From: Bacteroidota bacterium
GTDB taxonomy: Bacteria; Bacteroidota; Ignavibacteria; Ignavibacteriales; Ignavibacteriaceae
DNA: 64,000 nucleotides
Direction of reading: 5' to 3'
Assembly: GCA_021824145.1 (NCBI GenBank)
Contig: JAKALM010000003.1
Coordinates: 124,001-188,000 of the forward strand
This document shows positions 1 to 64,000 of this stretch, piece by piece. Position 1 is the stretch's first letter; the number at the start of each line of letters is the position of its first letter. Position numbers and translations under genes: made by a program. Below the pieces are notes generated by a model. It saw only the letters and a program-made list of their open reading frames with translations, did no database searches and was not told the DNA's origin.

Positions 1-3000
1 CCTCATCATAATGCATCCTTGCGTAACAAGAGGTGCGGTTGCAAATCCGAATTCTTCTGCACCAAGAAGAGCAGCAATAACAACATCGCGTCCAGTTTTC
101 ATTTGTCCATCGGCTGCAAGATAAACACGGTCCCTCAATCCATTTAAAACAAGAGTTTGATGAGCTTCGCTTAATCCCAATTCCCATGGTGAACCTGCAT
201 ATTGAATTGATGAAATTGGGCTTGCACCAGTTCCTCCATCGTGACCGCTGATTAAAATATGATCAGCATGAGCTTTGGCGACACCGGCTGCAATAGTACC
301 TACACCAACTTCAGAAACAAGCTTAACGCTGATTCTTGCTTTTGGATTAATATTTTTTAAATCGAAGATTAATTGTTTTAGATCTTCGATTGAATAAATA
401 TCATGATGAGGCGGCGGACTAATTAAAGTTACACCAGGAATACTATGCCTGATTTTTGCGATAATTTTATCGACTTTAAATCCGGGAAGTTGTCCGCCTT
501 CTCCAGGTTTTGCACCTTGCGCCATTTTTATTTGAAGCTCATCCGCATTAACAAGATAATTTGCAGTTACACCAAATCGAGCAGAAGCAACTTGCTTAAT
601 TGCTGAGCGCAGGCTGTCACCGTTAGATTGAGTATGAAATCTCGATTCATCTTCTCCGCCTTCGCCGGTGTTTGATTTACCTCCGATTCTATTCATAGCA
701 ACAGCAAGTGAAGTATGTGCTTCCCAAGAAATAGAACCAAAGCTCATAGCACCAGTTGAAAACCTTTTTACTATTTCTTTTGCAGGTTCAACTTCATCTA
801 TCGGAATTTGATTTCCGGTTGTATCCAATTCGAATAAGCTTCTTAAAGTAACTCGCTTCTTATTTTGATTATTTATTAGTTCTGTATATTCTTTAAAAGT
901 TTTGTAATCACCGCGACTTGTACTTAGCTGAAGTTTAGAAATTGTTAAAGGATTCCAAAGATGATGTTCGCCGTCTCTCCGGTAATTATAAAGTCCGCCA
1001 ACATCCAAAGTACTTTGATCAATTTGAGGATCTAATGCATGAACATGCCGGCGGATAGTTTCTTCTTCAAGCATTTCAAGACTTAGTCCTTCAATTTTAG
1101 TTGGGGTTCCGGTGAAATAATTTTCAACTATCTCACTATCCAAACCAACGGCTTCAAATATCTGAGCACCACAATATGACTGCAAAGTACTAATTCCCAT
1201 CTTGCTAAAAATTTTATACAAACCTTTGCTAACAGCTTTAACAAAATTATTTTTTACAGCTTTGTAATCTTTTCCTTCAGGCAGAAATCCTTTTTCAGTA
1301 AGATAAGCAAGAGTTTCATAAGCCACATAAGGATTGATTGCATTAGCTCCGTAGCCGCAAAGTAATGCAAAATGATGAACTTCTCTCGGCTCACCGCTTT
1401 CTACTATTATTCCAGTTTTAGTTCTTAGGCCGGCTCTTAATAAAGCGTGATGAACTCCAGAAGTTGCAAGCAGGCTTGGAATTGCTGCACAATTTTTATC
1501 TACTCCTTTATCAGATAAAATAATTAATGAAATTCCAGATTTCACAGCTTCAACAGCTTCGCTGCATATCTGATCCAATCGTTCACGCATGTTATGGTGA
1601 ACATTTGGATTAAACAAAAGTGGAATTGTAATTGATTTAAAATGTCCCTTAGCAATATGTCTAATTTTTTCAAGCTGAGAATTTGAAAGCAGCGGATGTT
1701 CAAGTTCAAGCCGATGTGCATGCAGCGGAGTTTCTGCAAGTAAATTTTGTTCTGGCCCAACGTACGTTGTTAATTCCATAACAAGTTCTTCTCGAATAGC
1801 ATCAATCGGAGGATTCGTTACCTGAGCGAAAAGTTGTTTAAAATATCTAAAAAGAATTTGTGGGTGATCTGATAAAACTGCTAGCGCTGCGTCTGTTCCC
1901 ATTGATCCAACAGCTTCTTGTCCGTTTGCAGCCATAGGAAGAATTACTTGAAACAGATCTTCTTTAGTGTAGCCAAATATTCTTTGGCGCATATGAAGAG
2001 TTGAAAAATCAGCATTATAAATATAATCCGGAGTTGGAAGATGGGAGAGCTTAATCATATTTTCGTTTACCCATTTTCTGTACGGTTTTTTAGTTACGAT
2101 TTCTTTTTTAACTTCTTCATCATCAATAATTCTGCCTTGAGTTAAATCTAGAATGAACATTCTACCAGGCTGCAGCTTTCCTTTTTTTGCTACATTTTCA
2201 GCATCAACACTAAATGTTCCCGCTTCGGATGTTAAAACAACAAGATCATCTTTTGTTACAACATAACGAGCTGGCCTCAAACCATTTCTGTCTAAAGTAG
2301 CGCCAATAATATTTCCATCTGTAAAAACAACAGCAGCCGGGCCATCCCATGGTTCCATCATTGTGGCGTGATATTCATAAAAAGCTTTTCTATCTGGATC
2401 CATCAAATCATTTTTAGACCATGCTTCTGGAATCATCATCATCATTGCATGCGGCAGGCTTCGTCCACTCATAACTAAAAGTTCTAGCACGCTGTCAAAA
2501 GTTGCCGAATCGCTTTGGCCTTCCATAATAATAGGCAGCATTCTTTTCAGATCTTTTCCAAAGTAATGAGATTCCATAACAGCTTGCCGTGCAGCCATCC
2601 AATTTATATTACCACGAAGAGTATTTATTTCTCCATTGTGTGCAATCATTCTAAATGGATGAGCAAGATCCCAAGTTGGAAAAGTATTTGTTGAAAACCG
2701 CATATGAATCATTGCCATTGCAGAAACCATATCTTTATCATTCAGATCTTTATAGAAAGCCAATATTTGAGGTGCTAAAAGCATCCCTTTGTAAATTAAA
2801 ATCTTGCTTGAAAAAGAGGGAACATAATATTTACTACGATCAAGCTTCAGTTCAACTCTTACACGATGATCAATAATTCTTCGAATCGTATAAAGCTTTC
2901 TTTCAAATTCATCTTGTGACTGAATATTTTTATTAGCACCGACAAAGCAATGACGAATGAAAGGTTGTGTTAATCTTGCACCTTTACCAGGAACAGTTGG

Positions 3001-3441
3001 ATCAACAGGAACGTCTCTCCAGCCTAGGAATTTTTGGTTTTCATCAATTACAATTTTTTCAATTATATTTTCAACTGCTTTTCTTAAAGTCGGATCTTGA
3101 GGAAGAAATATTACTCCCACACCGTATTTACCAACCGCAGGCAATTTGATTTTTTTTTCGGAAGCTGCTTTACGAAAAAACTCATCAGGCATTTGAATCA
3201 AAATACCAGCACCATCCCCGGTTTCAGGATCAGCACCAACTGCTCCACGATGCTCAAGATTTTTAAGTATGTCCAATCCTTTATCTATAATTGAGCGCGA
3301 CTTTCTCCCCTTAACGTCAGCAACAAAACCCATCCCACATGCATCATGTTCAAATGAAGAATCGTACATACCCTGATTCTTAATAATAAATCCATCAGCA
3401 TCAAACAAATGGTTATCAATTATATTGGTAAATTCATTCAT
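1..3441 (-). CDS. gltB: Glutamate synthase large (alpha) subunit, 3' end cut by window edge
   Basis: The reading frame is open from an ATG at 3441 to the left edge (1147 codons; the family is about 1500). It begins [10 protein letters not shown] and has the motif [10 protein letters not shown], so Cys35 is the likely N-terminal nucleophile of the class II glutamine amidotransferase domain, exposed after removal of a short propeptide. The central and FMN-binding synthase domains follow. The last codons read GCIMMR, the start of the cysteine cluster that binds the 3Fe-4S centre, so only the C-terminal GXGXG domain and the rest of that cluster lie outside. The enzyme transfers glutamine amide nitrogen to 2-oxoglutarate. 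A good ribosome site (AAGGAGTT) sits about 7 nt before the ATG. It lies downstream of the leu/ilv operon on the same strand, but a 261-nt gap suggests its own promoter. Confidence 0.97.
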
Positions 3442-3660
3442 GCTTTGAATAACTCCTTCTAAAGAAATCTTTTGGAATAAAAAATTTTAAATTGAATATA
3501 AATGCAAGTTTATGTTAATATTTTGCTTAATTTCCTAAAATAATTAAATTATTTACAGTCTTATCCAAAAATAGTAAAGCAATTTATAATAATTATTGAA
3601 ATATTCAAGTAATTATTTCCATTTTACCTAAATTATTTTATATAATTAGTTCAAATAGAT

Positions 3661-3698
3661 AAATCCCTAATTTATTGAATAAAGAATATTTGGGATTT
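3661..3698 (-). terminator. Possible weak terminator after the leu/ilv operon
   Basis: A 7-bp inverted repeat (AAATCCC / GGGATTT) lies just beyond the stop of the nitrilase gene at 3703. The minus-strand sequence after it is AT-rich but has no clean T run, so termination is only a suggestion. Confidence 0.3.
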
Positions 3699-3702
3699 TA
3701 GA

Positions 3703-4464
3703 TTAAATCAAAGTAATATCATTTAGGAAAGGAAGTTTAGCTCTAACTTCCTTTACATAATTGATATTTATATCCGCAGTTAGAATAGTCTCTTTATCAG
3801 AAGATGAAATTATTTCTTTGCCCATTGGATCGAATAAACTGCTGCAACCATTATATTTTAATTTAGGATCGTTTCCAACACGATTAACACCAGCAACATA
3901 ACATTGATTTTCAATTGCTCTTGCCTTTAGCAAAGTCCGCCAATGTTCAATCCGAGTATCGGGCCAATTTGCTATTACAATAATTAATTCTGTTCTTGCC
4001 TTGCCATAATATCTGTACAATTCTGGAAATCTCAAATCATAACAAATTGAAAGTCCGATGTTCCAATCATTCAAATTAGTAATTACAGTTTCTTTCCCCT
4101 TCAAATAATGTTTATCTTCAGTAGAATAGGAAAATGGATGTATTTTTCTATATACGCTTTTTAATTTTCCTTTTGGATCGATGTGCAATAATGAATTATA
4201 AAACTGACTGCCGGCAGATTCAATAATGCCAGCAAAAACATGAGCATTATTCTTTTCGGCAACAGAAGAAAAATAATTAAACGACTCTCCATTCAAAGCT
4301 TCTGCAAATGAAGAAGCTTTCATTGTAAATCCGGTTAAAGTCATCTCAGGAAAAATTAAAATCGACTCCTCCCTTTTTTCTTGTGAAAGAAGATAATTTA
4401 ACTTTTCCTGGTTTTTTAATTTATCTTCCCATTCCGGGTTATATTGAATAAGTCCTATTTTCAC
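3703..4464 (-). CDS. Carbon-nitrogen hydrolase (nitrilase / omega-amidase-like)
   Basis: A 253-residue protein of the nitrilase superfamily. The catalytic triad is visible: Glu40 in LIFPEMTLTGF, Lys107 in VYRKIHP, and Cys141 in SICYDLRFPELY. The length and the RFPELYR segment resemble the YafV/omega-amidase branch, which hydrolyses 2-oxoglutaramate or 2-oxosuccinamate, but the substrate cannot be fixed from sequence. It is the last gene of the branched-chain amino acid operon, 17 nt after cimA, and probably co-transcribed. A role in clearing transamination by-products would fit the neighbourhood but is inference. No signal peptide is seen, so it should be cytoplasmic. Confidence 0.9.
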   Translation of the reverse strand: MKIGLIQYNPEWEDKLKNQEKLNYLLSQEKREESILIFPEMTLTGFTMKASSFAEALNGESFNYFSSVAEKNNAHVFAGIIESAGSQFYNSLLHIDPKGKLKSVYRKIHPFSYSTEDKHYLKGKETVITNLNDWNIGLSICYDLRFPELYRYYGKARTELIIVIANWPDTRIEHWRTLLKARAIENQCYVAGVNRVGNDPKLKYNGCSSLFDPMGKEIISSSDKETILTADININYVKEVRAKLPFLNDITLI

Positions 4465-4481
4465 TTCATTTAATAATTTTA

Positions 4482-6071
4482 TTATGCAGTTATTTTTTCT
4501 TTAGATCTTTGAAATTTAAAAAGCTTGTAATTCATACTATCAATTAATGCTTGAAAACTTGCTTCAATAATATTTCCAGAAACTCCAACAGTACTCCAGA
4601 ATTCTATCCCGTCGCTTGATTGAATCATAACTCTTACTTTTGCGGCAGTGCCTTCCTTTTCATCAAGAACCCGAACTTTATAATCAATTAATTTTAGCAA
4701 AGAAATTTCAGGATAAAATCTCAACAAAGCTTTTCTAAGTGCATTGTCTAACGCGTTCACCGGTCCATCACCATCTGAAGCTGTATGTTCAATTTCACCA
4801 TCAACTTCAATCTTCAAAACTGCTTCTGCTTTAGAATCTCCCTTGTTATCATACATAACATTTATTTTGGAATCAAGTACGTTGAAGTAAGGTGTAAATT
4901 CACCAAGTTCCGAACGCAGCAGTAATTCAAAAGATGCTTCAGCTCCATCAAACTGGTAGCCATCGTATTCCAATGATTTAATAAAATTAACTAGTTTCTT
5001 GCTCAGCTCTTTATTATCCGATAAGTCGATACCAAGCTCTTTTGCTTTGTATCTAATGTTACTTTGCCCAGCTAGATCTGAAACTAAAACACGCTGCTTG
5101 TTGCCAACTACTTTTGGTTCAATATGTTCGTACATTTTACTGTCTTTCAAAACAGCGCTGACATGTATTCCACCTTTATGTGCAAAAGCAGATTTACCAA
5201 CATATGCCGCTCTAGTGTTGGGTGTTAGGTTCATTAATTCAAAAACAAAATTGGAAAGTGAAGTTAGATGTTCCAAATTTACTTGATGACTAGTTTGTTT
5301 CTTTAACTTCAAAATTATATTCGGAATTATACTGCACAAGTTTGCATTACCGCAGCGCTCACCAACTCCATTAATTGTTCCTTGTACATGAACGGCACCA
5401 GCTTCAATTGCCGCAATAGAATTTGCAACCGCTAACTCAGAATCATTATGCGTATGAATTCCTAAAGGAGCTTTAATATATTTTTTTAATTCAATAACGA
5501 TATCATAAACTTCATCTGGAAGCGTGCCGCCGTTAGTATCGCATAAAACTAAAACATCAGCACCGGCACTTTCTGCAGCTTTCAACATTTTAACAGCAAA
5601 CTGTTTATCATCTTTATATCCGTCAAAAAAATGTTCCGCATCATAAATTACTTTTCTACCATTATTCTTTAATAAACTAACAGAATTAAAAATCAGCTTT
5701 TCATTTTCATCATCTGAAATATTCAAACCTCTTTGTGAATGAAGTTTCCAAGTTTTTCCGAAAATAGATACCACCTGCGTTTCGGCATTTAACATTGCTA
5801 ATAGATTCGGATCTTTCTCAATATTATTCAGCGAGCGCGCAGTTGAACCAAACGCACATATTTGCGCATGGTTCAATTTTAATTCCTTTGCTTTTTGAAA
5901 AAATTCCTCATCGCGAGGATTGCTTCCCGGCCAGCCGCCTTCAATAATATCAATTCCAAACTCATCAAGCCGTTGAGCTATTAATAATTTATCCTGAACA
6001 GAAAGATTTATTCCTTCACCTTGTGTCCCATCTCGAAGAGTAGTATCAAAAAGCTCGATTGAATTATTCAT
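4482..6071 (-). CDS. cimA: (R)-citramalate synthase
   Basis: A 529-residue member of the 2-isopropylmalate synthase superfamily: TIM barrel with the HMGL motif [14 protein letters not shown] at residues 7-20, metal-binding HTHND further on, and a C-terminal LeuA-type allosteric domain. The segment IIEGGWPGSNPRDEEFF is typical of the citramalate synthase group and differs from the leuA product encoded at 8006-9601 ([13 protein letters not shown]). The enzyme condenses pyruvate with acetyl-CoA to citramalate, which LeuCD and LeuB turn into 2-oxobutyrate, the precursor of isoleucine, bypassing threonine deaminase. It lies in the leu operon, 41 nt after leuD. Homocitrate synthase is a less likely alternative. 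Confidence 0.92.
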   Translation of the reverse strand: MNNSIELFDTTLRDGTQGEGINLSVQDKLLIAQRLDEFGIDIIEGGWPGSNPRDEEFFQKAKELKLNHAQICAFGSTARSLNNIEKDPNLLAMLNAETQVVSIFGKTWKLHSQRGLNISDDENEKLIFNSVSLLKNNGRKVIYDAEHFFDGYKDDKQFAVKMLKAAESAGADVLVLCDTNGGTLPDEVYDIVIELKKYIKAPLGIHTHNDSELAVANSIAAIEAGAVHVQGTINGVGERCGNANLCSIIPNIILKLKKQTSHQVNLEHLTSLSNFVFELMNLTPNTRAAYVGKSAFAHKGGIHVSAVLKDSKMYEHIEPKVVGNKQRVLVSDLAGQSNIRYKAKELGIDLSDNKELSKKLVNFIKSLEYDGYQFDGAEASFELLLRSELGEFTPYFNVLDSKINVMYDNKGDSKAEAVLKIEVDGEIEHTASDGDGPVNALDNALRKALLRFYPEISLLKLIDYKVRVLDEKEGTAAKVRVMIQSSDGIEFWSTVGVSGNIIEASFQALIDSMNYKLFKFQRSKEKITA

Positions 6072-6112
6072 TATACTTCCTAAAAATTTTTATAAATTTT
6101 TATTTAATCATT

Positions 6113-6673
6113 TTATGCAATCATTCCAGATTGCCTAGCATATTTAAATATATCACCAGCTTCGATAATTGGAAGAATATCTCCTAATGAACGCAGATTA
6201 TATGTTTTTCCGGTTGTAATATTTTTTAAGATATTGTTGTGAACATCCAATTCCAATTCATCACCAGTTTTAATTTGGTCATTTAATTTTTCGATTGATT
6301 CATAGGGAAGAAGAAATCCGCCATCTACACAATTTCTGTAAAAAATTCTTGCATAGGATTCGGCTATAATAGCTTGAACACCAGCAACTTGAAGAGCGAA
6401 CGGTGCATGTTCTCTTGATGATCCGCAGCCAAAATTTGATCCTCCAATTACTATATTATATTCTGATTGATAATTATCTCCTTTAATAAAAGGATGTCCT
6501 CCTTCAGGTAATCCGGCTTGAGAAATTGGAACACTTGAAAGAGCAAAATGTCCATATTTTTTTGATTCTTCTGGATCGCTTAAACTATAAACTAAATGTT
6601 CAGCAGGAATAATTTGATCAGTATCTATATTATTACCTAATACGTAGGCTTTACCTTTAATAATTTTTTCCAT
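6113..6673 (-). CDS. leuD: 3-isopropylmalate dehydratase small subunit
   Basis: 186 residues with the swivelling-domain signature of the aconitase family small subunit: NNIDTDQIIPAEHL near the N-terminus and GGSNFGCGSSREHAPFAL in the middle. It pairs with the leuC product from the adjacent gene to isomerise 2-isopropylmalate, and in this operon presumably also citramalate. The gap to leuC is 24 nt. Length fits the short stand-alone LeuD type. Confidence 0.95.
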   Translation of the reverse strand: MEKIIKGKAYVLGNNIDTDQIIPAEHLVYSLSDPEESKKYGHFALSSVPISQAGLPEGGHPFIKGDNYQSEYNIVIGGSNFGCGSSREHAPFALQVAGVQAIIAESYARIFYRNCVDGGFLLPYESIEKLNDQIKTGDELELDVHNNILKNITTGKTYNLRSLGDILPIIEAGDIFKYARQSGMIA

Positions 6674-6697
6674 TTACTTTTTAAACTCCATTTTCAT

Positions 6698-7993
6698 TTA
6701 TAAAAAATCTCTCGGGTCGGTTATTGATCCGGTTAATGCCGAAGCTGCAACTGTTAGCGGAGAAGCTAAATAAACAGCTGATTTTTTACTTCCCATTCTT
6801 CCCGGAAAATTTCTGTTAGTTGTTGAAATTATAACTTCGTTGTCAGTTGCTCTACCAATTGTATCTGAAGGTCCGCCTAAGCAAGCTGCACAAGATGATT
6901 GAGCAACAATGCAACCGGCGTTTTCAAAAATTTGCTTTAATGAAATTCCGCTGATTGTTTCTTCTTCAAGCTGCCTTGCAACTGATGTACTAGCTGGAAC
7001 TATAAACGTCGGAACTTGAACTTTATTTCCGAATAATAATTTAGCTGCAAATTTGAAATCACTTAACTTGCCTCCGGTGCAAGAACCGATATAACATTTT
7101 GTTAATTTTGTTCCTTGAACGTTTCTTACTGTATCAAGATTATCCGGGCTGTGAGGTTTTGCAACATGCGGTTCCATTTTAGAAACATCAAACTTATAAT
7201 GAGCTTTGTATTTAGCGCCAGAATCGCTTTGAAATATTTCATAAGATTTATTGGTTCTTGCTTTAACATAAGCTTCGGTAACACTGTCAGCAGCAATAAT
7301 TCCATTCATAGCGCCTGCTTCAATTGCCATATTTGTTAAAGTCATTCTCTCATCAATTGAAAGCGAGAAAACTCCGCTGCCGTCAAATTCAAGTGCACAG
7401 TAAGTTGCGCCGTCAGTAGTTATTTCTCCAAGAACTTGAAGAATTAAATCTTTCGCTGTTAAATAAGGAGGAAGGTCACCATCAAAAGTAAACTTAATTG
7501 ATTCAGGAACTTTTTCCCAAATTTTTCCAGTACCTAAAATGAATGCTGCATCTGTGTTTCCAACTCCCGTTGAAAACATTCCAAATGCACCAGATGTACA
7601 GGTATGTGAATCAGTTCCGAATAAAACTGTACCGGGGATGTTGTAGCCTTCCTCAGCAAGAGCGATGTGACAAACACCTTTATATCTTTCTGTTCCAACG
7701 TCGTAATAATTTTCTAAGCTATATTCATTTGCAAATTGGCGCAGAATCTCAACGTTCCTATTTGCTTGAGAATTTTTTGTGAAGATGTAATGATCGGGGA
7801 AAATGACTAGTTTATCTTTATCCCAAATCTTTGCATCCTTACCAAATTCACGTTTCCAAATTGCAATGGTAGGAGGCCCGCAAACATCGTGCGTCATTAA
7901 AACATCTACATCGAGCCAAATATTTTCTCCAGGCTCTACGCTTTTTCTTTTTGATGATTTAGATAAAATCTTTTCAGTTATAGTCATTGCCAT
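6698..7993 (-). CDS. leuC: 3-isopropylmalate dehydratase large subunit
   Basis: 431 residues, aconitase family. Cysteine ligands for the 4Fe-4S cluster are visible in CYIGSCTGGKL and SSCAACLGGPSD, and the substrate-binding GTDSHTCTSGAFGMF segment is present. It is the HacA/LeuC2-like length class, which works with a separate small LeuD. The first ATG (MAMTITEKIL) has AAAGGA about 9 nt upstream; the second ATG two codons on is the alternative start. It follows leuA by 12 nt. Confidence 0.96.
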   Translation of the reverse strand: MAMTITEKILSKSSKRKSVEPGENIWLDVDVLMTHDVCGPPTIAIWKREFGKDAKIWDKDKLVIFPDHYIFTKNSQANRNVEILRQFANEYSLENYYDVGTERYKGVCHIALAEEGYNIPGTVLFGTDSHTCTSGAFGMFSTGVGNTDAAFILGTGKIWEKVPESIKFTFDGDLPPYLTAKDLILQVLGEITTDGATYCALEFDGSGVFSLSIDERMTLTNMAIEAGAMNGIIAADSVTEAYVKARTNKSYEIFQSDSGAKYKAHYKFDVSKMEPHVAKPHSPDNLDTVRNVQGTKLTKCYIGSCTGGKLSDFKFAAKLLFGNKVQVPTFIVPASTSVARQLEEETISGISLKQIFENAGCIVAQSSCAACLGGPSDTIGRATDNEVIISTTNRNFPGRMGSKKSAVYLASPLTVAASALTGSITDPRDFL

Positions 7994-8005
7994 TATAATT
8001 TTCCT

Positions 8006-9601
8006 TTACACTGCTTGTGATAAATCTGATAAAGAACGATTAAAATTTTCTTGTTCTTCTTTTGTTTCTATAAAAAATTGTCTCTGATTTAATGCTTGCA
8101 GATAAGCTTTTGCACTGGCTTCGATTACGTCAGTCGAAACTCCTCTGCCAGTAAATGAATTTTCATTCTCACGAATCCTTACAATAACTTCGCCCATTGC
8201 CTGCCTGCCAGAAGTTACTGATCGAACGTTGTAAGATTCCAAATTTGATTTTATATCCAGCGCTCTTTCTATTGCATTGAAGCATGCATCAACTGCGCCG
8301 TCTCCAGTTGCTGATTCTTGTATATAGCTTTGTCCAGATTTAATTTTGACAGTAGCCGTCGGAATTGAATTCGTTCCCATTATAACATGAATATATTCAA
8401 GTTCAAATCTTTCTTCTTTAATATTATGTGCCTGATCACCCATCAATATTCTCAAATCCTCATCAAAGACTTCTTTCTTTTTATCAGCGAGATCAAGAAA
8501 TTTTTCATAAACTGTTTGAAGTTCTTTTTCATTCAACTTATAACCTAATTCATGCAACCGTGATTTTAGTCCGTGACGCCCGGAGTGTCTTCCAAGAACA
8601 ATTTTAGTTTTATTTACACCAACGCTGTCTGGAGTCATAATTTCATATGTTTGTCTATTTTTAAGCATTCCATCTTGATGAATTCCGGATTCATGTGCAA
8701 ATGCATTCTCACCTACAATAGCTTTGTTCGGCTGAACAATTATTCCGGTAAAAGATGAAACCATTTTGCTTGTATTATAAATTTCTTCTGTCCGAATTTT
8801 GGTATGATACTTACAAATATCTTCCCTTACTTTTAATGCAACAACAACTTCTTCAAGAGATGCATTGCCGGCACGCTCGCCTATTCCATTAATTGTACAC
8901 TCAACCTGGCGTGCGCCGTTTTCAATTCCGCTTAATGAATTTGCAACTGCAAGTCCAAGATCATCGTGGCAATGAACGCTGATAATTGCTTTATTAATAT
9001 TCTTAATTCGTTTTTTCAGTTCTGCAATCTTGGCACCAAATTCCCACGGAAAAGTGTAACCGGTTGTATCAGGAATATTAACAGTTGTCGCACCGGCTTC
9101 AATTGCCGCTTCTATAATTTCTGATAAGTACACAATATCAGTTCTTCCAGCATCTTCAGCTGAGAATTCAACATCATTGGTAAAAGTTTTAGCATACGCA
9201 ACGGCATCTTGAGCCATCTTTAAAACTGTTTTACGTTTTTCACTTAATGTTTTTCCATAGCGATCATCTCCAAATTTTCCATTAACATGAATATCAGACG
9301 TTCCGATGAAAGTATGAATTCTAAATCTTTTAGCTTCACGAAGAGCTTCATAGGCAGTCTTAATATCAATTTCCTTTGCACGAGCAAGCCCTGCAATAAC
9401 AGCATTTACCTCGGCAGAGATTCTCTGTACCGCCTCAAACTGCCCCGGTGAAGAAACAGGAAAGCCTGCTTCAATAACATCAACTTTTAGTTTTTCAAGC
9501 TGCCTAGCAATTTCTAATTTTTCATAAACATTTAAAGATGCACCGGGCGATTGTTCGCCGTCTCTTAATGTTGTATCGAAAATAATTACTCTGTTATTCA
9601 C
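8006..9601 (-). CDS. leuA: 2-isopropylmalate synthase
   Basis: 531 residues, starting [20 protein letters not shown] with the classic HMGL/LeuA catalytic motif. The [16 protein letters not shown] metal-binding segment and the C-terminal regulatory domain ([15 protein letters not shown], then [17 protein letters not shown]) are intact, so leucine feedback is expected from family knowledge. It catalyses the first committed step of leucine synthesis. It sits between leuB and leuC; the two paralogues leuA and cimA in one operon split acetyl-CoA condensation between 2-oxoisovalerate and pyruvate. Confidence 0.96.
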
Positions 9602-9663
9602 TTTAGTTGCCTTTCGAAAAAATTCTCTATTATTGTTTAATTTTTATTTCATCGACAAAATAT

Positions 9664-10755
9664 TTATAGAGTAAAAACGCTAAGAGCTTGTTCATCAAAA
9701 ATCTGATTGAAATTTTCAATAACTGCATCTTTCATTTGAGAAGTTGATACCAAAATATTCTCAGCAGAAAAAATATCTGCAGTTCTATAACCCATTGACA
9801 AAGTTTTTTCAATTGCTTTCTCAATTAATTCAGCAGCTTTATGCATCTGAAAGGAATATGCAAACATCATCGCAACAGATGAAATTGTTGCAAGTGGATT
9901 AGCTTTGCCTTGTCCAGCAATATCTGGCGCACTTCCATGAACAGGCTCATAAAGCGCATACTTAGAACCAAGACTTGCAGACGGAAGCATTCCCAAACTT
10001 CCGGTAATCATTGCGGCTATATCACTTAAAATATCGCCGAATAAATTTTGAGTTAAGATTACATCAAATTGTTTTGGATTGCGAACAATCTGCATGGCAG
10101 CGTTATCTACATACATATCGTTAAGCTGCACATCTGGATAATCTTGATGAACTTCGTGAACAACTTTGCGCCAGAACTGAGAACAATCAAGCACGTTTGC
10201 TTTATCAACCGAAGTAACTCTATTCCCTCTAGTTCTCGCAATGTTAAAAGCATATTTTGCAATTCGAACAACTTCTTCTTTTGTATAGATCATCGTGTTC
10301 CAGCCTTTGTTTTCATCGTAACCGCGGGGCTCGCCAAAGTATACATCGCCTGTAAGCTCTCGTAAGATTACAAAGTCTGTTCCTTCTAAAACTTCAGGTT
10401 TAAGCGTTGAAGAAGAGAGAAGCGCTGAATAAACTTTTGCCGGACGAATATTGTTATAAAGTCCAAGAGCTTTGCGAAGTTTTAGAAGCGCTGCTTCTGG
10501 TTTTAGATTTTGAGGAAGCATTTCCCATTTAGTACCTCCAACAGCACCAAGTAGAACTGCATCAGAATCATAACATGCGCTTAATACTTCATCAGTAAGT
10601 GGAGTTCCATATTTATCATATGAACAACCGCCAACAAGTTGTTCATTGAAAGAAACAGATTGATTAAATTTTTCAGCTACTACTTTCAAAACTTCAACGG
10701 CAGCTCCAACAACTTCTGGGCCAATTCCATCTCCAGGCAGCAAAGTTATTTTCAT
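9664..10755 (-). CDS. leuB: 3-isopropylmalate dehydrogenase
   Basis: 363 residues of the isocitrate/isopropylmalate dehydrogenase family. Visible landmarks are LLPGDGIGPEV at the N-terminus, the LRKALGLYNNIRPAKVY substrate loop, and ASLGSKYALYEPVHGSAPDIAGQ near the C-terminus for NAD binding. It oxidises and decarboxylates 3-isopropylmalate, and probably 3-methylmalate in the citramalate route. Only 2 nt separate it from the ilvC stop, so translation is probably coupled. Confidence 0.96.
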   Translation of the reverse strand: MKITLLPGDGIGPEVVGAAVEVLKVVAEKFNQSVSFNEQLVGGCSYDKYGTPLTDEVLSACYDSDAVLLGAVGGTKWEMLPQNLKPEAALLKLRKALGLYNNIRPAKVYSALLSSSTLKPEVLEGTDFVILRELTGDVYFGEPRGYDENKGWNTMIYTKEEVVRIAKYAFNIARTRGNRVTSVDKANVLDCSQFWRKVVHEVHQDYPDVQLNDMYVDNAAMQIVRNPKQFDVILTQNLFGDILSDIAAMITGSLGMLPSASLGSKYALYEPVHGSAPDIAGQGKANPLATISSVAMMFAYSFQMHKAAELIEKAIEKTLSMGYRTADIFSAENILVSTSQMKDAVIENFNQIFDEQALSVFTL

Positions 10756-10757
10756 GA

Positions 10758-11774
10758 CTATACTCCCACTTCTTCTTTAGAGTTTTTCTTAAACAACCAG
10801 CTCATCATGCTTCTTAGCTTTGCGCCAACAGTTTCTATTTGATGTTCACGATTTTCTTTTCTTAATTTTTCCATTAACGGTTGACCATTTTTATATTCGG
10901 TTAACCATTCGTTAGCAAACTGGCCGCTTTGTATTTCACTTAAAATCTTTTTCATTTCTTTGCGGGTTTCTGCTGTGATTAAACGGCTTCCTCTTGTCAT
11001 TCCGCCGTACTCAGCAGTATCGCTAACTGAATAATTCATTCTTGATAGTCCGCCCTCATAATAAAGATCGACAATCAATTTCATTTCGTGCATGCATTCG
11101 AAGTAAGCCAGTTCAGGAGGATAACCAGCATCAACTAATGTTTCGAATCCAGCTTTTATTAATTCTGCGGAACCACCGCAAAGAACTGCCTGCTCTCCAA
11201 ACAAATCTGTTTCAGTTTCATTCTTGAAATTTGTTTCTATGACACCAGCTTTTGTTCCGCCGATTCCCTTCGCCCAAGCTAATGCTAAGTCTTTAGTTTG
11301 TCCGCTCGGATCTTGATGAACTGCAATTAGGCAAGGTACGCCAGTGCCTTCAAGATAAGTTCTACGAACAAGATGGCCGGGGCTTTTGGGAGCGATCATC
11401 ATAACATTAACATCTTTTGGAGGAACGATTTGATTGTAATGAATATTAAATCCGTGAGCGAATGCTAAAGTATTTCCAGATTTCAAGTGCGGTGCTATAT
11501 CTGCATCGTAAACAGCTTTCTGATTTTGATCAGGCAGAAGAATCATTATTATATCAGCCCATTCAGAAGCTTCAGGAACGGTTTTAACTGTTAACCCAGC
11601 AGCTTCAGCTTTTGCCCATCTATCGCTGCCCTTTCGCAATCCAACGCAAACTTTGCAGCCGCTTTCTTTAAGATTGAGCGCATGAGCATGCCCTTGACTA
11701 CCAAAGCCAAGAACAGCAATATTTTTTCCTAATATAAAATCTAATGATGCATCATTATCATAATAAACTTTCAT
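10758..11774 (-). CDS. ilvC: Ketol-acid reductoisomerase (class I)
   Basis: 338 residues, the short class I form. The N-terminal Rossmann motif [17 protein letters not shown] is clear, followed by the C-terminal knotted domain with [13 protein letters not shown] and the acidic metal ligands in [15 protein letters not shown]. It converts acetolactate and acetohydroxybutyrate to the dihydroxy acids used for Val, Leu and Ile. The C-terminus ends in a lysine-rich tail. The gene is 12 nt after ilvN in the operon. Confidence 0.97.
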
Positions 11775-11786
11775 TTTGTTTCCCTT

Positions 11787-12299
11787 CTATTGTTGAGTTA
11801 CAATATTTTTATCTATTTTGAGCTGCTCGCCGCGTTTAAGTGCAACGGTTCCGGAACGAGCCATTTCTTTAATTCCGTATGGTTCAAGTACATTTACCAC
11901 AGCATCTATTTTAGATGGTGGGCCAGTTATTTCAAGAGTAATTGTTTTATTATTTATATCGACAACATTTCCGCGAAAGATGTCGTTAACGCTAATAATT
12001 TCAGCGCGGGTTCCTTTTTGATAGAATACTGTTATTAAAGCTAATTCTCTTTCTACACGGTCTTGGCCTGTTAGGTCGATGACCTTTATCGTATCAATTA
12101 GGCGATTCAATTGCTTTACAACTTGTTCCATTATTTTGTCTTCGCCTTCGGTAACTATAGTCATTCTAGAAACTTCAGGAGTTTCAGTTTCTCCGATTGA
12201 TATGCTGTGAATGTTAAAACCTTTCCCGCTGAACATTGTAGCTACGCGGTTAAAAGCTCCGAATTGATTTTCCACAAGAACTGAAATTGTATGTTTCAT
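11787..12299 (-). CDS. ilvN: Acetolactate synthase small (regulatory) subunit
   Basis: 170 residues: an N-terminal ACT domain (ISVLVENQFGAFNRVATMFSGKGFNI), where valine or related amino acids bind in the family, and a C-terminal domain that activates the catalytic subunit. It could equally be named ilvH. It starts 3 nt after the ilvB stop, as expected for an enzyme made as a two-subunit complex. Confidence 0.95.
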   Translation of the reverse strand: MKHTISVLVENQFGAFNRVATMFSGKGFNIHSISIGETETPEVSRMTIVTEGEDKIMEQVVKQLNRLIDTIKVIDLTGQDRVERELALITVFYQKGTRAEIISVNDIFRGNVVDINNKTITLEITGPPSKIDAVVNVLEPYGIKEMARSGTVALKRGEQLKIDKNIVTQQ

Positions 12300-12302
12300 A
12301 AA

Positions 12303-14021
12303 TTAAACCATCTCCTTTGGATCAAGACGTTTAGTCATCATCTGACTAATTGATTTTCCTGCAGGAACCATAGGAAATACCATGTCTTCTTTTACTACTT
12401 TGAATTCAACCAGTACAGGGCCACTATTATAAGCCAATGCTTCATCAAGAATCTCATCAACATTTAAAATTGAATTTGTTGAAAATGCTTTGAGTCCGAA
12501 TGCCTCAGCAACTTTAACAAAGTCTGGATTACTTGCCGACAAATCAGTGAAACTGTACTTTTCGTCATGAAATAGTTCTTGCCACTGTCTTACCATACCA
12601 AGAAAGCTATTGTTTATAACAAAGATTTTAACAGGCAATTTATAATATACAACTGTGGCAAGCTCTTGTATATTCATTTGAAATCCACCATCTCCGCTTA
12701 TTAAAATTACCGGCCTATCTTTAGTGGCAAAGGCAGCGCCAATAGAAGCAGGCAAACCAAATCCCATAGTGCCTAAGCCGCCGCTTGTTAAGTGAGAACG
12801 AGGATTATTAAATTTATAGTATTGTGCAGTCCACATTTGGTGTTGTCCAACATCGGTTACAACTACAGCTTCACCTTTTGTTTTTTCTGATATTTTTTCA
12901 ATTATAAATTCTGATCTTAATTTACCGTCATTCTTTTCATAATGAAGAGGACAAATCTCTTTCCATTTATTTATTTGATTCCACCATTCATCTAATTGTA
13001 AAGGTTCATTTAATTCGGCAGCAAGCTCTGCTAGTACGTGCTTAACATCTCCGACGATGGGAAGATCTACAACTACATTTTTATCAATACAAGTTGGGTC
13101 AATATCAACATGGATCTTATAAGCATTGATTGCGAAGGTATCAACTTTTCCAGTAACACGATCATCAAAACGAGCACCAAGAGAAACAAGAACATCACAA
13201 TTATTAACAGCCTGGTTAGCATAATAAGTTCCGTGCATTCCAAGCATTCCAAGGGATTGAGGATCATTACCAGGGAAAGCTCCGAGTCCTTGAAGTGTCA
13301 TAGTTACTGGAAGATTATTTTCTTTTGCAAATAATTTTAGTTCACGTTCACCATTTGACATTATGACGCCGCCGCCAACATAAAGCAGTGGCCTTTTTGC
13401 TTTCTTAATTATTTCTGCAGCTTTCTTAATTTGATTTTGATGACCAAGGAAAGTTGGTTTGTAGCCGCGCAGTTCTACTTTTTCAGGATATTCAAATTCA
13501 CAAACAGAATTTATAACATCTTTAGGAAGATCAACCAGTACCGGGCCAGGGCGACCAGTTGAAGCGATATAAAAAGCTTTTTTAATTGTAGCTGCTAATT
13601 CCTTAACATCACGAACAAGAAAATTATGCTTTGTAATTGGACGAGTAATTCCTACAATATCAGCTTCTTGAAAAGCATCATTGCCAATAAGGTGAGTTGC
13701 AACTTGACCTGTAAATACAACGATCGGCACAGAATCCATATAAGCATCTGCTATACCAGTAACAGTATTAGTAGCGCCAGGACCGGATGTTACAAGAACT
13801 ACCCCAATTTTTCCAGATGCTTTAGCGTAGCCTTCTGCCATGTGTGCAGCTCCTTGTTCATGGCGGACAAGAATGTGTTTAAGGAAATCCACATCATAAA
13901 GTTTTTCGTATAATTTTAGCACTGCGCCGCCTGGATATCCAAAAATATATTCAACTTTTTCCTGTCTTAAACATTCAAAAAATATATCAGCACCGGATAA
14001 AGTCTGATTTGGATTTCTCAT
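12303..14021 (-). CDS. ilvB: Acetolactate synthase large (catalytic) subunit
   Basis: 572 residues of a thiamine-diphosphate enzyme: catalytic Glu in [21 protein letters not shown], the FAD/TPP central domain, and the TPP-Mg motif GDGGFQMN with the later NN pair. It makes acetolactate from pyruvate and acetohydroxybutyrate from pyruvate plus 2-oxobutyrate. It is the first structural gene of the operon. AAGGA lies 6-7 nt before the ATG. The 640-nt leader upstream with Ile-rich small ORFs suggests attenuation. Confidence 0.97.
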
Positions 14022-14107
14022 AATTGATCCTTTCTCTATTCTTTAATTTCGAAAATAAAATATAAAACTCATCTTTGTATTTACTAACAATGCAAATAAT
14101 GAAATCA

Positions 14108-14192
14108 CTGGCAATAAGCTTAACAAGCCCGATGTTTGCATCTAAGACCGGGATAATAATTGCCAGGGAAAAATTATCTCGAGCTTAGATGC
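14108..14192 (-). promoter_or_regulatory. Interleaved inverted repeats in the ilvB leader, candidate RNA switch
   Basis: On the minus strand two perfect inverted repeats are interleaved: GCATCTAAG (14192-14184) with CTTAGATGC (14146-14138), and CTGGCAAT (14166-14159) with ATTGCCAG (14115-14108). Each pairing traps one arm of the other, so they are alternatives. The first arm overlaps the stop codon of the second Ile-rich ORF, so a ribosome ending there would block it. No strong T run follows, so whether the output is termination or ribosome access to ilvB is unclear. Confidence 0.4.
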
Positions 14193-14370
14193 TGAGAATA
14201 ATCAGCCTGCTAATAATATTTAGAATAATAATATTGTATAGAACACTTGCGCTGAAGCATCTGGTGAGATGTTGTTTTTTTACTACAACACTTTTGGTGA
14301 GAGCGGTATAAGCTAAACAGCTTCTTTTGGAAGTTTGATAATAGCCAGTATATTTAGAATCAGATCTCAC
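14185..14370 (-). CDS. Candidate second Ile-rich leader peptide of the ilv operon
   Basis: A 61-codon frame with a GTG start and AGAGG 5 nt upstream, ending about 160 nt before ilvB. Its last 16 residues read NIIILNIISRLIILSI, eight Ile and three Leu, whereas the front half is unremarkable and polar. The position, the stretch of Ile codons right before the stop and the overlap of the stop with an RNA pairing arm are what a leader peptide of an attenuator would show. It has no recognisable protein-family similarity. It could also be a chance frame; the Ile run is the main support. Confidence 0.45.
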   Translation of the reverse strand: MRSDSKYTGYYQTSKRSCLAYTALTKSVVVKKQHLTRCFSASVLYNIIILNIISRLIILSI

Positions 14371-14421
14371 TACAGCCTCTGATGATTATAAATTAATCTT
14401 CAGATAAAACATTTGGGCTTC

Positions 14422-14478
14422 GGTCAATCCCGAATCTTTATATTTTGTTTTTTGTTTTTGATTGATTTGGGATTGACC
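14422..14478 (-). promoter_or_regulatory. 10-bp stem after the first ilv leader ORF (candidate antiterminator)
   Basis: A perfect inverted repeat GGTCAATCCC / GGGATTGACC (minus-strand arms 14478-14469 and 14431-14422) with a 37-nt A-rich loop begins 7 nt after the stop of the first Ile-rich ORF. The distal arm can also form a short competing hairpin (TTCGG / CCGAA). The layout matches the thr and met attenuators of this window, but the expected T-rich terminator is weak here (TTTTAT). Confidence 0.5.
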
Positions 14479-14485
14479 AATATTA

Positions 14486-14644
14486 TCAGCCTAGAATTAT
14501 AATTCCTAGAATGCTAATAATAATCGAAATCCCTAGAATGATATCTAAAGAAATGTCACTACTTGAATTGTTCACAACAACACGACGTCCGTTAATTTTT
14601 ATAACGGATAATTGAACTGCTTTAATTTTTTTCGTGTTGAACAT
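14486..14644 (-). CDS. Ile-rich leader peptide of the ilv/leu operon
   Basis: A 52-codon ATG frame beginning about 17 nt after the predicted transcription start. It contains 14 Ile, 5 Leu and 5 Val; the tail reads GISIIISILGIIILG before TGA, so 15 of the last 22 residues are Ile or Leu. Ribosome stalling on scarce Ile- or Leu-tRNA would leave the downstream 10-bp stem free to form, the logic of an ilv attenuator. It lies 460 nt before ilvB and is followed by a second Ile-rich ORF. A short membrane peptide is the alternative reading. Confidence 0.6.
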   Translation of the reverse strand: MFNTKKIKAVQLSVIKINGRRVVVNNSSSDISLDIILGISIIISILGIIILG

Positions 14645-14668
14645 AAAAGTAATTATTTAATTGGTTCC

Positions 14669-14697
14669 AAAATAAGCCAAGACAATTATTTTGTCAA
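14669..14697 (-). promoter_or_regulatory. Promoter of the ilv/leu operon
   Basis: TTGACA (14697-14692), 17 nt, then TATTTT (14674-14669) on the minus strand; the latter is one base off TAnnTTTG. It lies 25 nt before the first leader ATG. The thr and met leaders of this window have the same spacing. Confidence 0.5.
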
Positions 14698-15118
14698 GAT
14701 ATTTAATAACATAATTACTGAATTTGTGATATGATAACAATTTCTTAACATGAATATGCATTTAATTCTTATGAATGGAATAAATATGCACTTCTAAATT
14801 TATTATCGTTGGGGTGAATAAATAGTTTAGGATAGATTCATTAGTCGATGGACTTTATGGTGGATGCTTGATACATGATATCGGATTCTGGATAATAGCG
14901 TGATTATGAATTATTTAAAAGTAAAAAGAATGGTTGAATGAATTAATGGATATTCAGAGATCGTGTAAATGAAGCTGTATACTGAGCTGCTTGAATAATT
15001 AAAAACTATTCTATGATATGGGGATGTAAGTTTTAAGTCTCGACCAGTAGTAAGTAATTATTTTATAGAAAGAGCAAGATCATATATAAACGTCCTAAAT
15101 AATTTTTGATTTTAATAA
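14698..15118. other. No gene recognised
   Basis: About 420 nt between the ilv promoter and the terminator of the DUF6266-like gene. Short frames only, no protein similarity seen. A 20-nt AT-rich word near 14995 (TTGAATAATTAAAAACTATT) recurs with one mismatch near 16202, on the other side of the DUF6266-like gene. Confidence 0.5.
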
Positions 15119-15143
15119 ATAGTGCCGCAGTAGACGGCACTAT
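15119..15143 (-). terminator. Terminator of the DUF6266-like gene
   Basis: Perfect 9-bp stem ATAGTGCCG / CGGCACTAT with a 7-nt loop, 19 nt beyond the stop codon of the gene ending at 15162. The minus-strand tail is TTATTAAAA, moderately T-rich. Confidence 0.6.
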
Positions 15144-15161
15144 ATTACTGCCAAAGATATT

Positions 15162-15848
15162 CTAAGCACTTTGTTTTGCAAAGGTTGAAGAATACCTTAC
15201 AACATTACCAGCGGCATCCTTAATAACAAGAGCAAAGTAAATAATGTATTTGCGATACTTATTTTGAATATTTTTCTGATAGTGGTTTAATGAAATATTC
15301 AAATTGTAAGTTGAGTTGAAGTTGAAGCTTTCAATCGATTTACTAACCGGAATGATTTGGTAATACTGATAATCCGATGAAATAGGATTATGAAAACACA
15401 CCAGCACAAGAACGTTAAGATTAACTTCTGAAGCGGTTATAACCGAAGCTTCATTCAAAGGTGATAATGAAGCAGTTATATCGATTGAATCAACTGCAAG
15501 GGATGTAACCGGCGGATCGAAACCAGAAGGAGTTATAACGTTCTCCACTGTAGGCATCTTAGCAGATGTATATGGAAAGTTGTATTGAAGCGCAGTATTG
15601 AATACCGACATACCATTTTTTTTAACCAGCTTCCATACATCATTAAGAGAGCCTAACGTTAGGATAAATTTAACAAAGTTAGAAGTGATACCGAACTTCG
15701 ACCTATTACTAACAACGATTGGATCCATGCTTGGAGTGAAGCTAGATGGACGCGAAGCAAGGATAGTCTTGCCCTCAATTGTTCGGGCAGTTAAATTTCC
15801 CAGCTTACCGCTGAGATTTCCGATGACTGAACCGTTTATAATAGCCAT
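15162..15848 (-). CDS. DUF6266-like protein of unknown function
   Basis: 228 residues. The N-terminus MAIINGSVIGNLSGKLGNLTA followed by a KTILASRPSS segment and a RSKFGITSNFVKFI stretch resembles the start of DUF6266 proteins common in Bacteroidota, which begin with a short glycine-rich hook and a conserved RxRP/S segment. The C-terminal half reads as beta-rich, Thr/Ser/Asn-rich sequence. No signal peptide or membrane segment. Function is not known for the family. The gene stands alone with its own terminator between non-coding stretches, as an accessory gene might. The family call is by eye. Confidence 0.7.
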   Translation of the reverse strand: MAIINGSVIGNLSGKLGNLTARTIEGKTILASRPSSFTPSMDPIVVSNRSKFGITSNFVKFILTLGSLNDVWKLVKKNGMSVFNTALQYNFPYTSAKMPTVENVITPSGFDPPVTSLAVDSIDITASLSPLNEASVITASEVNLNVLVLVCFHNPISSDYQYYQIIPVSKSIESFNFNSTYNLNISLNHYQKNIQNKYRKYIIYFALVIKDAAGNVVRYSSTFAKQSA

Positions 15849-16436
15849 TATTCTGATCTTTCATTTAGTTAATAAATAATTTGACGATGCAATTCTATTT
15901 CATTTATAAAACTAATTCACTGTACTAATGGGAAAGTAGAATAAGAAGAATAGTTGAAATGAAGGATGGCGAAGAATGAATGAGATGATGGCTAAAGGAC
16001 AAGAATGGCTGATTGATTGAATGAGTAATTTTTCTTTATTTGTGTGTAGTATATAGTCAATTCTAATTGAAAAGGAGTTTGAAATACCAATTCTTCTTAA
16101 GAAAAAAATTTGCATGGCAAAAAAAGAAGCATTTTCAAAAGTGAGAGATGGAGGAAGATTGGGGATGGATTGGAGGTGGACGTTGGGTTGTTGATGGTCT
16201 ATTGAATAATTAAAAAGTATTTGGCAGTCATTCATTAGCATTTGGGGCGCGGTGTTTATATAATTATTTTGCTTCCCCAATAGGAAGACACAAGAAATAA
16301 TTAATAAATGAAGTTACGCAAAGGAATGAATTTATCATTCCGAACCAGCTTTGCTGGAGAGGTATGCTAGTTACAAGGTCTAATTGATTAATCGGATTCT
16401 AAAAATTAGTAGAGGCTTACTAAAAAGTTTTCAAAG
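15849..16436. other. Non-coding stretch, no convincing gene
   Basis: Purine-rich on the plus strand with repeated GAATGA/GATTGA-like words. It includes two small hairpins: GGAATGA / TCATTCC near 16323-16344 and CCAGC-TTT-GCTGG near 16350-16362. A 122-codon minus-strand frame at 15912-16280 uses TTG as start, has low-complexity composition and no family resemblance, so it is not called as a gene. Confidence 0.45.
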
Positions 16437-16504
16437 TCATTTCGACCAACCAGAGAAATCTCCATTTTAGAAAGATTTCTCAGTTGAAGATTCATTCGAA
16501 ATGA
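16437..16504. repeat. REP-like nested palindromic element
   Basis: Outer arms TCATTTCGA (16437-16445) and TCGAAATGA (16496-16504) enclose inner arms GAGAAATCT (16453-16461) and AGATTTCTC (16473-16481), all perfect. This TCATTTCGA...GAGAAATCT...AGATTTCTC...TCGAAATGA design resembles dispersed intergenic repeats seen in many Bacteroidota genomes. There is only one copy in this window. Confidence 0.55.
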
Positions 16505-16679
16505 ACAACACTTACTAATTGGCCACCCTCTTACAGAATTAGTAAATTTAGTTAAGACTATCACACTACTGAATATTATTTATTGAATAAATTGTAACTC
16601 TAATATTTGCGGATATTCAGCTACATAGACTTCGTTAAAAAATACCATTTTATAATTCATTTTAAATCCAGGAATGTTC

Positions 16680-18566
16680 ATGGAAAGAGATGAAGGGGAA
16701 AAGATTATTGAATCCGGAATTCCAATTGCACCTTCGATGGAGCCGACACTTCAAACAGTTTATTTACCCGAAGATAAAAATATTTATAATTATCGTATAA
16801 TAATTATTTCACTTCTTGCAATTGGATTAGGAATAGCGGGCGGAATAGTTGCGCAAGTCCTTACTAAACTAATTGGACTTATAACTAATTTATGTTTTTA
16901 TGGAGTGTTTTCATTTAACTTTAATTCCCCAGCGCAAAATCATCTTGGATTGTGGGTGATATTGATTCCGATTGCCGGATCAATTTTAGTAGGACTTATG
17001 GCAAAGTATGGATCAACGGGAATAAGAGGACACGGAATTCCTGAAGCGATGGAACAAATATTAACTAATGAAAGCAGGATACAACCAAGATTAACATTTT
17101 TAAAACCAATTTCGGCAGCAATATCAATTGGAACAGGCGGACCATTCGGTGCAGAAGGCCCGATAATTGCAACTGGCGGTGCATTAGGTTCATTGATTGG
17201 GCAACTTTTGAAAACAAGTGCGGATGAAAGAAAAATTCTTTTAGCATCTGGCGCTGCGGCAGGAATGGCTGCAACTTTTGGAAGCCCAGTTGCTGCGATA
17301 TTACTAGCTGTTGAACTTTTATTATTTGAATTTAAGCCTCAATCGTTAATACCTGTTACCTTAGCAAGTGCAACGGCAACTGCATTAAGAATTTTTTTAG
17401 TAGGATCGACTCCAATCTTTGCTTTAAAGAATGTTACTGAACCCGGATCAATTGCATTAATAATTTATTTGTTATTGGGATTAATAATAGGAGTAAGCTC
17501 TGTATTTGTAACCAAATCTGTTTACTATGTTGAAGATATATTTGATAAACTTCCAATTCATTGGATGTGGTGGCCGGCGATTGGCGCAATAGCTGTGGGT
17601 GTTATAGGATATTTTTCACCACACACCATGGGAGTTGGATATGACAATATTGATAATATTTTGAACGGAAAAATTATCGGACAAACTTTAATAGTATTAT
17701 TTATTTTAAAATTTGTTTCATGGACAATTTCACTGGGAAGCGGAACCTCAGGCGGAACACTTGCACCGTTGTTTACAATCGGCGGCGGATTAGGCGCTGC
17801 CATTGGTTATATTGTTTTGAGCTTGTTTCCAAATTCAGGAGTTGATATAAGGATTGCAGCGCTAGTGGGAATGGCTGCAATGTTTGCAGGTTCTGCAAGG
17901 GCACTTTTAGCATCAGTTATTTTTGCATTTGAAACAACAATGCAGCCATATGGATTACTTCCGTTATTAGCAGGATGCAGCGCTGCTTATTTAGTATCCA
18001 GCTTAATGATGAAAAATACTATAATGACTGAGAAGATAGAACGAAGAGGAGTAAAAGTTTCCAATGAATACGAAGTTGATTTTCTAACTCAAATTTTAGT
18101 TAAAGATTACGCAACCACAAAAGTATATTCAATTAATTCTGATGATAAAATTTCCGAAGTAAGAGAGTGGCTCAATTCAGGAGGAGAAGGAACTTTGCAT
18201 TACGGATATCCAGTAATTGATAAAGATAAAAAAATTATTGGAATATTGACTCGCCGGGAAATTGAGAATGCAAAATCGCAAGCAGAAAGAAAAATAAGTG
18301 AAATAATAAAAGGTAATCTGGTAGTAATTTATGAGGACAGCACCTTACGAGAAGCTGCTGACATGATTGCATTTCATAAAATCTCTTTGCTGCCAGTTAT
18401 TGCGCAAAACGATAAAAGTAAATTATTGGGACTGATTACTCACGATGATATTCTGAAAGCAAGAAGGATTAATATAGAAAAGGAAACTTTATTCAAAAGG
18501 AATATCAGCTTTAATAATTTAAAATCGAGGAAGAGAAAGGGCAAAAATGAAATTGCCCAAACATAA
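16680..18566 (+). CDS. ClC-family chloride channel/antiporter with C-terminal CBS domains
   Basis: About 628 residues. The ClC core has the three anion-pathway motifs: GIRGHGIPEA, GTGGPFGAEGP with the gating glutamate near residue 160, and SGGTLAPLF. Roughly ten to eleven hydrophobic helices run from residue 40 to 440. Two CBS domains follow (about 465-590), which bind adenine nucleotides in relatives. The second ATG (16680) is preferred because AGGA ends 6 nt before it; an upstream ATG at 16674 has no room for a ribosome site. Transport of chloride against protons is likely but channel activity cannot be excluded. The small exported protein gene downstream may be co-transcribed. Confidence 0.92.
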   Translation: MERDEGEKIIESGIPIAPSMEPTLQTVYLPEDKNIYNYRIIIISLLAIGLGIAGGIVAQVLTKLIGLITNLCFYGVFSFNFNSPAQNHLGLWVILIPIAGSILVGLMAKYGSTGIRGHGIPEAMEQILTNESRIQPRLTFLKPISAAISIGTGGPFGAEGPIIATGGALGSLIGQLLKTSADERKILLASGAAAGMAATFGSPVAAILLAVELLLFEFKPQSLIPVTLASATATALRIFLVGSTPIFALKNVTEPGSIALIIYLLLGLIIGVSSVFVTKSVYYVEDIFDKLPIHWMWWPAIGAIAVGVIGYFSPHTMGVGYDNIDNILNGKIIGQTLIVLFILKFVSWTISLGSGTSGGTLAPLFTIGGGLGAAIGYIVLSLFPNSGVDIRIAALVGMAAMFAGSARALLASVIFAFETTMQPYGLLPLLAGCSAAYLVSSLMMKNTIMTEKIERRGVKVSNEYEVDFLTQILVKDYATTKVYSINSDDKISEVREWLNSGGEGTLHYGYPVIDKDKKIIGILTRREIENAKSQAERKISEIIKGNLVVIYEDSTLREAADMIAFHKISLLPVIAQNDKSKLLGLITHDDILKARRINIEKETLFKRNISFNNLKSRKRKGKNEIAQT

Positions 18567-18713
18567 TAATATTGAGGCGGCATCATGAAAAGTGATTTAG
18601 AATATCATCACTTCGTTTTCTTCTTGATTGTAGATAAAAAAGGATTTAGTTTATTGTTGAGAGATTATAATAGCGGATATAATAATTTCACAAACCAAAG
18701 AAAGGCAGCAGAT

Positions 18714-19124
18714 ATGAAAAAGCTTTTATCAGCAAGAGGCATTGCTTTATTGTCAATAATTCCTTTACTGTTTTTGTGCTTAAACTTTTCAGGATTACAA
18801 CATAATAAAAATAAAATAAAAGCAATCCATACATTTCTAGTAAAAATTCCAAGCTCTTCTGGAGTGTGCCCTTACCAGTTAATGATGATGTCTAAAGGCA
18901 AACTTCAAATGATTAATGACCCGCAGTGTGTTTGTCCTTATGCGCATGGCACTTCGTTTCAAAGTTCATTTTATATGACAATAAGAAGCACTGATGAAAA
19001 AACTGTGAGAACAATGCTGCCAGAATGCATTAGGAATGAAGTTGAAATTAATACTATTGATAAACCCAGCAAAAAAGCGCCGGCTGAACTTCCTCAAGAA
19101 TTATATTCAAGTATAATTAATTAA
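18714..19124 (+). CDS. Small exported or membrane-anchored protein, unknown
   Basis: 136 residues from MKKLLSARGIALLS, with a hydrophobic segment (residues 8-23) that looks like a signal anchor. The ATG at 18714 is chosen because AAAGG lies about 9 nt upstream and the hydrophobic segment then sits at the N-terminus; an in-frame start at 18585 would add 43 residues. The mature part has two CPY motifs (GVCPYQL and CVCPYAH) about 28 residues apart, with three cysteines there and one later, which might form disulfides or bind metal. No family is recognised. It follows the ClC gene on the same strand. Confidence 0.6.
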   Translation: MKKLLSARGIALLSIIPLLFLCLNFSGLQHNKNKIKAIHTFLVKIPSSSGVCPYQLMMMSKGKLQMINDPQCVCPYAHGTSFQSSFYMTIRSTDEKTVRTMLPECIRNEVEINTIDKPSKKAPAELPQELYSSIIN

Positions 19125-19138
19125 ATGTTGAAAAATTT

Positions 19139-19528
19139 TTAAGTATTAAGCATCTTAGAAATTACTTTTATCAACTCATTCTTTTAAGGCTTGGAGAGAT
19201 AATGAGTAAAGCAATTGCTGAAAAATTTTTCTTTTCACCGACCATTTCATACGCAGTAAAAGCAGCAATAGGAACAGATTTATATTCTAGAAGCTCTCTA
19301 ATTTTTAATACGATGTTTAAGCTGCTCATAACCATGTCAAGATTTATAACTGTCAAAAAAGAATCATATTTTTTTCACTTGCCAAATTAACTGCCACTTC
19401 CCCATTCGATGCAAATTCCAAATGGTATAAATTATTGAAAAATAGTTTTACGATATTCCTAGAGTCAGGGTCATCTTCGACAACAAGAAATTTATGATCT
19501 GACGATTTTAATTTTTAAGTACTTTCAT
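19139..19528 (-). pseudogene. Decayed stand-alone response-regulator receiver
   Basis: Starting 5 nt after the stop of the kinase gene, minus-strand frames read in pieces as a receiver domain: FLVVEDDPDSRNIVKLFF, then FASNGEVAVNLASEK, then VINLDMVM, then KIRELLEYKSVPIAAFTAY, then FTHYLSKP and NELIKVISKML. To join them, at least three frameshifts must be corrected, each in an A run (near 19511, 19369-19375 and 19230), and one in-frame TAA after LSKP must be ignored. The intact equivalent is the receiver gene at 39267-39653, also placed just after a multi-PAS kinase. Neighbouring long frames are intact, so decay is more likely than poor sequence. Confidence 0.75.
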
Positions 19529-19533
19529 TCTAT

Positions 19534-22500
19534 TTATATTTTATTCTGAAGATTATTATGCGGCAAATTGTCAGCCTCCGGTGATTCAGATTTAAACATA
19601 ATAGTAAATGTTGATCCTTTGCCGGGTTCACTTTCTACATTAATTTTGCCATCCATTAAATCAACATATTTTTTAGTTATGGTTAATCCCAAACCGTTGC
19701 CTTCAAAAGATCTATTTAATCCTTCGCTAGCCTGCCTAAATTCCTCAAAAATAATTTTTAAGCTTTCTTTATGAATTCCGATACCGGTATCAATGACTTT
19801 TAATAAAGACCAATCTGCATTATCTAGAAATATCCTATCAATTACTACAGTAACTCCGCCCGACTTTGTAAATTTAATGGCATTACCAATTAAGTTCTCA
19901 ACAATTTGAATAAATGCTTTTCTATCTAGTAATGAAAAAACATTTTCAGATTTCTTAATGATTTTTAAATATAAATTTTTCTGTTCAGCAAGAACTAAAA
20001 GATTATTAACTACAATTTGGGTTTCTGAAAAAATATCTACTTTAGTTAATTTTATATCTAATTTATTTGACTCAACTTTTGATAAATCCAAGATAGAGTT
20101 TATAGTATCTAATAATCTATTCCCACCATTTACAATGGATTTAATCATTTCAATGTGTTCTACATTCTGAATCTCATCCAGTAAAAATCCAGCATAACCT
20201 AAAATTGCAACTAAAGGAGTGCGCATTTCATGGCTCATATTATTTAAGAAATTAGTTTTAAGCTTGTTCATCTCCTCCGCTTTTTCTTTGGATTTAATAA
20301 GCTCTTTTTCAGCTTCTTTTCTTTCGCTAATATCAGTTGCAATTCCAATTAAAGCTATTGGATTATTTTCATCATTTCTGATGACGGCGGTTGAAAGATA
20401 AATTGGGAACAGAGTTCCATCTTTCTTTTTATTAATAAATTCGCCGCGCCATCCTTCTCTTAAAGTATCGCTCAATATTTTTTCCCCAAAATCTTTAGAA
20501 ATATCTTCAGGCTGAGTAATACCGATATTTTTCCCGATAAGTTCATCTTCACGATAGCCGTAAGTGTTCAGAAAAGTTTCATTAACGAATAATATTTTAT
20601 TATTCACATCAGTTATAGAAATACATTCATTTACACTTTTAACTGCATATGCAAGCATTTGTATTTTTTCTTCAGCTTCTTTAAGCTGCGAGATATCTAA
20701 AGCGATTCCAATTATTCCATTAAAATTTTCATACGGCAATGAAAAAGGAACTAGATAGTTTATAAAAAAAGCATCCCCTACATTTGACTCAAAGCTAACA
20801 GTTTCTCCAGATAGCGATCTTTTGATTGTATTTAAAATATTAGGGTATTCTTTATAAATTTTATAAACCGACTGCCCTACGACCTGATTCTCATTAAGAT
20901 TAAGAGCTTTAAGCCCTGCGCCTACTGAAAGTTTGAATATACCTTGATTATCAATCATATATAAAATGATTGGAAGATTATCTAAGGCAGTTCTTAATAT
21001 CATCTCGTCTTTTTGGAGTGCCGACTCAACTTTTTTTCGTTCGGTAATATCTTCATTCACAGCGATAAAATTTATTATTGTCCCTTTTTCATCAAAGACT
21101 GGAGAAATTGAAGCATACTGCCAGTAATATTCTCCGGATTTTTTCTTATTATGTAATTCGCCATACCATACTTTGCCGGAAAGAATAGTATTCCATAATT
21201 CAGCATATTCCTCTTTGGTTTTTTCTCCAGAAGATAAAATACGTGGATTTTTACCGATTACTTCTGCAACAGTATATCCGGTAATTTCACAAAACTTATC
21301 ATTAACAAATTCAATTCTACCTTCAATATCTGTAATTATAACAATTGCTGGGCTTTGCTGGATACCTCTAAGCAATTTACGATTTTCTATCTCAACTAAT
21401 TTTCTTGCGGTATTATTTATAATATATCCTTTAATCTCAATAAGATTATCATTCTCATCGAATTTGCCAATTATATTTTCAATTATATAAAGCTGCGAAC
21501 CTGTAATAGTTTGCATTTCTAATTCATAATCTATAAGCTTTTTGTGTTCACCCAAATTTTCGAGTAATTTATCTCTATTCTGACGAGTTTTATAAAGCCC
21601 ATACATGTTGAAGTTGAGCGCTTCATCTAACGAAGTAAAACCAAACATTTTAATAAACGAAGGATTGCATGTAATTATTTTACCTGAAGGCAGTGCAATA
21701 TAATCGCCTGTAAGATCTTCTTCAAAAAATGATTTGTACCTGCGATTTATTTTTTCAATTTCCTCTTGAGCAATTTTATTTTCGGTTATATCCTGCACAG
21801 TACCTATTAAATTTGTACAAGTTCCATTTTCATTATAAATAGGAGTAACAGATACAATACCGTACTTAAGACCGGCAGGATATTGAGTAACTTCTTCCCA
21901 ATTAATTGTCTGTTTCTCATTAATTGCTTTTTTATAGTTCATAAGCGCTAAAGAAAGCGAAGACTCCGGAATAATTTCTTTTACATATTTACCTTCAATT
22001 AATTCTTTAGGAATACCAACAGCATTAGTAAACGAATTATTGACTGAGATGAAGCGATAATCGTTTTCGCCTTCAACTGAAATAAAGAAAATTATATCAG
22101 AAACGTTGCTATAAATAAGCGAAAGTTGATTTTCATTTTTGATTAAAGTCTCTATAGCATTTTTTCTTTGGATTTCATTTTCAATAAAATTAAGAGCAAA
22201 AGAAATGTCATTTGCCATTTCGTCAAGCAATTTAATTTCTTCATCGTTAAAAAAATTCTTTTCGGATGAGTAAAAAGTAATTGCGCCTATTACTCTAGAT
22301 TCAATTTTTATTGGAAATGCAGCTGAAGAGAGATAATTATTTTTTGCAGCATCTTTTTGCCAAGGCTGCATTTCAACCTTGCCTGCTATATCATTGCATA
22401 TAATATGCTCATTTCTAATAATGCACTGACCTGTTGGTCCTTTGCTTCTTTCCGAATCATTAAGTAAAATATCTACCTTGCTTAGATAATCTTCAGTATA

Positions 22501-24069
22501 CCCATAACTTGCAGCAGCATTAACCTTTTGAGTTTGTTCATCAACCAAACCAATCCAAACCATTCTAAATTTTCCATATTCTACGGCTATTCTGCATACT
22601 TCTTTGAGAACCAAGTCTTTATTATGGACACGAACAATAAGTTCATTAACATTACTCAAGACTGCATAAACTCTATTAAGCCTTTCAAGATTGTTCTGAT
22701 ATTTCTTTCGTTCTGTAATATCTCTAATAATATTCTGATAAAATTTATTTCCTTCAATCTCTATAATACGTGCGCTGATTTCGACTGGGAACCTTTCGCC
22801 ATTTTTTCTTAAATGTACAGTTTCATATGTAATACCACTGGACTTATTGATTTTATTAAAATCTCTTTCTATTTCATCCCAACTTTCAGGCGCTCTTAAA
22901 TTTTTAACGGAAAGCTTAAGGAATTCTTCTTTTGAATAACCATAAGCTTTAAGTGCAGCGTCATTAGCTTCAATTATATTTCTATCTGAATTGCCAAGAA
23001 ATATTATATCATTTGCATATTTTGTTAAATAAGAAAAATGCTTTTCAAGAGCATGTTTCTCTAATTGATCTAGTAACTTTTGCCGTTCTGCTTTTGACTT
23101 TTGAAATTTCCAGACAACATAATTAGAAATCAAAGCAATTATGATCAATAAAATGATTACCGACAAAACAATTAATGCCAGATTAGAGATAGGCTCATAA
23201 ATTTCCGATTGATCAATTTTGGTTATAAGATACCAAGGTGAATATGGAATTTTACGAATATCAGCTAAGACAGGAACACCTCTATAATCATTTCCCTCAA
23301 AGACGCCAACTTTGCCTAATGCTGCATTCACTGAAGGATCATCTGTATTGGTTATTTTAACTCTATAATTCAGCGCTGCATCTGTTTTATATTTTAGATT
23401 ACTCAAAATAGTTACAAAGTCGCTATCTCTTTTTATAATATATGACTCGCCAGTTTTTGCTGGAAACGGAAAGGACTGCACAAGAGGATAAAAAGTTAGA
23501 AATGGATTTATTCTAAAAATTACAGCACCAAGAGTATAATTTTTACTTCCATTTTTTAAGAAAATAGGAGCAATATAATCTAAATATATTTTCCCAGTTA
23601 ATGGATCCTTTCTAAGATTTGAATATTCAATTTTTCTTTTCTTGATAATTAACAATGCACTTTGTAAGCTTTTGGGTGTAAGTTCTTTTCTGGAACCTGA
23701 TAAAGAAAAAAGAAATTTTCCATTATTATCAATAATATATATTTCGGAATAATCATGATTATTATTTATAGTCAGAAGCCAATTTTTCAGAAGCCTCTTA
23801 TTCTCAGCATTATTTGGATTCTTAATTAAAGAAAGTACTTCCCTTTTAAAACTTATATCATTAAATGCAATCTCCGCATCACTATTTCTTTCTTTTAACC
23901 ATAAATTTATATCGCTTACATTTTCTTTGGCAAAGTTCGAAAGTTCATTGTAAATATTTTTCTTAATAATTTTTTTTTGATAATTATAATAGTAGATCCC
24001 CGAAATAATTATAATAATTATTATTAAGAAAAAGAGAGTAATAATTTTTTTTAGAATACCTGATGACAT
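19534..24069 (-). CDS. Multi-PAS/GAF sensor histidine kinase
   Basis: 1511 residues. An N-terminal membrane helix (about 7-29), a Cache-like periplasmic sensor, a second helix (about 300-322), a PAS domain, a GAF domain (about 462-625), then about five further PAS domains with DITERK-type linkers. The HisKA box NNMSHEMRTPLVAILGY has His1280, and the HATPase has GNAIKFTKSGG, DTGIGI and GNGLGL boxes. There is no C-terminal receiver; the stand-alone receiver that should follow is decayed, so the output partner is uncertain. The NtrC-family regulator at 24365 is divergent and could be a partner, but that is inference. Closely similar in its last 400 residues to the kinase ending at 39710. Confidence 0.93.
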   Translation of the reverse strand: MSSGILKKIITLFFLIIIIIIISGIYYYNYQKKIIKKNIYNELSNFAKENVSDINLWLKERNSDAEIAFNDISFKREVLSLIKNPNNAENKRLLKNWLLTINNNHDYSEIYIIDNNGKFLFSLSGSRKELTPKSLQSALLIIKKRKIEYSNLRKDPLTGKIYLDYIAPIFLKNGSKNYTLGAVIFRINPFLTFYPLVQSFPFPAKTGESYIIKRDSDFVTILSNLKYKTDAALNYRVKITNTDDPSVNAALGKVGVFEGNDYRGVPVLADIRKIPYSPWYLITKIDQSEIYEPISNLALIVLSVIILLIIIALISNYVVWKFQKSKAERQKLLDQLEKHALEKHFSYLTKYANDIIFLGNSDRNIIEANDAALKAYGYSKEEFLKLSVKNLRAPESWDEIERDFNKINKSSGITYETVHLRKNGERFPVEISARIIEIEGNKFYQNIIRDITERKKYQNNLERLNRVYAVLSNVNELIVRVHNKDLVLKEVCRIAVEYGKFRMVWIGLVDEQTQKVNAAASYGYTEDYLSKVDILLNDSERSKGPTGQCIIRNEHIICNDIAGKVEMQPWQKDAAKNNYLSSAAFPIKIESRVIGAITFYSSEKNFFNDEEIKLLDEMANDISFALNFIENEIQRKNAIETLIKNENQLSLIYSNVSDIIFFISVEGENDYRFISVNNSFTNAVGIPKELIEGKYVKEIIPESSLSLALMNYKKAINEKQTINWEEVTQYPAGLKYGIVSVTPIYNENGTCTNLIGTVQDITENKIAQEEIEKINRRYKSFFEEDLTGDYIALPSGKIITCNPSFIKMFGFTSLDEALNFNMYGLYKTRQNRDKLLENLGEHKKLIDYELEMQTITGSQLYIIENIIGKFDENDNLIEIKGYIINNTARKLVEIENRKLLRGIQQSPAIVIITDIEGRIEFVNDKFCEITGYTVAEVIGKNPRILSSGEKTKEEYAELWNTILSGKVWYGELHNKKKSGEYYWQYASISPVFDEKGTIINFIAVNEDITERKKVESALQKDEMILRTALDNLPIILYMIDNQGIFKLSVGAGLKALNLNENQVVGQSVYKIYKEYPNILNTIKRSLSGETVSFESNVGDAFFINYLVPFSLPYENFNGIIGIALDISQLKEAEEKIQMLAYAVKSVNECISITDVNNKILFVNETFLNTYGYREDELIGKNIGITQPEDISKDFGEKILSDTLREGWRGEFINKKKDGTLFPIYLSTAVIRNDENNPIALIGIATDISERKEAEKELIKSKEKAEEMNKLKTNFLNNMSHEMRTPLVAILGYAGFLLDEIQNVEHIEMIKSIVNGGNRLLDTINSILDLSKVESNKLDIKLTKVDIFSETQIVVNNLLVLAEQKNLYLKIIKKSENVFSLLDRKAFIQIVENLIGNAIKFTKSGGVTVVIDRIFLDNADWSLLKVIDTGIGIHKESLKIIFEEFRQASEGLNRSFEGNGLGLTITKKYVDLMDGKINVESEPGKGSTFTIMFKSESPEADNLPHNNLQNKI

Positions 24070-24364
24070 TTTCTTAAAGTAATTTTATCTTGATAATTTA
24101 TTCAACAGCAGATATTTGTAAAATATAAGTTAGAACATTTAATTAACTCGTTTTATGTGGATTATTATTAAATAAGTTAAGTTATTGCTTTATAATTTTT
24201 TGTAAGGAAGATCATCTTTAAACATTGAACATTTTTAAGTATTGCTAATAATAATTATTTTTTTGTAAGCAAACAATTAAATACTAATCAAACAAAATGA
24301 TAGAACATTAAATGAATAATTAAAAGTTTATAGTTATTTTTAATTCGCTAAAAAGAATAAAGAT
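24070..24364. other. Divergent promoter region between kinase and NtrC-type regulator
   Basis: 295 nt of very AT-rich sequence between two divergently read genes. No clear sigma-54 element, palindrome or small ORF was found. Confidence 0.4.
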
Positions 24365-25702
24365 ATGAAAGAATCAATACTTATAATTGATGATGAAAAT
24401 GATTTGCGAATACTTCTAATCAAGCTTTTGAAGCTAGAAGATTTCAACACTTTTGATGCAGCGACAGGCGAAGCAGGATTGAATATTTTAAAGAAAGAAG
24501 ATATTTCAGTAGTTATTTCAGATGTAAAACTGCCTGATGTTTACGGAATTGACCTTATTGCGAAGATAAAAGAAATAAATCCACTTTGCGAAATTATTAT
24601 GCTTACAGCTTACGGCACAATACAAGATGGAGTGCGCGCAATTAAAGAAGGAGCTTTTGATTACATAACTAAGGGCGACGAAGACAATAAAATTATTCCT
24701 TTGGTTCATCGGGCAATAGAAAAAGTTCAATTGAAAAAAAGAATTGAGCAGCTAGAAAAAACTGTAAATAAGAAATTTAATTTCGAATCGATAACTGGGA
24801 ATTCTATTTCTATAAAAAATGCTAAAGAACTTGCAATAAAAGTTGCAGCAACCGATACACCTGTTTTGTTATTAGGAGAAACTGGAACCGGCAAAGAATT
24901 ATTTGCACAAGCTATTCATTATGCAAGTGAAAGGAAAGATAAATCATTCGTTGCTGTTAATTGCAGCGCAATTGCAAAAGAACTTTTAGAATCGGAAATG
25001 TTTGGATATAAAGCCGGTGCATTTACAGGAGCCATAAAAAACAAAAAAGGACTATTTGAAGAAGCGCATCTTGGAACATTATTTTTAGATGAGATTGGAG
25101 ACCTTGATCTTTCACTTCAAGCAAAGTTTTTGCGTGTGCTTGAATCAAATGAATTTATAAAACCCGGCGATACAAAATCCACAAAAGTAGATGTTAGAAT
25201 TATTGCCGCAACAAATAAAAATTTAGAAGAAGAAATCGGGAAAGGAAATTTTCGATCTGACTTATATTATAGAATCGGTGTTATGAAAATTGAGCTCCCT
25301 TCATTAAGAGACAGGAAAGAAGACATTGAGCTGCTAACTGAGTTTTTTGTAAAACTGTTCAGCAAAAAACTTAATAAAGATATTAGAGATATTTCTAAAG
25401 GCTTTTTTGAAAGTATTAAAAGATACAACTTCCCCGGCAATATCCGCGAACTTCGCAATGTTATTGAGCGCGCAGTAATTTTATCTGAAGGAGAAATCTT
25501 AACTGAAAATACATTGCCAAAAGAATTTTTTGTAAATGCAAACGAACTACAAAATAAAGCAACCCTCCTAGGGGATGTTGAAAAAAATCATATCTTAAAA
25601 ACACTTGAAAGCGTTAATGGTAATAAAACTAAAGCTGCTGAAATATTGGGAATCGGATTAACTACTCTTTACCGAAAACTACAATCTTACGGAATTGAAT
25701 AA
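24365..25702 (+). CDS. Sigma-54-dependent NtrC-family response regulator
   Basis: 445 residues: receiver with phospho-acceptor Asp53 (VISDVKLPD), AAA+ domain with Walker A GETGTGKE near 170 and the sigma-54 contact loop GAFTGA near 217, and a Fis-type helix-turn-helix at the C-terminus (NKTKAAEILGIGLTTLYRKL). It activates sigma-54 promoters when phosphorylated. It lies upstream of the kdp genes on the same strand, in the place where KdpE would be expected. A sigma-54-like element at 26170-26186 suggests it controls kdp, with the kinase at 33171-35015 as plausible partner. The divergent kinase next door is an alternative partner. Confidence 0.93.
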   Translation: MKESILIIDDENDLRILLIKLLKLEDFNTFDAATGEAGLNILKKEDISVVISDVKLPDVYGIDLIAKIKEINPLCEIIMLTAYGTIQDGVRAIKEGAFDYITKGDEDNKIIPLVHRAIEKVQLKKRIEQLEKTVNKKFNFESITGNSISIKNAKELAIKVAATDTPVLLLGETGTGKELFAQAIHYASERKDKSFVAVNCSAIAKELLESEMFGYKAGAFTGAIKNKKGLFEEAHLGTLFLDEIGDLDLSLQAKFLRVLESNEFIKPGDTKSTKVDVRIIAATNKNLEEEIGKGNFRSDLYYRIGVMKIELPSLRDRKEDIELLTEFFVKLFSKKLNKDIRDISKGFFESIKRYNFPGNIRELRNVIERAVILSEGEILTENTLPKEFFVNANELQNKATLLGDVEKNHILKTLESVNGNKTKAAEILGIGLTTLYRKLQSYGIE

Positions 25703-25703
25703 T

Positions 25704-25940
25704 TCAAATTGAATTATAATTCTTGTCAAAATTATTTCCATTTTTGCCGAAACAAAAACTGCACTTTGAGTAACCGTTTTCAATAGCATCTTCTAATCTT
25801 TTGAACGGCAGCTCATTTCCTAAACGAATTATTTCATCAATAAGACAATCATTTTTTTCATGCTCAAGGTCGTGGATTGCAATTGATTTTTTATCGGCTA
25901 AAAATCTTTCTCCGCTCATATATGCTGTATATCGTCTCAT
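25704..25940 (-). CDS. Small cysteine-containing protein, possible Ada-like zinc motif
   Basis: 78 residues. The segment IHDLEHEKNDCLIDEII, then GNELPFKRLEDAIENGY and KCSFCFG has the spacing His...Cys then GYxxCxxC seen in Ada-type metal-binding modules and related short proteins, where three or four Cys/His ligands hold zinc. This is a pattern match by eye, not a proven family. It lies convergent to the regulator gene, ending 2 nt from its stop. No strong ribosome site is seen before the ATG at 25940; a second ATG (MSGERFL) seven codons in is possible. Confidence 0.55.
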   Translation of the reverse strand: MRRYTAYMSGERFLADKKSIAIHDLEHEKNDCLIDEIIRLGNELPFKRLEDAIENGYSKCSFCFGKNGNNFDKNYNSI

Positions 25941-26169
25941 TTTTCTAAACTTGCCTTGATAACTAAATGAATAATTACAAGCGAAATGCCAATAAGTAAT
26001 TAATCATATGCGTTATAAAAATGAGAATTTAAGAATTTTTAAGACCGCAATTATAATTTAAGATTTTCTAACCATACCGATTTGAAAAATTACTTTTCCG
26101 TTTTGGAAGGTTATTATCAAAATCAATCTTCAACTATCCTTAATTCAACTTGTTTACAGCCATATATTA

Positions 26170-26186
26170 TTGGCATTGAAATGGAA
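26170..26186 (+). promoter_or_regulatory. Possible sigma-54 promoter of the kdp operon
   Basis: TTGGCATTGAAATGGAA matches the -24 half (TTGGCA) well but has GA instead of GC at -12. It resembles the better site at 59084-59100 (TTGGCA, five bases, AATGG, then A at the end). Predicted start near 26197, about 35 nt before the first small ORF. The nearby NtrC-family gene supports it. Confidence 0.4.
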
Positions 26187-26231
26187 TTACGGTAGAGTTC
26201 AAATTAGAAAAAAGTCTTTGGAGATGCAGAG

Positions 26232-26315
26232 ATGATTACAATTTTAATGATACTTCTTAGTGCAGTTCTGTTCTGGATAACTTATAAGTCAATTGATTTT
26301 TTTAATAACCTATAG
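26232..26315 (+). CDS. One-helix micropeptide at head of the kdp operon
   Basis: 27 residues: MITILMILLSAVLFWITY then KSIDFFNNL. GGAGA lies 8 nt before the ATG. It is almost all one membrane helix with a short cytoplasmic or periplasmic tail. It comes directly before kdpF, 9 nt apart, and is similar in size and type, so it may be a second small subunit or accessory of the Kdp complex. No named family is claimed. Confidence 0.55.
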   Translation: MITILMILLSAVLFWITYKSIDFFNNL

Positions 26316-26324
26316 GAAAAATAA

Positions 26325-26402
26325 ATGGTCATTCTGTTAGTCATAAGTATTTTAATTGGTTTATATCTTTTTTATGTGTTAATCAAACCGGAAAAATTTT
26401 AA
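26325..26402 (+). CDS. kdpF: Potassium-transporting ATPase KdpF subunit
   Basis: 25 residues: MVILLVISILIGLYLFYVL then IKPEKF. A single helix ending in the KPEKF-type tail typical of KdpF, placed 9 nt before kdpA, as in other kdp operons. AGGAAAA is 6 nt upstream of the ATG. KdpF stabilises the KdpABC complex. Confidence 0.85.
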   Translation: MVILLVISILIGLYLFYVLIKPEKF

Positions 26403-26411
26403 GGCAAAGCT

Positions 26412-28106
26412 ATGGATACAGATATGTCAGGAATAATATTCGGCTTTTTATTTACAGTTATACTTGCGGTTCCATTTGGAAAGTATATAAGCAAAGTATT
26501 TAAAGGAGAGAAAGTTTGGACAGATTTTTTCACTCCCCTTGAAAATTTGATATTCAAAATTTCAGCAATCGATCCTAACGAAGAAATGGACTGGAAGAAA
26601 AGTATGAAAGCAATGCTGCTGCTGAATTTAATATTTTTTATCTGGTCCTTTGCTGTTCTGCTAGTTCAAGGATGGATACCAATATTAAATCCAGCCCGCA
26701 TTGCAAGCATGGAACCTTCGCTTGCGTTTCATTCAGCAGTAAGCTTTGTAACAAACACAAATATGCAGGCTTATTCAGGAGAGACATCGGCAACGTATTT
26801 TTCACAGATGTTTGTTTTTACATTTCTCCAATTTGTCAGCGCCGGAACCGGAATAGCAGCGCTTGCATTAATATTTAAAGGATTAACTCAGCGTCAAGCG
26901 AGCAATCTTGGTAATTTTTATAATCTGTTTTTAAAAAGCTGTACACGAATATTACTTCCGCTGGCATTTGTAGTTTCAATAATTCTATTGCTGAATGGAG
27001 TACCACAAACATTCAAAGCGCAACAAAAAACTTTAACATTGCAAGGCGATACAGTTCGTGTAGCAACAGGCCCAGTTGCTTCTATGATTTCGATTAAACA
27101 GCTTGGCACAAATGGCGGCGGATATTTCGGAACAAATTCAGCGCATCCGTTTGAAAATCCAAATTATCTTACAGATATGGTTGAAAATTTTTCAATTCTA
27201 TTTATACCAATAGCATTAGTTTTTAGTTTCGGATATTATTTAGACAGAAAAAAACTTGCGTGGATTTTTTTCGGAATAATGACATTATTATTTATTACTT
27301 TCGCCGCAATAAATATTAATTATGAAACTGCCGGCAATCCTTTGATTACTAAGATGGGAATAAATCAGTCGCTTGGAAATATGGAAGGAAAAGAAGTTCG
27401 CTTCGGTGCGGCAGCATCAGCTTATTGGGGGGTTTCAACTACATCTACTTCAAACGGCTCGGTCAATTCAATGCACGACAGCCAGATGCCGCTTTCAGGA
27501 GGAGTTTACATGCTAGATATGATGATAAATGCTCTATACGGCGGTGTAGGCGTAGGTTTCATAAACTTTTTTATATATATCATAATTGCAATTTTTATTT
27601 CCGGTTTAATGGTTGGCCGAACTCCGGAATTCTTAGGTAAAAAGATAGAGGCAAAAGAAGTAAAGATTGCAGCGTTAGTATTGTTAGTAACTCCTTTCTT
27701 GGTTTTAGTACCAACTGCAATTGCATCTTATGCTGTTGCTAAAAATCCAAACTTACCATGGCTGAACAATCCTTCATTTCATGGATTTTCTGCAATGCTT
27801 TATCAATTTACTTCTTGCAATGCAAATAACGGATCTAATTTTGCTGGCTTAGGAATTAATAATTATTTCTGGAATATAATTGGCGGCATAGTCATCTTCA
27901 TCGGCAGATTTATTCCGATAATTGGCCCAGTTGCAATTGCAGGAATGATGGCAGAGAAAAAATATATTCCAGAATCTGTTGGTACATTAAAAGCAGAAAG
28001 CTATACATTCGCATTTATGGTATTGGGAATAATTATTATAGTTTCAGCATTGAACTTTTTCCCCGCTCTGGCATTAGGCCCAATTGCCGAACATCTTGCT
28101 TTGTAA
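26412..28106 (+). CDS. kdpA: Potassium-transporting ATPase KdpA (K+ channel-like subunit)
   Basis: 564 residues, about ten membrane helices, with KdpA filter-like segments such as TNTNMQAYSGE, TNGGGYFGTNSAHPFENP and TSCNANNGSNFAGLG. It selects and conducts potassium in the inner membrane for the KdpB pump. Length is normal for the family. AAGG lies 8 nt before the ATG. It forms an operon with kdpF upstream and kdpB 21 nt downstream. Confidence 0.97.
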   Translation: MDTDMSGIIFGFLFTVILAVPFGKYISKVFKGEKVWTDFFTPLENLIFKISAIDPNEEMDWKKSMKAMLLLNLIFFIWSFAVLLVQGWIPILNPARIASMEPSLAFHSAVSFVTNTNMQAYSGETSATYFSQMFVFTFLQFVSAGTGIAALALIFKGLTQRQASNLGNFYNLFLKSCTRILLPLAFVVSIILLLNGVPQTFKAQQKTLTLQGDTVRVATGPVASMISIKQLGTNGGGYFGTNSAHPFENPNYLTDMVENFSILFIPIALVFSFGYYLDRKKLAWIFFGIMTLLFITFAAININYETAGNPLITKMGINQSLGNMEGKEVRFGAAASAYWGVSTTSTSNGSVNSMHDSQMPLSGGVYMLDMMINALYGGVGVGFINFFIYIIIAIFISGLMVGRTPEFLGKKIEAKEVKIAALVLLVTPFLVLVPTAIASYAVAKNPNLPWLNNPSFHGFSAMLYQFTSCNANNGSNFAGLGINNYFWNIIGGIVIFIGRFIPIIGPVAIAGMMAEKKYIPESVGTLKAESYTFAFMVLGIIIIVSALNFFPALALGPIAEHLAL

Positions 28107-28127
28107 AACATCATAAAGAACTAGAAA

Positions 28128-30167
28128 ATGAAACATAAAAAGCCACTAAAATTATTTGAGCTAGCGATAGTAAAGCATGCAATAACATCGTCATTTGAAA
28201 AACTTAACCCGTTATATTTATTGAAAAATCCTGTAATGTTTACAGTTGAGATTGGAACAGCAATAATGTTTGTTGTTTCAGTTATAACTGCGATAAATCA
28301 AAGATCGGGACAGGGCAGCTTTGTATATAATTTTGTAATTACATTTCTACTTTTTCTAACTCTGCTTTTTGCAAACTTTGCCGAAGCTATGGCAGAAGAA
28401 AGAGGCAAAGCTCAAGCTGCATCTTTAAGGAAGGCTAGAGAAGATACGCCGGCTAAGTTAGTTGAAAGTGATGGATCACTAAAAATTATTAGTTCTTCCG
28501 TATTGAAAAAAGGCGACATTTATTTAGCTGAAGCTGGGGATACACTTCCTGCAGATGGAGAAATTATTGAAGGCTTAGCTTCTATTGATGAATCCGCAAT
28601 TACTGGAGAATCTGCACCAGTGATAAGAGAAGCAGAAACTGACCATTCAGGAGTTGTTGGCGGCACAAGAGTTCTATCTGACAGAATAAAAGTTCAAGTA
28701 ACAACTAATTCTGGAGAATCTTTTCTAGATAAAATGATTGGCCTAGTTGAAGGTGCAAAGAGGCAGAAAACTCCAAACGAAATTGCGCTTACTGTTTTAC
28801 TTGCAAGCTTTACATTAATATTTCTATTTGTAACAGTTACGCTTTTCCCTTTTGCATTTTACCTTAATACAATAATTACTATTTCAGCCTTAGTTTCATT
28901 ATTTGTTTGTTTAATTCCAACAACAATCGGGGGACTACTTTCTGCCATAGGAATTGCTGGAATGGACAGAGCTTTAGGCGCTGATGTTATAGCAAAATCA
29001 GGCAAAGCAGTTGAAAATGCAGGAGACATTGATACAGTTCTGTTGGACAAAACAGGAACAATTACAATCGGAAATAGGAAAGCAACAAATATTTTCCCGA
29101 TAAATGGCGCAGACAAATCAGTAATAATGAAATACTGTTATTTAAGTTCAATTTCAGACTCAACGCCAGAAGGCAAGTCAATAATTGAACTTGTTGAAAA
29201 AAATATTGAAATAAAAAATGGTGAATATGAAAATGCAAAATTTATAAAGTTTACTGCTGAAACAAGAATGAGTGGAGTTGATTTACCAGATGGAACGCAA
29301 GTTAGAAAAGGCGCTTGGGACGCAATAAAAAATTATGCAGATAAAGAAAATGGAGTTTTAAGTCAGGCAGAAAAAGTAGTTACAGAAATTGCAGAAAACG
29401 GAGGCACACCACTTGCAGTAACCGTAAACAAAAAATTATTAGGCGTTGTTCAGCTTGAAGATATTATTAAGCCAGGAATTAAGGAAAGATTTGAAAGATT
29501 ACGCAAGATGGGAGTTAAAACTGTTATGGTAACCGGTGACAATCCACTTACTGCAAAATACATTGCTATGAAAGCTGGTGTTGATGATTTTATAGCTGAA
29601 GCAAAACCAGAAGATAAAATGAATTACATTTTAAAAGAGCAGCAGGAGGGCAAATTAATAGCAATGATGGGCGATGGTACAAACGATGCGCCAGCACTTG
29701 CACAGGCTGATGTTGCAGTTGCTATGAACTCAGGAACTCAAGCGGCAAAAGAAGCGGCAAACATGGTTGATCTTGACAGCGATCCGACAAAGCTGCTTGA
29801 AGTAATTGAGATTGGAAAACAATTGCTGATAACTCGCGGCAATGTTACAACATTCTCTATTGCAAATGACGTGGCAAAATATTTTGCGATAATTCCAGCA
29901 GTATTTTCTATTTCAATACCAGCGTTAAATGTTTTAAATATAATGAAGCTTAGTTCACCACAGTCTGCAATATTATCAGCAGTAATTTTTAATGCGTTTA
30001 TAATTCTTGCTTTAGTTCCACTGGCATTAAGAGGAGTAAAGTACAAGCCAATAGGTGCAAGCGCTTTACTTAGGAGAAACATTTTAATTTACGGCTTAGG
30101 CGGAGTTATTGTTCCATTTATTGGAATAAAATTAATTGATATGGTCGTTTCGTTGTTCTTTCATTAA
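28128..30167 (+). CDS. kdpB: Potassium-transporting P-type ATPase KdpB
   Basis: 679 residues of a P-type ATPase. The actuator TGES loop is at residues 159-162 and the phosphorylated Asp307 is in LLDKTGTITIGN; TGDNPLTA and MMGDGTNDAPAL complete the P domain. Ser162 is the residue known in E. coli to be phosphorylated for inhibition at high K+. It hydrolyses ATP to drive K+ through KdpA. It is followed by a 125-nt gap before kdpC, wider than other gaps in the operon, holding nothing recognised. Confidence 0.97.
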   Translation: MKHKKPLKLFELAIVKHAITSSFEKLNPLYLLKNPVMFTVEIGTAIMFVVSVITAINQRSGQGSFVYNFVITFLLFLTLLFANFAEAMAEERGKAQAASLRKAREDTPAKLVESDGSLKIISSSVLKKGDIYLAEAGDTLPADGEIIEGLASIDESAITGESAPVIREAETDHSGVVGGTRVLSDRIKVQVTTNSGESFLDKMIGLVEGAKRQKTPNEIALTVLLASFTLIFLFVTVTLFPFAFYLNTIITISALVSLFVCLIPTTIGGLLSAIGIAGMDRALGADVIAKSGKAVENAGDIDTVLLDKTGTITIGNRKATNIFPINGADKSVIMKYCYLSSISDSTPEGKSIIELVEKNIEIKNGEYENAKFIKFTAETRMSGVDLPDGTQVRKGAWDAIKNYADKENGVLSQAEKVVTEIAENGGTPLAVTVNKKLLGVVQLEDIIKPGIKERFERLRKMGVKTVMVTGDNPLTAKYIAMKAGVDDFIAEAKPEDKMNYILKEQQEGKLIAMMGDGTNDAPALAQADVAVAMNSGTQAAKEAANMVDLDSDPTKLLEVIEIGKQLLITRGNVTTFSIANDVAKYFAIIPAVFSISIPALNVLNIMKLSSPQSAILSAVIFNAFIILALVPLALRGVKYKPIGASALLRRNILIYGLGGVIVPFIGIKLIDMVVSLFFH

Positions 30168-30292
30168 GAACCTTAACTATAATGAGGCTATGCAAAAAGT
30201 AAGAAAGTTGCACATTTAATGGAGTCAGGCAACTGAAAAATATATAGAACTGAAATAATTTTGAGATTAAAAAAATTTATTTGGATTAAGAT

Positions 30293-30853
30293 ATGAAATC
30301 GATTAGAAATGTTTTAGGCCTTCACTTTACAACTTTAATAATGTTTGGCTTGTTGTTCCCACTTCTTATTTGGGGAATCGGAAAGTTGTTTCCACAGCAG
30401 GCAAATGGATTTCCAATTTATAAAAGTGGAAAGCTAATTGGATTTGCAAACATCGGACAAAAATTTACAGAAGATAAATATTTTTGGGGAAGACCTTCAG
30501 CAGTTGATTATAATGCTGCTTCAACCGGCGGCTCGAACTTTGGCCCGACGAATCCCGCATACTTAGACAGTGTTGAACACAGGATAAATGACTTTTTGAA
30601 AAGGAATCCAGGAATAAAGAGAGTTCAAATTCCGGCAGATTTAGTAACTGCTTCCGGAAGCGGAATTGACCCAGATATTTCTGTGCAAGGTGCGCTTGTG
30701 CAAATACCAAGAGTAGCAAGAGCAAGAGGTTTAAGTGAAGATCAACTAAAAAGATTAGTTGATGAACACATTGGCAAACCATTATTTGGTTTATTTGGAC
30801 CAGAAAGAGTAAACGTTCTAAAGTTAAATTTGGCTTTGGATAAGTTGAATTAA
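30293..30853 (+). CDS. kdpC: Potassium-transporting ATPase KdpC
   Basis: 186 residues with one N-terminal membrane helix and the KdpC hallmarks GRPSAVDYNAASTGGSN, VTASGSGIDPDIS and the ARVARARG-like segment RVARARGLSEDQLKRLV. It is a periplasmic-facing accessory subunit of the Kdp complex. The ATG at 30293 has a weak ribosome site. The porin gene starts 1 nt after its stop. Confidence 0.96.
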   Translation: MKSIRNVLGLHFTTLIMFGLLFPLLIWGIGKLFPQQANGFPIYKSGKLIGFANIGQKFTEDKYFWGRPSAVDYNAASTGGSNFGPTNPAYLDSVEHRINDFLKRNPGIKRVQIPADLVTASGSGIDPDISVQGALVQIPRVARARGLSEDQLKRLVDEHIGKPLFGLFGPERVNVLKLNLALDKLN

Positions 30854-30854
30854 A

Positions 30855-31964
30855 ATGAATAAAACAATACTCCGTACTGTAATATTTTATTCAGCAATTA
30901 TAATAGTGATTTGGTTTCCTAAAAATATCAATTCACAATCTAAAGATTCGACCGCTAACCCGCTGTCGATAACTGGAATGGTAGATGTAAACTTCAATAA
31001 AAATTTTAATGATCCGGCAAGTCATATTAACCGTTATAGTAATTTCGATCTCTATGAGAACCAGTTTAATATTAATCTGGTAAAAATAACTCTTCAAAAA
31101 ACTGCAAGTCCTGTTGGATTTAGAATTGATCTTGGATTTGGACAGACAATGGATTTAGTTAACAGCGATGCAGGGCTTGGCTCTGAAAAATCTCTTCGCA
31201 ACGTTGAAGATGCATATCTAACCGCAGTCGTTCCTATTGGAAAGGGAATTACTATTAACGCCGGTAAGATGGTAACTCACATGGGCGGCGAGGTGATAGA
31301 ATCATTCGGAAATATTAACTACAGCAGGTCTATTCTTTTTGCTTATGCAATTCCATATTATCATTTGGGATTGTGTGCAAGCTATCCTTTCAGCATTCAG
31401 TTTAATGCAACTGTTTATATCTATAACGGATGGAACAATGTTGTAGATAATAATAAAGGAAAAACTCTTGGCGCCGAAATTTCATGGACACCCATTCCTT
31501 CATTCACATTTATTGAAAATTGGATAGGCGGACCAGAGGAACGGGATGGAACAGCAATTGCAACAAAGCAGCGACATGTGTTTGATACAATCTTAAATTA
31601 TCAAGCGACTCCAGATCTATTTCTTACATTAAATGCCGATTACGGACAGGAAGCTTTAGCACCTTCAGGCTATGCAATCTGGAAGGGCATCGCTTTTACC
31701 GGGAAATATTCTTTTAATCAATTTCATTCCTTCGGCTTTCGCGGAGAAGTATATGATGATCCTAGCGGATTTACGACTGGTATTATTCAAACATTAAGAG
31801 AAGTAACTTTGACTTATGAATTTAAATTTACAAGCAGCTTAACAACAAGATTAGAGTACAGAAGAGATTGGTCAAACAATGCTTTTTCTTTTGAAGACAG
31901 CAGCGGTAAATTGATTAACGATAATCAGAATACACTTTTGATAGGTTCAATGTATACTTTCTAA
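30855..31964 (+). CDS. Outer-membrane beta-barrel porin-like protein of the kdp cluster
   Basis: 369 residues with a signal peptide (cleavage probably after NINSQS, about residue 29). The rest alternates hydrophobic and polar residues as in beta-barrel strands and ends LLIGSMYTF with a terminal Phe, typical of outer-membrane proteins. It resembles putative beta-barrel porin families (BBP2/DUF1597-like) that accompany kdp genes in Bacteroidota-type genomes. It may let K+ cross the outer membrane for KdpFABC; that role is inference. It starts immediately after kdpC, so it is operonic. Confidence 0.75.
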   Translation: MNKTILRTVIFYSAIIIVIWFPKNINSQSKDSTANPLSITGMVDVNFNKNFNDPASHINRYSNFDLYENQFNINLVKITLQKTASPVGFRIDLGFGQTMDLVNSDAGLGSEKSLRNVEDAYLTAVVPIGKGITINAGKMVTHMGGEVIESFGNINYSRSILFAYAIPYYHLGLCASYPFSIQFNATVYIYNGWNNVVDNNKGKTLGAEISWTPIPSFTFIENWIGGPEERDGTAIATKQRHVFDTILNYQATPDLFLTLNADYGQEALAPSGYAIWKGIAFTGKYSFNQFHSFGFRGEVYDDPSGFTTGIIQTLREVTLTYEFKFTSSLTTRLEYRRDWSNNAFSFEDSSGKLINDNQNTLLIGSMYTF

Positions 31965-32035
31965 TATGAAAAATATTGGCTAAACTTTTATATTTTCGTA
32001 ACTGAAGTCGAAGATAAAACATGCAATGAGATAAA

Positions 32036-33184
32036 ATGGATTCAGAAATTTCCATATCGTCATCAGCCGGAAGATTTTTAGAGATGATTAAAGCTTCCAA
32101 CCGCGGCAAGCTTAAGATTTATTTAGGTCTTGCAGCCGGAGTTGGGAAAACTTACCGTATGCTGCTTGAAGGTCACGAGCTAGTTAAAGATAATATTAAT
32201 GTTTTTATCGGCTTCGTTGAAACTCATGGAAGAAAAGAAACCACCAAGCTGCTCGAAGGCTTGCCTGCAATAAAAAGAAAAAAAATTTTTTACAAAGGCA
32301 AAGAATTAGAAGAAATGGACATTGATGCTGTGCTTCTTCAAAAGCCGCAGGTAGTTCTTGTTGATGAACTTGCACATACAAATGTTCCAGGCTCAAGAAA
32401 CGAAAAGCGCTGGCAGGATGTTGCTGAAATTTTAGAGAATAACATCAACGTAATTACCACAGTTAATATTCAACATATTGAAAGCATTAAAGCGGAAGTT
32501 GAAAAAATAACCGGAGTAGAAATTAAAGAGCGAATACCGGATAAAATAATTCAGATGGCGGACGAAGTTGTAAATGTTGACTTGACGATAGAAGAATTAA
32601 TTGACCGTTTGAACGAAGGTAAAATTTATGATAAGGCTAAAGTATCGACTGCGCTTCAAAATTTTTTCCAAAAAGATAAACTGCTTCAGCTTCGCGATTT
32701 AGCGCTTAAAGAAGTTTCTAGGCAAGTTGAAAGAAAAATAGTCCGCGAAATTCCTTCACCGCAAAGAGGAAGAATTAATTCTTTAATAACCTGCATAAGT
32801 TCAAACGGAAAATCAGCAAGTAAATTGATAAGACGCTCTTCTAGATTTGCATCTTTTTTTAATGCTAAATGGTTTGTAGTTTATGTGCAGACACCGAAAG
32901 AATCTTTGGCAAATATAAATCCAAAAGATCAGCGCCATCTGATTAACAATTTTAAGCTGGCAACAGAACTTGGTGCTGAAGTTGTTGAACTTAGCGATAA
33001 AGACAAAGCCAAAGCAATTTCAGATTTTGCTGTATCGAAAGAAGCTGGATTAATAGTAATTGGAACGCCATCAGTTTCATTGGTTCAAAAAATAAAATAT
33101 GGAAATTTCTTAAGAGGATTAAATAAACAGATTGAAAAATCGGGTATGGATATTTTGATAGTTTCAAATCATGAAAAAGATTAA
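32036..33184 (+). CDS. kdpD: KdpD sensor half (KdpD + Usp domains, no kinase)
   Basis: 382 residues corresponding to the cytoplasmic N-terminal part of KdpD: Walker A GLAAGVGKTYRM (about 31-42), Walker B VVLVDELAHTNVPGSRNEKRW, then a Usp-like domain (about 250-380) ending with GTPSVSLVQKIKYGNFLRGL. The DUF4118 membrane part and the kinase of the 890-residue E. coli KdpD are absent. The kinase role is taken by the next gene, whose start overlaps this stop by 14 nt. In relatives this half senses K+ and nucleotide state. Confidence 0.92.
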   Translation: MDSEISISSSAGRFLEMIKASNRGKLKIYLGLAAGVGKTYRMLLEGHELVKDNINVFIGFVETHGRKETTKLLEGLPAIKRKKIFYKGKELEEMDIDAVLLQKPQVVLVDELAHTNVPGSRNEKRWQDVAEILENNINVITTVNIQHIESIKAEVEKITGVEIKERIPDKIIQMADEVVNVDLTIEELIDRLNEGKIYDKAKVSTALQNFFQKDKLLQLRDLALKEVSRQVERKIVREIPSPQRGRINSLITCISSNGKSASKLIRRSSRFASFFNAKWFVVYVQTPKESLANINPKDQRHLINNFKLATELGAEVVELSDKDKAKAISDFAVSKEAGLIVIGTPSVSLVQKIKYGNFLRGLNKQIEKSGMDILIVSNHEKD

Positions 33185-35015
33185 ATCAAAAATATTTTCC
33201 GGAGTTGCTTTATTATTCTTAGTAATCTTAATTCTAAGCATTATTGGCATCGTTTTTATCAATAGGATTGCTCAAAGCTCAAGAGGAACTATAAAAGATA
33301 ATTACCGCTCTGTTGATTACACAATGAATATGCAAAGAAGCCTTGATGCAATATATGATAATATTTTTAGACAGATTTATAAGAATCCGTCTAAAGATTC
33401 TATAAAAAGAGCTGATATAAAATTCGAGAATTATTCAGCAGAGTTTGAAAAGAATTTAGACCTAGAAAAGCATAATATAACTGAAATAGGTGAAGCTGAG
33501 TTAGCGGTTGAATTAAATCAAAATTACAAAGAGTTTAGTTTGACAGTAAGCAAAATAAAAGCAAAAAATTTTAACGCAATTTCATCTGAAATTGCTTCGC
33601 TTAACTTAAGTTATGATCAAGCTAAAGAAAACATATTTGATATTTATAAGTTAAACATAAACGCAATTTTAAGGCGCAATAGTGAAGCAGAAAGCACAGC
33701 TGAGAATATTACATTTTATATGGCAGTAGTTGCATCAGTAAGCATTCTTTTAACATTATTTTTTGTAATAAGTTTTCCTGGAAAGATTGTTAGTCCGATA
33801 ACTGAATTGACAGATAAGATCAAAGCAATTTCTGAAAGGGATTACGATCAGAAATTAAATATAACTTCAAAAGATGAAATGGGCGATCTTGCAAGAGCTT
33901 TCAATGTAATGGTACAGCGCTTAAAGGAGTATGAAGAAACTAATCTTGATAAATTGCTTTTTGAAAAAAAGAGAATGGATGCAATTGTTCAGAATCTTCA
34001 GGATGCAGTACTAATACTTGATGAGAACAAAAAAATTATTATTATAAATAACTCCACATTAAAGCTAACTGGATTAAAAGAAGAGGATGTTTTAAATAAA
34101 TATGCACCTGATGTAGCAGCAAGAAATGATTTAATCAGAAAAATGATTTCAAATGTTATGGCGCCAGATAATAACGAGCATCAGGAAATTCAGCCAATAA
34201 AAATTGCAGTTGACGGAAAGGAAGAATATTTCACAGTTGAAAACATTGCCGTAGATATTAAATCATCGAATAAAAATAATAAACTATTCGGCTACATCTG
34301 CATGTTAAAGAATATTACTAGATATCAGGAAAGGGATACTGCAAAGACAAATTTGATTGCAACTGTATCGCATGAGCTTAAGACACCGCTTTCGTCAATC
34401 AACCTAAGCTTAAAATTGCTTGATGACCGAAGGCTTGGGGATTTAAATACTGAGCAGAGAGAAATTATAAATTCTTTAAAGCAGCAAAGCACAAGACTTT
34501 CTAGAGTAATAAATGAACTTCTCGACTTTTCACAAATTGAAACGGGAAACATAAAATTAAAATTTTCATCTATAAAACCAGACGTAATAATTGACATCGG
34601 AACAACTGCACTTATGATGCAGCTTTCGGAAAAGCACATTGACTTGCAGACGAATATTGAAGAAAGCTTGCCAGAAATTAAAGCAGATGTAGAAAAACTT
34701 GTTTTTGTTTTCATAAATATTTTAAACAATGCAATTAGATATTCCCAGAGCGGAGGCGTAATTACAATCGATGTTAAGAAAGCTGAAAATGAAGTTGAAT
34801 TTTCAATAACTGATAATGGCCCTGGAATATCAAAAGAAGATCAAGAGAAATTATTTCACAGATTTATGCAAGTTGGAACAAAAGCAAAACAAGGCTGGGG
34901 ACTTGGGCTTGCAATTGCTAAGGAATTTATGCAAGCTCAAAATGGCAAGCTTAGAGTTGAAAGTGAACCTGGGAAAGGAAGTAAGTTTATTTTTTCAGTT
35001 CCAACAGTTATCTGA
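33171..35015 (+). CDS. HAMP-PAS sensor histidine kinase of the kdp cluster
   Basis: 614 residues: membrane helices at about 9-31 and 183-203 around a helical periplasmic domain, a HAMP domain (SPITELTDKIKAIS), a PAS domain, HisKA with His401 in ATVSHELKTPLSSINL, and HATPase with NAIRYSQSGG, DNGPGIS and GWGLGLAIAKEF. Its ATG overlaps the end of kdpD by 14 nt, so translation is coupled and the two products probably act together as a split KdpD. Its likely target is the NtrC-family regulator at 24365, since no KdpE is seen. That pairing is inferred from position. Confidence 0.93.
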   Translation: MKKIKSKIFSGVALLFLVILILSIIGIVFINRIAQSSRGTIKDNYRSVDYTMNMQRSLDAIYDNIFRQIYKNPSKDSIKRADIKFENYSAEFEKNLDLEKHNITEIGEAELAVELNQNYKEFSLTVSKIKAKNFNAISSEIASLNLSYDQAKENIFDIYKLNINAILRRNSEAESTAENITFYMAVVASVSILLTLFFVISFPGKIVSPITELTDKIKAISERDYDQKLNITSKDEMGDLARAFNVMVQRLKEYEETNLDKLLFEKKRMDAIVQNLQDAVLILDENKKIIIINNSTLKLTGLKEEDVLNKYAPDVAARNDLIRKMISNVMAPDNNEHQEIQPIKIAVDGKEEYFTVENIAVDIKSSNKNNKLFGYICMLKNITRYQERDTAKTNLIATVSHELKTPLSSINLSLKLLDDRRLGDLNTEQREIINSLKQQSTRLSRVINELLDFSQIETGNIKLKFSSIKPDVIIDIGTTALMMQLSEKHIDLQTNIEESLPEIKADVEKLVFVFINILNNAIRYSQSGGVITIDVKKAENEVEFSITDNGPGISKEDQEKLFHRFMQVGTKAKQGWGLGLAIAKEFMQAQNGKLRVESEPGKGSKFIFSVPTVI

Positions 35016-35145
35016 TTTATTAAATAAATAAGAATTATTTTACAGATGCTTATTTCAAATTTTATTTTGGCTTGAATATAGAGGTTCCCTTATCTTAGAG
35101 TATTTTATGATTCGGCCGGCTTACTATTTTTTTCAACTTAGAATA

Positions 35146-37068
35146 TTAAATAGGCAGAATTAAAGAGAAAGTTGTTCCCTTCCCTACTTTACTTTTTACA
35201 GATATTGAACCATTTAATGCTTCGACAAGTTTTTTGGTAACAGTTAAGCCCAATCCCGTACCTTCAAACATTCTATTATAACCTTCGCTTTCCTGCCGGA
35301 ATTCATCAAAAATATTCTGCAATTTATTTTGTGAAATTCCAATACCAGTATCTTTAACACTAATTAACAATAATTTTTGTTTTTTATTTACATCTAACTT
35401 TACATTTACAGTTATACTTCCCTTCTTGGTATATTTAACCGCATTACCAACAAGGTTGTTAATTATTTCACCGCAAATTCGATCATCGATTTCAACAAAT
35501 TCATTTTCGCAATTTACGTTTAGTTCTAAATTAATATTTTTCTTCAATGCAAGATGCCTGTGAACTTCAAGAGTTTTTACTGCAAAGTCATAAAGGTTTA
35601 CACTTGATTTTAAAATTTCTAACCTTCCGGAATCAATTTGTGAAAGCTCCATTATTAAATTCAAAGTTTCATGAAGGCGCTTTGCACTATTTTGAAGTGA
35701 ATTTACAAGCATATGAATATCTGGATCTTTAATTTCGCCTTTAAGAATTTCAGAGATTCCCAATATTCCAGTCATCGGCGTACGAAGTTCATGACTCATG
35801 TTCGATAGAAACGAAGCTTTTAACCTATTCATTTCTTCGGCTTTTTCTTTTGCTTCAATTAATTTTTGTTCTGTTAATTTTTTTTCGGAAATATCCTGAG
35901 CAATTGTTAAAATTAATTTCTCATTATTAATTTCAATTAAATTAGCTGAGCACAGGAGAGGAATAATTTCTCCATTTTTTTTATGCCAAATGACTTCAAA
36001 AGATTTGACACTGCCTCTATTAGCAACTACGGCAGCGAACTTTTTACGGTCTTCATGATTAACCCAAAGATTTAGTTCAACTGTTGTCTTTCCAATTACC
36101 TCATCTCGTGAGAATTGAAATACTTCAATAAATCTATCATTTACTTCGATAATTTTTCCATCCTTTAATCTTGTAATTGAAAGTCCTTCAGGAATATTCA
36201 TAAATGCTTTATGAAATTTTTCCTCACTTTTTTCTAAAGCTTCAGCTACTAATTTTTTTTCAGTAATATCCTGAACTTCAGAAGTTAGAAATACATTGCC
36301 GCTTAATTTATCATGCTGCACAATAGCACTTACCGACGCCCAAATAATTTTTCCATTTTTATGAATGTATCTTTTTTCAAAATGTTTGGAATGTTCAGGC
36401 AGTTCTAACAAGCTCTTAACTATTCTAATATTTTCTGTTACATCATCCGGATGAGTAATTGAAAGAATATTCTTACTAATTAGTTCATCTTCAGAATACC
36501 CAACCATGCTGCAAAATGCTTTGTTTGCTTTTAAAATAGTTCCATCAAATTTTGAAATTGTTTTAGCTATAGCAGAATTCTCAAAAGCTAATCGAAATCT
36601 TTCTTCAGTTTCTTTCAAAGCTTCAAACATTTTGTGTGAGGTTAAGACGCTTTCATTTTTTTTTGAAGATTCCGGTGCTATGAAAAATTTTTCTTTTAGA
36701 ATATTTTGATACTTTAAAGCATATGAAGCAATATGTGGTAGAAAACTTATTTGACGTAAAGTAATAAAATCAAAAGCACCAGCAGAAATATATTTTGATG
36801 CCATATTACTTTTTGAATTTTTAATTATCACAATGAGCGGTATAAAAGGTGCAAATTTATTTCTTAATTTAATTGCGTTTAAGTCTTGTAGATTTAAAGA
36901 TGTTTGATCGACTACAATTATCCCATGCTTAACTTTTTTTAATAAGCTAAGAAATTCTTTTTCAGTTTTTAATAACTTTAATGAAGCTTTAAAATCAGAT
37001 TGATAAAATGAATAAGATATTTTTTTAAAAACTGAATCTTTACTAGCATAAACAAATATTTTAGTCAA
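35146..37068 (-). CDS. PAS histidine kinase with N-terminal receiver-like domain
   Basis: 640 residues, soluble. Residues 1-125 have a receiver-like fold pattern (IFVYASKDS..., IIVVDQTSL with an Asp at about 54, then GAFDFITLRQ) but lack the usual acidic pair near the N-terminus. Two PAS domains follow, then HisKA with His426 (NMSHELRTPMTGILG) and HATPase with GNAVKYTKKG, DTGIGIS and GTGLGL. Its kinase core resembles the two other large kinases of this window. It is convergent with the kdp kinase gene, with no clear terminator in the 130-nt gap. Confidence 0.9.
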   Translation of the reverse strand: MTKIFVYASKDSVFKKISYSFYQSDFKASLKLLKTEKEFLSLLKKVKHGIIVVDQTSLNLQDLNAIKLRNKFAPFIPLIVIIKNSKSNMASKYISAGAFDFITLRQISFLPHIASYALKYQNILKEKFFIAPESSKKNESVLTSHKMFEALKETEERFRLAFENSAIAKTISKFDGTILKANKAFCSMVGYSEDELISKNILSITHPDDVTENIRIVKSLLELPEHSKHFEKRYIHKNGKIIWASVSAIVQHDKLSGNVFLTSEVQDITEKKLVAEALEKSEEKFHKAFMNIPEGLSITRLKDGKIIEVNDRFIEVFQFSRDEVIGKTTVELNLWVNHEDRKKFAAVVANRGSVKSFEVIWHKKNGEIIPLLCSANLIEINNEKLILTIAQDISEKKLTEQKLIEAKEKAEEMNRLKASFLSNMSHELRTPMTGILGISEILKGEIKDPDIHMLVNSLQNSAKRLHETLNLIMELSQIDSGRLEILKSSVNLYDFAVKTLEVHRHLALKKNINLELNVNCENEFVEIDDRICGEIINNLVGNAVKYTKKGSITVNVKLDVNKKQKLLLISVKDTGIGISQNKLQNIFDEFRQESEGYNRMFEGTGLGLTVTKKLVEALNGSISVKSKVGKGTTFSLILPI

Positions 37069-37312
37069 TACTAAATCCGATAAAAGATATGATTATTATT
37101 TTTGGCGGCAGTCAAATATAAAATTATTTTTAGAATAACTTTCGGTAATATTAGCTGAATACAATATGATAAATGGAAAGATTAAGTTCAAGTTCCATTT
37201 ATTTGCAAATTGAATTCTTATATCAATTTTTTATTAAAGAAAAAATTTATACAACCAAGAGGATCAATTCATTTTGTTACAAGCATTATTTAATTTTCAA
37301 CAAAATTTATTT

Positions 37313-38083
37313 TCAAACTTTCATTTTTTCAAAAGCAAAAGTTCCAATAATAATTATAACAATTGAAAATAAAGTAATAATCCCTAAATCAAATGATAAA
37401 GTAAATTGTGAGGTGCCCAAAATTACATTTCTAAGTGAATCAACAGCATAGGTTAAAGGATCGATAAAAGTTAATGGCGCAAGCCATGCTGGCAGTTTGT
37501 TAATCGGGAATAATGCGCCAGATAAAAAGAAAATCGGAAATAACAAAAAACTTGTAATCAACTGAAATCCTTCCGGGCTTTCCATTCGCGAGCCAATTAT
37601 TAAACCGATACTTACCATTGATGTTGTTGTAATTAGTAAAATAATTAGTGAGATAAAAAAAGCAATCAGCCCGAATTGAAGTCCTGGAATAATTCCTAAC
37701 TTCCCAAAAATAATTCCAATTAAAAGAAGAATAAGAGATTGGATTAAAGCATCTGTTGCTCCTCCAATTATTTTGCCAATGAAAATTGAAGTTCTTGAAA
37801 TTGGAGCGACAAGAACTTCCTTTAGAAAATCAATTTTCCTATCCCATACAATATAAACACCAAAAAATATTGAAGAGAATAAAACTGCTTGAATTAAAAT
37901 TCCAGGATAAATAAATGTTTGATAATTTATTCCAGTAATTGAAACATTGGAACCTAGTCCTCCGCCAAAAATTAAAAGCCAAAGAATTGGATTGACAATC
38001 GAAGCTATAATTCTCGATTTTTCTCTTAAGAAAACTTTGAATTCTCTATACCAAATGGCAATTATTCCGTTTATCTCATTCAT
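37313..38083 (-). CDS. ABC-2 type transporter permease
   Basis: 256 residues with about six hydrophobic helices and the ABC-2 membrane signature (LLFPIFFLSGALFPINKLP followed by DPLTYAVDSLR). The start MNEINGII at 38083 is chosen because its ATG overlaps the TGA of the ATPase gene (ATGA), the usual arrangement for such pairs; an in-frame ATG 12 codons upstream lies inside the ATPase gene. It belongs to the DrrB/NodJ-like exporters and pairs with the ATPase upstream. Substrate unknown; drug, lipid or polysaccharide export are all possible. Confidence 0.92.
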   Translation of the reverse strand: MNEINGIIAIWYREFKVFLREKSRIIASIVNPILWLLIFGGGLGSNVSITGINYQTFIYPGILIQAVLFSSIFFGVYIVWDRKIDFLKEVLVAPISRTSIFIGKIIGGATDALIQSLILLLIGIIFGKLGIIPGLQFGLIAFFISLIILLITTTSMVSIGLIIGSRMESPEGFQLITSFLLFPIFFLSGALFPINKLPAWLAPLTFIDPLTYAVDSLRNVILGTSQFTLSFDLGIITLFSIVIIIIGTFAFEKMKV

Positions 38084-39048
38084 TTGTTTGACCTCAAATT
38101 CATTACTCGCTGTCCCCATCCGCCTTCCGGAGATTCTTCGCGGATTTCTCTTCCGGTAAAATGTAAAAATACATCATTAAGTGTAGGTGAATGAATTTCA
38201 ACAGATTCGACTTTCCCAGCAGCTTGAAAAATTTGCTGAAGATTTTCACTTGCATTTATAACAGTTAAATAATATAGACCATTTTTGCTTTCTATATTTT
38301 TTATAAATGGAAACCTTCTCATTACTTCAAGATCAAGATTATTAATTTTCATAATAACCACATCGCCGCCAATAATTCTCTTCAAATTTGATGGAGAATC
38401 CAAAGCAACAATTTTGCCTTTATCAATTATTGCAAGCTTTCCGCAAAGACGATCAACTTCTTCCATATAATGAGTTGTTAAAATCAAACTTATCTTTTCT
38501 TCATTAGAAAGATGTTCTATGTATTTCCAAATATTTTCGCGTGATTGAGGATCTAATCCTAAAGTCGGTTCATCTAAAAATAAAACTTTGGGGTGATGCA
38601 TTAAACCTCTAGCTATTTCTAATCTTCTTCGCATTCCTCCGGAATATTTTTTTACTTGATCATCTTTCCTATCTTCAAGATCGACAAGCTTAAGAACTTC
38701 TTTAATTCTTTGTTCACGCAGTGTTACAGGCATACTGTATAGCATTCCATGTAACTTTAAATTTTCATAGCCGGTAAGAATATCATCTGAACTTGGATCT
38801 TGGAATACAATTCCAATAGATTTTCTTACTGACGAAGGTTCGCGTACGATATCAAATCCATTTACCTTTGCAGTTCCCGAAGTTGGTTTAATTAGAGTTG
38901 TTAATGTCATCAAAGTTGTTGTTTTACCTGCCCCATTTGGGCCAAGCAAACCGAAAATTTCACCTTCTTCAATTTGAAGATTGAGATTATCTAAAGCTAC
39001 TAAGCTGTCGTATTCTTTTCTAAGATTGAACGTCTCTATAATGTTCAT
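38080..39048 (-). CDS. ABC transporter ATP-binding protein (DrrA-like)
   Basis: 322 residues: Walker A GLLGPNGAGKTTTL, signature YSGGMRRRLEIARGL, Walker B VLFLDEPTLGLDPQSR and the H-loop LTTHYMEE. The C-terminal extension of about 90 residues is typical of DrrA/CcmA-type ATPases of ABC-2 exporters. It energises the permease whose start overlaps its stop by 4 nt. It is a two-gene unit between signalling genes, with no direct clue to its substrate. Confidence 0.95.
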   Translation of the reverse strand: MNIIETFNLRKEYDSLVALDNLNLQIEEGEIFGLLGPNGAGKTTTLMTLTTLIKPTSGTAKVNGFDIVREPSSVRKSIGIVFQDPSSDDILTGYENLKLHGMLYSMPVTLREQRIKEVLKLVDLEDRKDDQVKKYSGGMRRRLEIARGLMHHPKVLFLDEPTLGLDPQSRENIWKYIEHLSNEEKISLILTTHYMEEVDRLCGKLAIIDKGKIVALDSPSNLKRIIGGDVVIMKINNLDLEVMRRFPFIKNIESKNGLYYLTVINASENLQQIFQAAGKVESVEIHSPTLNDVFLHFTGREIREESPEGGWGQRVMNLRSNK

Positions 39049-39266
39049 AAAAATAAATTTTTATAATTGTAAATTTTATTTGTGAAATTATAAATTTGAC
39101 AAGCAAGCGACAAATGAAAGTTTAGAAGAAATTTTGTAGGTATGTCTTTAATAACTATACTAAAACCACAGCGAAATAATTTTAATAAAAATCAATTGAA
39201 TTTTTTGCAGATAATTTCAATTTGTCTGACTCAAAATTTTCTTTTTCAAATTTATAATACGGCAAA

Positions 39267-39653
39267 TTAATTTTTTATATCTAAAATACTTCTAACAAGA
39301 TTTTGCAATGCTCTTACTTCAAATGGTTTTGAGATGTAATGAGTTAAACCTTCAGAAAGAAATTTTTCTCTGTCACCTTGCATTGCGTAAGCCGTTACAG
39401 CAACTATTGGAATATTTTCATAACCGGGAAATTTTCTAATTTCCTTTGTAGTTTGGATTCCGTTCATTCCAAGCCCTAAGCCAATATCCATTAAAATTAA
39501 ATCATAATTTTCTTGCTTGGCCATATTTATTGCAGTTTCGCCTTTTTCTGCAACATCAACACTACAAATTTTATTTAACGCCAGTTGAATTACCTGAATA
39601 CTTGGAAGATCATTTTCAACTAACAAGACCTTTTTTCTTTTTTCAATTTCCAT
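39267..39653 (-). CDS. Stand-alone response-regulator receiver
   Basis: 128 residues, a single receiver domain: acidic pair in LLVENDLPS, phospho-acceptor Asp56 in LILMDIGLG, Thr in AVTAYAMQ and Lys in YISKPFE. No output domain, so it should act by protein contact or as a phosphate relay. It follows the multi-PAS kinase by 56 nt on the same strand and is presumably its partner. It is the intact counterpart of the decayed receiver at 19139-19528. Confidence 0.93.
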   Translation of the reverse strand: MEIEKRKKVLLVENDLPSIQVIQLALNKICSVDVAEKGETAINMAKQENYDLILMDIGLGLGMNGIQTTKEIRKFPGYENIPIVAVTAYAMQGDREKFLSEGLTHYISKPFEVRALQNLVRSILDIKN

Positions 39654-39709
39654 TTTTACACAATGATTTTTAATTATTTTTTTATTTCGCCATCTATAGA
39701 AATTTCATT

Positions 39710-42700
39710 CTAAACGGATGGAAATCTTACTGTAAATTTTGAACCTTTGTTAAGCATACTTTCAACTTCAATTTCTCCATTCATAAGCATGATAGATTTT
39801 TTCGAAATTGTGAGTCCAAGTCCAGTTCCTTCATGAGATCTATTTATACCTTCACTAATTTGTCTAAATTCTTCAAATATAACTTTTAATCCATCTTTAG
39901 GAATACCAATACCAGTATCGATAATATTTATTACAATCCAATTTTTATTATCGAAAGTTTCTTCCTCCGCTTCAATAGTAACGCCGCCGCTTTCAGTAAA
40001 CTTTATTGCATTATTAATTAAATTATTCAGAATTTGAACTAGTAAATTTTCATCGAGAATTGATAATAATTTTTCTTTTTTAACATTTACGCGAATATAT
40101 AAATTTTTTCTCGCTGCAAAAGCTTCAAATAGTTTTGCTGAAGCATAAATAATAGGGACTACATTTATTTCAGTTAAATTTAATTCAATTTTATTTGCTT
40201 CAATGCGGGACAAATCTAAAAGCTGGTTGAGAGTTTGCAACAGTCTTTTACCGCCAAGGTGAATTGACTCAATCATTCTTAACTGCTCTTCATTAGAAAT
40301 ATATTCCGATAAAATTTCAGAAAACCCAAGAATTGCAATTAGCGGCGTTCTTAGCTCATGGCTCATATTTGCCAGAAAGTTTGATTTTATTCTATTCATT
40401 TCTTCCGCTTTTTCTTTAGCTAAGATTAAAGATTCTTCAACTTTTTTTCTATCTGTAATATCCGAAGAAACTCCCATCAATGCAATTGGATTTCTGTTAT
40501 CATCAAGAATTACCGATGTTGAAAGATATATTGGAAATTCATCTCCATTTTTTCTAACATTTAACAATTCGCCCTTCCATCCTCCTTTTAATGTCTGCGG
40601 AAATATTTCATTTAAAATTTCTTTGGAATTATTTTTCGATTTGAATATATCTGAACATTTCCCAATTAATTCTTTTTCGGTATAGCCATAGTTTTTGCAA
40701 AATGCCTTATTAACATAAGTTATATTATCATTCACATCTGTAATGCTTACACCTTCATTTATACTTTCTAGCGCATAAGCCAATAATTTAATTTTTTCAT
40801 CTGCTGCTTTTTTAGAAGTTATATCTTCTTTAACCATAATATAATTAATTATCTCATCCTTCAAATTTTTAATCGGAGATACAACAACAGACTCTATAAT
40901 TAAATCGCCAAACTTATTTTTACTTTGAATTTCTCCTCTCCATTCACTCTTAGAGATTATTTCTTTCTTAATATCATCTAACAAATTTCCCTTTCCAAGT
41001 AAATGCTCTAATGCAAATATTTTTTTACCTAATACTTCATTCAAACTGAAACCTGATATTTGAAGATATTTTAGATTAACATATTCAATCTCGCCATCCA
41101 ATTTAAAAATAATTATTGATGCTGGATTTTGATTAATTGCACTAGAAAGTTTACGAAGAACCTCTTCAACACGTTTTCGTTCTGTTATATCTTGAACTGT
41201 ACCAATAATGCGGATAGGATTATTTGATTCATCAAAAAAAGCTTCTGCTGTTCCATAAAGAAATCGGATTTCATCATTTGGCAAAATTATTCTAAAATCT
41301 ATTTCGCCAGGTTTTTTGTTTGAAACAATAGAATCAATCCAATCTTTTAACAGCGTTTTATCATCTTGGTGAGTAACATCGAAAAGTAAATTAATTGAAG
41401 GATCTTTTACTTCAGTTGAAATGCCTAAAATTTTATAAGTCTGCTCAGACCAATACAATTTGTTAGTAATAAAATCTCTATTCCAAATACCAAGTTTTGT
41501 AATTCTTTGCGCTTCAGAAAGTAAATAATTTTTTTCGGACAGTTCCTTCTCGTAAAGAATTTGTTCTGTAACATCAATTGAAAATCCGCCAAGTAAGGTT
41601 GAACCATTATCTCTTTTTATTGGAAACTTGGTTGTTTTATATGTTCTAAAAATACCATTTATATTTGGAACAATTTCTAATTTGGTAAATAACCCTTCAC
41701 TCAAAGCCCTTTCATCATCTTCAGTCATTGATTTTGCAAGTTTCGGCGAAATACTATTTACTTCAAATGCCGTTTTGTTTATTGCCCTTTCGCCAAATAT
41801 CGATTCAAAATATTTATTTCCATAAAGCATTCTACTAAACTGATCTTTAATGAAAATTGCCATTGGAAGATGATCCATAAAAATAGAAAATCTTTCTTCG
41901 CTTTCTCTTAATAAAGACTCAACTTTTTTTCTATCTGTAATATCTCTTATAATTTCTTGAGCTCTTCCGTCAATTAAAATAGAAAGACTAATTTCAACAT
42001 CAATTAAAGATCCATCTTTTTTTACCATCTTTCTTTCAAAATGAATGTGCTCACCCATTTTTGCATATTTAAGTCTAATTATTAATTGCTCTTTTTCTTG
42101 AGGCAAACAAGTATCTTTAATATTAATTGAAATGATTTCTTCTTTATTGTAACCCAGCATTTCACAAATTTTTGAATTAACAAGCAGAATATTTCCATCG
42201 GTATCTGCGAAAATAATTCCATCTGCAGCTTGTTCAACTAATTGACGGTATTTGTTTTCACTTTCCAATAATTCATAAATTAATTTATATTTTTCGGTAA
42301 CATCCTGGGCCATTACAAGCCTTGAGTGAATTCCATTTTTCTCTTCCAACTGATGGAAAGTAACTTCGACGTTAATTATTGAGCCATCCCTTTTAACATG
42401 CCGGCTCGAAATTGAAGTTCCCATGGTTTGATTATGCCTGGCTAAATTCCCATAAAGCAGCGGAACATCCTCTTTGGGACGAATATCTTTAATAGACATG
42501 TTCAGAAATTCTTCTTTTGAATATCCGTAATGATTTATTGCCGCATCATTAACCATTAAAAATTTGAGAGTATCTAAGTCAGTTACCCACATTGGAATCG
42601 GATTATTTTCAAAAAGCTCTTTATAGTTTTTTTCTGATTCAACAATTTGATCGAATAATTTTTTCTTTTCATTCCAGTGTTTTAATTCTTCCGAAGCTTT

Positions 42701-43018
42701 TATTTTAATTTTATATGCTTTAAAAATGTACAAGAAGAAAATAGAAATAACTGTTGCAATCAAAATGATTAATATTAAAGTTTTAATCCAAATATATTTA
42801 ATAAAACTAATGATGTTTTTTCTTGGTGTATTTACAACAACGCTCCATGAAGCATTCCCTAAATTCATTGTTGCAAATGATGCTATTTTTTCAATTTTAT
42901 CTTTTAAAGAATATTTTATCGATCCAGTCTTTTGCAGCAATATTCCGCTAACATAATCAAAAGTAGAATGGCAGCTTTTGCAATCATCGTTTAATGAATG
43001 AATATTTCTTAAATTCAT
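39710..43018 (-). CDS. Multi-PAS histidine kinase, main part of a frameshifted gene with a CxxCH sensor motif
   Basis: 1102 residues from the first ATG after a frameshift. In this frame coding continues upstream of the ATG to the T9 run at 43117-43125, where it meets the frame of the gene at 43113-43673; removing one T gives a 1320-residue protein. The N-terminus carries the end of a periplasmic sensor with a c-type heme motif CKSCH (residues 13-17), then a membrane helix (about 73-95), about seven PAS domains, HisKA with His887 (NMSHELRTPLIAILG) and HATPase with NNAIKFTESGG, DTGIGI and GTGLGL. The paired receiver gene follows 56 nt later. Whether the gene is functional depends on the frameshift. 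Confidence 0.85.
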   Translation of the reverse strand: MNLRNIHSLNDDCKSCHSTFDYVSGILLQKTGSIKYSLKDKIEKIASFATMNLGNASWSVVVNTPRKNIISFIKYIWIKTLILIILIATVISIFFLYIFKAYKIKIKASEELKHWNEKKKLFDQIVESEKNYKELFENNPIPMWVTDLDTLKFLMVNDAAINHYGYSKEEFLNMSIKDIRPKEDVPLLYGNLARHNQTMGTSISSRHVKRDGSIINVEVTFHQLEEKNGIHSRLVMAQDVTEKYKLIYELLESENKYRQLVEQAADGIIFADTDGNILLVNSKICEMLGYNKEEIISINIKDTCLPQEKEQLIIRLKYAKMGEHIHFERKMVKKDGSLIDVEISLSILIDGRAQEIIRDITDRKKVESLLRESEERFSIFMDHLPMAIFIKDQFSRMLYGNKYFESIFGERAINKTAFEVNSISPKLAKSMTEDDERALSEGLFTKLEIVPNINGIFRTYKTTKFPIKRDNGSTLLGGFSIDVTEQILYEKELSEKNYLLSEAQRITKLGIWNRDFITNKLYWSEQTYKILGISTEVKDPSINLLFDVTHQDDKTLLKDWIDSIVSNKKPGEIDFRIILPNDEIRFLYGTAEAFFDESNNPIRIIGTVQDITERKRVEEVLRKLSSAINQNPASIIIFKLDGEIEYVNLKYLQISGFSLNEVLGKKIFALEHLLGKGNLLDDIKKEIISKSEWRGEIQSKNKFGDLIIESVVVSPIKNLKDEIINYIMVKEDITSKKAADEKIKLLAYALESINEGVSITDVNDNITYVNKAFCKNYGYTEKELIGKCSDIFKSKNNSKEILNEIFPQTLKGGWKGELLNVRKNGDEFPIYLSTSVILDDNRNPIALMGVSSDITDRKKVEESLILAKEKAEEMNRIKSNFLANMSHELRTPLIAILGFSEILSEYISNEEQLRMIESIHLGGKRLLQTLNQLLDLSRIEANKIELNLTEINVVPIIYASAKLFEAFAARKNLYIRVNVKKEKLLSILDENLLVQILNNLINNAIKFTESGGVTIEAEEETFDNKNWIVINIIDTGIGIPKDGLKVIFEEFRQISEGINRSHEGTGLGLTISKKSIMLMNGEIEVESMLNKGSKFTVRFPSV

Positions 43019-43112
43019 ATTTAAATGATCGCAGTTATATAAAACTGTTCCAGTATTATCAATAATCCAATAGCTGCTTGAATTTTTTAATGAATTGTTT
43101 AAAAGATTTTTT

Positions 43113-43673
43113 TCAGAAAAAAAAATTATTTGAGTTTATCACAACCGAAACAAATGCCGAATAAGTTAAAGATTTTTCCCCTTTGTCTTTTTTATATATC
43201 GGTACAACAACACTAAAATAATTTATTGAATTATAACTTGAATCATGAAAGGGAGATTTTCTTACCGGAGAAATATAAATTTTGTCTTTATTTTGAATAT
43301 CTGAGAAAATATCTGGCGTCAAATTGTCAAAATTAAATTTAGGATTAGTTGAACTTTTAAGCTTCATGTTCTTATCATATATTTTTATCGCTTCAATAAA
43401 AGGATAATTTATATGTTCAGCTAAATCATTTAAGTTTAGAAATTTATTTTGATTTACAGATTGGACGGCTTTATAATAATTATTAATAGAATTTCTTATT
43501 GCAGCTAAATAATTATTAATTTCGGATACTATATCATTCGATATATATAATTGATTGCCTTCGTACTCTTTTAATACTTCGGTTTCTGCGTTCTTAGAAA
43601 TGTTATAAGAAATAAATATGATCCCAATAATTATTCCTGTAAGTAATGAAATAACTATAATTTTCTTTTTCAT
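43113..43673 (-). CDS. N-terminal sensor part of the frameshifted kinase
   Basis: 186 residues: one membrane helix (about 5-23) and most of a periplasmic Cache-like domain (FIEAIKIYDKNMKLKSS..., YFSVVVPIYK). It stops at TGA immediately after a T9 run, ending SNNFFF. With eight Ts the frame runs on through NFFSEKNLLNN and SYWIIDNTGTVLYNCD into the CxxCH region and the kinase. So this is not a separate gene but the 5' part of the kinase gene ending at 39710. It might be made alone as a truncated sensor, or be rescued by slippage; a base-calling error is also possible. Confidence 0.75.
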   Translation of the reverse strand: MKKKIIVISLLTGIIIGIIFISYNISKNAETEVLKEYEGNQLYISNDIVSEINNYLAAIRNSINNYYKAVQSVNQNKFLNLNDLAEHINYPFIEAIKIYDKNMKLKSSTNPKFNFDNLTPDIFSDIQNKDKIYISPVRKSPFHDSSYNSINYFSVVVPIYKKDKGEKSLTYSAFVSVVINSNNFFF

Positions 43674-44003
43674 GGCAGAGCAATTAACTTAAATAAATAA
43701 ATAAAACCACTAGATTGAGTTTTATAAATTTTAATAATTCGATAATTAAGATTTATACATGAAATTGAAAAAGCACTTTTCATAAGTTTCCCCAAATTAA
43801 TTCCTGATTCTCTAACATTTACTTCACCATGAAAAATAAATCATTCTAATATTATTATTTCTAATTATAACCTTCTAATAAAAATTCACCTTTATTCTAT
43901 AATATTATTAGACATTCTAATATAAAGTTAGTTTAATAGAGCTAATATTCAAAAGGAAATATGATAAAATTAAAATATTTATAATCCTACGAAAAATTGA
44001 AGA
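43674..44003. other. AT-rich gap, no gene recognised
   Basis: 330 nt between an outer-membrane protein gene and the frameshifted kinase, both on the minus strand. It contains repeated CTAATA/TAATATTATTA words but no clear terminator, promoter or small ORF. Confidence 0.4.
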
Positions 44004-45107
44004 TTATTTAATATTTTGAAATTCATATCCAAAGCTAAATACATACGTAGTTGAAAAACCGATCAACATATTTCCGTCTCTGCCTATTACCGTCCACAAA
44101 CCTGGTGAGAATTTCCCAATTTTTAATATTCCGGGATAAATATCAATCGAGCAAAAATATTCTTTTACCCCACTTAAAACTACAGAAGCTAGAAGAGAAT
44201 TATTTCTGTCATAAAAAATACCAGCATGCCAACTAGTTTCAATTGTTCTTTGGCGAACATCAGTAGCAACATCTACTAAATGCTTTGTTTTAAATCCCAA
44301 GCCGTAAGACAAATTATCTGTTTCATTTATTTTTTGTGATAATCCGAAAAGTGCGCCCATTCCATATCTATAAAATAGCGACCAATTTTTTACAAAAGGT
44401 AATTTCCACTTCATTGAAAAATACTGTCCGGCATTTAATCTTCCATTTGGCAAAGTAACCGAAGCTTGAAGAGACCAATCAGAAAGATTAAGTGTTTTGC
44501 TGAAAAATTCATTGATTGAATCAAAGCTGAAAAGCACAATTCCACCAAGATCAAAAATATAAATATCAGAAATTTCATCCACACTCCAACCTTCATTTGG
44601 CCCAGACTCAATAACTTCATTAAGCATATGATGCGCCATTAAAGTAACTGCTGATAAAAGCCATGGTTCAGGATAACCATGCATCTTGTACCATTCTTTC
44701 ATCGCTGTAAAGAGCATTCCGCCACCGATTAAATGCTGCTGATAATTTGGGATCCACTGCATTTCATCTTTTTTAAAACTTATAGGAAGAAATTCTGTCC
44801 TTAAAAAAAGCGACCAACCGTAATGCCTAATACTATTAAATGGATCTCCCAAATTCTTTAATACTACATGAAGCATTCTTCCATATTCAAAATCCTGGAT
44901 TCGATTATTTATCGCTTGAAGCTGAACAACATCATAACCTCCATTAATCGTCAACGTAATTGGATTGAAAAGAGATTCGCTTCCATAAGGCTTATTTGTA
45001 TAAAAATAATTTTCCTGGGCAAGGATTTTTTGGTTTGCAAATATTACGACAACTATTAAAATAGTTAATTGACAACTTAACTTGAGCGGACAAAAAAATT
45101 TATTCAT
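44004..45107 (-). CDS. Outer-membrane beta-barrel protein, unknown
   Basis: 367 residues with a signal peptide (about 30 residues, ending near ILAQ). The mature part has an EXPNEGWSVDEI-like loop, a segment with MAHHMLNEVIESG, and many amphipathic strands; it ends VFSFGYEFQNIK, aromatic-rich as in barrel proteins. No family is recognised with confidence; the overall plan resembles DUF3943-like Bacteroidota proteins, which is a loose suggestion. It is alone on the minus strand, divergent from the thr leader and operon. Confidence 0.6.
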   Translation of the reverse strand: MNKFFCPLKLSCQLTILIVVVIFANQKILAQENYFYTNKPYGSESLFNPITLTINGGYDVVQLQAINNRIQDFEYGRMLHVVLKNLGDPFNSIRHYGWSLFLRTEFLPISFKKDEMQWIPNYQQHLIGGGMLFTAMKEWYKMHGYPEPWLLSAVTLMAHHMLNEVIESGPNEGWSVDEISDIYIFDLGGIVLFSFDSINEFFSKTLNLSDWSLQASVTLPNGRLNAGQYFSMKWKLPFVKNWSLFYRYGMGALFGLSQKINETDNLSYGLGFKTKHLVDVATDVRQRTIETSWHAGIFYDRNNSLLASVVLSGVKEYFCSIDIYPGILKIGKFSPGLWTVIGRDGNMLIGFSTTYVFSFGYEFQNIK

Positions 45108-45249
45108 TAATGCCCCTTTAAAGACAATAAATATTTAATTGCAACAAAAATCTTTTTTTTAATACTAAAATTCCACAAAAAAATGATTATCATAAATTAT
45201 TTTTTTATTCTTTCGATAATATTACAAATCACGAAGTTCAGAATACGAT

Positions 45250-45280
45250 TTGACAAATGCACAATTAAATATTAGTTTTG
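45250..45280 (+). promoter_or_regulatory. Promoter of the thr operon
   Basis: TTGACA (45250-45255), 17 nt, then TAGTTTTG (45273-45280), a perfect TAnnTTTG element. Predicted start near 45287, about 45 nt before the Thr-rich leader ATG. Confidence 0.6.
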
Positions 45281-45332
45281 ATTTAGATTTTAAATGAAAA
45301 ATTATAAAGAAAAATATAGCCCAACTTCATCA

Positions 45333-45380
45333 ATGTGCACCACAACAGGTACAACCCCTACAGGTATGCATGGAGGCTGA
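45333..45380 (+). CDS. thrL: thr operon leader peptide
   Basis: 15 codons reading MCTTTGTTPTGMHGG and TGA; six of eight residues at positions 3-10 are Thr. An in-frame ATG at 45294 would extend it to 28 residues, but that ATG lies only a few bases after the predicted transcription start. The stop codon falls inside the 5' arm of the antiterminator, so a ribosome that finishes the peptide blocks antitermination, and one stalled on Thr codons permits it. It precedes thrA by 108 nt. This is the design of the E. coli thr attenuator, with a different sequence. Confidence 0.8.
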   Translation: MCTTTGTTPTGMHGG

Positions 45381-45428
45381 AGCCAGGTTATATAAAAATT
45401 AACTAAGAATTTGAAAAACCGGCTTCAG
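45377..45428 (+). promoter_or_regulatory. Antiterminator of the thr attenuator
   Basis: CTGAAGCC-A-GGTT (45377-45389) pairs with AACCGGCTTCAG (45417-45428) over 12 bp with one bulged A. Its 3' arm is the 5' arm of the terminator, so the two are exclusive. Confidence 0.75.
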
Positions 45429-45447
45429 AAATGAGGCCGGTTTTTTT
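45417..45447 (+). terminator. Attenuator terminator before thrA
   Basis: AACCGGC / GCCGGTT stem (45417-45423 and 45436-45442) directly followed by a run of Ts, 41 nt before the thrA start. An intrinsic terminator inside an operon leader, right after a Thr-rich peptide, is diagnostic of attenuation. Confidence 0.85.
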
Positions 45448-45488
45448 ATTATTAATTTGTAAACTAAACTTTAATTCAGGTATATAAA

Positions 45489-47945
45489 ATGAAAATATTG
45501 AAATTCGGCGGTTCTTCAGTTGGCGATGCTGGTAGAATTAAAAATGTAATTGAAATTCTGAAGCAATCAATAAATGAAAATAAAAAAATTGCGGTTATAT
45601 TTTCTGCATTTCAAAAAGTTACTGATAACTTAATTAAAATGAGTCAACTGGCTGCTTCTGGAAACACAGAGTATATTGATTATTTTAAAAAACTTGAAGA
45701 AAGACATATAGAAACAGCACAGGAAATTCTTGCTGTTAAAACTCAAAGCGGTATCCTTGCGCAACTAAAATATACATTAAATGAACTTGAAGATGTTTTA
45801 CATGGTGTATTTTTAGTAAAGGAACTTTCCCCTAGAACTCAAGATTTTATTTTAAGTTTTGGCGAAAGGCTTTCTGCATTTATTATTGCTCATGCACTTA
45901 TCGATAGAAATATCGAAAGTGAATTTCTTGACTCAAGAAACCTTGTAAAAACTGACGAAGCTTTTGGCGGAGCTAAAGTTGATTTTGAAAGTACCTATAA
46001 TAATATCAAAGAATATTTTAAAGTACATAAAAAACTCCAAGTAATCACTGGTTTTATAGGTTCAACAAACGGAAATGAAACTACAACACTTGGCAGAGGC
46101 GGTTCTGATTATTCAGCATCAATTTTTGGTGCTGCTTTAGATGCTGATGAAATTGAAATTTGGACTGACGTTGACGGAGTACTAACCGCAGATCCCAAAA
46201 AAGTGAAAAAAGCTTTTCCACTAAAAGGGATGACTTATGAAGAGGCTATGGAACTTTCGCATTTTGGTGCTAAAGTAATTCATCCGCCAACAATGCATCC
46301 AGCGATGGAAAAGAAAATTCCAATAAGAATAAAAAATACTTTTAATCCAAGCTTTGAAGGAACTGTTATCAATGGATATTCAGATAAAAGTAATTTTTCT
46401 ATCAAAGGGATTTCTTCAATTGATGACATTGCGCTTTTAAGAATACAAGGCGGCGGTATGGTTGGTGTTGCTGGAATTGCGCAAAGAATTTTTTCTGCGC
46501 TTGCCAGCAAACAAATTAACATAATTTTAATTACTCAAGCTTCATCAGAGCATTCACTTTGCTTTGCTGTTCTTCCAAAATTTGCAGCGGTGGCAAAAAA
46601 AGCTATTCAACAGGAACTACATTATGAGATAAAAGAAAAATTGATTCTTGACCCTATAGTTGAAACTGATCTTTCTATTATTGCAGTTGTGGGAGAAAAT
46701 ATGCGAAGGACTCCAGGAATTGCTGGAAAAGTTTTTCAAGCTCTGGGTAAAAATGGAGTTAACATTATAGCAATTGCACAAGGTTCATCGGAGTTAAATA
46801 TTTCTGCAGTTATTTCAAGAGAAGATGAAGCAAAAGCATTAAATGCATTGCACGATGCATTTTTCTTATCAATTGCAAAAACTGTAAATTTATTTATTGT
46901 TGGAACCGGCTTAGTAGGTGGAACTCTATTGAAACAAATAGCTAATCAAACTGAATTTCTAGCTCGCGAATATCTCTTAAATGTAAAAATTATTGGCATG
47001 GCAAATAGCAGAAAAATGTTAATTGATTCAAACAGTATTGATCCATCGAAATGGGAAAATCGAATTAGCGAAGACGGCATAAAAACCAATTTAGATGTTT
47101 TAATTGAATATATGAAAAAGCTAAATCTACCTAACAGTATTTTTGTTGATTGTACGGCAAGCGATAAAGTTCCTTTGAGATATAAAGAAATCTTGGACTC
47201 TAGCATTTCGGTAGTTACACCAAACAAACGAGCAAATGCTTCCAGCTTTGATTATTATATTCAACTTAAGCAATCAGCAATTAAGCACAATGTTAGATTT
47301 TTGTATGAAACAAATGTTGGTGCCGGTTTGCCAATCATAAGCACTTTAAATGATTTAGTTTCCAGCGGTGACACAGTTATTAAAATTGAAGGAGTAATGT
47401 CTGGAACTTTGAGTTACATATTCAATTCTTTTAAAGATGGAAATACATTCAGTCAAATAGTAAAAGATGCAAAAGAAAAAGGCTATACCGAACCAGACCC
47501 AAGAGAAGATTTAAATGGAATGGATGTTGCCCGAAAGCTTTTAATACTTGCCAGAGAAACTGGATTATCATTGGAATTAAAAGATATAAAAGTTGAAAAC
47601 TTAGTTCCTGAAAAAGCAAGAAATACAAAAACTGTAGATGAATTTTTTGAAAAGCTAAAAGAGTTTGATAGTGAATTTGAACAAAAAAGAAAAAGTGCTG
47701 GAAATAAAGGTAATGTTTTACGCTATATTGCACTATTAGAAAATGGCAATGCAGAAATTTCCTTGCAGGAAGTAAACGCTAAACATCCATTTTATTCTCT
47801 ATCAGGAAGCGATAATATTTTCGCACTTACAACAAAACACTATCAAGACCGTCCGATAGTTGTTAAAGGTCCTGGAGCTGGTGCAGACGTAACCGCTGCT
47901 GGTGTATTTGCTGATGTAATAAGAATTTCAAATTATTTGAGTTAA
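45489..47945 (+). CDS. thrA: Bifunctional aspartate kinase / homoserine dehydrogenase
   Basis: 818 residues. N-terminal aspartokinase (MKILKFGGSSVGD at the start, TTLGRGGSDYSASIF, EIWTDVDGVLTADPK), two ACT domains in the middle (about 310-455) for threonine control, and C-terminal homoserine dehydrogenase (LFIVGTGLVGGTLL Rossmann motif, VVTPNKRANA, then YTEPDPREDLNGMDVARKL). It catalyses the first and third steps from aspartate to homoserine. It is the first gene of the operon and lies behind the Thr attenuator. Confidence 0.97.
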   Translation: MKILKFGGSSVGDAGRIKNVIEILKQSINENKKIAVIFSAFQKVTDNLIKMSQLAASGNTEYIDYFKKLEERHIETAQEILAVKTQSGILAQLKYTLNELEDVLHGVFLVKELSPRTQDFILSFGERLSAFIIAHALIDRNIESEFLDSRNLVKTDEAFGGAKVDFESTYNNIKEYFKVHKKLQVITGFIGSTNGNETTTLGRGGSDYSASIFGAALDADEIEIWTDVDGVLTADPKKVKKAFPLKGMTYEEAMELSHFGAKVIHPPTMHPAMEKKIPIRIKNTFNPSFEGTVINGYSDKSNFSIKGISSIDDIALLRIQGGGMVGVAGIAQRIFSALASKQINIILITQASSEHSLCFAVLPKFAAVAKKAIQQELHYEIKEKLILDPIVETDLSIIAVVGENMRRTPGIAGKVFQALGKNGVNIIAIAQGSSELNISAVISREDEAKALNALHDAFFLSIAKTVNLFIVGTGLVGGTLLKQIANQTEFLAREYLLNVKIIGMANSRKMLIDSNSIDPSKWENRISEDGIKTNLDVLIEYMKKLNLPNSIFVDCTASDKVPLRYKEILDSSISVVTPNKRANASSFDYYIQLKQSAIKHNVRFLYETNVGAGLPIISTLNDLVSSGDTVIKIEGVMSGTLSYIFNSFKDGNTFSQIVKDAKEKGYTEPDPREDLNGMDVARKLLILARETGLSLELKDIKVENLVPEKARNTKTVDEFFEKLKEFDSEFEQKRKSAGNKGNVLRYIALLENGNAEISLQEVNAKHPFYSLSGSDNIFALTTKHYQDRPIVVKGPGAGADVTAAGVFADVIRISNYLS

Positions 47946-48030
47946 TAAGTAAAGTCACAAATATTGGAAATAGTTATTCTTAAAATTGTAGTTCAAAATT
48001 TTAAAACAAGATAACAATTAGAGAGATAAA

Positions 48031-49077
48031 ATGTTAAACAATGAAAAAATTCCTGTTGGAGTGCTTGGTGCGACGGGAAGTGTCGGCCAAAAATTTATAG
48101 AATTATTATCAAACCATCCTTGGTTCGAAGTTACAGAAGTAGCGGCTTCAGAAAGATCATCAGGCAAAAAATATAAGGATGCTGTAAACTGGATACTTTC
48201 AACTCCATTGCCAAAAGATGTTGCCGAACTAATTGTAAAAGAATGTGAACCAAATTTAAAAAGCAAAATAATTTTTTCTGGATTAGATTCTAGTGTTGCT
48301 GGTCCAATAGAAGAGGCATTTGCAAAAGAAGGATATGTGGTTGTTTCAAATTCAAAAAATCATAGGATGGATAAAGACGTTCCACTTTTAGTTCCAGAAA
48401 TTAATGCAGATCATCTGGAATTAATTAAAGCTCAAAAATATAACGGCGGATGCATCGTAACTAATCCAAATTGCTCAACAATCGGATTGGTACTTGCACT
48501 AAAACCGTTAGAAGATAATTTTGGTTTAGAGGCTGTAAATGTTGTAACAATGCAGGCGCTTTCTGGTGCGGGTTACCCTGGTGTTGCAAGTCTTGATACA
48601 ATAGATAATGTCATACCTTTTATTTCTGGTGAAGAGCCAAAGCTTGAAACCGAACCGCTAAAAATTTTAGGTAAGCTTTCAAAAGGACAAATAATTAATA
48701 ATGACATTAAGATAAGCGCTCAATGCAACCGTGTTTCCGTTGTTGACGGACATTTGGAATGCGTGCAGGTAAAATTAAAAAAGAAAGCTTCAATTGAAGA
48801 AATAAAAGAAGCATGGAAAAATTTTTCTGCCGAACCTCAAAAATTAAATTTACCTACTGCTCCATTAAAACCAGTTCATTACTTTGAAGAAGAAAAATAT
48901 CCTCAACCAAGAATTCATAGAAATCTTGACAAAGGAATGGCAGCATCTGTAGGAAGATTGCGCGAAGATAATTTGTTCGATTATAAATTTGTTGTACTTT
49001 CTCATAATACAAATCGCGGTGCTGCTGGCGGCGCATTGCTTTGTGCCGAACTAATGAAAGCAAAAGGATTAATCTAA
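48031..49077 (+). CDS. asd: Aspartate-semialdehyde dehydrogenase (archaeal/fungal type)
   Basis: 348 residues: NADPH-binding GVLGATGSVGQKFIELL, catalytic Cys in VTNPNCSTIGL, and the active-site His in RVSVVDGHLECV. The sequence (for example SGAGYPGVASLDTIDNVIPFI) follows the archaeal/eukaryotic-type Asd rather than the E. coli type. It reduces aspartyl phosphate, the step between the two activities of ThrA. 85 nt after thrA, AGAGAG before the ATG. Confidence 0.95.
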   Translation: MLNNEKIPVGVLGATGSVGQKFIELLSNHPWFEVTEVAASERSSGKKYKDAVNWILSTPLPKDVAELIVKECEPNLKSKIIFSGLDSSVAGPIEEAFAKEGYVVVSNSKNHRMDKDVPLLVPEINADHLELIKAQKYNGGCIVTNPNCSTIGLVLALKPLEDNFGLEAVNVVTMQALSGAGYPGVASLDTIDNVIPFISGEEPKLETEPLKILGKLSKGQIINNDIKISAQCNRVSVVDGHLECVQVKLKKKASIEEIKEAWKNFSAEPQKLNLPTAPLKPVHYFEEEKYPQPRIHRNLDKGMAASVGRLREDNLFDYKFVVLSHNTNRGAAGGALLCAELMKAKGLI

Positions 49078-49106
49078 AACTCTATTAAAAAACTTAAAAT
49101 TAAAAG

Positions 49107-50042
49107 ATGAAAAAAGAAATAAAAGTTTTCGCACCAGCTTCCGTTACTAATGTAAGCTGCGGATTTGATGTCCTCGGATTTGCAATTGACTGGCCCGGTG
49201 ACGAAGTTATTTTAAAAATAACTGATACACCAGGGATAAATATTTCTAAAATTACTGGAGAAGATGGTAGACTTCCTTTAGATTCGAAAAAAAATACCGC
49301 TGGTTTGTCTTTAATTTCTTTAGCAGAACATTTGAGATTTAATAAAGGAATCGAAATTGAAATCCATAAGAAAATGGCTCTTGGCAGCGGGCTTGGCTCA
49401 AGTGCAGCCAGTGCAGTTGCAAGCGTGTTTGCTCTGAATGAGATTTTAGATCGGCCTTTAACCAAAAATGAATTATTGCCTTTTGCACTTGAAGGAGAAA
49501 AATTAACTTGTGGTGGAATTCCACATGCAGATAATGTTGCGGCATGCCTAATGGGCGGATTTGTTATAGTTAGAAGTGTAGATCCTCTAGATGTAATAAA
49601 TATAGATACACCAAAGGATTTATATTGTACGATTATTCACCCGCATCTTGAAATAAATACTTCAGACACGAGAAAGATTTTAAGAAAACAAATCCTTTTA
49701 TCTGATGCTGTTAAACAGTGGGGCAACGTTGCGGGATTAGTTGCTGGTTTGATAAACAAGGATTATAATCTTATCAGCCGTTCGCTTCAGGATGTAATTA
49801 TAGAACCTATAAGGTCAATTTTAATTCCTGGATTCAATGAAATTAAAAATGCTGCAATTAAAGTTGGTGCTTTAGGCTGCAGCATATCAGGCTCAGGTCC
49901 TTCCATATTTGCATTCAGCAAGACAAATTCAGTTGCCGAAAATGTTGGCGCTGCAATGAAAGAAGTATTAGAATCATTAGAATTAAACGGTGATCTTTAT
50001 ATCTCAAAGATAAACCAAGAAGGACCGAAAGTAATTGGCTAG
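49107..50042 (+). CDS. thrB: Homoserine kinase
   Basis: 311 residues of the GHMP kinase family: PASVTNVSCGFDVLGFA at the N-terminus, ATP loop MALGSGLGSSAASAVA, and the C-terminal GALGCSISGSGPSIFAF. It phosphorylates homoserine for threonine synthase. It lies between asd and thrC, 29 and 51 nt from them. Confidence 0.96.
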   Translation: MKKEIKVFAPASVTNVSCGFDVLGFAIDWPGDEVILKITDTPGINISKITGEDGRLPLDSKKNTAGLSLISLAEHLRFNKGIEIEIHKKMALGSGLGSSAASAVASVFALNEILDRPLTKNELLPFALEGEKLTCGGIPHADNVAACLMGGFVIVRSVDPLDVINIDTPKDLYCTIIHPHLEINTSDTRKILRKQILLSDAVKQWGNVAGLVAGLINKDYNLISRSLQDVIIEPIRSILIPGFNEIKNAAIKVGALGCSISGSGPSIFAFSKTNSVAENVGAAMKEVLESLELNGDLYISKINQEGPKVIG

Positions 50043-50093
50043 AAAATCTCGTTGCAATGAGAAAACATTTTCAAATTTTATTAAAAATTTGCT

Positions 50094-51398
50094 ATGAAAT
50101 TTTATAGTACAAATAATAAAAATAATCTCGTTTCATTTAAGGAAGCTGTACTAAGCGGAATTGCAAATGACGGCGGTTTATACATGCCAGTTGAGATTCC
50201 TAAACTCCCTTCGGTTTTTATTAATTCGATTGACAAGATTTCGCTCAAAGAAATTTCATTTAATATTGCCAAACAATTCTTTGGCCAAGAACTGAATGAT
50301 GAAGCACTTTTAGATATTATAAATTCGACAATTACATTTGATGCCCCATTAGTTCCGCTAAATGATGAATTAAATATTCTTGAACTTTTTCACGGACCTA
50401 CATTGGCATTTAAAGACTTTGGTGCAAAGTTCATGGCAAATGTAATGTCATATTTGAATAAAGATTTAGACAAAGAAATAAAAATTCTTGCTGCTACTTC
50501 AGGCGATACAGGCAGTGCAGTTGCAAATGGATTTTATAAGGTGAAAGGGATAAAAGTTGTTTTACTGTATCCAAGTAAAAAAGTAAGTAAAATCCAAGAA
50601 CAGCAGCTTACTACTTTGGGAGAAAATATTACTGCGCTCGAAGTCAAAGGTACATTTGATGACTGTCAAAGGCTTGTCAAACAAGCTTTTCTTGATAAAG
50701 AATTGACAAAGCATTGCACTCTCTCTTCTGCTAATTCAATAAATGTTGCTCGGTTGCTGCCTCAGTCATTTTATTATTTTTATGCTTACTCTCAAATAAA
50801 AGACAAAAATCTACCGTTAATAATTTCCGTACCAAGCGGCAATTTCGGAAATTTAACAGCCGGATTGTTTGCAATGGAAATGGGTTTGCCTGTTCATAAG
50901 TTTATTGCCGCAACAAATGCAAATGATGTATTCCCTAAATATTTGGAAACATCTGTATTTGAGGTAAAACCTTCAGTAAAAACTTTATCAAATGCTATGG
51001 ATGTAGGAAACCCCAGCAACTTTGCACGTATTCTTAATCTAAATAATCACGATTATAATTTGATAAAACAAAAAATATTCAGCAGCAGTTTTTCCGACGA
51101 ACAGACTAAAGATGCAATAAAAGAAATTAAGTCAAAATATAATTACATTATAGATCCACATGGAGCTGTTGGTTATCTAGCGATGAAAAAATTTCTTGAC
51201 GAAAATAATTACAAAAAGTTAAACGGCGTGATACTTGAGACAGCACATCCCGCAAAGTTTGCGGATATAGTTGAAAGTGTTCTCAAAGAGAAAGTTGAAA
51301 TTCCTGAACGGCTTAAATCTTGCCTAACTAAGAAGAAAATATCAATCGAAATATCTAAAGATTATTTAGACTTTAAAAATTTTATTTTAAGTAGCTAA
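50094..51398 (+). CDS. thrC: Threonine synthase
   Basis: 434 residues of a fold-type II PLP enzyme. The PLP lysine is in FHGPTLAFKDFGAKF, phosphate-binding AATSGDTGSAV and the SVPSGNFGNLTAG loop are clear. It converts phosphohomoserine to threonine. This is the ThrC subclass of Proteobacteria and Bacteroidota by its N-terminal YSTNNKNNLVSFKEAVL. Last step of the pathway in the operon. Confidence 0.96.
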   Translation: MKFYSTNNKNNLVSFKEAVLSGIANDGGLYMPVEIPKLPSVFINSIDKISLKEISFNIAKQFFGQELNDEALLDIINSTITFDAPLVPLNDELNILELFHGPTLAFKDFGAKFMANVMSYLNKDLDKEIKILAATSGDTGSAVANGFYKVKGIKVVLLYPSKKVSKIQEQQLTTLGENITALEVKGTFDDCQRLVKQAFLDKELTKHCTLSSANSINVARLLPQSFYYFYAYSQIKDKNLPLIISVPSGNFGNLTAGLFAMEMGLPVHKFIAATNANDVFPKYLETSVFEVKPSVKTLSNAMDVGNPSNFARILNLNNHDYNLIKQKIFSSSFSDEQTKDAIKEIKSKYNYIIDPHGAVGYLAMKKFLDENNYKKLNGVILETAHPAKFADIVESVLKEKVEIPERLKSCLTKKKISIEISKDYLDFKNFILSS

Positions 51399-51410
51399 AA
51401 GGAATGAAAA

Positions 51411-52226
51411 ATGGATTCTAACAAAAGAGTTGCAATACTTGGCGGAGGAAATATTGGATTGGCAATAGCTAAAGGACTTGAAATTTCAAATTTATATCCT
51501 CCTGAAAATATTTATATAACACGAAGACATATTGAGCTTCTTGATGAATTTAAAAATAAAGGTTTCAATATTACAACTAATAATAAACTTGCAGTTAAAA
51601 ACTCTGAAATATTAATTATTGCAGTACAGCCCAAGCAGCTTGATGAGTTATTAAAAGATATTTCACATGAAATAAACGCAGAAAATCATTTAGTAATTTC
51701 TGTAGTGTCTGGCGCTGGAATAAAAGTTATTAAAAAATTAATTGGAAAAGATGTTGAAGTTGTTAGAGCAATGCCAAATACAGCTATCGCTATCCAAGAG
51801 TCAATGACATGTCTTTCTGCAGAATCTAAAACAGACAATTCACTTAAAACTGCAAAAAAAATATTTGATTCAGTTGGAAAAACAATGATAATTGAAGAAG
51901 ATCTTATGGTGCCTGCAACAGCTTTATGCGCTTGTGGAATTGCTTTCTTCCTTCGTGCAATTAGAGCGGCGTCTCAAGGTGGAATTGAGATCGGATTTCA
52001 TTCAGACGAAGCAATTTTTATGGCTGCACAAACTGCTAAAGGTGCAGCTTCTCTTTTAGTTAATACCAAATCTCATCCTGAAAGCGAGGTTGATAAAGTA
52101 ACAACGCCAAGAGGAATAACAATCTCGGGACTAAACCAAATGGAACATAATGGATTCAGTTCAGCAATGATAAAAGGAATAACTACCTCAGCTGACAAAG
52201 CCGCAAGGCTTTATAATAATGAATAG
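51411..52226 (+). CDS. proC: Pyrroline-5-carboxylate reductase
   Basis: 271 residues: NAD(P) Rossmann motif ILGGGNIGLAIAKGL, VKNSEILIIAVQPKQL, VVRAMPNTAIAI, and a C-terminal dimer domain ending VTTPRGITISGLNQMEHNGF. The usual ALSGSGPAY segment reads ALCACGIAFF here, a departure that may affect substrate choice. It makes proline, so it is an outsider in a threonine operon, but it starts 12 nt after thrC with AAGGA before the ATG and is surely co-transcribed. Confidence 0.92.
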   Translation: MDSNKRVAILGGGNIGLAIAKGLEISNLYPPENIYITRRHIELLDEFKNKGFNITTNNKLAVKNSEILIIAVQPKQLDELLKDISHEINAENHLVISVVSGAGIKVIKKLIGKDVEVVRAMPNTAIAIQESMTCLSAESKTDNSLKTAKKIFDSVGKTMIIEEDLMVPATALCACGIAFFLRAIRAASQGGIEIGFHSDEAIFMAAQTAKGAASLLVNTKSHPESEVDKVTTPRGITISGLNQMEHNGFSSAMIKGITTSADKAARLYNNE

Positions 52227-52233
52227 ATATCTG

Positions 52234-52263
52234 AATTTATATTTATTATTTAGAATATAAATT
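52234..52263 (+). terminator. AT-only hairpin after proC
   Basis: Perfect 10-bp repeat AATTTATATT / AATATAAATT beginning 8 nt after the proC stop. All A/T and without a T run, so a weak terminator or transcript end at best. Confidence 0.3.
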
Positions 52264-52324
52264 AAATAGTAATATAATTTTGAGCACATTACTAAAATAA
52301 TTTGAACTAATAATGATATAAACA

Positions 52325-52355
52325 TTGACAGATAATTTTATAAGAATTATTTTTG
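52325..52355 (+). promoter_or_regulatory. Promoter of the met operon
   Basis: TTGACA (52325-52330), 17 nt, TATTTTTG (52348-52355), a perfect TAnnTTTG. Predicted start near 52362. Same spacing as the thr promoter. Confidence 0.6.
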
Positions 52356-52407
52356 TACAAGATAAATGATAAATGAAAATCTAAATATCGCAATTAAAAT
52401 AGAGCTA

Positions 52408-52467
52408 ATGGCAATGTGTCTTTGCTGTATGATGATGTTTTCGTCATCAAAGAAGGACACAGTTTAA
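52408..52467 (+). CDS. Cys/Met-rich leader peptide of the met operon
   Basis: 19 codons: MAMCLCCMMMFSSSKKDTV and TAA. Five Met and three Cys occur in the first ten residues. An in-frame ATG at 52366 would add 14 residues but lies almost at the transcription start. The stop codon adjoins the 5' arm of an antiterminator and an intrinsic terminator follows, so stalling on Met or Cys codons should permit read-through. This comes before a SAM-I riboswitch, giving two controls in series. No protein function beyond control is suggested. Confidence 0.75.
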   Translation: MAMCLCCMMMFSSSKKDTV

Positions 52468-52502
52468 CTAAAAACTTATAAAAAATTAAAACTGAGCCCT
52501 TC
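52452..52502 (+). promoter_or_regulatory. Antiterminator of the Cys/Met leader
   Basis: GAAGG-ACA-CAGTTT (52452-52465) pairs with AAACTG-AGC-CCTTC (52489-52502): 11 bp around a 3x3 internal loop. It shares CCTTC with the terminator, so the two are exclusive, and its 5' arm is covered by a ribosome at the leader stop. Confidence 0.65.
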
Positions 52503-52529
52503 CGAAAATAAATCGAGAAGGGCTTTTTT
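52495..52529 (+). terminator. Attenuator terminator behind the Cys/Met leader
   Basis: AGCCCTTC / GAAGGGCT stem (52495-52502 and 52517-52524) followed by TTTTTT. It lies between the leader ORF and the SAM riboswitch. Confidence 0.85.
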
Positions 52530-52570
52530 GTTAGATAAAATATGACTTAAAAAAATAAAAATATTTGAAG

Positions 52571-52698
52571 CTCTTATCGAGAAAGGTTGAGGGAACAGGC
52601 CCGGCGAAACCTTAGCAACCGCTCCAATATTATTGGAGGACATGGTGCTACTTCCTGCCCAATGCTGATTTAATCAGCAAGTTAGGGAAAGATGAGAG
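52571..52698 (+). ncRNA. SAM-I riboswitch (S box)
   Basis: S-box landmarks in order: P1 arm CTCTTATC, then GAGAAAGGTTGAGGGAACAG, GGCCCGGCGAAACC, TTAGCAACC, GGTGCTA, TTCCTGCC, and the closing P1 arm GATGAGAG. P1 pairs over 8 bp (52571-52578 with 52691-52698). It binds S-adenosylmethionine and then favours the terminator that follows. It precedes metY, as expected for methionine synthesis. Confidence 0.95.
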
Positions 52699-52711
52699 AA
52701 GAAGTTTTGAT

Positions 52712-52748
52712 AACCTCTTCGAAAATCTTTCTGAAGAGGTTTTTTTTT
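52712..52748 (+). terminator. Terminator of the SAM riboswitch
   Basis: AACCTCTTC / GAAGAGGTT 9-bp stem (52712-52720 and 52733-52741), extended inward by GAAA / TTTC, followed by a run of Ts. It is the expression platform of the riboswitch, 60 nt before metY. Confidence 0.92.
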
Positions 52749-52750
52749 GA

Positions 52751-54145
<1,395 letters not shown>

Positions 54146-54151
54146 ATTATT

Positions 54152-54188
54152 TATAGACATTAGTGGCTGATATGCCACTGTGTCTATA
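54152..54188 (+). promoter_or_regulatory. Strong hairpin between metY and metX
   Basis: Outer arms TATAGACA / TGTCTATA and inner arms AGTGGC / GCCACT form a nearly continuous 14-bp stem. No T run follows. It may stabilise the metY message end or partly block read-through into metX. Confidence 0.5.
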
Positions 54189-54243
54189 ACATTTAAGTTC
54201 TAACTTAGATTGATTATTTTATTAACATTAATTTCATATTATA

Positions 54244-55413
54244 ATGGAAACAACTCTGAAAGAATCTGTAGAAATAATTGCAAAGACAAACTTCACTAAT
54301 CTATATAATGAAAAAAATCCATTGATACTTGAATCTGGAGAGAAATTAGATTCAGTTCAAGTTGCATATCAAACTTATGGAAATTTGAATAAATCAGGTG
54401 ACAATGCTATTCTAATTTGTCATGCTTTAACAGGAAATGCCCATGCTGCTGGTATTGTAACCGATGAAGAATTATTTAATTCTAAGGGTAATGAGTATTT
54501 ATTCAAATATAACAAAATGCATCTTGAAAAATCTGGATGGTGGAATTCATTAATAGGCCAGGGTAAAGTTTTTGATACCTATAAATATTTTATTATTAGT
54601 TCAAATTTTCTTGGTGGTTGTTATGGAACTACCGGCCCAGCAAGTGTAAATCCTAAAACAAATGAAAAATATGGTTTGAACTTCCCTTCTTATTCTGTTA
54701 GAGACATGGTAAAAGTTCAATATCAGTTAATAAAACAATTGGGAGTAAAAAAATTAATTACTGTAGCTGGTGGTTCTTTAGGCGGAATGCAGGTTCTTGA
54801 ATGGGCAATTATGTATCCAGAAATAGTTGAAACAATTATACCAATTGCAACTTCAGCAAAACACTCTCCTTGGTGCATCTCATTAAATGAAACTGCAAGA
54901 GATGCTATAATTAATGATCCCGAGTGGAAAGATGGAAAGTATATCGATCAACCATTGAATGGATTAAGTTTAGCCCGTAAAATTGCTATGATTAGTTATC
55001 GGAGCAATATTTCTTTTAACTTAAAATTTGGAAGAGTTTTTTCTGAACATAAAAGAACTATTTTCAATAAAAGAAACCAATTTCAAATTGAAAGCTATTT
55101 GGAATATCAAGGGAAAAAATTAGTTGAAAGATTTGATGCAAATACTTATTTGTATATTACAAACGCAATGGATTTTCATGATGTAAGCAAAAATAGGAGT
55201 TCATTAGAAGAAGTTCTTAGAAGTATTAGTGCAAAGTCTTTAAATATTGGCATTTCAACCGATATACTTTACCCTGCAAGCGAGCAAATAGAAATTGCAA
55301 ATTCGATCCCAAACTCAAATTATATAGAAATTAATTCAATATTTGGACATGATGCTTTTCTAATTGAGTTTGATCAGCTTAATTACCATATCAAAAATTT
55401 TCTGAATAATTGA
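54244..55413 (+). CDS. metX: Homoserine O-acetyltransferase
   Basis: 389 residues of the alpha/beta-hydrolase fold: [12 protein letters not shown] near the N-terminus, nucleophile Ser in [15 protein letters not shown], and the catalytic His in [10 protein letters not shown]. It acetylates homoserine from the thrA product for MetY. The acetyl preference is inferred from pairing with an O-acetylhomoserine-type MetY. 98 nt after metY with the hairpin between. Confidence 0.94.
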
Positions 55414-55513
55414 CTAAACAAATTTGTCGTTATGATCATATATAGTTTTCAGTGTAAATAACAATATGAATTTAGAATTAGAATTTTAATTTTGAAATTA
55501 GAATAAAATTTGA

Positions 55514-55563
55514 GGCATGGCGGTCTACTTGCGGATCTACATTCACCATGCCCCAAGGTGGGC
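55514..55563 (+). other. Unexplained GC-richer hairpin structure
   Basis: GGCATGG (55514-55520) pairs with CCATGCC (55546-55552); a competing stem GCCC-caaggt-GGGC (55550-55563) uses the same region. The loop repeats GGTCTAC and GGATCTAC. It stands out as GC-richer than the AT-rich surroundings. No T run and no known RNA family recognised. A 16-codon frame from ATG 55517 is not convincing. Confidence 0.35.
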
Positions 55564-56044
55564 TTAAAGAAGAGAGGCAAAATTCAAAACTTTTTTAGGA
55601 TTTTTCTTTTTCAATTCAATTTAAATTCATTTAATTTTTTAAGTAATTCTTTGTAAATACTTAAACTTTGAATTAAAAATCTAACATTCAAAACGATATA
55701 AGGACAGGTTAATAGAAAAATCCGTCGCATAGTATATGCAATCTTCATTCCAGAATTTAAATTTTAATTTTTGTCTATTATTTTAATATCCATGAGAAAA
55801 TTTCATTTGAAATTGGTAAAAATTCTCACAGCTTGGAAGTGCATAAAAATAATTTCCTAAACGTGAGAATAAAATTTATAATCTTTTATAAATTATAAAC
55901 TACCTTTTAATTAGATTTGAATTGCTGTTTTTTTTCTTATTTGCTTTAAGTATTTTTTGAAAAAAATGGCATTATTTTATCTTAAGCTTTCTAAATTTTT
56001 TTAATTGTTGTTAATAAATTGGTTTTTTAAAATTCTCTTTTGTT
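55564..56044. other. Long AT-rich intergenic stretch
   Basis: About 480 nt without a gene. One perfect 8-bp repeat, ATTCTCAC (55822-55829) / GTGAGAAT (55863-55870), is seen. Otherwise nothing recognised until the promoter at 56045. Confidence 0.4.
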
Positions 56045-56052
56045 TATCTTTG
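56045..56052 (+). promoter_or_regulatory. TAnnTTTG promoter element of the NtrB/NtrC-like pair
   Basis: TATCTTTG is a perfect -10-type element about 50 nt before the kinase ATG. A TTG lies about 23 nt upstream, a somewhat long spacing. Confidence 0.45.
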
Positions 56053-56102
56053 CAGAAAAATAACTTTTTTATTAAGGCATTGAGAACAGGCAAAGATTAT
56101 AA

Positions 56103-57542
56103 ATGAACATTAGCTATAAATTTGATTTTAATTTATTTGATTCATTTCAGGATATGTGTTTTGTTATATCCGAAAAAGGTGAAATATTAGTTTTGAATAA
56201 GGCAGTTTATAATACTCTAAAATTCACACCGGGAAATTTAGTTGGTCAAAATTTTTTTGATCTGATAGAACCTTCATTTATTGCAAAGGCGCAGCAAGTA
56301 ATGAACTTCTGTGTTAAAGAAAACAGATCAGAAAATTTTTATACTAAATTCAATTCCGGAGGAAAAGTATTTGATATAAACATGTCAATAATTCCTTACA
56401 ATTTTTCAAGTAAAGCAGGGAACCAAAAAGAATTTTTTATACTTGCAAAAGACATTACCGACCTAAGGCTTAAAGAAATAGAACTGATGCGATTTTATTA
56501 CGTTGCTCAGAATACCGTAAATCCTGTTCAGATTGTTGACCTTCAGGGAAAAATGGTTTATGTAAATCCTGCATTTGTACAAGCTAGCGGTTACTCAAAA
56601 GAAGAATTGATAGGAAAAAATCCCAATATTTTCAGCAGTGGAAAACACTCGAAAAAGTTTTGGCAAAAGATGTGGAATACAATTAACAGCGGAAAAGTTT
56701 GGTTTGGCGAAGTTGAAAATCAGAAAAAGAATGGAGAAGCATTTTATACTCAAATCTTGATTTCTCCAATTTTAGATAACGAAGGAAAAGTAACAGGCTT
56801 TTTCGGAATACATAGAGATTTGTCTGAAAAAAAATTGCTGGAAAAACAATTAATTCATACGCAAAAAATGGAAAGTATTGGAACACTGGCAGCAGGAGTT
56901 GCTCATGAAGTTGGAAATCCACTTGCTTCAATTTCTGCTTTGGTACAAGTTGTACAGCGATCTACTACTGATGATTTTGCAAAAGAAAAATTAGAATTAA
57001 TTAAAAAACAAGTAACAAGAATCTCAAAAATTATTAGAGACTTAGTTGATTTTTCCAGGCCATCAAACTACGAACTTCAGCTTACTGATATAAATCAAAA
57101 TATTGTTGAAGCTGTTGAGATAATTAAAGTTGGTGCAAAAGCCAAAGATATAATTTTTGATTTGGACCTTAACAAAAAAATTCCTCTTCTCCCTTTGATT
57201 TCTGATCAGATACAGCAAATTTTTGTGAACATTCTTTTAAATGCTGTTGATGCAATAGCAGAAGTCGAAAATTCAAATTCTAGGAATAAAATTTCAGTAA
57301 AATCAGACACTAATGATGATAATGTTATAATTTCATTTTCCGATTCAGGCACAGGAATACCCGAAGAAAATTTAGCAAAAGTATTTGAACCTTTTTATAC
57401 AACCAAAAAAGAAGGTAAAGGAACAGGACTCGGATTGTGGGTTAGCTACGGAATTGTTAAAAGTTTTCAAGGAGATATTAAAGTGACAAGTTCATTAAAA
57501 AAGGGAACTACATTTACTATTACATTACCAATTCAACCTTAA
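56103..57542 (+). CDS. PAS histidine kinase, NtrB-like
   Basis: 479 residues, soluble: two PAS domains (about 10-125 and 135-250), a HisKA of the NtrB type with His268 in GVAHEVGNPLASISALV, and a HATPase with NILLNAVDAI, DSGTGIPEENL and GTGLGLWVSYGIV. It has no membrane helices, so it should sense a cytoplasmic signal or partner. It lies 17 nt before the NtrC-family gene and surely pairs with it. Confidence 0.94.
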   Translation: MNISYKFDFNLFDSFQDMCFVISEKGEILVLNKAVYNTLKFTPGNLVGQNFFDLIEPSFIAKAQQVMNFCVKENRSENFYTKFNSGGKVFDINMSIIPYNFSSKAGNQKEFFILAKDITDLRLKEIELMRFYYVAQNTVNPVQIVDLQGKMVYVNPAFVQASGYSKEELIGKNPNIFSSGKHSKKFWQKMWNTINSGKVWFGEVENQKKNGEAFYTQILISPILDNEGKVTGFFGIHRDLSEKKLLEKQLIHTQKMESIGTLAAGVAHEVGNPLASISALVQVVQRSTTDDFAKEKLELIKKQVTRISKIIRDLVDFSRPSNYELQLTDINQNIVEAVEIIKVGAKAKDIIFDLDLNKKIPLLPLISDQIQQIFVNILLNAVDAIAEVENSNSRNKISVKSDTNDDNVIISFSDSGTGIPEENLAKVFEPFYTTKKEGKGTGLGLWVSYGIVKSFQGDIKVTSSLKKGTTFTITLPIQP

Positions 57543-57559
57543 TATAAAGGCAAATTTAT

Positions 57560-58915
57560 ATGGCAGAAAGAATACTAGTTGTTGATGATGAAGAAATAAT
57601 AAGAGAATCGCTAACCTTTGTATTAAAAAAGGAAGGCTATATAGTTCAAGAAGCTGAAAACGGGCTTGTAGCCTATAATAAACTTCTGGAAGACACTTAC
57701 GATATGGTAATTACTGATTTAGAAATGCCGGAAATGAAAGGCATTGAATTAGTAGAAGAAATAAAGAAATTAAATATTCAAACTTCAGTAATAATAATTA
57801 CAGCATTCGGCTCATTAGATACAGCCATAAGCGCATTAAGAAATGGCGCAAGCGACTATTTGCTAAAACCAATTGAGTTTGATGAATTACTAATAAAAAT
57901 TAGAAGACTATTTGATGTTAAAAATTTAATGCTGGAAAATAGAATTCTAAGAAAAGAAGTACAGCGCAATTTTGATTTTGAAAATATTATCGGGAAAAGT
58001 TCTTCTATTAAAAAAATATATGATATGATTCAAACTGTGGCTGAAACAGATACTACTGTTTTAATTACAGGTAAAAGCGGCACAGGCAAAGAATTAGTTG
58101 CAAGAGCACTTCATTATAACAGTAAAAGAAAAAATAAACCTCTTATTGCTGTTAATTGCGGAACGATTACAGAGAACTTAATTGAAAGTGAATTATTCGG
58201 ACACAAACGAGGCGCATTTACTGGAGCTATTTCTGATAAAGAAGGATTAGTGAAAGCAGCTGATGGTGGAACACTATTCCTTGACGAAATCAGTGAACTT
58301 CCTTTACAGCTTCAAGTTAAACTTTTGCGAGTTCTTCAGGAAAAAGAATATACTCCGGTTGGCTCCACTACGGCATTTTCAGTTAATGTAAGGTTTTTAG
58401 CATCAACAAATAGAGAATTAAAAGAAGAAGTTGCTGCCGGCAGATTCAGGGAAGATTTATATTATCGCTTAAATATTGTTGAAATAAATTTACCTTCATT
58501 AAAAGATAGAGAAGAAGATATTCCTTTGCTTGCAGATCACTTCTTAAATAAATATAGACAAGAAATGAATAAAAATTTAAAAGGTATAGATTCTGAAGCA
58601 ATGCGCGCACTTATGGCTTATGAATGGAAAGGTGAAATAAGAGAACTTGAAAATACAATTGAAAGAGCTGTAATTTTTAGTAAAGGTGATTTTATTACTT
58701 TGTCCGATCTGCCTCAGGCTTTTAACTCTAAAATAAGCACAACAGATTTTTCCAAAATGGGCTCGCTTGAAGATTCAGTAAGAAAGTTTGAGAAAGATTA
58801 TATATATAAAGCTCTAGAGAATAATAATTTTGATAAAGAAAAAACAGCAGAGCTGCTGAAAGTTGGATTATCTACTCTTTACAGAAAATTAAAAGAATTA
58901 GATATAAAAGCTTAA
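57560..58915 (+). CDS. Sigma-54-dependent NtrC-family response regulator
   Basis: 451 residues: receiver with acidic pair VVDDEE and Asp53 (VITDLEMPE), AAA+ domain with Walker A GKSGTGKE (Ser in place of the usual Glu) and GAFTGA loop, and a C-terminal Fis-like helix-turn-helix ([19 protein letters not shown]). Partner of the kinase upstream. A 16-bp palindrome and a strong sigma-54 promoter lie just downstream, so its likely target is the next operon. Confidence 0.95.
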
Positions 58916-58939
58916 ATTTAGGCTCTTACAGCCTTTCTC

Positions 58940-58955
58940 AATTGTTGCAACAATT
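58940..58955. promoter_or_regulatory. Perfect 16-bp palindrome, candidate enhancer site
   Basis: AATTGTTGCAACAATT lies about 145 nt upstream of the -24 element at 59084, the usual distance for a bound sigma-54 activator. It also lies 25 nt after the regulator stop, but no T run follows, so it is not a clear terminator. Confidence 0.5.
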
Positions 58956-59083
58956 AAAAATTCATTTTTCAATAGCGGGAACTATTTTGTTTAATTGTAT
59001 TGAACTATGCAGAATAAATTCCTAAAAACATAAAATACGTACCGAATTTAATATTTTATCCTTGTGATATATATCAGCACCAC

Positions 59084-59100
59084 TTGGCACACAAATGGCA
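59084..59100 (+). promoter_or_regulatory. Sigma-54 promoter (-24/-12)
   Basis: TTGGCACACAAATGGCA has the invariant GG (59086-59087) and GC (59098-59099) separated by 10 bp and a full TTGGCAC half. Predicted start near 59111, 67 nt before the receiver gene. It comes right after an NtrC-family regulator gene. Confidence 0.8.
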
Positions 59101-59177
59101 ATCTTAAATGAAAACTCAATTTACTGAGGATAATTTTATTTTAAATTTTATCAGTTATTCCATAAAAGATATTAATA

Positions 59178-59531
59178 ATGAAAAACATTATAGTATATAG
59201 TTCAGATACTAATATTTGTTTAAGCTTGCTGATGTATTTACAAAGTGATTATAATGTAACCACTACTACGAATTTAAATGTCTTGAAGATGATGACAAAG
59301 CATATTAAATTCGATTTGATAATAATGGATACTGATCCATCTAGAACAATTGAAAATGTATGTAAAGAAATTAGAGAAGATGATCCAAATTTACCGATTA
59401 TACTAACTTATGTTTATGAAAATAACAATAAAATTTTTGATAGAAGTATTAGAAAATATACAAGTTCAATATTCTATAAACCGTTTGACTTAAGTGAAGT
59501 AACAAAACATTTAGCAACGTTGTTAGTTTAA
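59178..59531 (+). CDS. Atypical stand-alone receiver domain
   Basis: 117 residues with receiver layout: N-terminal strand KNIIVYSSDTN, Asp51 in LIIMDTDPS, and Lys in SIFYKPFDL. The usual acidic pair after the first strand is replaced by SSD, leaving one Asp, so phosphorylation may be weak or absent. It is the first gene of a probable sigma-54-controlled operon with the Usp gene (37 nt gap). No output domain. Confidence 0.8.
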   Translation: MKNIIVYSSDTNICLSLLMYLQSDYNVTTTTNLNVLKMMTKHIKFDLIIMDTDPSRTIENVCKEIREDDPNLPIILTYVYENNNKIFDRSIRKYTSSIFYKPFDLSEVTKHLATLLV

Positions 59532-59568
59532 TTTATTATCAGGGGGATAGAGAAAGATAGGAGGCAAG

Positions 59569-60072
59569 ATGGTAAATTTTACCAATATACTTGTTCCGAC
59601 AGATTTCTCCGAAAATTCTTTGCAAGCTTTAGAATTTGCACACTATCTTGCGAAACAATCTAAAGCAAAACTCCATGTGTTGCACGTTGTTGAGCCATCT
59701 CCACATTCAGAAAATTCACAAAATAGATTTAGCGAAGAAAGGTTTGAGAAATCAAGGCTGCTCGATGCGGAAGAGGATTTGAGACGATTTGTTAATAAAA
59801 TTTCACCTCAAGGCATAACAATCATTGAAGCATTACATCCTGGGAAAGCATATGAGCAAGTTCTAAATTATTCAAGAAAAAACCGGATTGATTTAATTGT
59901 AATTTCGTCTCATGGATGGACGGGATTATCTCATTTAATTACCGGCAATGTTACAAACAAAATTATGCGTTATTCTGATATCCCAACAATCTGCATTAAG
60001 TCCAATACTTTAGTTTCGCAAAAGGAAATTCCATCTGTTAAAAATACCTTTGCAGAGAATTGGGTAGGTTAA
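59569..60072 (+). CDS. Universal stress protein UspA family
   Basis: 167 residues: NILVPTDFSENSLQALEFA at the N-terminus and the nucleotide-binding-like SSHGWTGLSHLITGNVTNKIM near the C-terminus, then a 25-residue tail. Members respond to starvation, redox or other stress and may bind ATP. Ribosome site AGGAGG about 6 nt before the ATG, the strongest in this part of the window, which suggests high expression. It probably shares the sigma-54 promoter upstream. Confidence 0.94.
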   Translation: MVNFTNILVPTDFSENSLQALEFAHYLAKQSKAKLHVLHVVEPSPHSENSQNRFSEERFEKSRLLDAEEDLRRFVNKISPQGITIIEALHPGKAYEQVLNYSRKNRIDLIVISSHGWTGLSHLITGNVTNKIMRYSDIPTICIKSNTLVSQKEIPSVKNTFAENWVG

Positions 60073-60102
60073 TTTAATATATTCTAAACTGAGGGGTGTT
60101 CG

Positions 60103-60534
60103 ATGAATATATTCAAGTATAATATCGTGTGTTTATTTGTTCTTCTTCTCTCTTTTAATTTGTTTTCTCAAACAAAAACTGATGGATGGGAAGAAGGAAG
60201 TAAATACAATAAACTTTTCAAGATTACTAAGATCGATACAGTTACCGGAATCATTCTGCAAGTAGAAAACATTCCTCCTATGCAAGGAATGGCTCAAGGA
60301 ATAATTCTCAAAGTAAAATCCGGTAAAGATACTATCTTAGTTCACGTTTGCCCAAAATGGATGGGAGATTTATTGAATATTAATCTTCAATCCAAAGAAG
60401 AAGTTACTATCGAAGGCGGGCAGGCAAAATGCAATGGGAATACTGTTTTCATCGCAACTAAACTTACAACAAGCGGAATTATACTTCAGGTTCGGGATGA
60501 AAACGGAACTCCTATTTGGGATAGGCTAAGATAA
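60103..60534 (+). CDS. Exported OB-like protein, unknown
   Basis: 143 residues with a signal peptide (cleaved near NLFSQ). The mature part is beta-rich: IILQVENIPPM, ILKVKSGKDTILVHVCPKWM, EEVTIEGGQAKCNG, and a C-terminal VRDENGTPIWDRLR. The last segment resembles a RDxxGxPxW ending seen in small OB-fold-like periplasmic proteins. Two cysteines (in HVCP and AKCNG) could bind metal or form a disulfide. Function unknown. GAGGGG before the ATG; third gene of the putative stress operon. Confidence 0.6.
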   Translation: MNIFKYNIVCLFVLLLSFNLFSQTKTDGWEEGSKYNKLFKITKIDTVTGIILQVENIPPMQGMAQGIILKVKSGKDTILVHVCPKWMGDLLNINLQSKEEVTIEGGQAKCNGNTVFIATKLTTSGIILQVRDENGTPIWDRLR

Positions 60535-60612
60535 ATTAGTAAGTTTTTGAAAAGACTAATTATTTATAACAATTTTTTGTTAGGGGAAATTTATTATCCG
60601 ATAAATTAAGTT

Positions 60613-61605
60613 CTATCCTTGTCTTTGCATTAGCTCAACAACCATTTTTAATTTGTCTTCATAAATTTCTCTAAGCTTTTCAAAATCCTTTTCAGAAATC
60701 TTTATTAAATCTGAAGTATTACTAATTGCCTGCTCAGCTGTTTTAATTCCCGGAATAACAGTTGAGATTTCTTTGAGCGCCAAAATAAAACTTAAGCTGA
60801 ATGATGTTTTACTGATGTTATATTTCTCTGCAATCTTCCAAACATCTTCTAATTGAGCCAGAGATTGAGATAAAATTTCCGGCGTCAATCTAAAAGCCCG
60901 GTGATCATTTTTTTCAAACTTAGTATCTTTATTAAACTTACCGGTAAGCAACCCAAATTGAAGCGGCATTCTGGCAATAATTCCGTAACCTTTTTGATTT
61001 GCTTCCTTAATTACATCATAGCCTTTTTGGTTTATTATATTAAAAACAATTTGGAATCCGTCGCCAAGATTATTCTTCATTAAATATTCAGCTTCCGGAA
61101 AAGGATTAAAAGTATTCAGCGATAAACCCCAATAACGAACTTTTCCTTCTTTTTTTAATTTTTCCATCGCATCAATACATTCGCCATTCTCTAAATGATT
61201 AATTTTAGCCGAATGAAGCTGATAGAAATCTATCGCATCTCTTTTCAATCGCTTTAAACTTTTTTCGCAAGCTTCAAGAATATATTTTTTAGAATAATCC
61301 AGAATTATAGTATTGTCTTCGCCAATTCTATGACCAACTTTGGAGGCGACTAAAATATCTTTTCTGTTACAAAAAACATTTCCAATTAATTCTTCTGAAT
61401 GGCCGAGTCCATAAAAATCAGCCGTATCATAAAAGTTAATTCCTAGCTCAAATGATTTTTTAAGAGCGTTGATAGAGACTTGATCATCAACTTTCCCCCA
61501 TCCAATTGGTGTTTCGCCAGCCATTGACGGGCCGCCAATGCCCCAAGCACCAAATCCAATTTCGCTTACAGTTAAATCGGTACCGCCGAATTTTCTGAAA
61601 TTCAT
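60613..61605 (-). CDS. Aldo/keto reductase
   Basis: 330 residues of the AKR superfamily: GFGAWGIGGPSM, catalytic-site NFYDTADFYGLGHSEELIG, VASKVGHR and FYQLHS supply the Asp-Tyr-Lys-His tetrad, and a C-terminal IPGIKTAEQAISN NADPH-binding stretch. The ATG at 61605 (MNFRKFGGTDL) is preferred because GAGG lies 6 nt upstream; the frame could start 8 codons earlier at 61629. Substrate unknown. It is convergent with the stress operon and divergent from the DUF2279 gene. Confidence 0.92.
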   Translation of the reverse strand: MNFRKFGGTDLTVSEIGFGAWGIGGPSMAGETPIGWGKVDDQVSINALKKSFELGINFYDTADFYGLGHSEELIGNVFCNRKDILVASKVGHRIGEDNTIILDYSKKYILEACEKSLKRLKRDAIDFYQLHSAKINHLENGECIDAMEKLKKEGKVRYWGLSLNTFNPFPEAEYLMKNNLGDGFQIVFNIINQKGYDVIKEANQKGYGIIARMPLQFGLLTGKFNKDTKFEKNDHRAFRLTPEILSQSLAQLEDVWKIAEKYNISKTSFSLSFILALKEISTVIPGIKTAEQAISNTSDLIKISEKDFEKLREIYEDKLKMVVELMQRQG

Positions 61606-61714
61606 TTTTGCCTCATTAATCTTAAACACATTTTATAATACAAATATAACTTCTGTTCTGTTTTAATTTAAGTGAATTTATTTTCTTTTGATTTTCATTT
61701 GAATATATTTTTGT

Positions 61715-62578
61715 ATGAAAAGAATTTTAATAAAATTTTTAATCGCCTTATTCTTTCTATCAACAGAATTATCATTTTCGCAGATTAAAACCGACTCATC
61801 CGATCAACATAAAATCAATTACTTAAAACTTTCTTTAGTTTCGGGAATAACTGCCGGAGGATTTATTTGGGGATATGCTGTACAAAATAATCTTTGGTGG
61901 AAAGGCGATAAAAGCAGCTTCCATTTTGAATGGACTCACGATTGGGAATATGCTTTAGGCGAAGATAAGTTTGGCCATTTTTTCTTTCCGTACCTTGTCT
62001 CAAATATTTATTCGCAGGCATTTGAATGGTGCGGCATCGATACTGCAAAAAGTATTTGGTATGCAAGTTCTTTTGCTTTGGCTTATGAAACTTTTGTGGA
62101 AGTGCGCGATGGCTTTTCTAAGCAGTGGGGATTTAGCTGGGGGGATTTTACTGCCGATTTTCTTGGATCTTCGCTGCCGGTTTTACAGCATCATTTTCCT
62201 GTGCTGAAAAATTTTAATTTCAAAATAAGTTTTTATCCGTCGGATAGATTTAAATCCGGTTCGAACAGAGTAATTTTTGACGACTACGAAAGCACTTACG
62301 ATTGGCTTAGCATAAATGTTTATAATTTTTTATCTGATGATCTGAAAAAGTATTATCCAAAGTTTATCAACTTTGCAATCGGGCACAGCGTTGAAAAGCT
62401 TGATAACAACGGCGGCGGCAATCATCGCTTTTATTTGGCGCTCGATTGGAACTTAGAAGGATTTCCAGGCGACGGCTGGTTCTTGAAATTGTTAAAGAAA
62501 TATTTCAACTACTACCACTTTCCTTCTCCAGCAGTTCAAATTTATCCTCATGTAATTTGGTATGGAATAAAGTTTTGA
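61715..62578 (+). CDS. DUF2279 (YfiM-like) family protein
   Basis: 287 residues with a signal peptide (cleavage near LSFSQ). The family core is visible: EDKFGHFFFPYLVSN, AYETFVEVRDGFSKQWGFSW and GDFTADFLGSSLP. The C-terminal 120 residues add aromatic-rich, beta-looking sequence ending IYPHVIWYGIKF. Likely at the outer membrane or periplasm; function unknown. A single-gene unit. Confidence 0.8.
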   Translation: MKRILIKFLIALFFLSTELSFSQIKTDSSDQHKINYLKLSLVSGITAGGFIWGYAVQNNLWWKGDKSSFHFEWTHDWEYALGEDKFGHFFFPYLVSNIYSQAFEWCGIDTAKSIWYASSFALAYETFVEVRDGFSKQWGFSWGDFTADFLGSSLPVLQHHFPVLKNFNFKISFYPSDRFKSGSNRVIFDDYESTYDWLSINVYNFLSDDLKKYYPKFINFAIGHSVEKLDNNGGGNHRFYLALDWNLEGFPGDGWFLKLLKKYFNYYHFPSPAVQIYPHVIWYGIKF

Positions 62579-62799
62579 AAAATGAACTTATTCTTTATTC
62601 CCTTAACATATATAAAATAAGTTAAAGGAGATTTACAGCACCTTATTATTTATAAAGATTGATAATTATCTAAAATTAATGGAATATAAACAAGTTATTA
62701 TAAGTATATTTAATAATACGGTTTGAAGTAAAATAAAGCACTGTAATAAGTTTATTCTGATACGGTATAATATAAATCTTTTAATATTATGGGAAATAT

Positions 62800-63705
62800 A
62801 TGCAGGGAGAAAAACATAGGGTAGTTTATTTTTACTTTCTAATATTAAATATTACATTAGTTCTATATAGTTGTCATTCAAATCCTGATGGACCCTCAAT
62901 AAATTTTTTCTACGGCAATAAAATTTTATTTACATCCAGCCGCAGCGGCAGCCCGCAGTTATATTATATGAATCCGGACGGAACAAATATAGTTCAGATA
63001 ACTAATGGCAATAATGCCTCAACTTCGCAATTTGGTATATGGTCCCCCGATGCAAATAATATTGCGTTTAATTTTAGCGATACCAGTGCTCATTATGAAA
63101 TACCGCCTATTTATATAATGACTCCTAGTGGATTAAACCGACGTTTGATAGGTTATGGAACTCAAATTTCATTTTCGCCAGATGGCAGCAAAATAGTTAC
63201 TTCCCGATATAACGGACCTTTATATATTAATGACTTAAATACAGGGAGTTCAGAAAGAACCTCGTTTTGGGGAGGTGCACCAAATTGGTCACCCGACGGG
63301 AAATTCATAGTTTTTTGTTATCGTATAGATTCGTTGAATCAAAGTGAATTATCTAATGAAATATTTTCTTATCCGTCATTGGACAGTGTTAGGGTTATAG
63401 GGCCAAATTCTGCTTGTTTTTTGGCATGGTCACCTGATGGGAAATATTTTGCATATAGTGATACAGATGGAAACGTCTATACGATGACTACTGATGGTAC
63501 GAATATAAAAAAAGTTACAAGCAATGAACCAGGTGTTCAATTCTTATATCCTCGATGGTCGCCAGACGGAAATAAATTGATATTTCTTGCAAGTTCAACA
63601 GATGGTTCGCATAATAGTTATTTATACATGATTAATATTGACGGGACTAATTTGCACAGAGTAATTGATGATCCGACAGTAACATCAGCAGATTGGTCTA
63701 AATAG
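62800..63705 (+). CDS. Lipoprotein with WD40-like (TolB-type) beta-propeller
   Basis: 301 residues. The N-terminus has a hydrophobic segment ending VLYSCHSNP, a lipobox with lipidated Cys at about residue 25. The rest is five or six propeller repeats with the PD40 motif: ILFTSSRSGSPQLYYMNPDG, FGIWSPDANNIAF, ISFSPDGSKIV, PNWSPDGKFIVF, LAWSPDGKYFAY and PRWSPDGNKLIFL. It is probably membrane-anchored and binds a protein or glycan partner. Role unknown. Confidence 0.85.
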   Translation: MQGEKHRVVYFYFLILNITLVLYSCHSNPDGPSINFFYGNKILFTSSRSGSPQLYYMNPDGTNIVQITNGNNASTSQFGIWSPDANNIAFNFSDTSAHYEIPPIYIMTPSGLNRRLIGYGTQISFSPDGSKIVTSRYNGPLYINDLNTGSSERTSFWGGAPNWSPDGKFIVFCYRIDSLNQSELSNEIFSYPSLDSVRVIGPNSACFLAWSPDGKYFAYSDTDGNVYTMTTDGTNIKKVTSNEPGVQFLYPRWSPDGNKLIFLASSTDGSHNSYLYMINIDGTNLHRVIDDPTVTSADWSK

Positions 63706-63743
63706 ATTTTTTTATTTACATACAATAATTAATTCATTCTTGG

Positions 63744-63816
63744 CTGTCATGGTCCAAACCATGACAGAATTTGGTTTTAAGTATTAAAGCGATTCAGTCA
63801 CGAATTGGTCCGTGAC
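63744..63816. repeat. Pair of GGTCC-containing hairpins (REP-like)
   Basis: CTGTCATGGT-CCAA-ACCATGACAG (63744-63767) is a perfect 10-bp hairpin; GTCACG-AATTGGTC-CGTGAC (63797-63816) follows 29 nt later. Both contain GGTCC and begin GTCA/GTCAC, so they look like a repeat pair rather than chance. The first could also end the lipoprotein transcript, but no T run follows. Confidence 0.5.
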
Positions 63817-63858
63817 GACGAGGGAAATTCAGTAAAAATCTAAAATTAGGAGAAATTT

Positions 63859-64000
63859 ATGTTTAGAAATACTTCAACATTTATAATACTATTTATTTTA
63901 GGATTTTTTGCTTCAGTCAGCTATTCACAAATTAAGAAAAAGAATACTAATTCAGGTGCAGTAAATTCATCTTTACAATCAAAAATAAATTTGGAACAAC
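63859..64000 (+). CDS. Start of an exported protein, cut by window edge
   Basis: ATG at 63859 with TAGGAG about 7 nt upstream; the frame is open to the end. It begins MFRNTSTFIILFILGFFASV and SYSQIKKK, a clear signal peptide. Only about 47 residues are visible, so no family is named. Confidence 0.75.
   Translation, partial: MFRNTSTFIILFILGFFASVSYSQIKKKNTNSGAVNSSLQSKINLEQ

Follow-up and report, generated by a model that had tools for sequence, protein, structure and literature searches.

Layout of the metYX leader

The window, meaning the whole stretch of 64,000 nucleotides that was analysed, comes from contig C30 of genome G000 (3.48 Mb). It holds a leader of about 0.5 kb between a proC-like gene, so labelled from a reading of its translation, and metY. 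The features of this leader and of the two genes behind it are as follows.

52325..52355, + strand: promoter P1, TTGACA-N17-TATTTTTG, 13 of 13 consensus points
52366..52467, + strand: leader ORF of 33 codons, MINENLNIAIKIELMAMCLCCMMMFSSSKKDTV, delimited from the aligned leaders by its kept Cys/Met residues and by gaps in multiples of 3
52383..52388, + strand: AAATAT, +18 in the leader ORF, conserved by position count in the leaders
52416..52437, + strand: region 1, 5' strand of helix 1:2, comprising most of the run of Cys/Met codons, from folding
52442..52465, + strand: region 2, 3' strand of helix 1:2 and also 5' strand of antiterminator 2:3, reaching into the stop codon
52489..52502, + strand: region 3, the 3' strand of antiterminator 2:3; overlaps the terminator's 5' strand
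52494..52529, + strand: terminator T1 (3:4), GAGCCCTTCC...GAGAAGGGC with a U run, about -17 kcal/mol
52571..52698, + strand: SAM-I riboswitch aptamer (RF00162), 76.1 bits, E 4e-16
52698..52720, + strand: candidate antiterminator of the SAM-I platform, GAAGA.GUU / AAC.UCUUC, from folding
52712..52748, + strand: terminator T2 of the SAM-I riboswitch with a U run, -12.9 kcal/mol (hairpin 52712-52741)
52808..54145, + strand: metY, O-acetylhomoserine sulfhydrylase, 445 aa, TIGR01326 at 692 bits (cut-off 495.1) and PF01053
54244..55413, + strand: metX, homoserine O-acetyltransferase, NF001209 at 440 bits (cut-off 331)

From its spacing, metX is probably co-transcribed with metY. The sequence-only reading of this DNA had placed a promoter before the leader, and P1 bears this out; its -7 box is of the Bacteroidota type, TAnnTTTG. 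The leader ORF starts at 52366, 10 nt past the -7 box, and ends at a TAA stop codon (52465-52467). Its Cys/Met codons run from 52408 to 52437. The peptide that the earlier reading had described, MAMCLCCMMM..., is present as the Cys/Met-rich MAMCLCCMMMFSSSKKDTV (52408-52467), but this is the downstream part of a conserved ORF that begins 14 codons upstream and has 33 codons, not 19.

Folding of the free leader RNA gave helix 1:2 (52416-52437 with 52442-52460) together with terminator 3:4, with a minimum free energy of -43 kcal/mol and a z-score of -5.1; 0/200 shuffled sequences were as stable. Antiterminator 2:3 consists of a 5-bp part (GAAGG/CCTTC, 52452-52456 with 52498-52502) and a 6-bp part (CAGTTT/AAACTG, 52460-52465 with 52489-52494), and these 11 bp are exclusive with the terminator hairpin at 52494-52525, the U run of which extends to 52529. 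The earlier reading had proposed this 11-bp antiterminator and its intrinsic terminator, and both were recovered; it had missed the competing helix 1:2. The leader of G000 therefore has an ORF with regulatory codons, exclusive 2:3 and 3:4 pairings, and a helix 1:2 that competes with them. At the level of sequence and predicted folding, stage 1 has every part of a trp-type ribosome-mediated attenuator.

T1 folded at -17.1 kcal/mol and antiterminator 2:3 at -9.6 kcal/mol, so read-through would depend on the order of folding. A terminator that is thermodynamically stronger than the antiterminator is usual in trp-type attenuators. When the G000 leader was folded before region 4 is made, 2:3 had a probability of 0.65 without a ribosome and 0.67 with a stalled ribosome, and untranslated RNA is therefore not clearly "off"; the value for a ribosome masking the stop codon is zero by construction and is no test of 2:3.

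The aptamer scored 76.1 bits against an Rfam cut-off of 44.4, and it is the sole Rfam match over cut-off in the window and the sole RF00162 match in G000. Its expression platform, read from folding only, comprises T2 and a competing putative antiterminator, which was folded without the 5' strand of the aptamer's own P1 and without the 3' half of T2. A full SAM-I aptamer with its own terminator before metY, as the earlier reading had called it, was thus confirmed. Two other readings of the leader were discarded: a tandem riboswitch, since the whole window holds a single match over cut-off and not two aptamers, and a T-box or other known leader family, since no Rfam match over cut-off besides SAM-I occurs in the window.

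Conservation of the leader peptide and of the antiterminator register

RF00162 was matched in 28/59 genomes, G000 included, and 30 SAM-I loci were examined. A leader precedes the aptamer in 19 of them; the 11 loci without one stand before metY (6), before metH-like genes (3), before another PLP enzyme (L010), or are SAM-I/IV (L028, the same locus as L134). The peptides and hairpins of the 19 leader loci, G000 included, were aligned. The peptide consensus was MK....NI.......AMC.CCMMMC.SSRKD, and all five CCCTT/AAGGG terminator pairs were kept in 19/19 loci. RNAalifold run on the 19 rows found the terminator alone. Helix 1:2 was poorly aligned in the five most divergent rows, and the model and the pair counts were therefore based on the other 14. 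In these, helices 1:2 and 3:4 were paired in 89.1% of cells, against 42-53% when the partners were slid by 1-3 columns, and helix 1 was paired in 87.8% of cells. Covariation in helix 1:2 was slight, with two-sided changes at 2/23 pairs; both helices together gave 3 such pairs and 6 such cells, and in 500 shuffles 3 pairs were reached 40 times and 6 cells never. Gaps inside the ORF part of this alignment were 3 or 6 long without exception.

Constraint on the codons was examined in 27 leaders of the order (25 before metY, that before cysH of G008, and one of G007), aligned by peptide with no motif filter. The majority residue was kept in 77/100 cells of the four Cys columns and 95/128 cells of the five Met columns, and in 275/554 cells of the 23 other columns. 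Single-base codon differences in the Cys columns were synonymous in 187 cases and not in 113, where degeneracy predicts 12% synonymous; in the other columns the counts were 828 and 1198, with 20% expected. All of these are pairwise counts among related sequences and not independent events. The Met columns gave 4 synonymous and 156 other differences, ATG having no synonym. An earlier count of 145 synonymous against 10 non-synonymous differences, from 17 leaders chosen by the motif AMC.[CS]C[MT]M, is biased to conservation because its rows were picked by motif; the unfiltered test is weaker and falls on the same side. The order of Cys and Met differs between lineages (MMCMM, MCMRM, CMCMCMM).

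Pairing at the stop codon was assessed in 62 leaders, 54 from the order and 8 from family f41 or named Balneolales, with G027, which lacks the U run, and the second leader of G290 excluded. We asked for the longest complement of the terminator 5' arm in the ORF, of at least 5 bp, to lie within -20..+5 of the stop codon. It did so in 54/62 leaders, G000 among them, whereas shuffling of codons within the ORF gave 12.0 (sd 2.05). The eight misses are G038, G019, G047, G306, G318, G337b, G296b, and G231b. The spacing from stop codon to terminator was 20-33 nt in 58/62 leaders. G040 and G042 carry an unrelated terminator, CCGGCTTC..., and a GAAGC arm that matches it at the stop codon; both partners have changed there and the predicted pairing is kept. 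The 62 leaders were partly chosen for their Cys/Met codons, so their richness in these is no test; the register test is independent of that choice, although sequences within one genus are not independent observations. The sequence-only reading had staked itself on conservation of the Cys/Met codons and of the antiterminator pairing in relatives, and these data show that both are kept.

The same 62 ORFs share another regularity. Counted from the start codon, AAATA is found at exactly +18 in 48/62 leader ORFs and in 7/11 second leaders without a promoter, and in 1/39 of the window ORFs of at least 150 aa. Position 18 is a wobble base, and it is A in 55/62.

Arrangement of leaders and riboswitches before metY and other genes

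In the order, metY was found in 71/146 sampled genomes, with 75 matches. Nine matches were unclassified, comprising four paralogs at 44-45% and five fragments or contig ends (G308, G010:C483, G002, G309, G287); the start of metY in G287 is apparently on its contig C102, where SAM-I is present and a leader is not. With G025 and another contig of G010 added, 68 metY regions were classed by reading upstream scans together with the SAM-I positions. A leader followed by SAM-I was seen in 25/68, never in reversed order; these include G027, where the U run of the first terminator has been lost. SAM-I stood alone in 22/68, two Met leaders stood in tandem without SAM-I in 12/68, a single Met leader was present in 4/68, and SAM-I/IV followed by a SAM-II-like element in another 4/68. 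The remaining region, that of G029, has a leader and a second terminator, with no match in an Rfam SAM search. Leaders without SAM-I thus precede 16/68 metY genes, or 17 counting G029. An ORF with at least 4 Cys/Met codons before a terminator was present in 42/68 real regions (G027 by hand), against 5.6% of shuffled leader regions with one terminator each, which serves as a rough yardstick; in G014 an ORF with four Cys/Met codons lies inside the SAM-II-like element and was not counted as a leader.

In the metY loci with tandem Met/Cys leaders (L075, L078, L079, L082, L110, L111, L114, L118, L120, L125, L133, L145), the second leader stands in the place of the riboswitch. At L121, L122, L124, and L134, SAM-I/IV and then the SAM-II-like element lie upstream of metY, with a terminator after each; SAM-I/IV scored 54-59 bits, over cut-off, and SAM-II or SAM_alpha 23-33 bits, under cut-off.

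A search of the phylum found metY in 224/296 genomes, and 60 upstream regions were sampled outside the order. By Rfam scan, SAM-I lay somewhere upstream in 47/60, in some cases 650-750 nt before metY. A leader with SAM-I was found in 6/60, all among the 9 regions from family f41. Among the five Balneolales-type records (L171, L173, L174, L178, L179), two (L174 and L178) have a leader with SAM-I, and family f41 is therefore probably Balneolaceae. Long Cys/Met leaders without SAM-I occurred in 2/60 regions, L225 (on the same contig as L206) and L277; these are unusually long, e.g. ...VMMPMCMMMCCCCAKSTCENVLHKL. Tandem Cys/Met leaders with terminators, MKNKITMMCCMMGNENYVKA and MSVKRINKMCCCKNTMCMTMRIRIRYYPD, precede metY of Crocinitomix algicola (L198), where an Rfam scan gave no match over cut-off.

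The pair also occurs before other genes. SAM-I loci away from metY were read with G314, G339, and G344 left out. A leader with SAM-I precedes cysH in G008 (L030); a Cys/Met-type PLP enzyme in G307 (L127) that is below every NCBIfam cut-off; and, in G007 (L002), a gene out of view. In G307, G326, and G325 (L126, L128, L130), the pair also stands before genes for small membrane proteins of the DUF2061 type, called by a Pfam run on the G307 protein (L126) and by likeness in the other two; this placement suggests that such genes belong to sulfur metabolism. At 11 metH-like SAM-I loci, so called by likeness of the protein start, and at L138, no leader was present in the 330 nt scanned.

A search of 245 genomes for leaders of this build gave a match at E <=0.01 in 30 of them. 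We read 42 of the 46 rows and three weaker matches in G000; the four other rows are the known metY leaders of G000, G057, G038, and G047. Several matches, G000:C27, C36, G198, and G177 among them, look like chance terminators in or after genes. At L066 (G000:C4:104310-104462), a Cys-run leader, MKTEKRNITLKLTVTCCCHSSFKLCWKDTI, with a terminator precedes cysK (TIGR01139 over cut-off). Trp-run (WWWW) leaders precede trpE-like genes at L067 (G000:C26:214564-214728) and at loci in relatives, and tandem Ile-run leaders, MKNTIINIIIIIIVIIG and MYKTNSHIIISIIIIVIIGIIDG, precede an ilvE-like, branched-chain aminotransferase-like gene at L083 (G049:C121:29254-29504). The window itself contains a second attenuator (45294-45442, + strand) with a Thr leader, MKNYKEKYSPTSSMCTTTGTTPTGMHGG, and a terminator, AACCGGCTTC...GAGGCCGGTT with a T run, before thrA, a bifunctional aspartokinase/homoserine dehydrogenase starting at 45489. 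The composition of these leaders follows the pathway downstream (Cys, Trp, Ile, Thr), and therefore fits the prediction of codon sensing. Elsewhere in the window, 16690-16887 (+ strand) holds a weak candidate ORF and terminator with a 7-bp arm complement (MKGKRLLNPEFQLHLRWSRHFKQFIYPKIKIFIIIV) that may be due to chance.

The P1 consensus was reached with at least 11 of 13 points in 25/26 leader and SAM-I loci of the order and in 1/8 loci outside it, where this consensus does not capture the promoter; overall, 26/34 loci scored at least 11. In the stretch from T1 to the aptamer, a promoter-like score of at least 11 occurred in 0/34 loci (mean 7.8, against 8.0 in shuffles; best 10/13). In the Met-Met tandems, likewise, a promoter was found on 12/12 first leaders and 0/11 second leaders (scores <=9). 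With no second promoter recognised between the modules, both stages are most likely on one transcript.

Two proposed stages in series and comparison with known systems

We consider that metYX is controlled by a two-stage transcription-termination leader, in which an attenuator is followed in series by a SAM-I riboswitch, and give this reading a probability of about 85%. As far as sequence can carry it, the evidence is one promoter, an ORF, three exclusive helices in register with the stop codon, an aptamer, two terminators, and a conserved order of these parts. RNA polymerase would start at P1, and a ribosome would load on the almost leaderless ORF. With charged Cys-tRNA and Met-tRNA plentiful, the ribosome would reach the stop codon and cover region 2, so that terminator 3:4 would form and transcription would stop near 52529. 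A ribosome stalled in the Cys/Met run (52408-52437) would instead cover region 1, allowing 2:3 to pair and the polymerase to continue. At the second stage, the SAM-bound aptamer would let T2 form, and without SAM the antiterminator would allow metY to be transcribed. Full expression of metY would thus need both low Cys/Met charging and low SAM, with the two read-throughs multiplying. Translation of the ORF, stalling, termination at T1, SAM binding, multiplication of the signals, and the tRNA that would dominate are what we infer from this architecture.

The comparison with relatives supports ribosome-sensed and SAM-sensed control in series, as the sequence-only reading had proposed; the AND gate that it added is a deduction. 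Two leaky terminators in series would multiply their read-through and would therefore not give strict AND logic. The gate might be described as an AND of two shortages or, equally, a NOR of two signals of plenty. Cys codons may stand beside Met codons because metY spends sulfide, which is also needed for cysteine synthesis, and the charges of both tRNAs would then report sulfur supply. Counting against the two-stage reading are the 8/62 leaders that fail the 2:3 test and the 22/68 metY genes that have SAM-I without a leader. So do the lost U run of G027, the leader of G029 with no SAM-I behind it, the poor fit of P1 to the consensus outside the order, the leaderless metH-like SAM-I loci, the slight covariation in helix 1:2, and the folding of the G000 leader, in which T1 is stronger than 2:3 and untranslated RNA is not clearly "off".

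It is quite improbable that control is parallel, with a second promoter past T1 driving a SAM-I/metY RNA and the signals adding. In some members of the focal genus a word like TGAC(A/T)TA does recur, about 20-40 nt upstream of the aptamer, and a TTGACA-type promoter lies just upstream of the aptamer in 9/12 leaderless SAM-I loci (the metH-like loci and L138). However, the distance from the TGAC word to any -7 box is not fixed, and candidate second promoters score like shuffled spacers, with 0/34 reaching the 11 points that 26/34 first promoters reach. The constraint on the ORF also weighs on the idea that the SAM-I riboswitch alone matters and the leader is vestigial or damps expression constitutively. 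SAM-I alone suffices for 22/68 metY genes and the first terminator of G027 has decayed, but the Cys/Met residues, the frame, and the antiterminator register are under constraint, and 16/68 metY genes (17 with G029) have leaders without SAM-I, which makes this idea hardly credible.

A Cys/Met-rich nascent chain might itself be the sensor, binding a metal or reacting with a thiol or sulfide and so arresting or releasing the ribosome. A Cys/Met-rich run could bind metal, and both AMCxCCMMMC and the N-terminal MK....NI are conserved. Against this, the order of Cys and Met varies among lineages, and sibling leaders of like build carry Trp, Ile, Thr, or Cys alone, matching the gene downstream. We regard a sensor peptide as very unlikely, and a metal-binding or arrest peptide was set aside as first choice since in the sibling leaders the amino acid matches the pathway.

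Beyond metYX, the two-stage reading might extend to a modular serial attenuation of sulfur genes that is general in Ignavibacteriales and Balneolales, in which Cys/Met leaders, second Met leaders, SAM-I, SAM-I/IV, and SAM-II would be interchangeable stages placed after a single promoter and ahead of metY and other sulfur genes, and in which AAATA at +18 would mark an undescribed step of ribosome-polymerase coupling or initiation. Taken jointly, these propositions are tentative, and we think them rather doubtful. The arrangement raises the questions of why SAM sensing should be supplemented by a gate for tRNA charge, and whether the cell distinguishes a lack of sulfur (Cys) from a lack of methyl donor (SAM). 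Relatives with SAM-I only, leaders only, or tandem leaders before the same gene offer natural controls.

Each of the cited papers is represented here by part of its text, and what is said of it holds for that part. Several known leaders resemble the first stage. uORFC-8-2, a cysteine attenuator of the trp/his type reported only before cysS of Rhodobacterales, shares the regulatory codons in the first stem, the intrinsic terminator, and the presumed read-through on Cys stalling, but it stands alone, whereas the present leader combines Cys with Met, lies before metY or cysH, and is followed by a riboswitch (PMC8632094). Cys-run leader peptides are described for the cys operons of Mycobacterium and Propionibacterium and for cbs of Bifidobacterium; these likewise place runs of Cys codons in short ORFs ahead of sulfur genes, but in the text represented they have no conserved terminator hairpins, Met run, or riboswitch (PMC1262725). 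The metL leader of metNIQ in Streptomyces lividans also encodes a leaderless Met/Cys peptide (...CMCRRMCAF) and is a proposed attenuator, although in that account it has no typical Rho-independent terminator and no riboswitch in series (PMC8079986). No account of trp-type attenuators in the present bacterial group was found in open-access literature listings; the leaders described here point to such attenuators in this group for Cys/Met, Cys, Trp, Ile, and Thr.

The second stage scores as an ordinary member of the SAM-I (S box, RF00162) family and has the terminator of one. Unlike in the usual SAM-I leader, its terminator follows an earlier one that appears to sense translation. Leaders that join two signals are known. 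The leader of Salmonella mgtCBR contains two translated ORFs for the signals ATP and Pro-tRNA and is called a singular example; unlike here, it is described with no Cys/Met, no SAM aptamer, and additive effects (PMC3641672). Tandem SAM and B12 riboswitches precede metE of Bacillus clausii, a methionine leader which, like the present one, has two independent switches and two expected intrinsic terminators (PMC9481103; PMC3641672), but both of its modules are aptamers, and the terms leader peptide, attenuat, and uORF are absent from the tandem-riboswitch review (PMC9481103). That review counts two cases of SAM-I/IV followed by SAM-II. A T-box with SAM riboswitches in one leader is mentioned, in that passage with no leader peptide (PMC12452182). 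A SAM-I riboswitch of Xanthomonas also binds uncharged initiator tRNA, so that, as here, SAM and methionine-tRNA charging feed one met leader; it does so as one riboswitch, mainly translational, by direct tRNA binding, and its abstract has no leader peptide (PMC7270179).

In the open-access literature, with subscription papers mostly outside its scope, we found no description of a SAM riboswitch placed in series with a leader-peptide attenuator. Each half is already known, and their pairing in series is apparently unreported. The metYX leader would thus put a ribosome-read and a metabolite-read RNA control, both of them textbook types, in series on one promoter.
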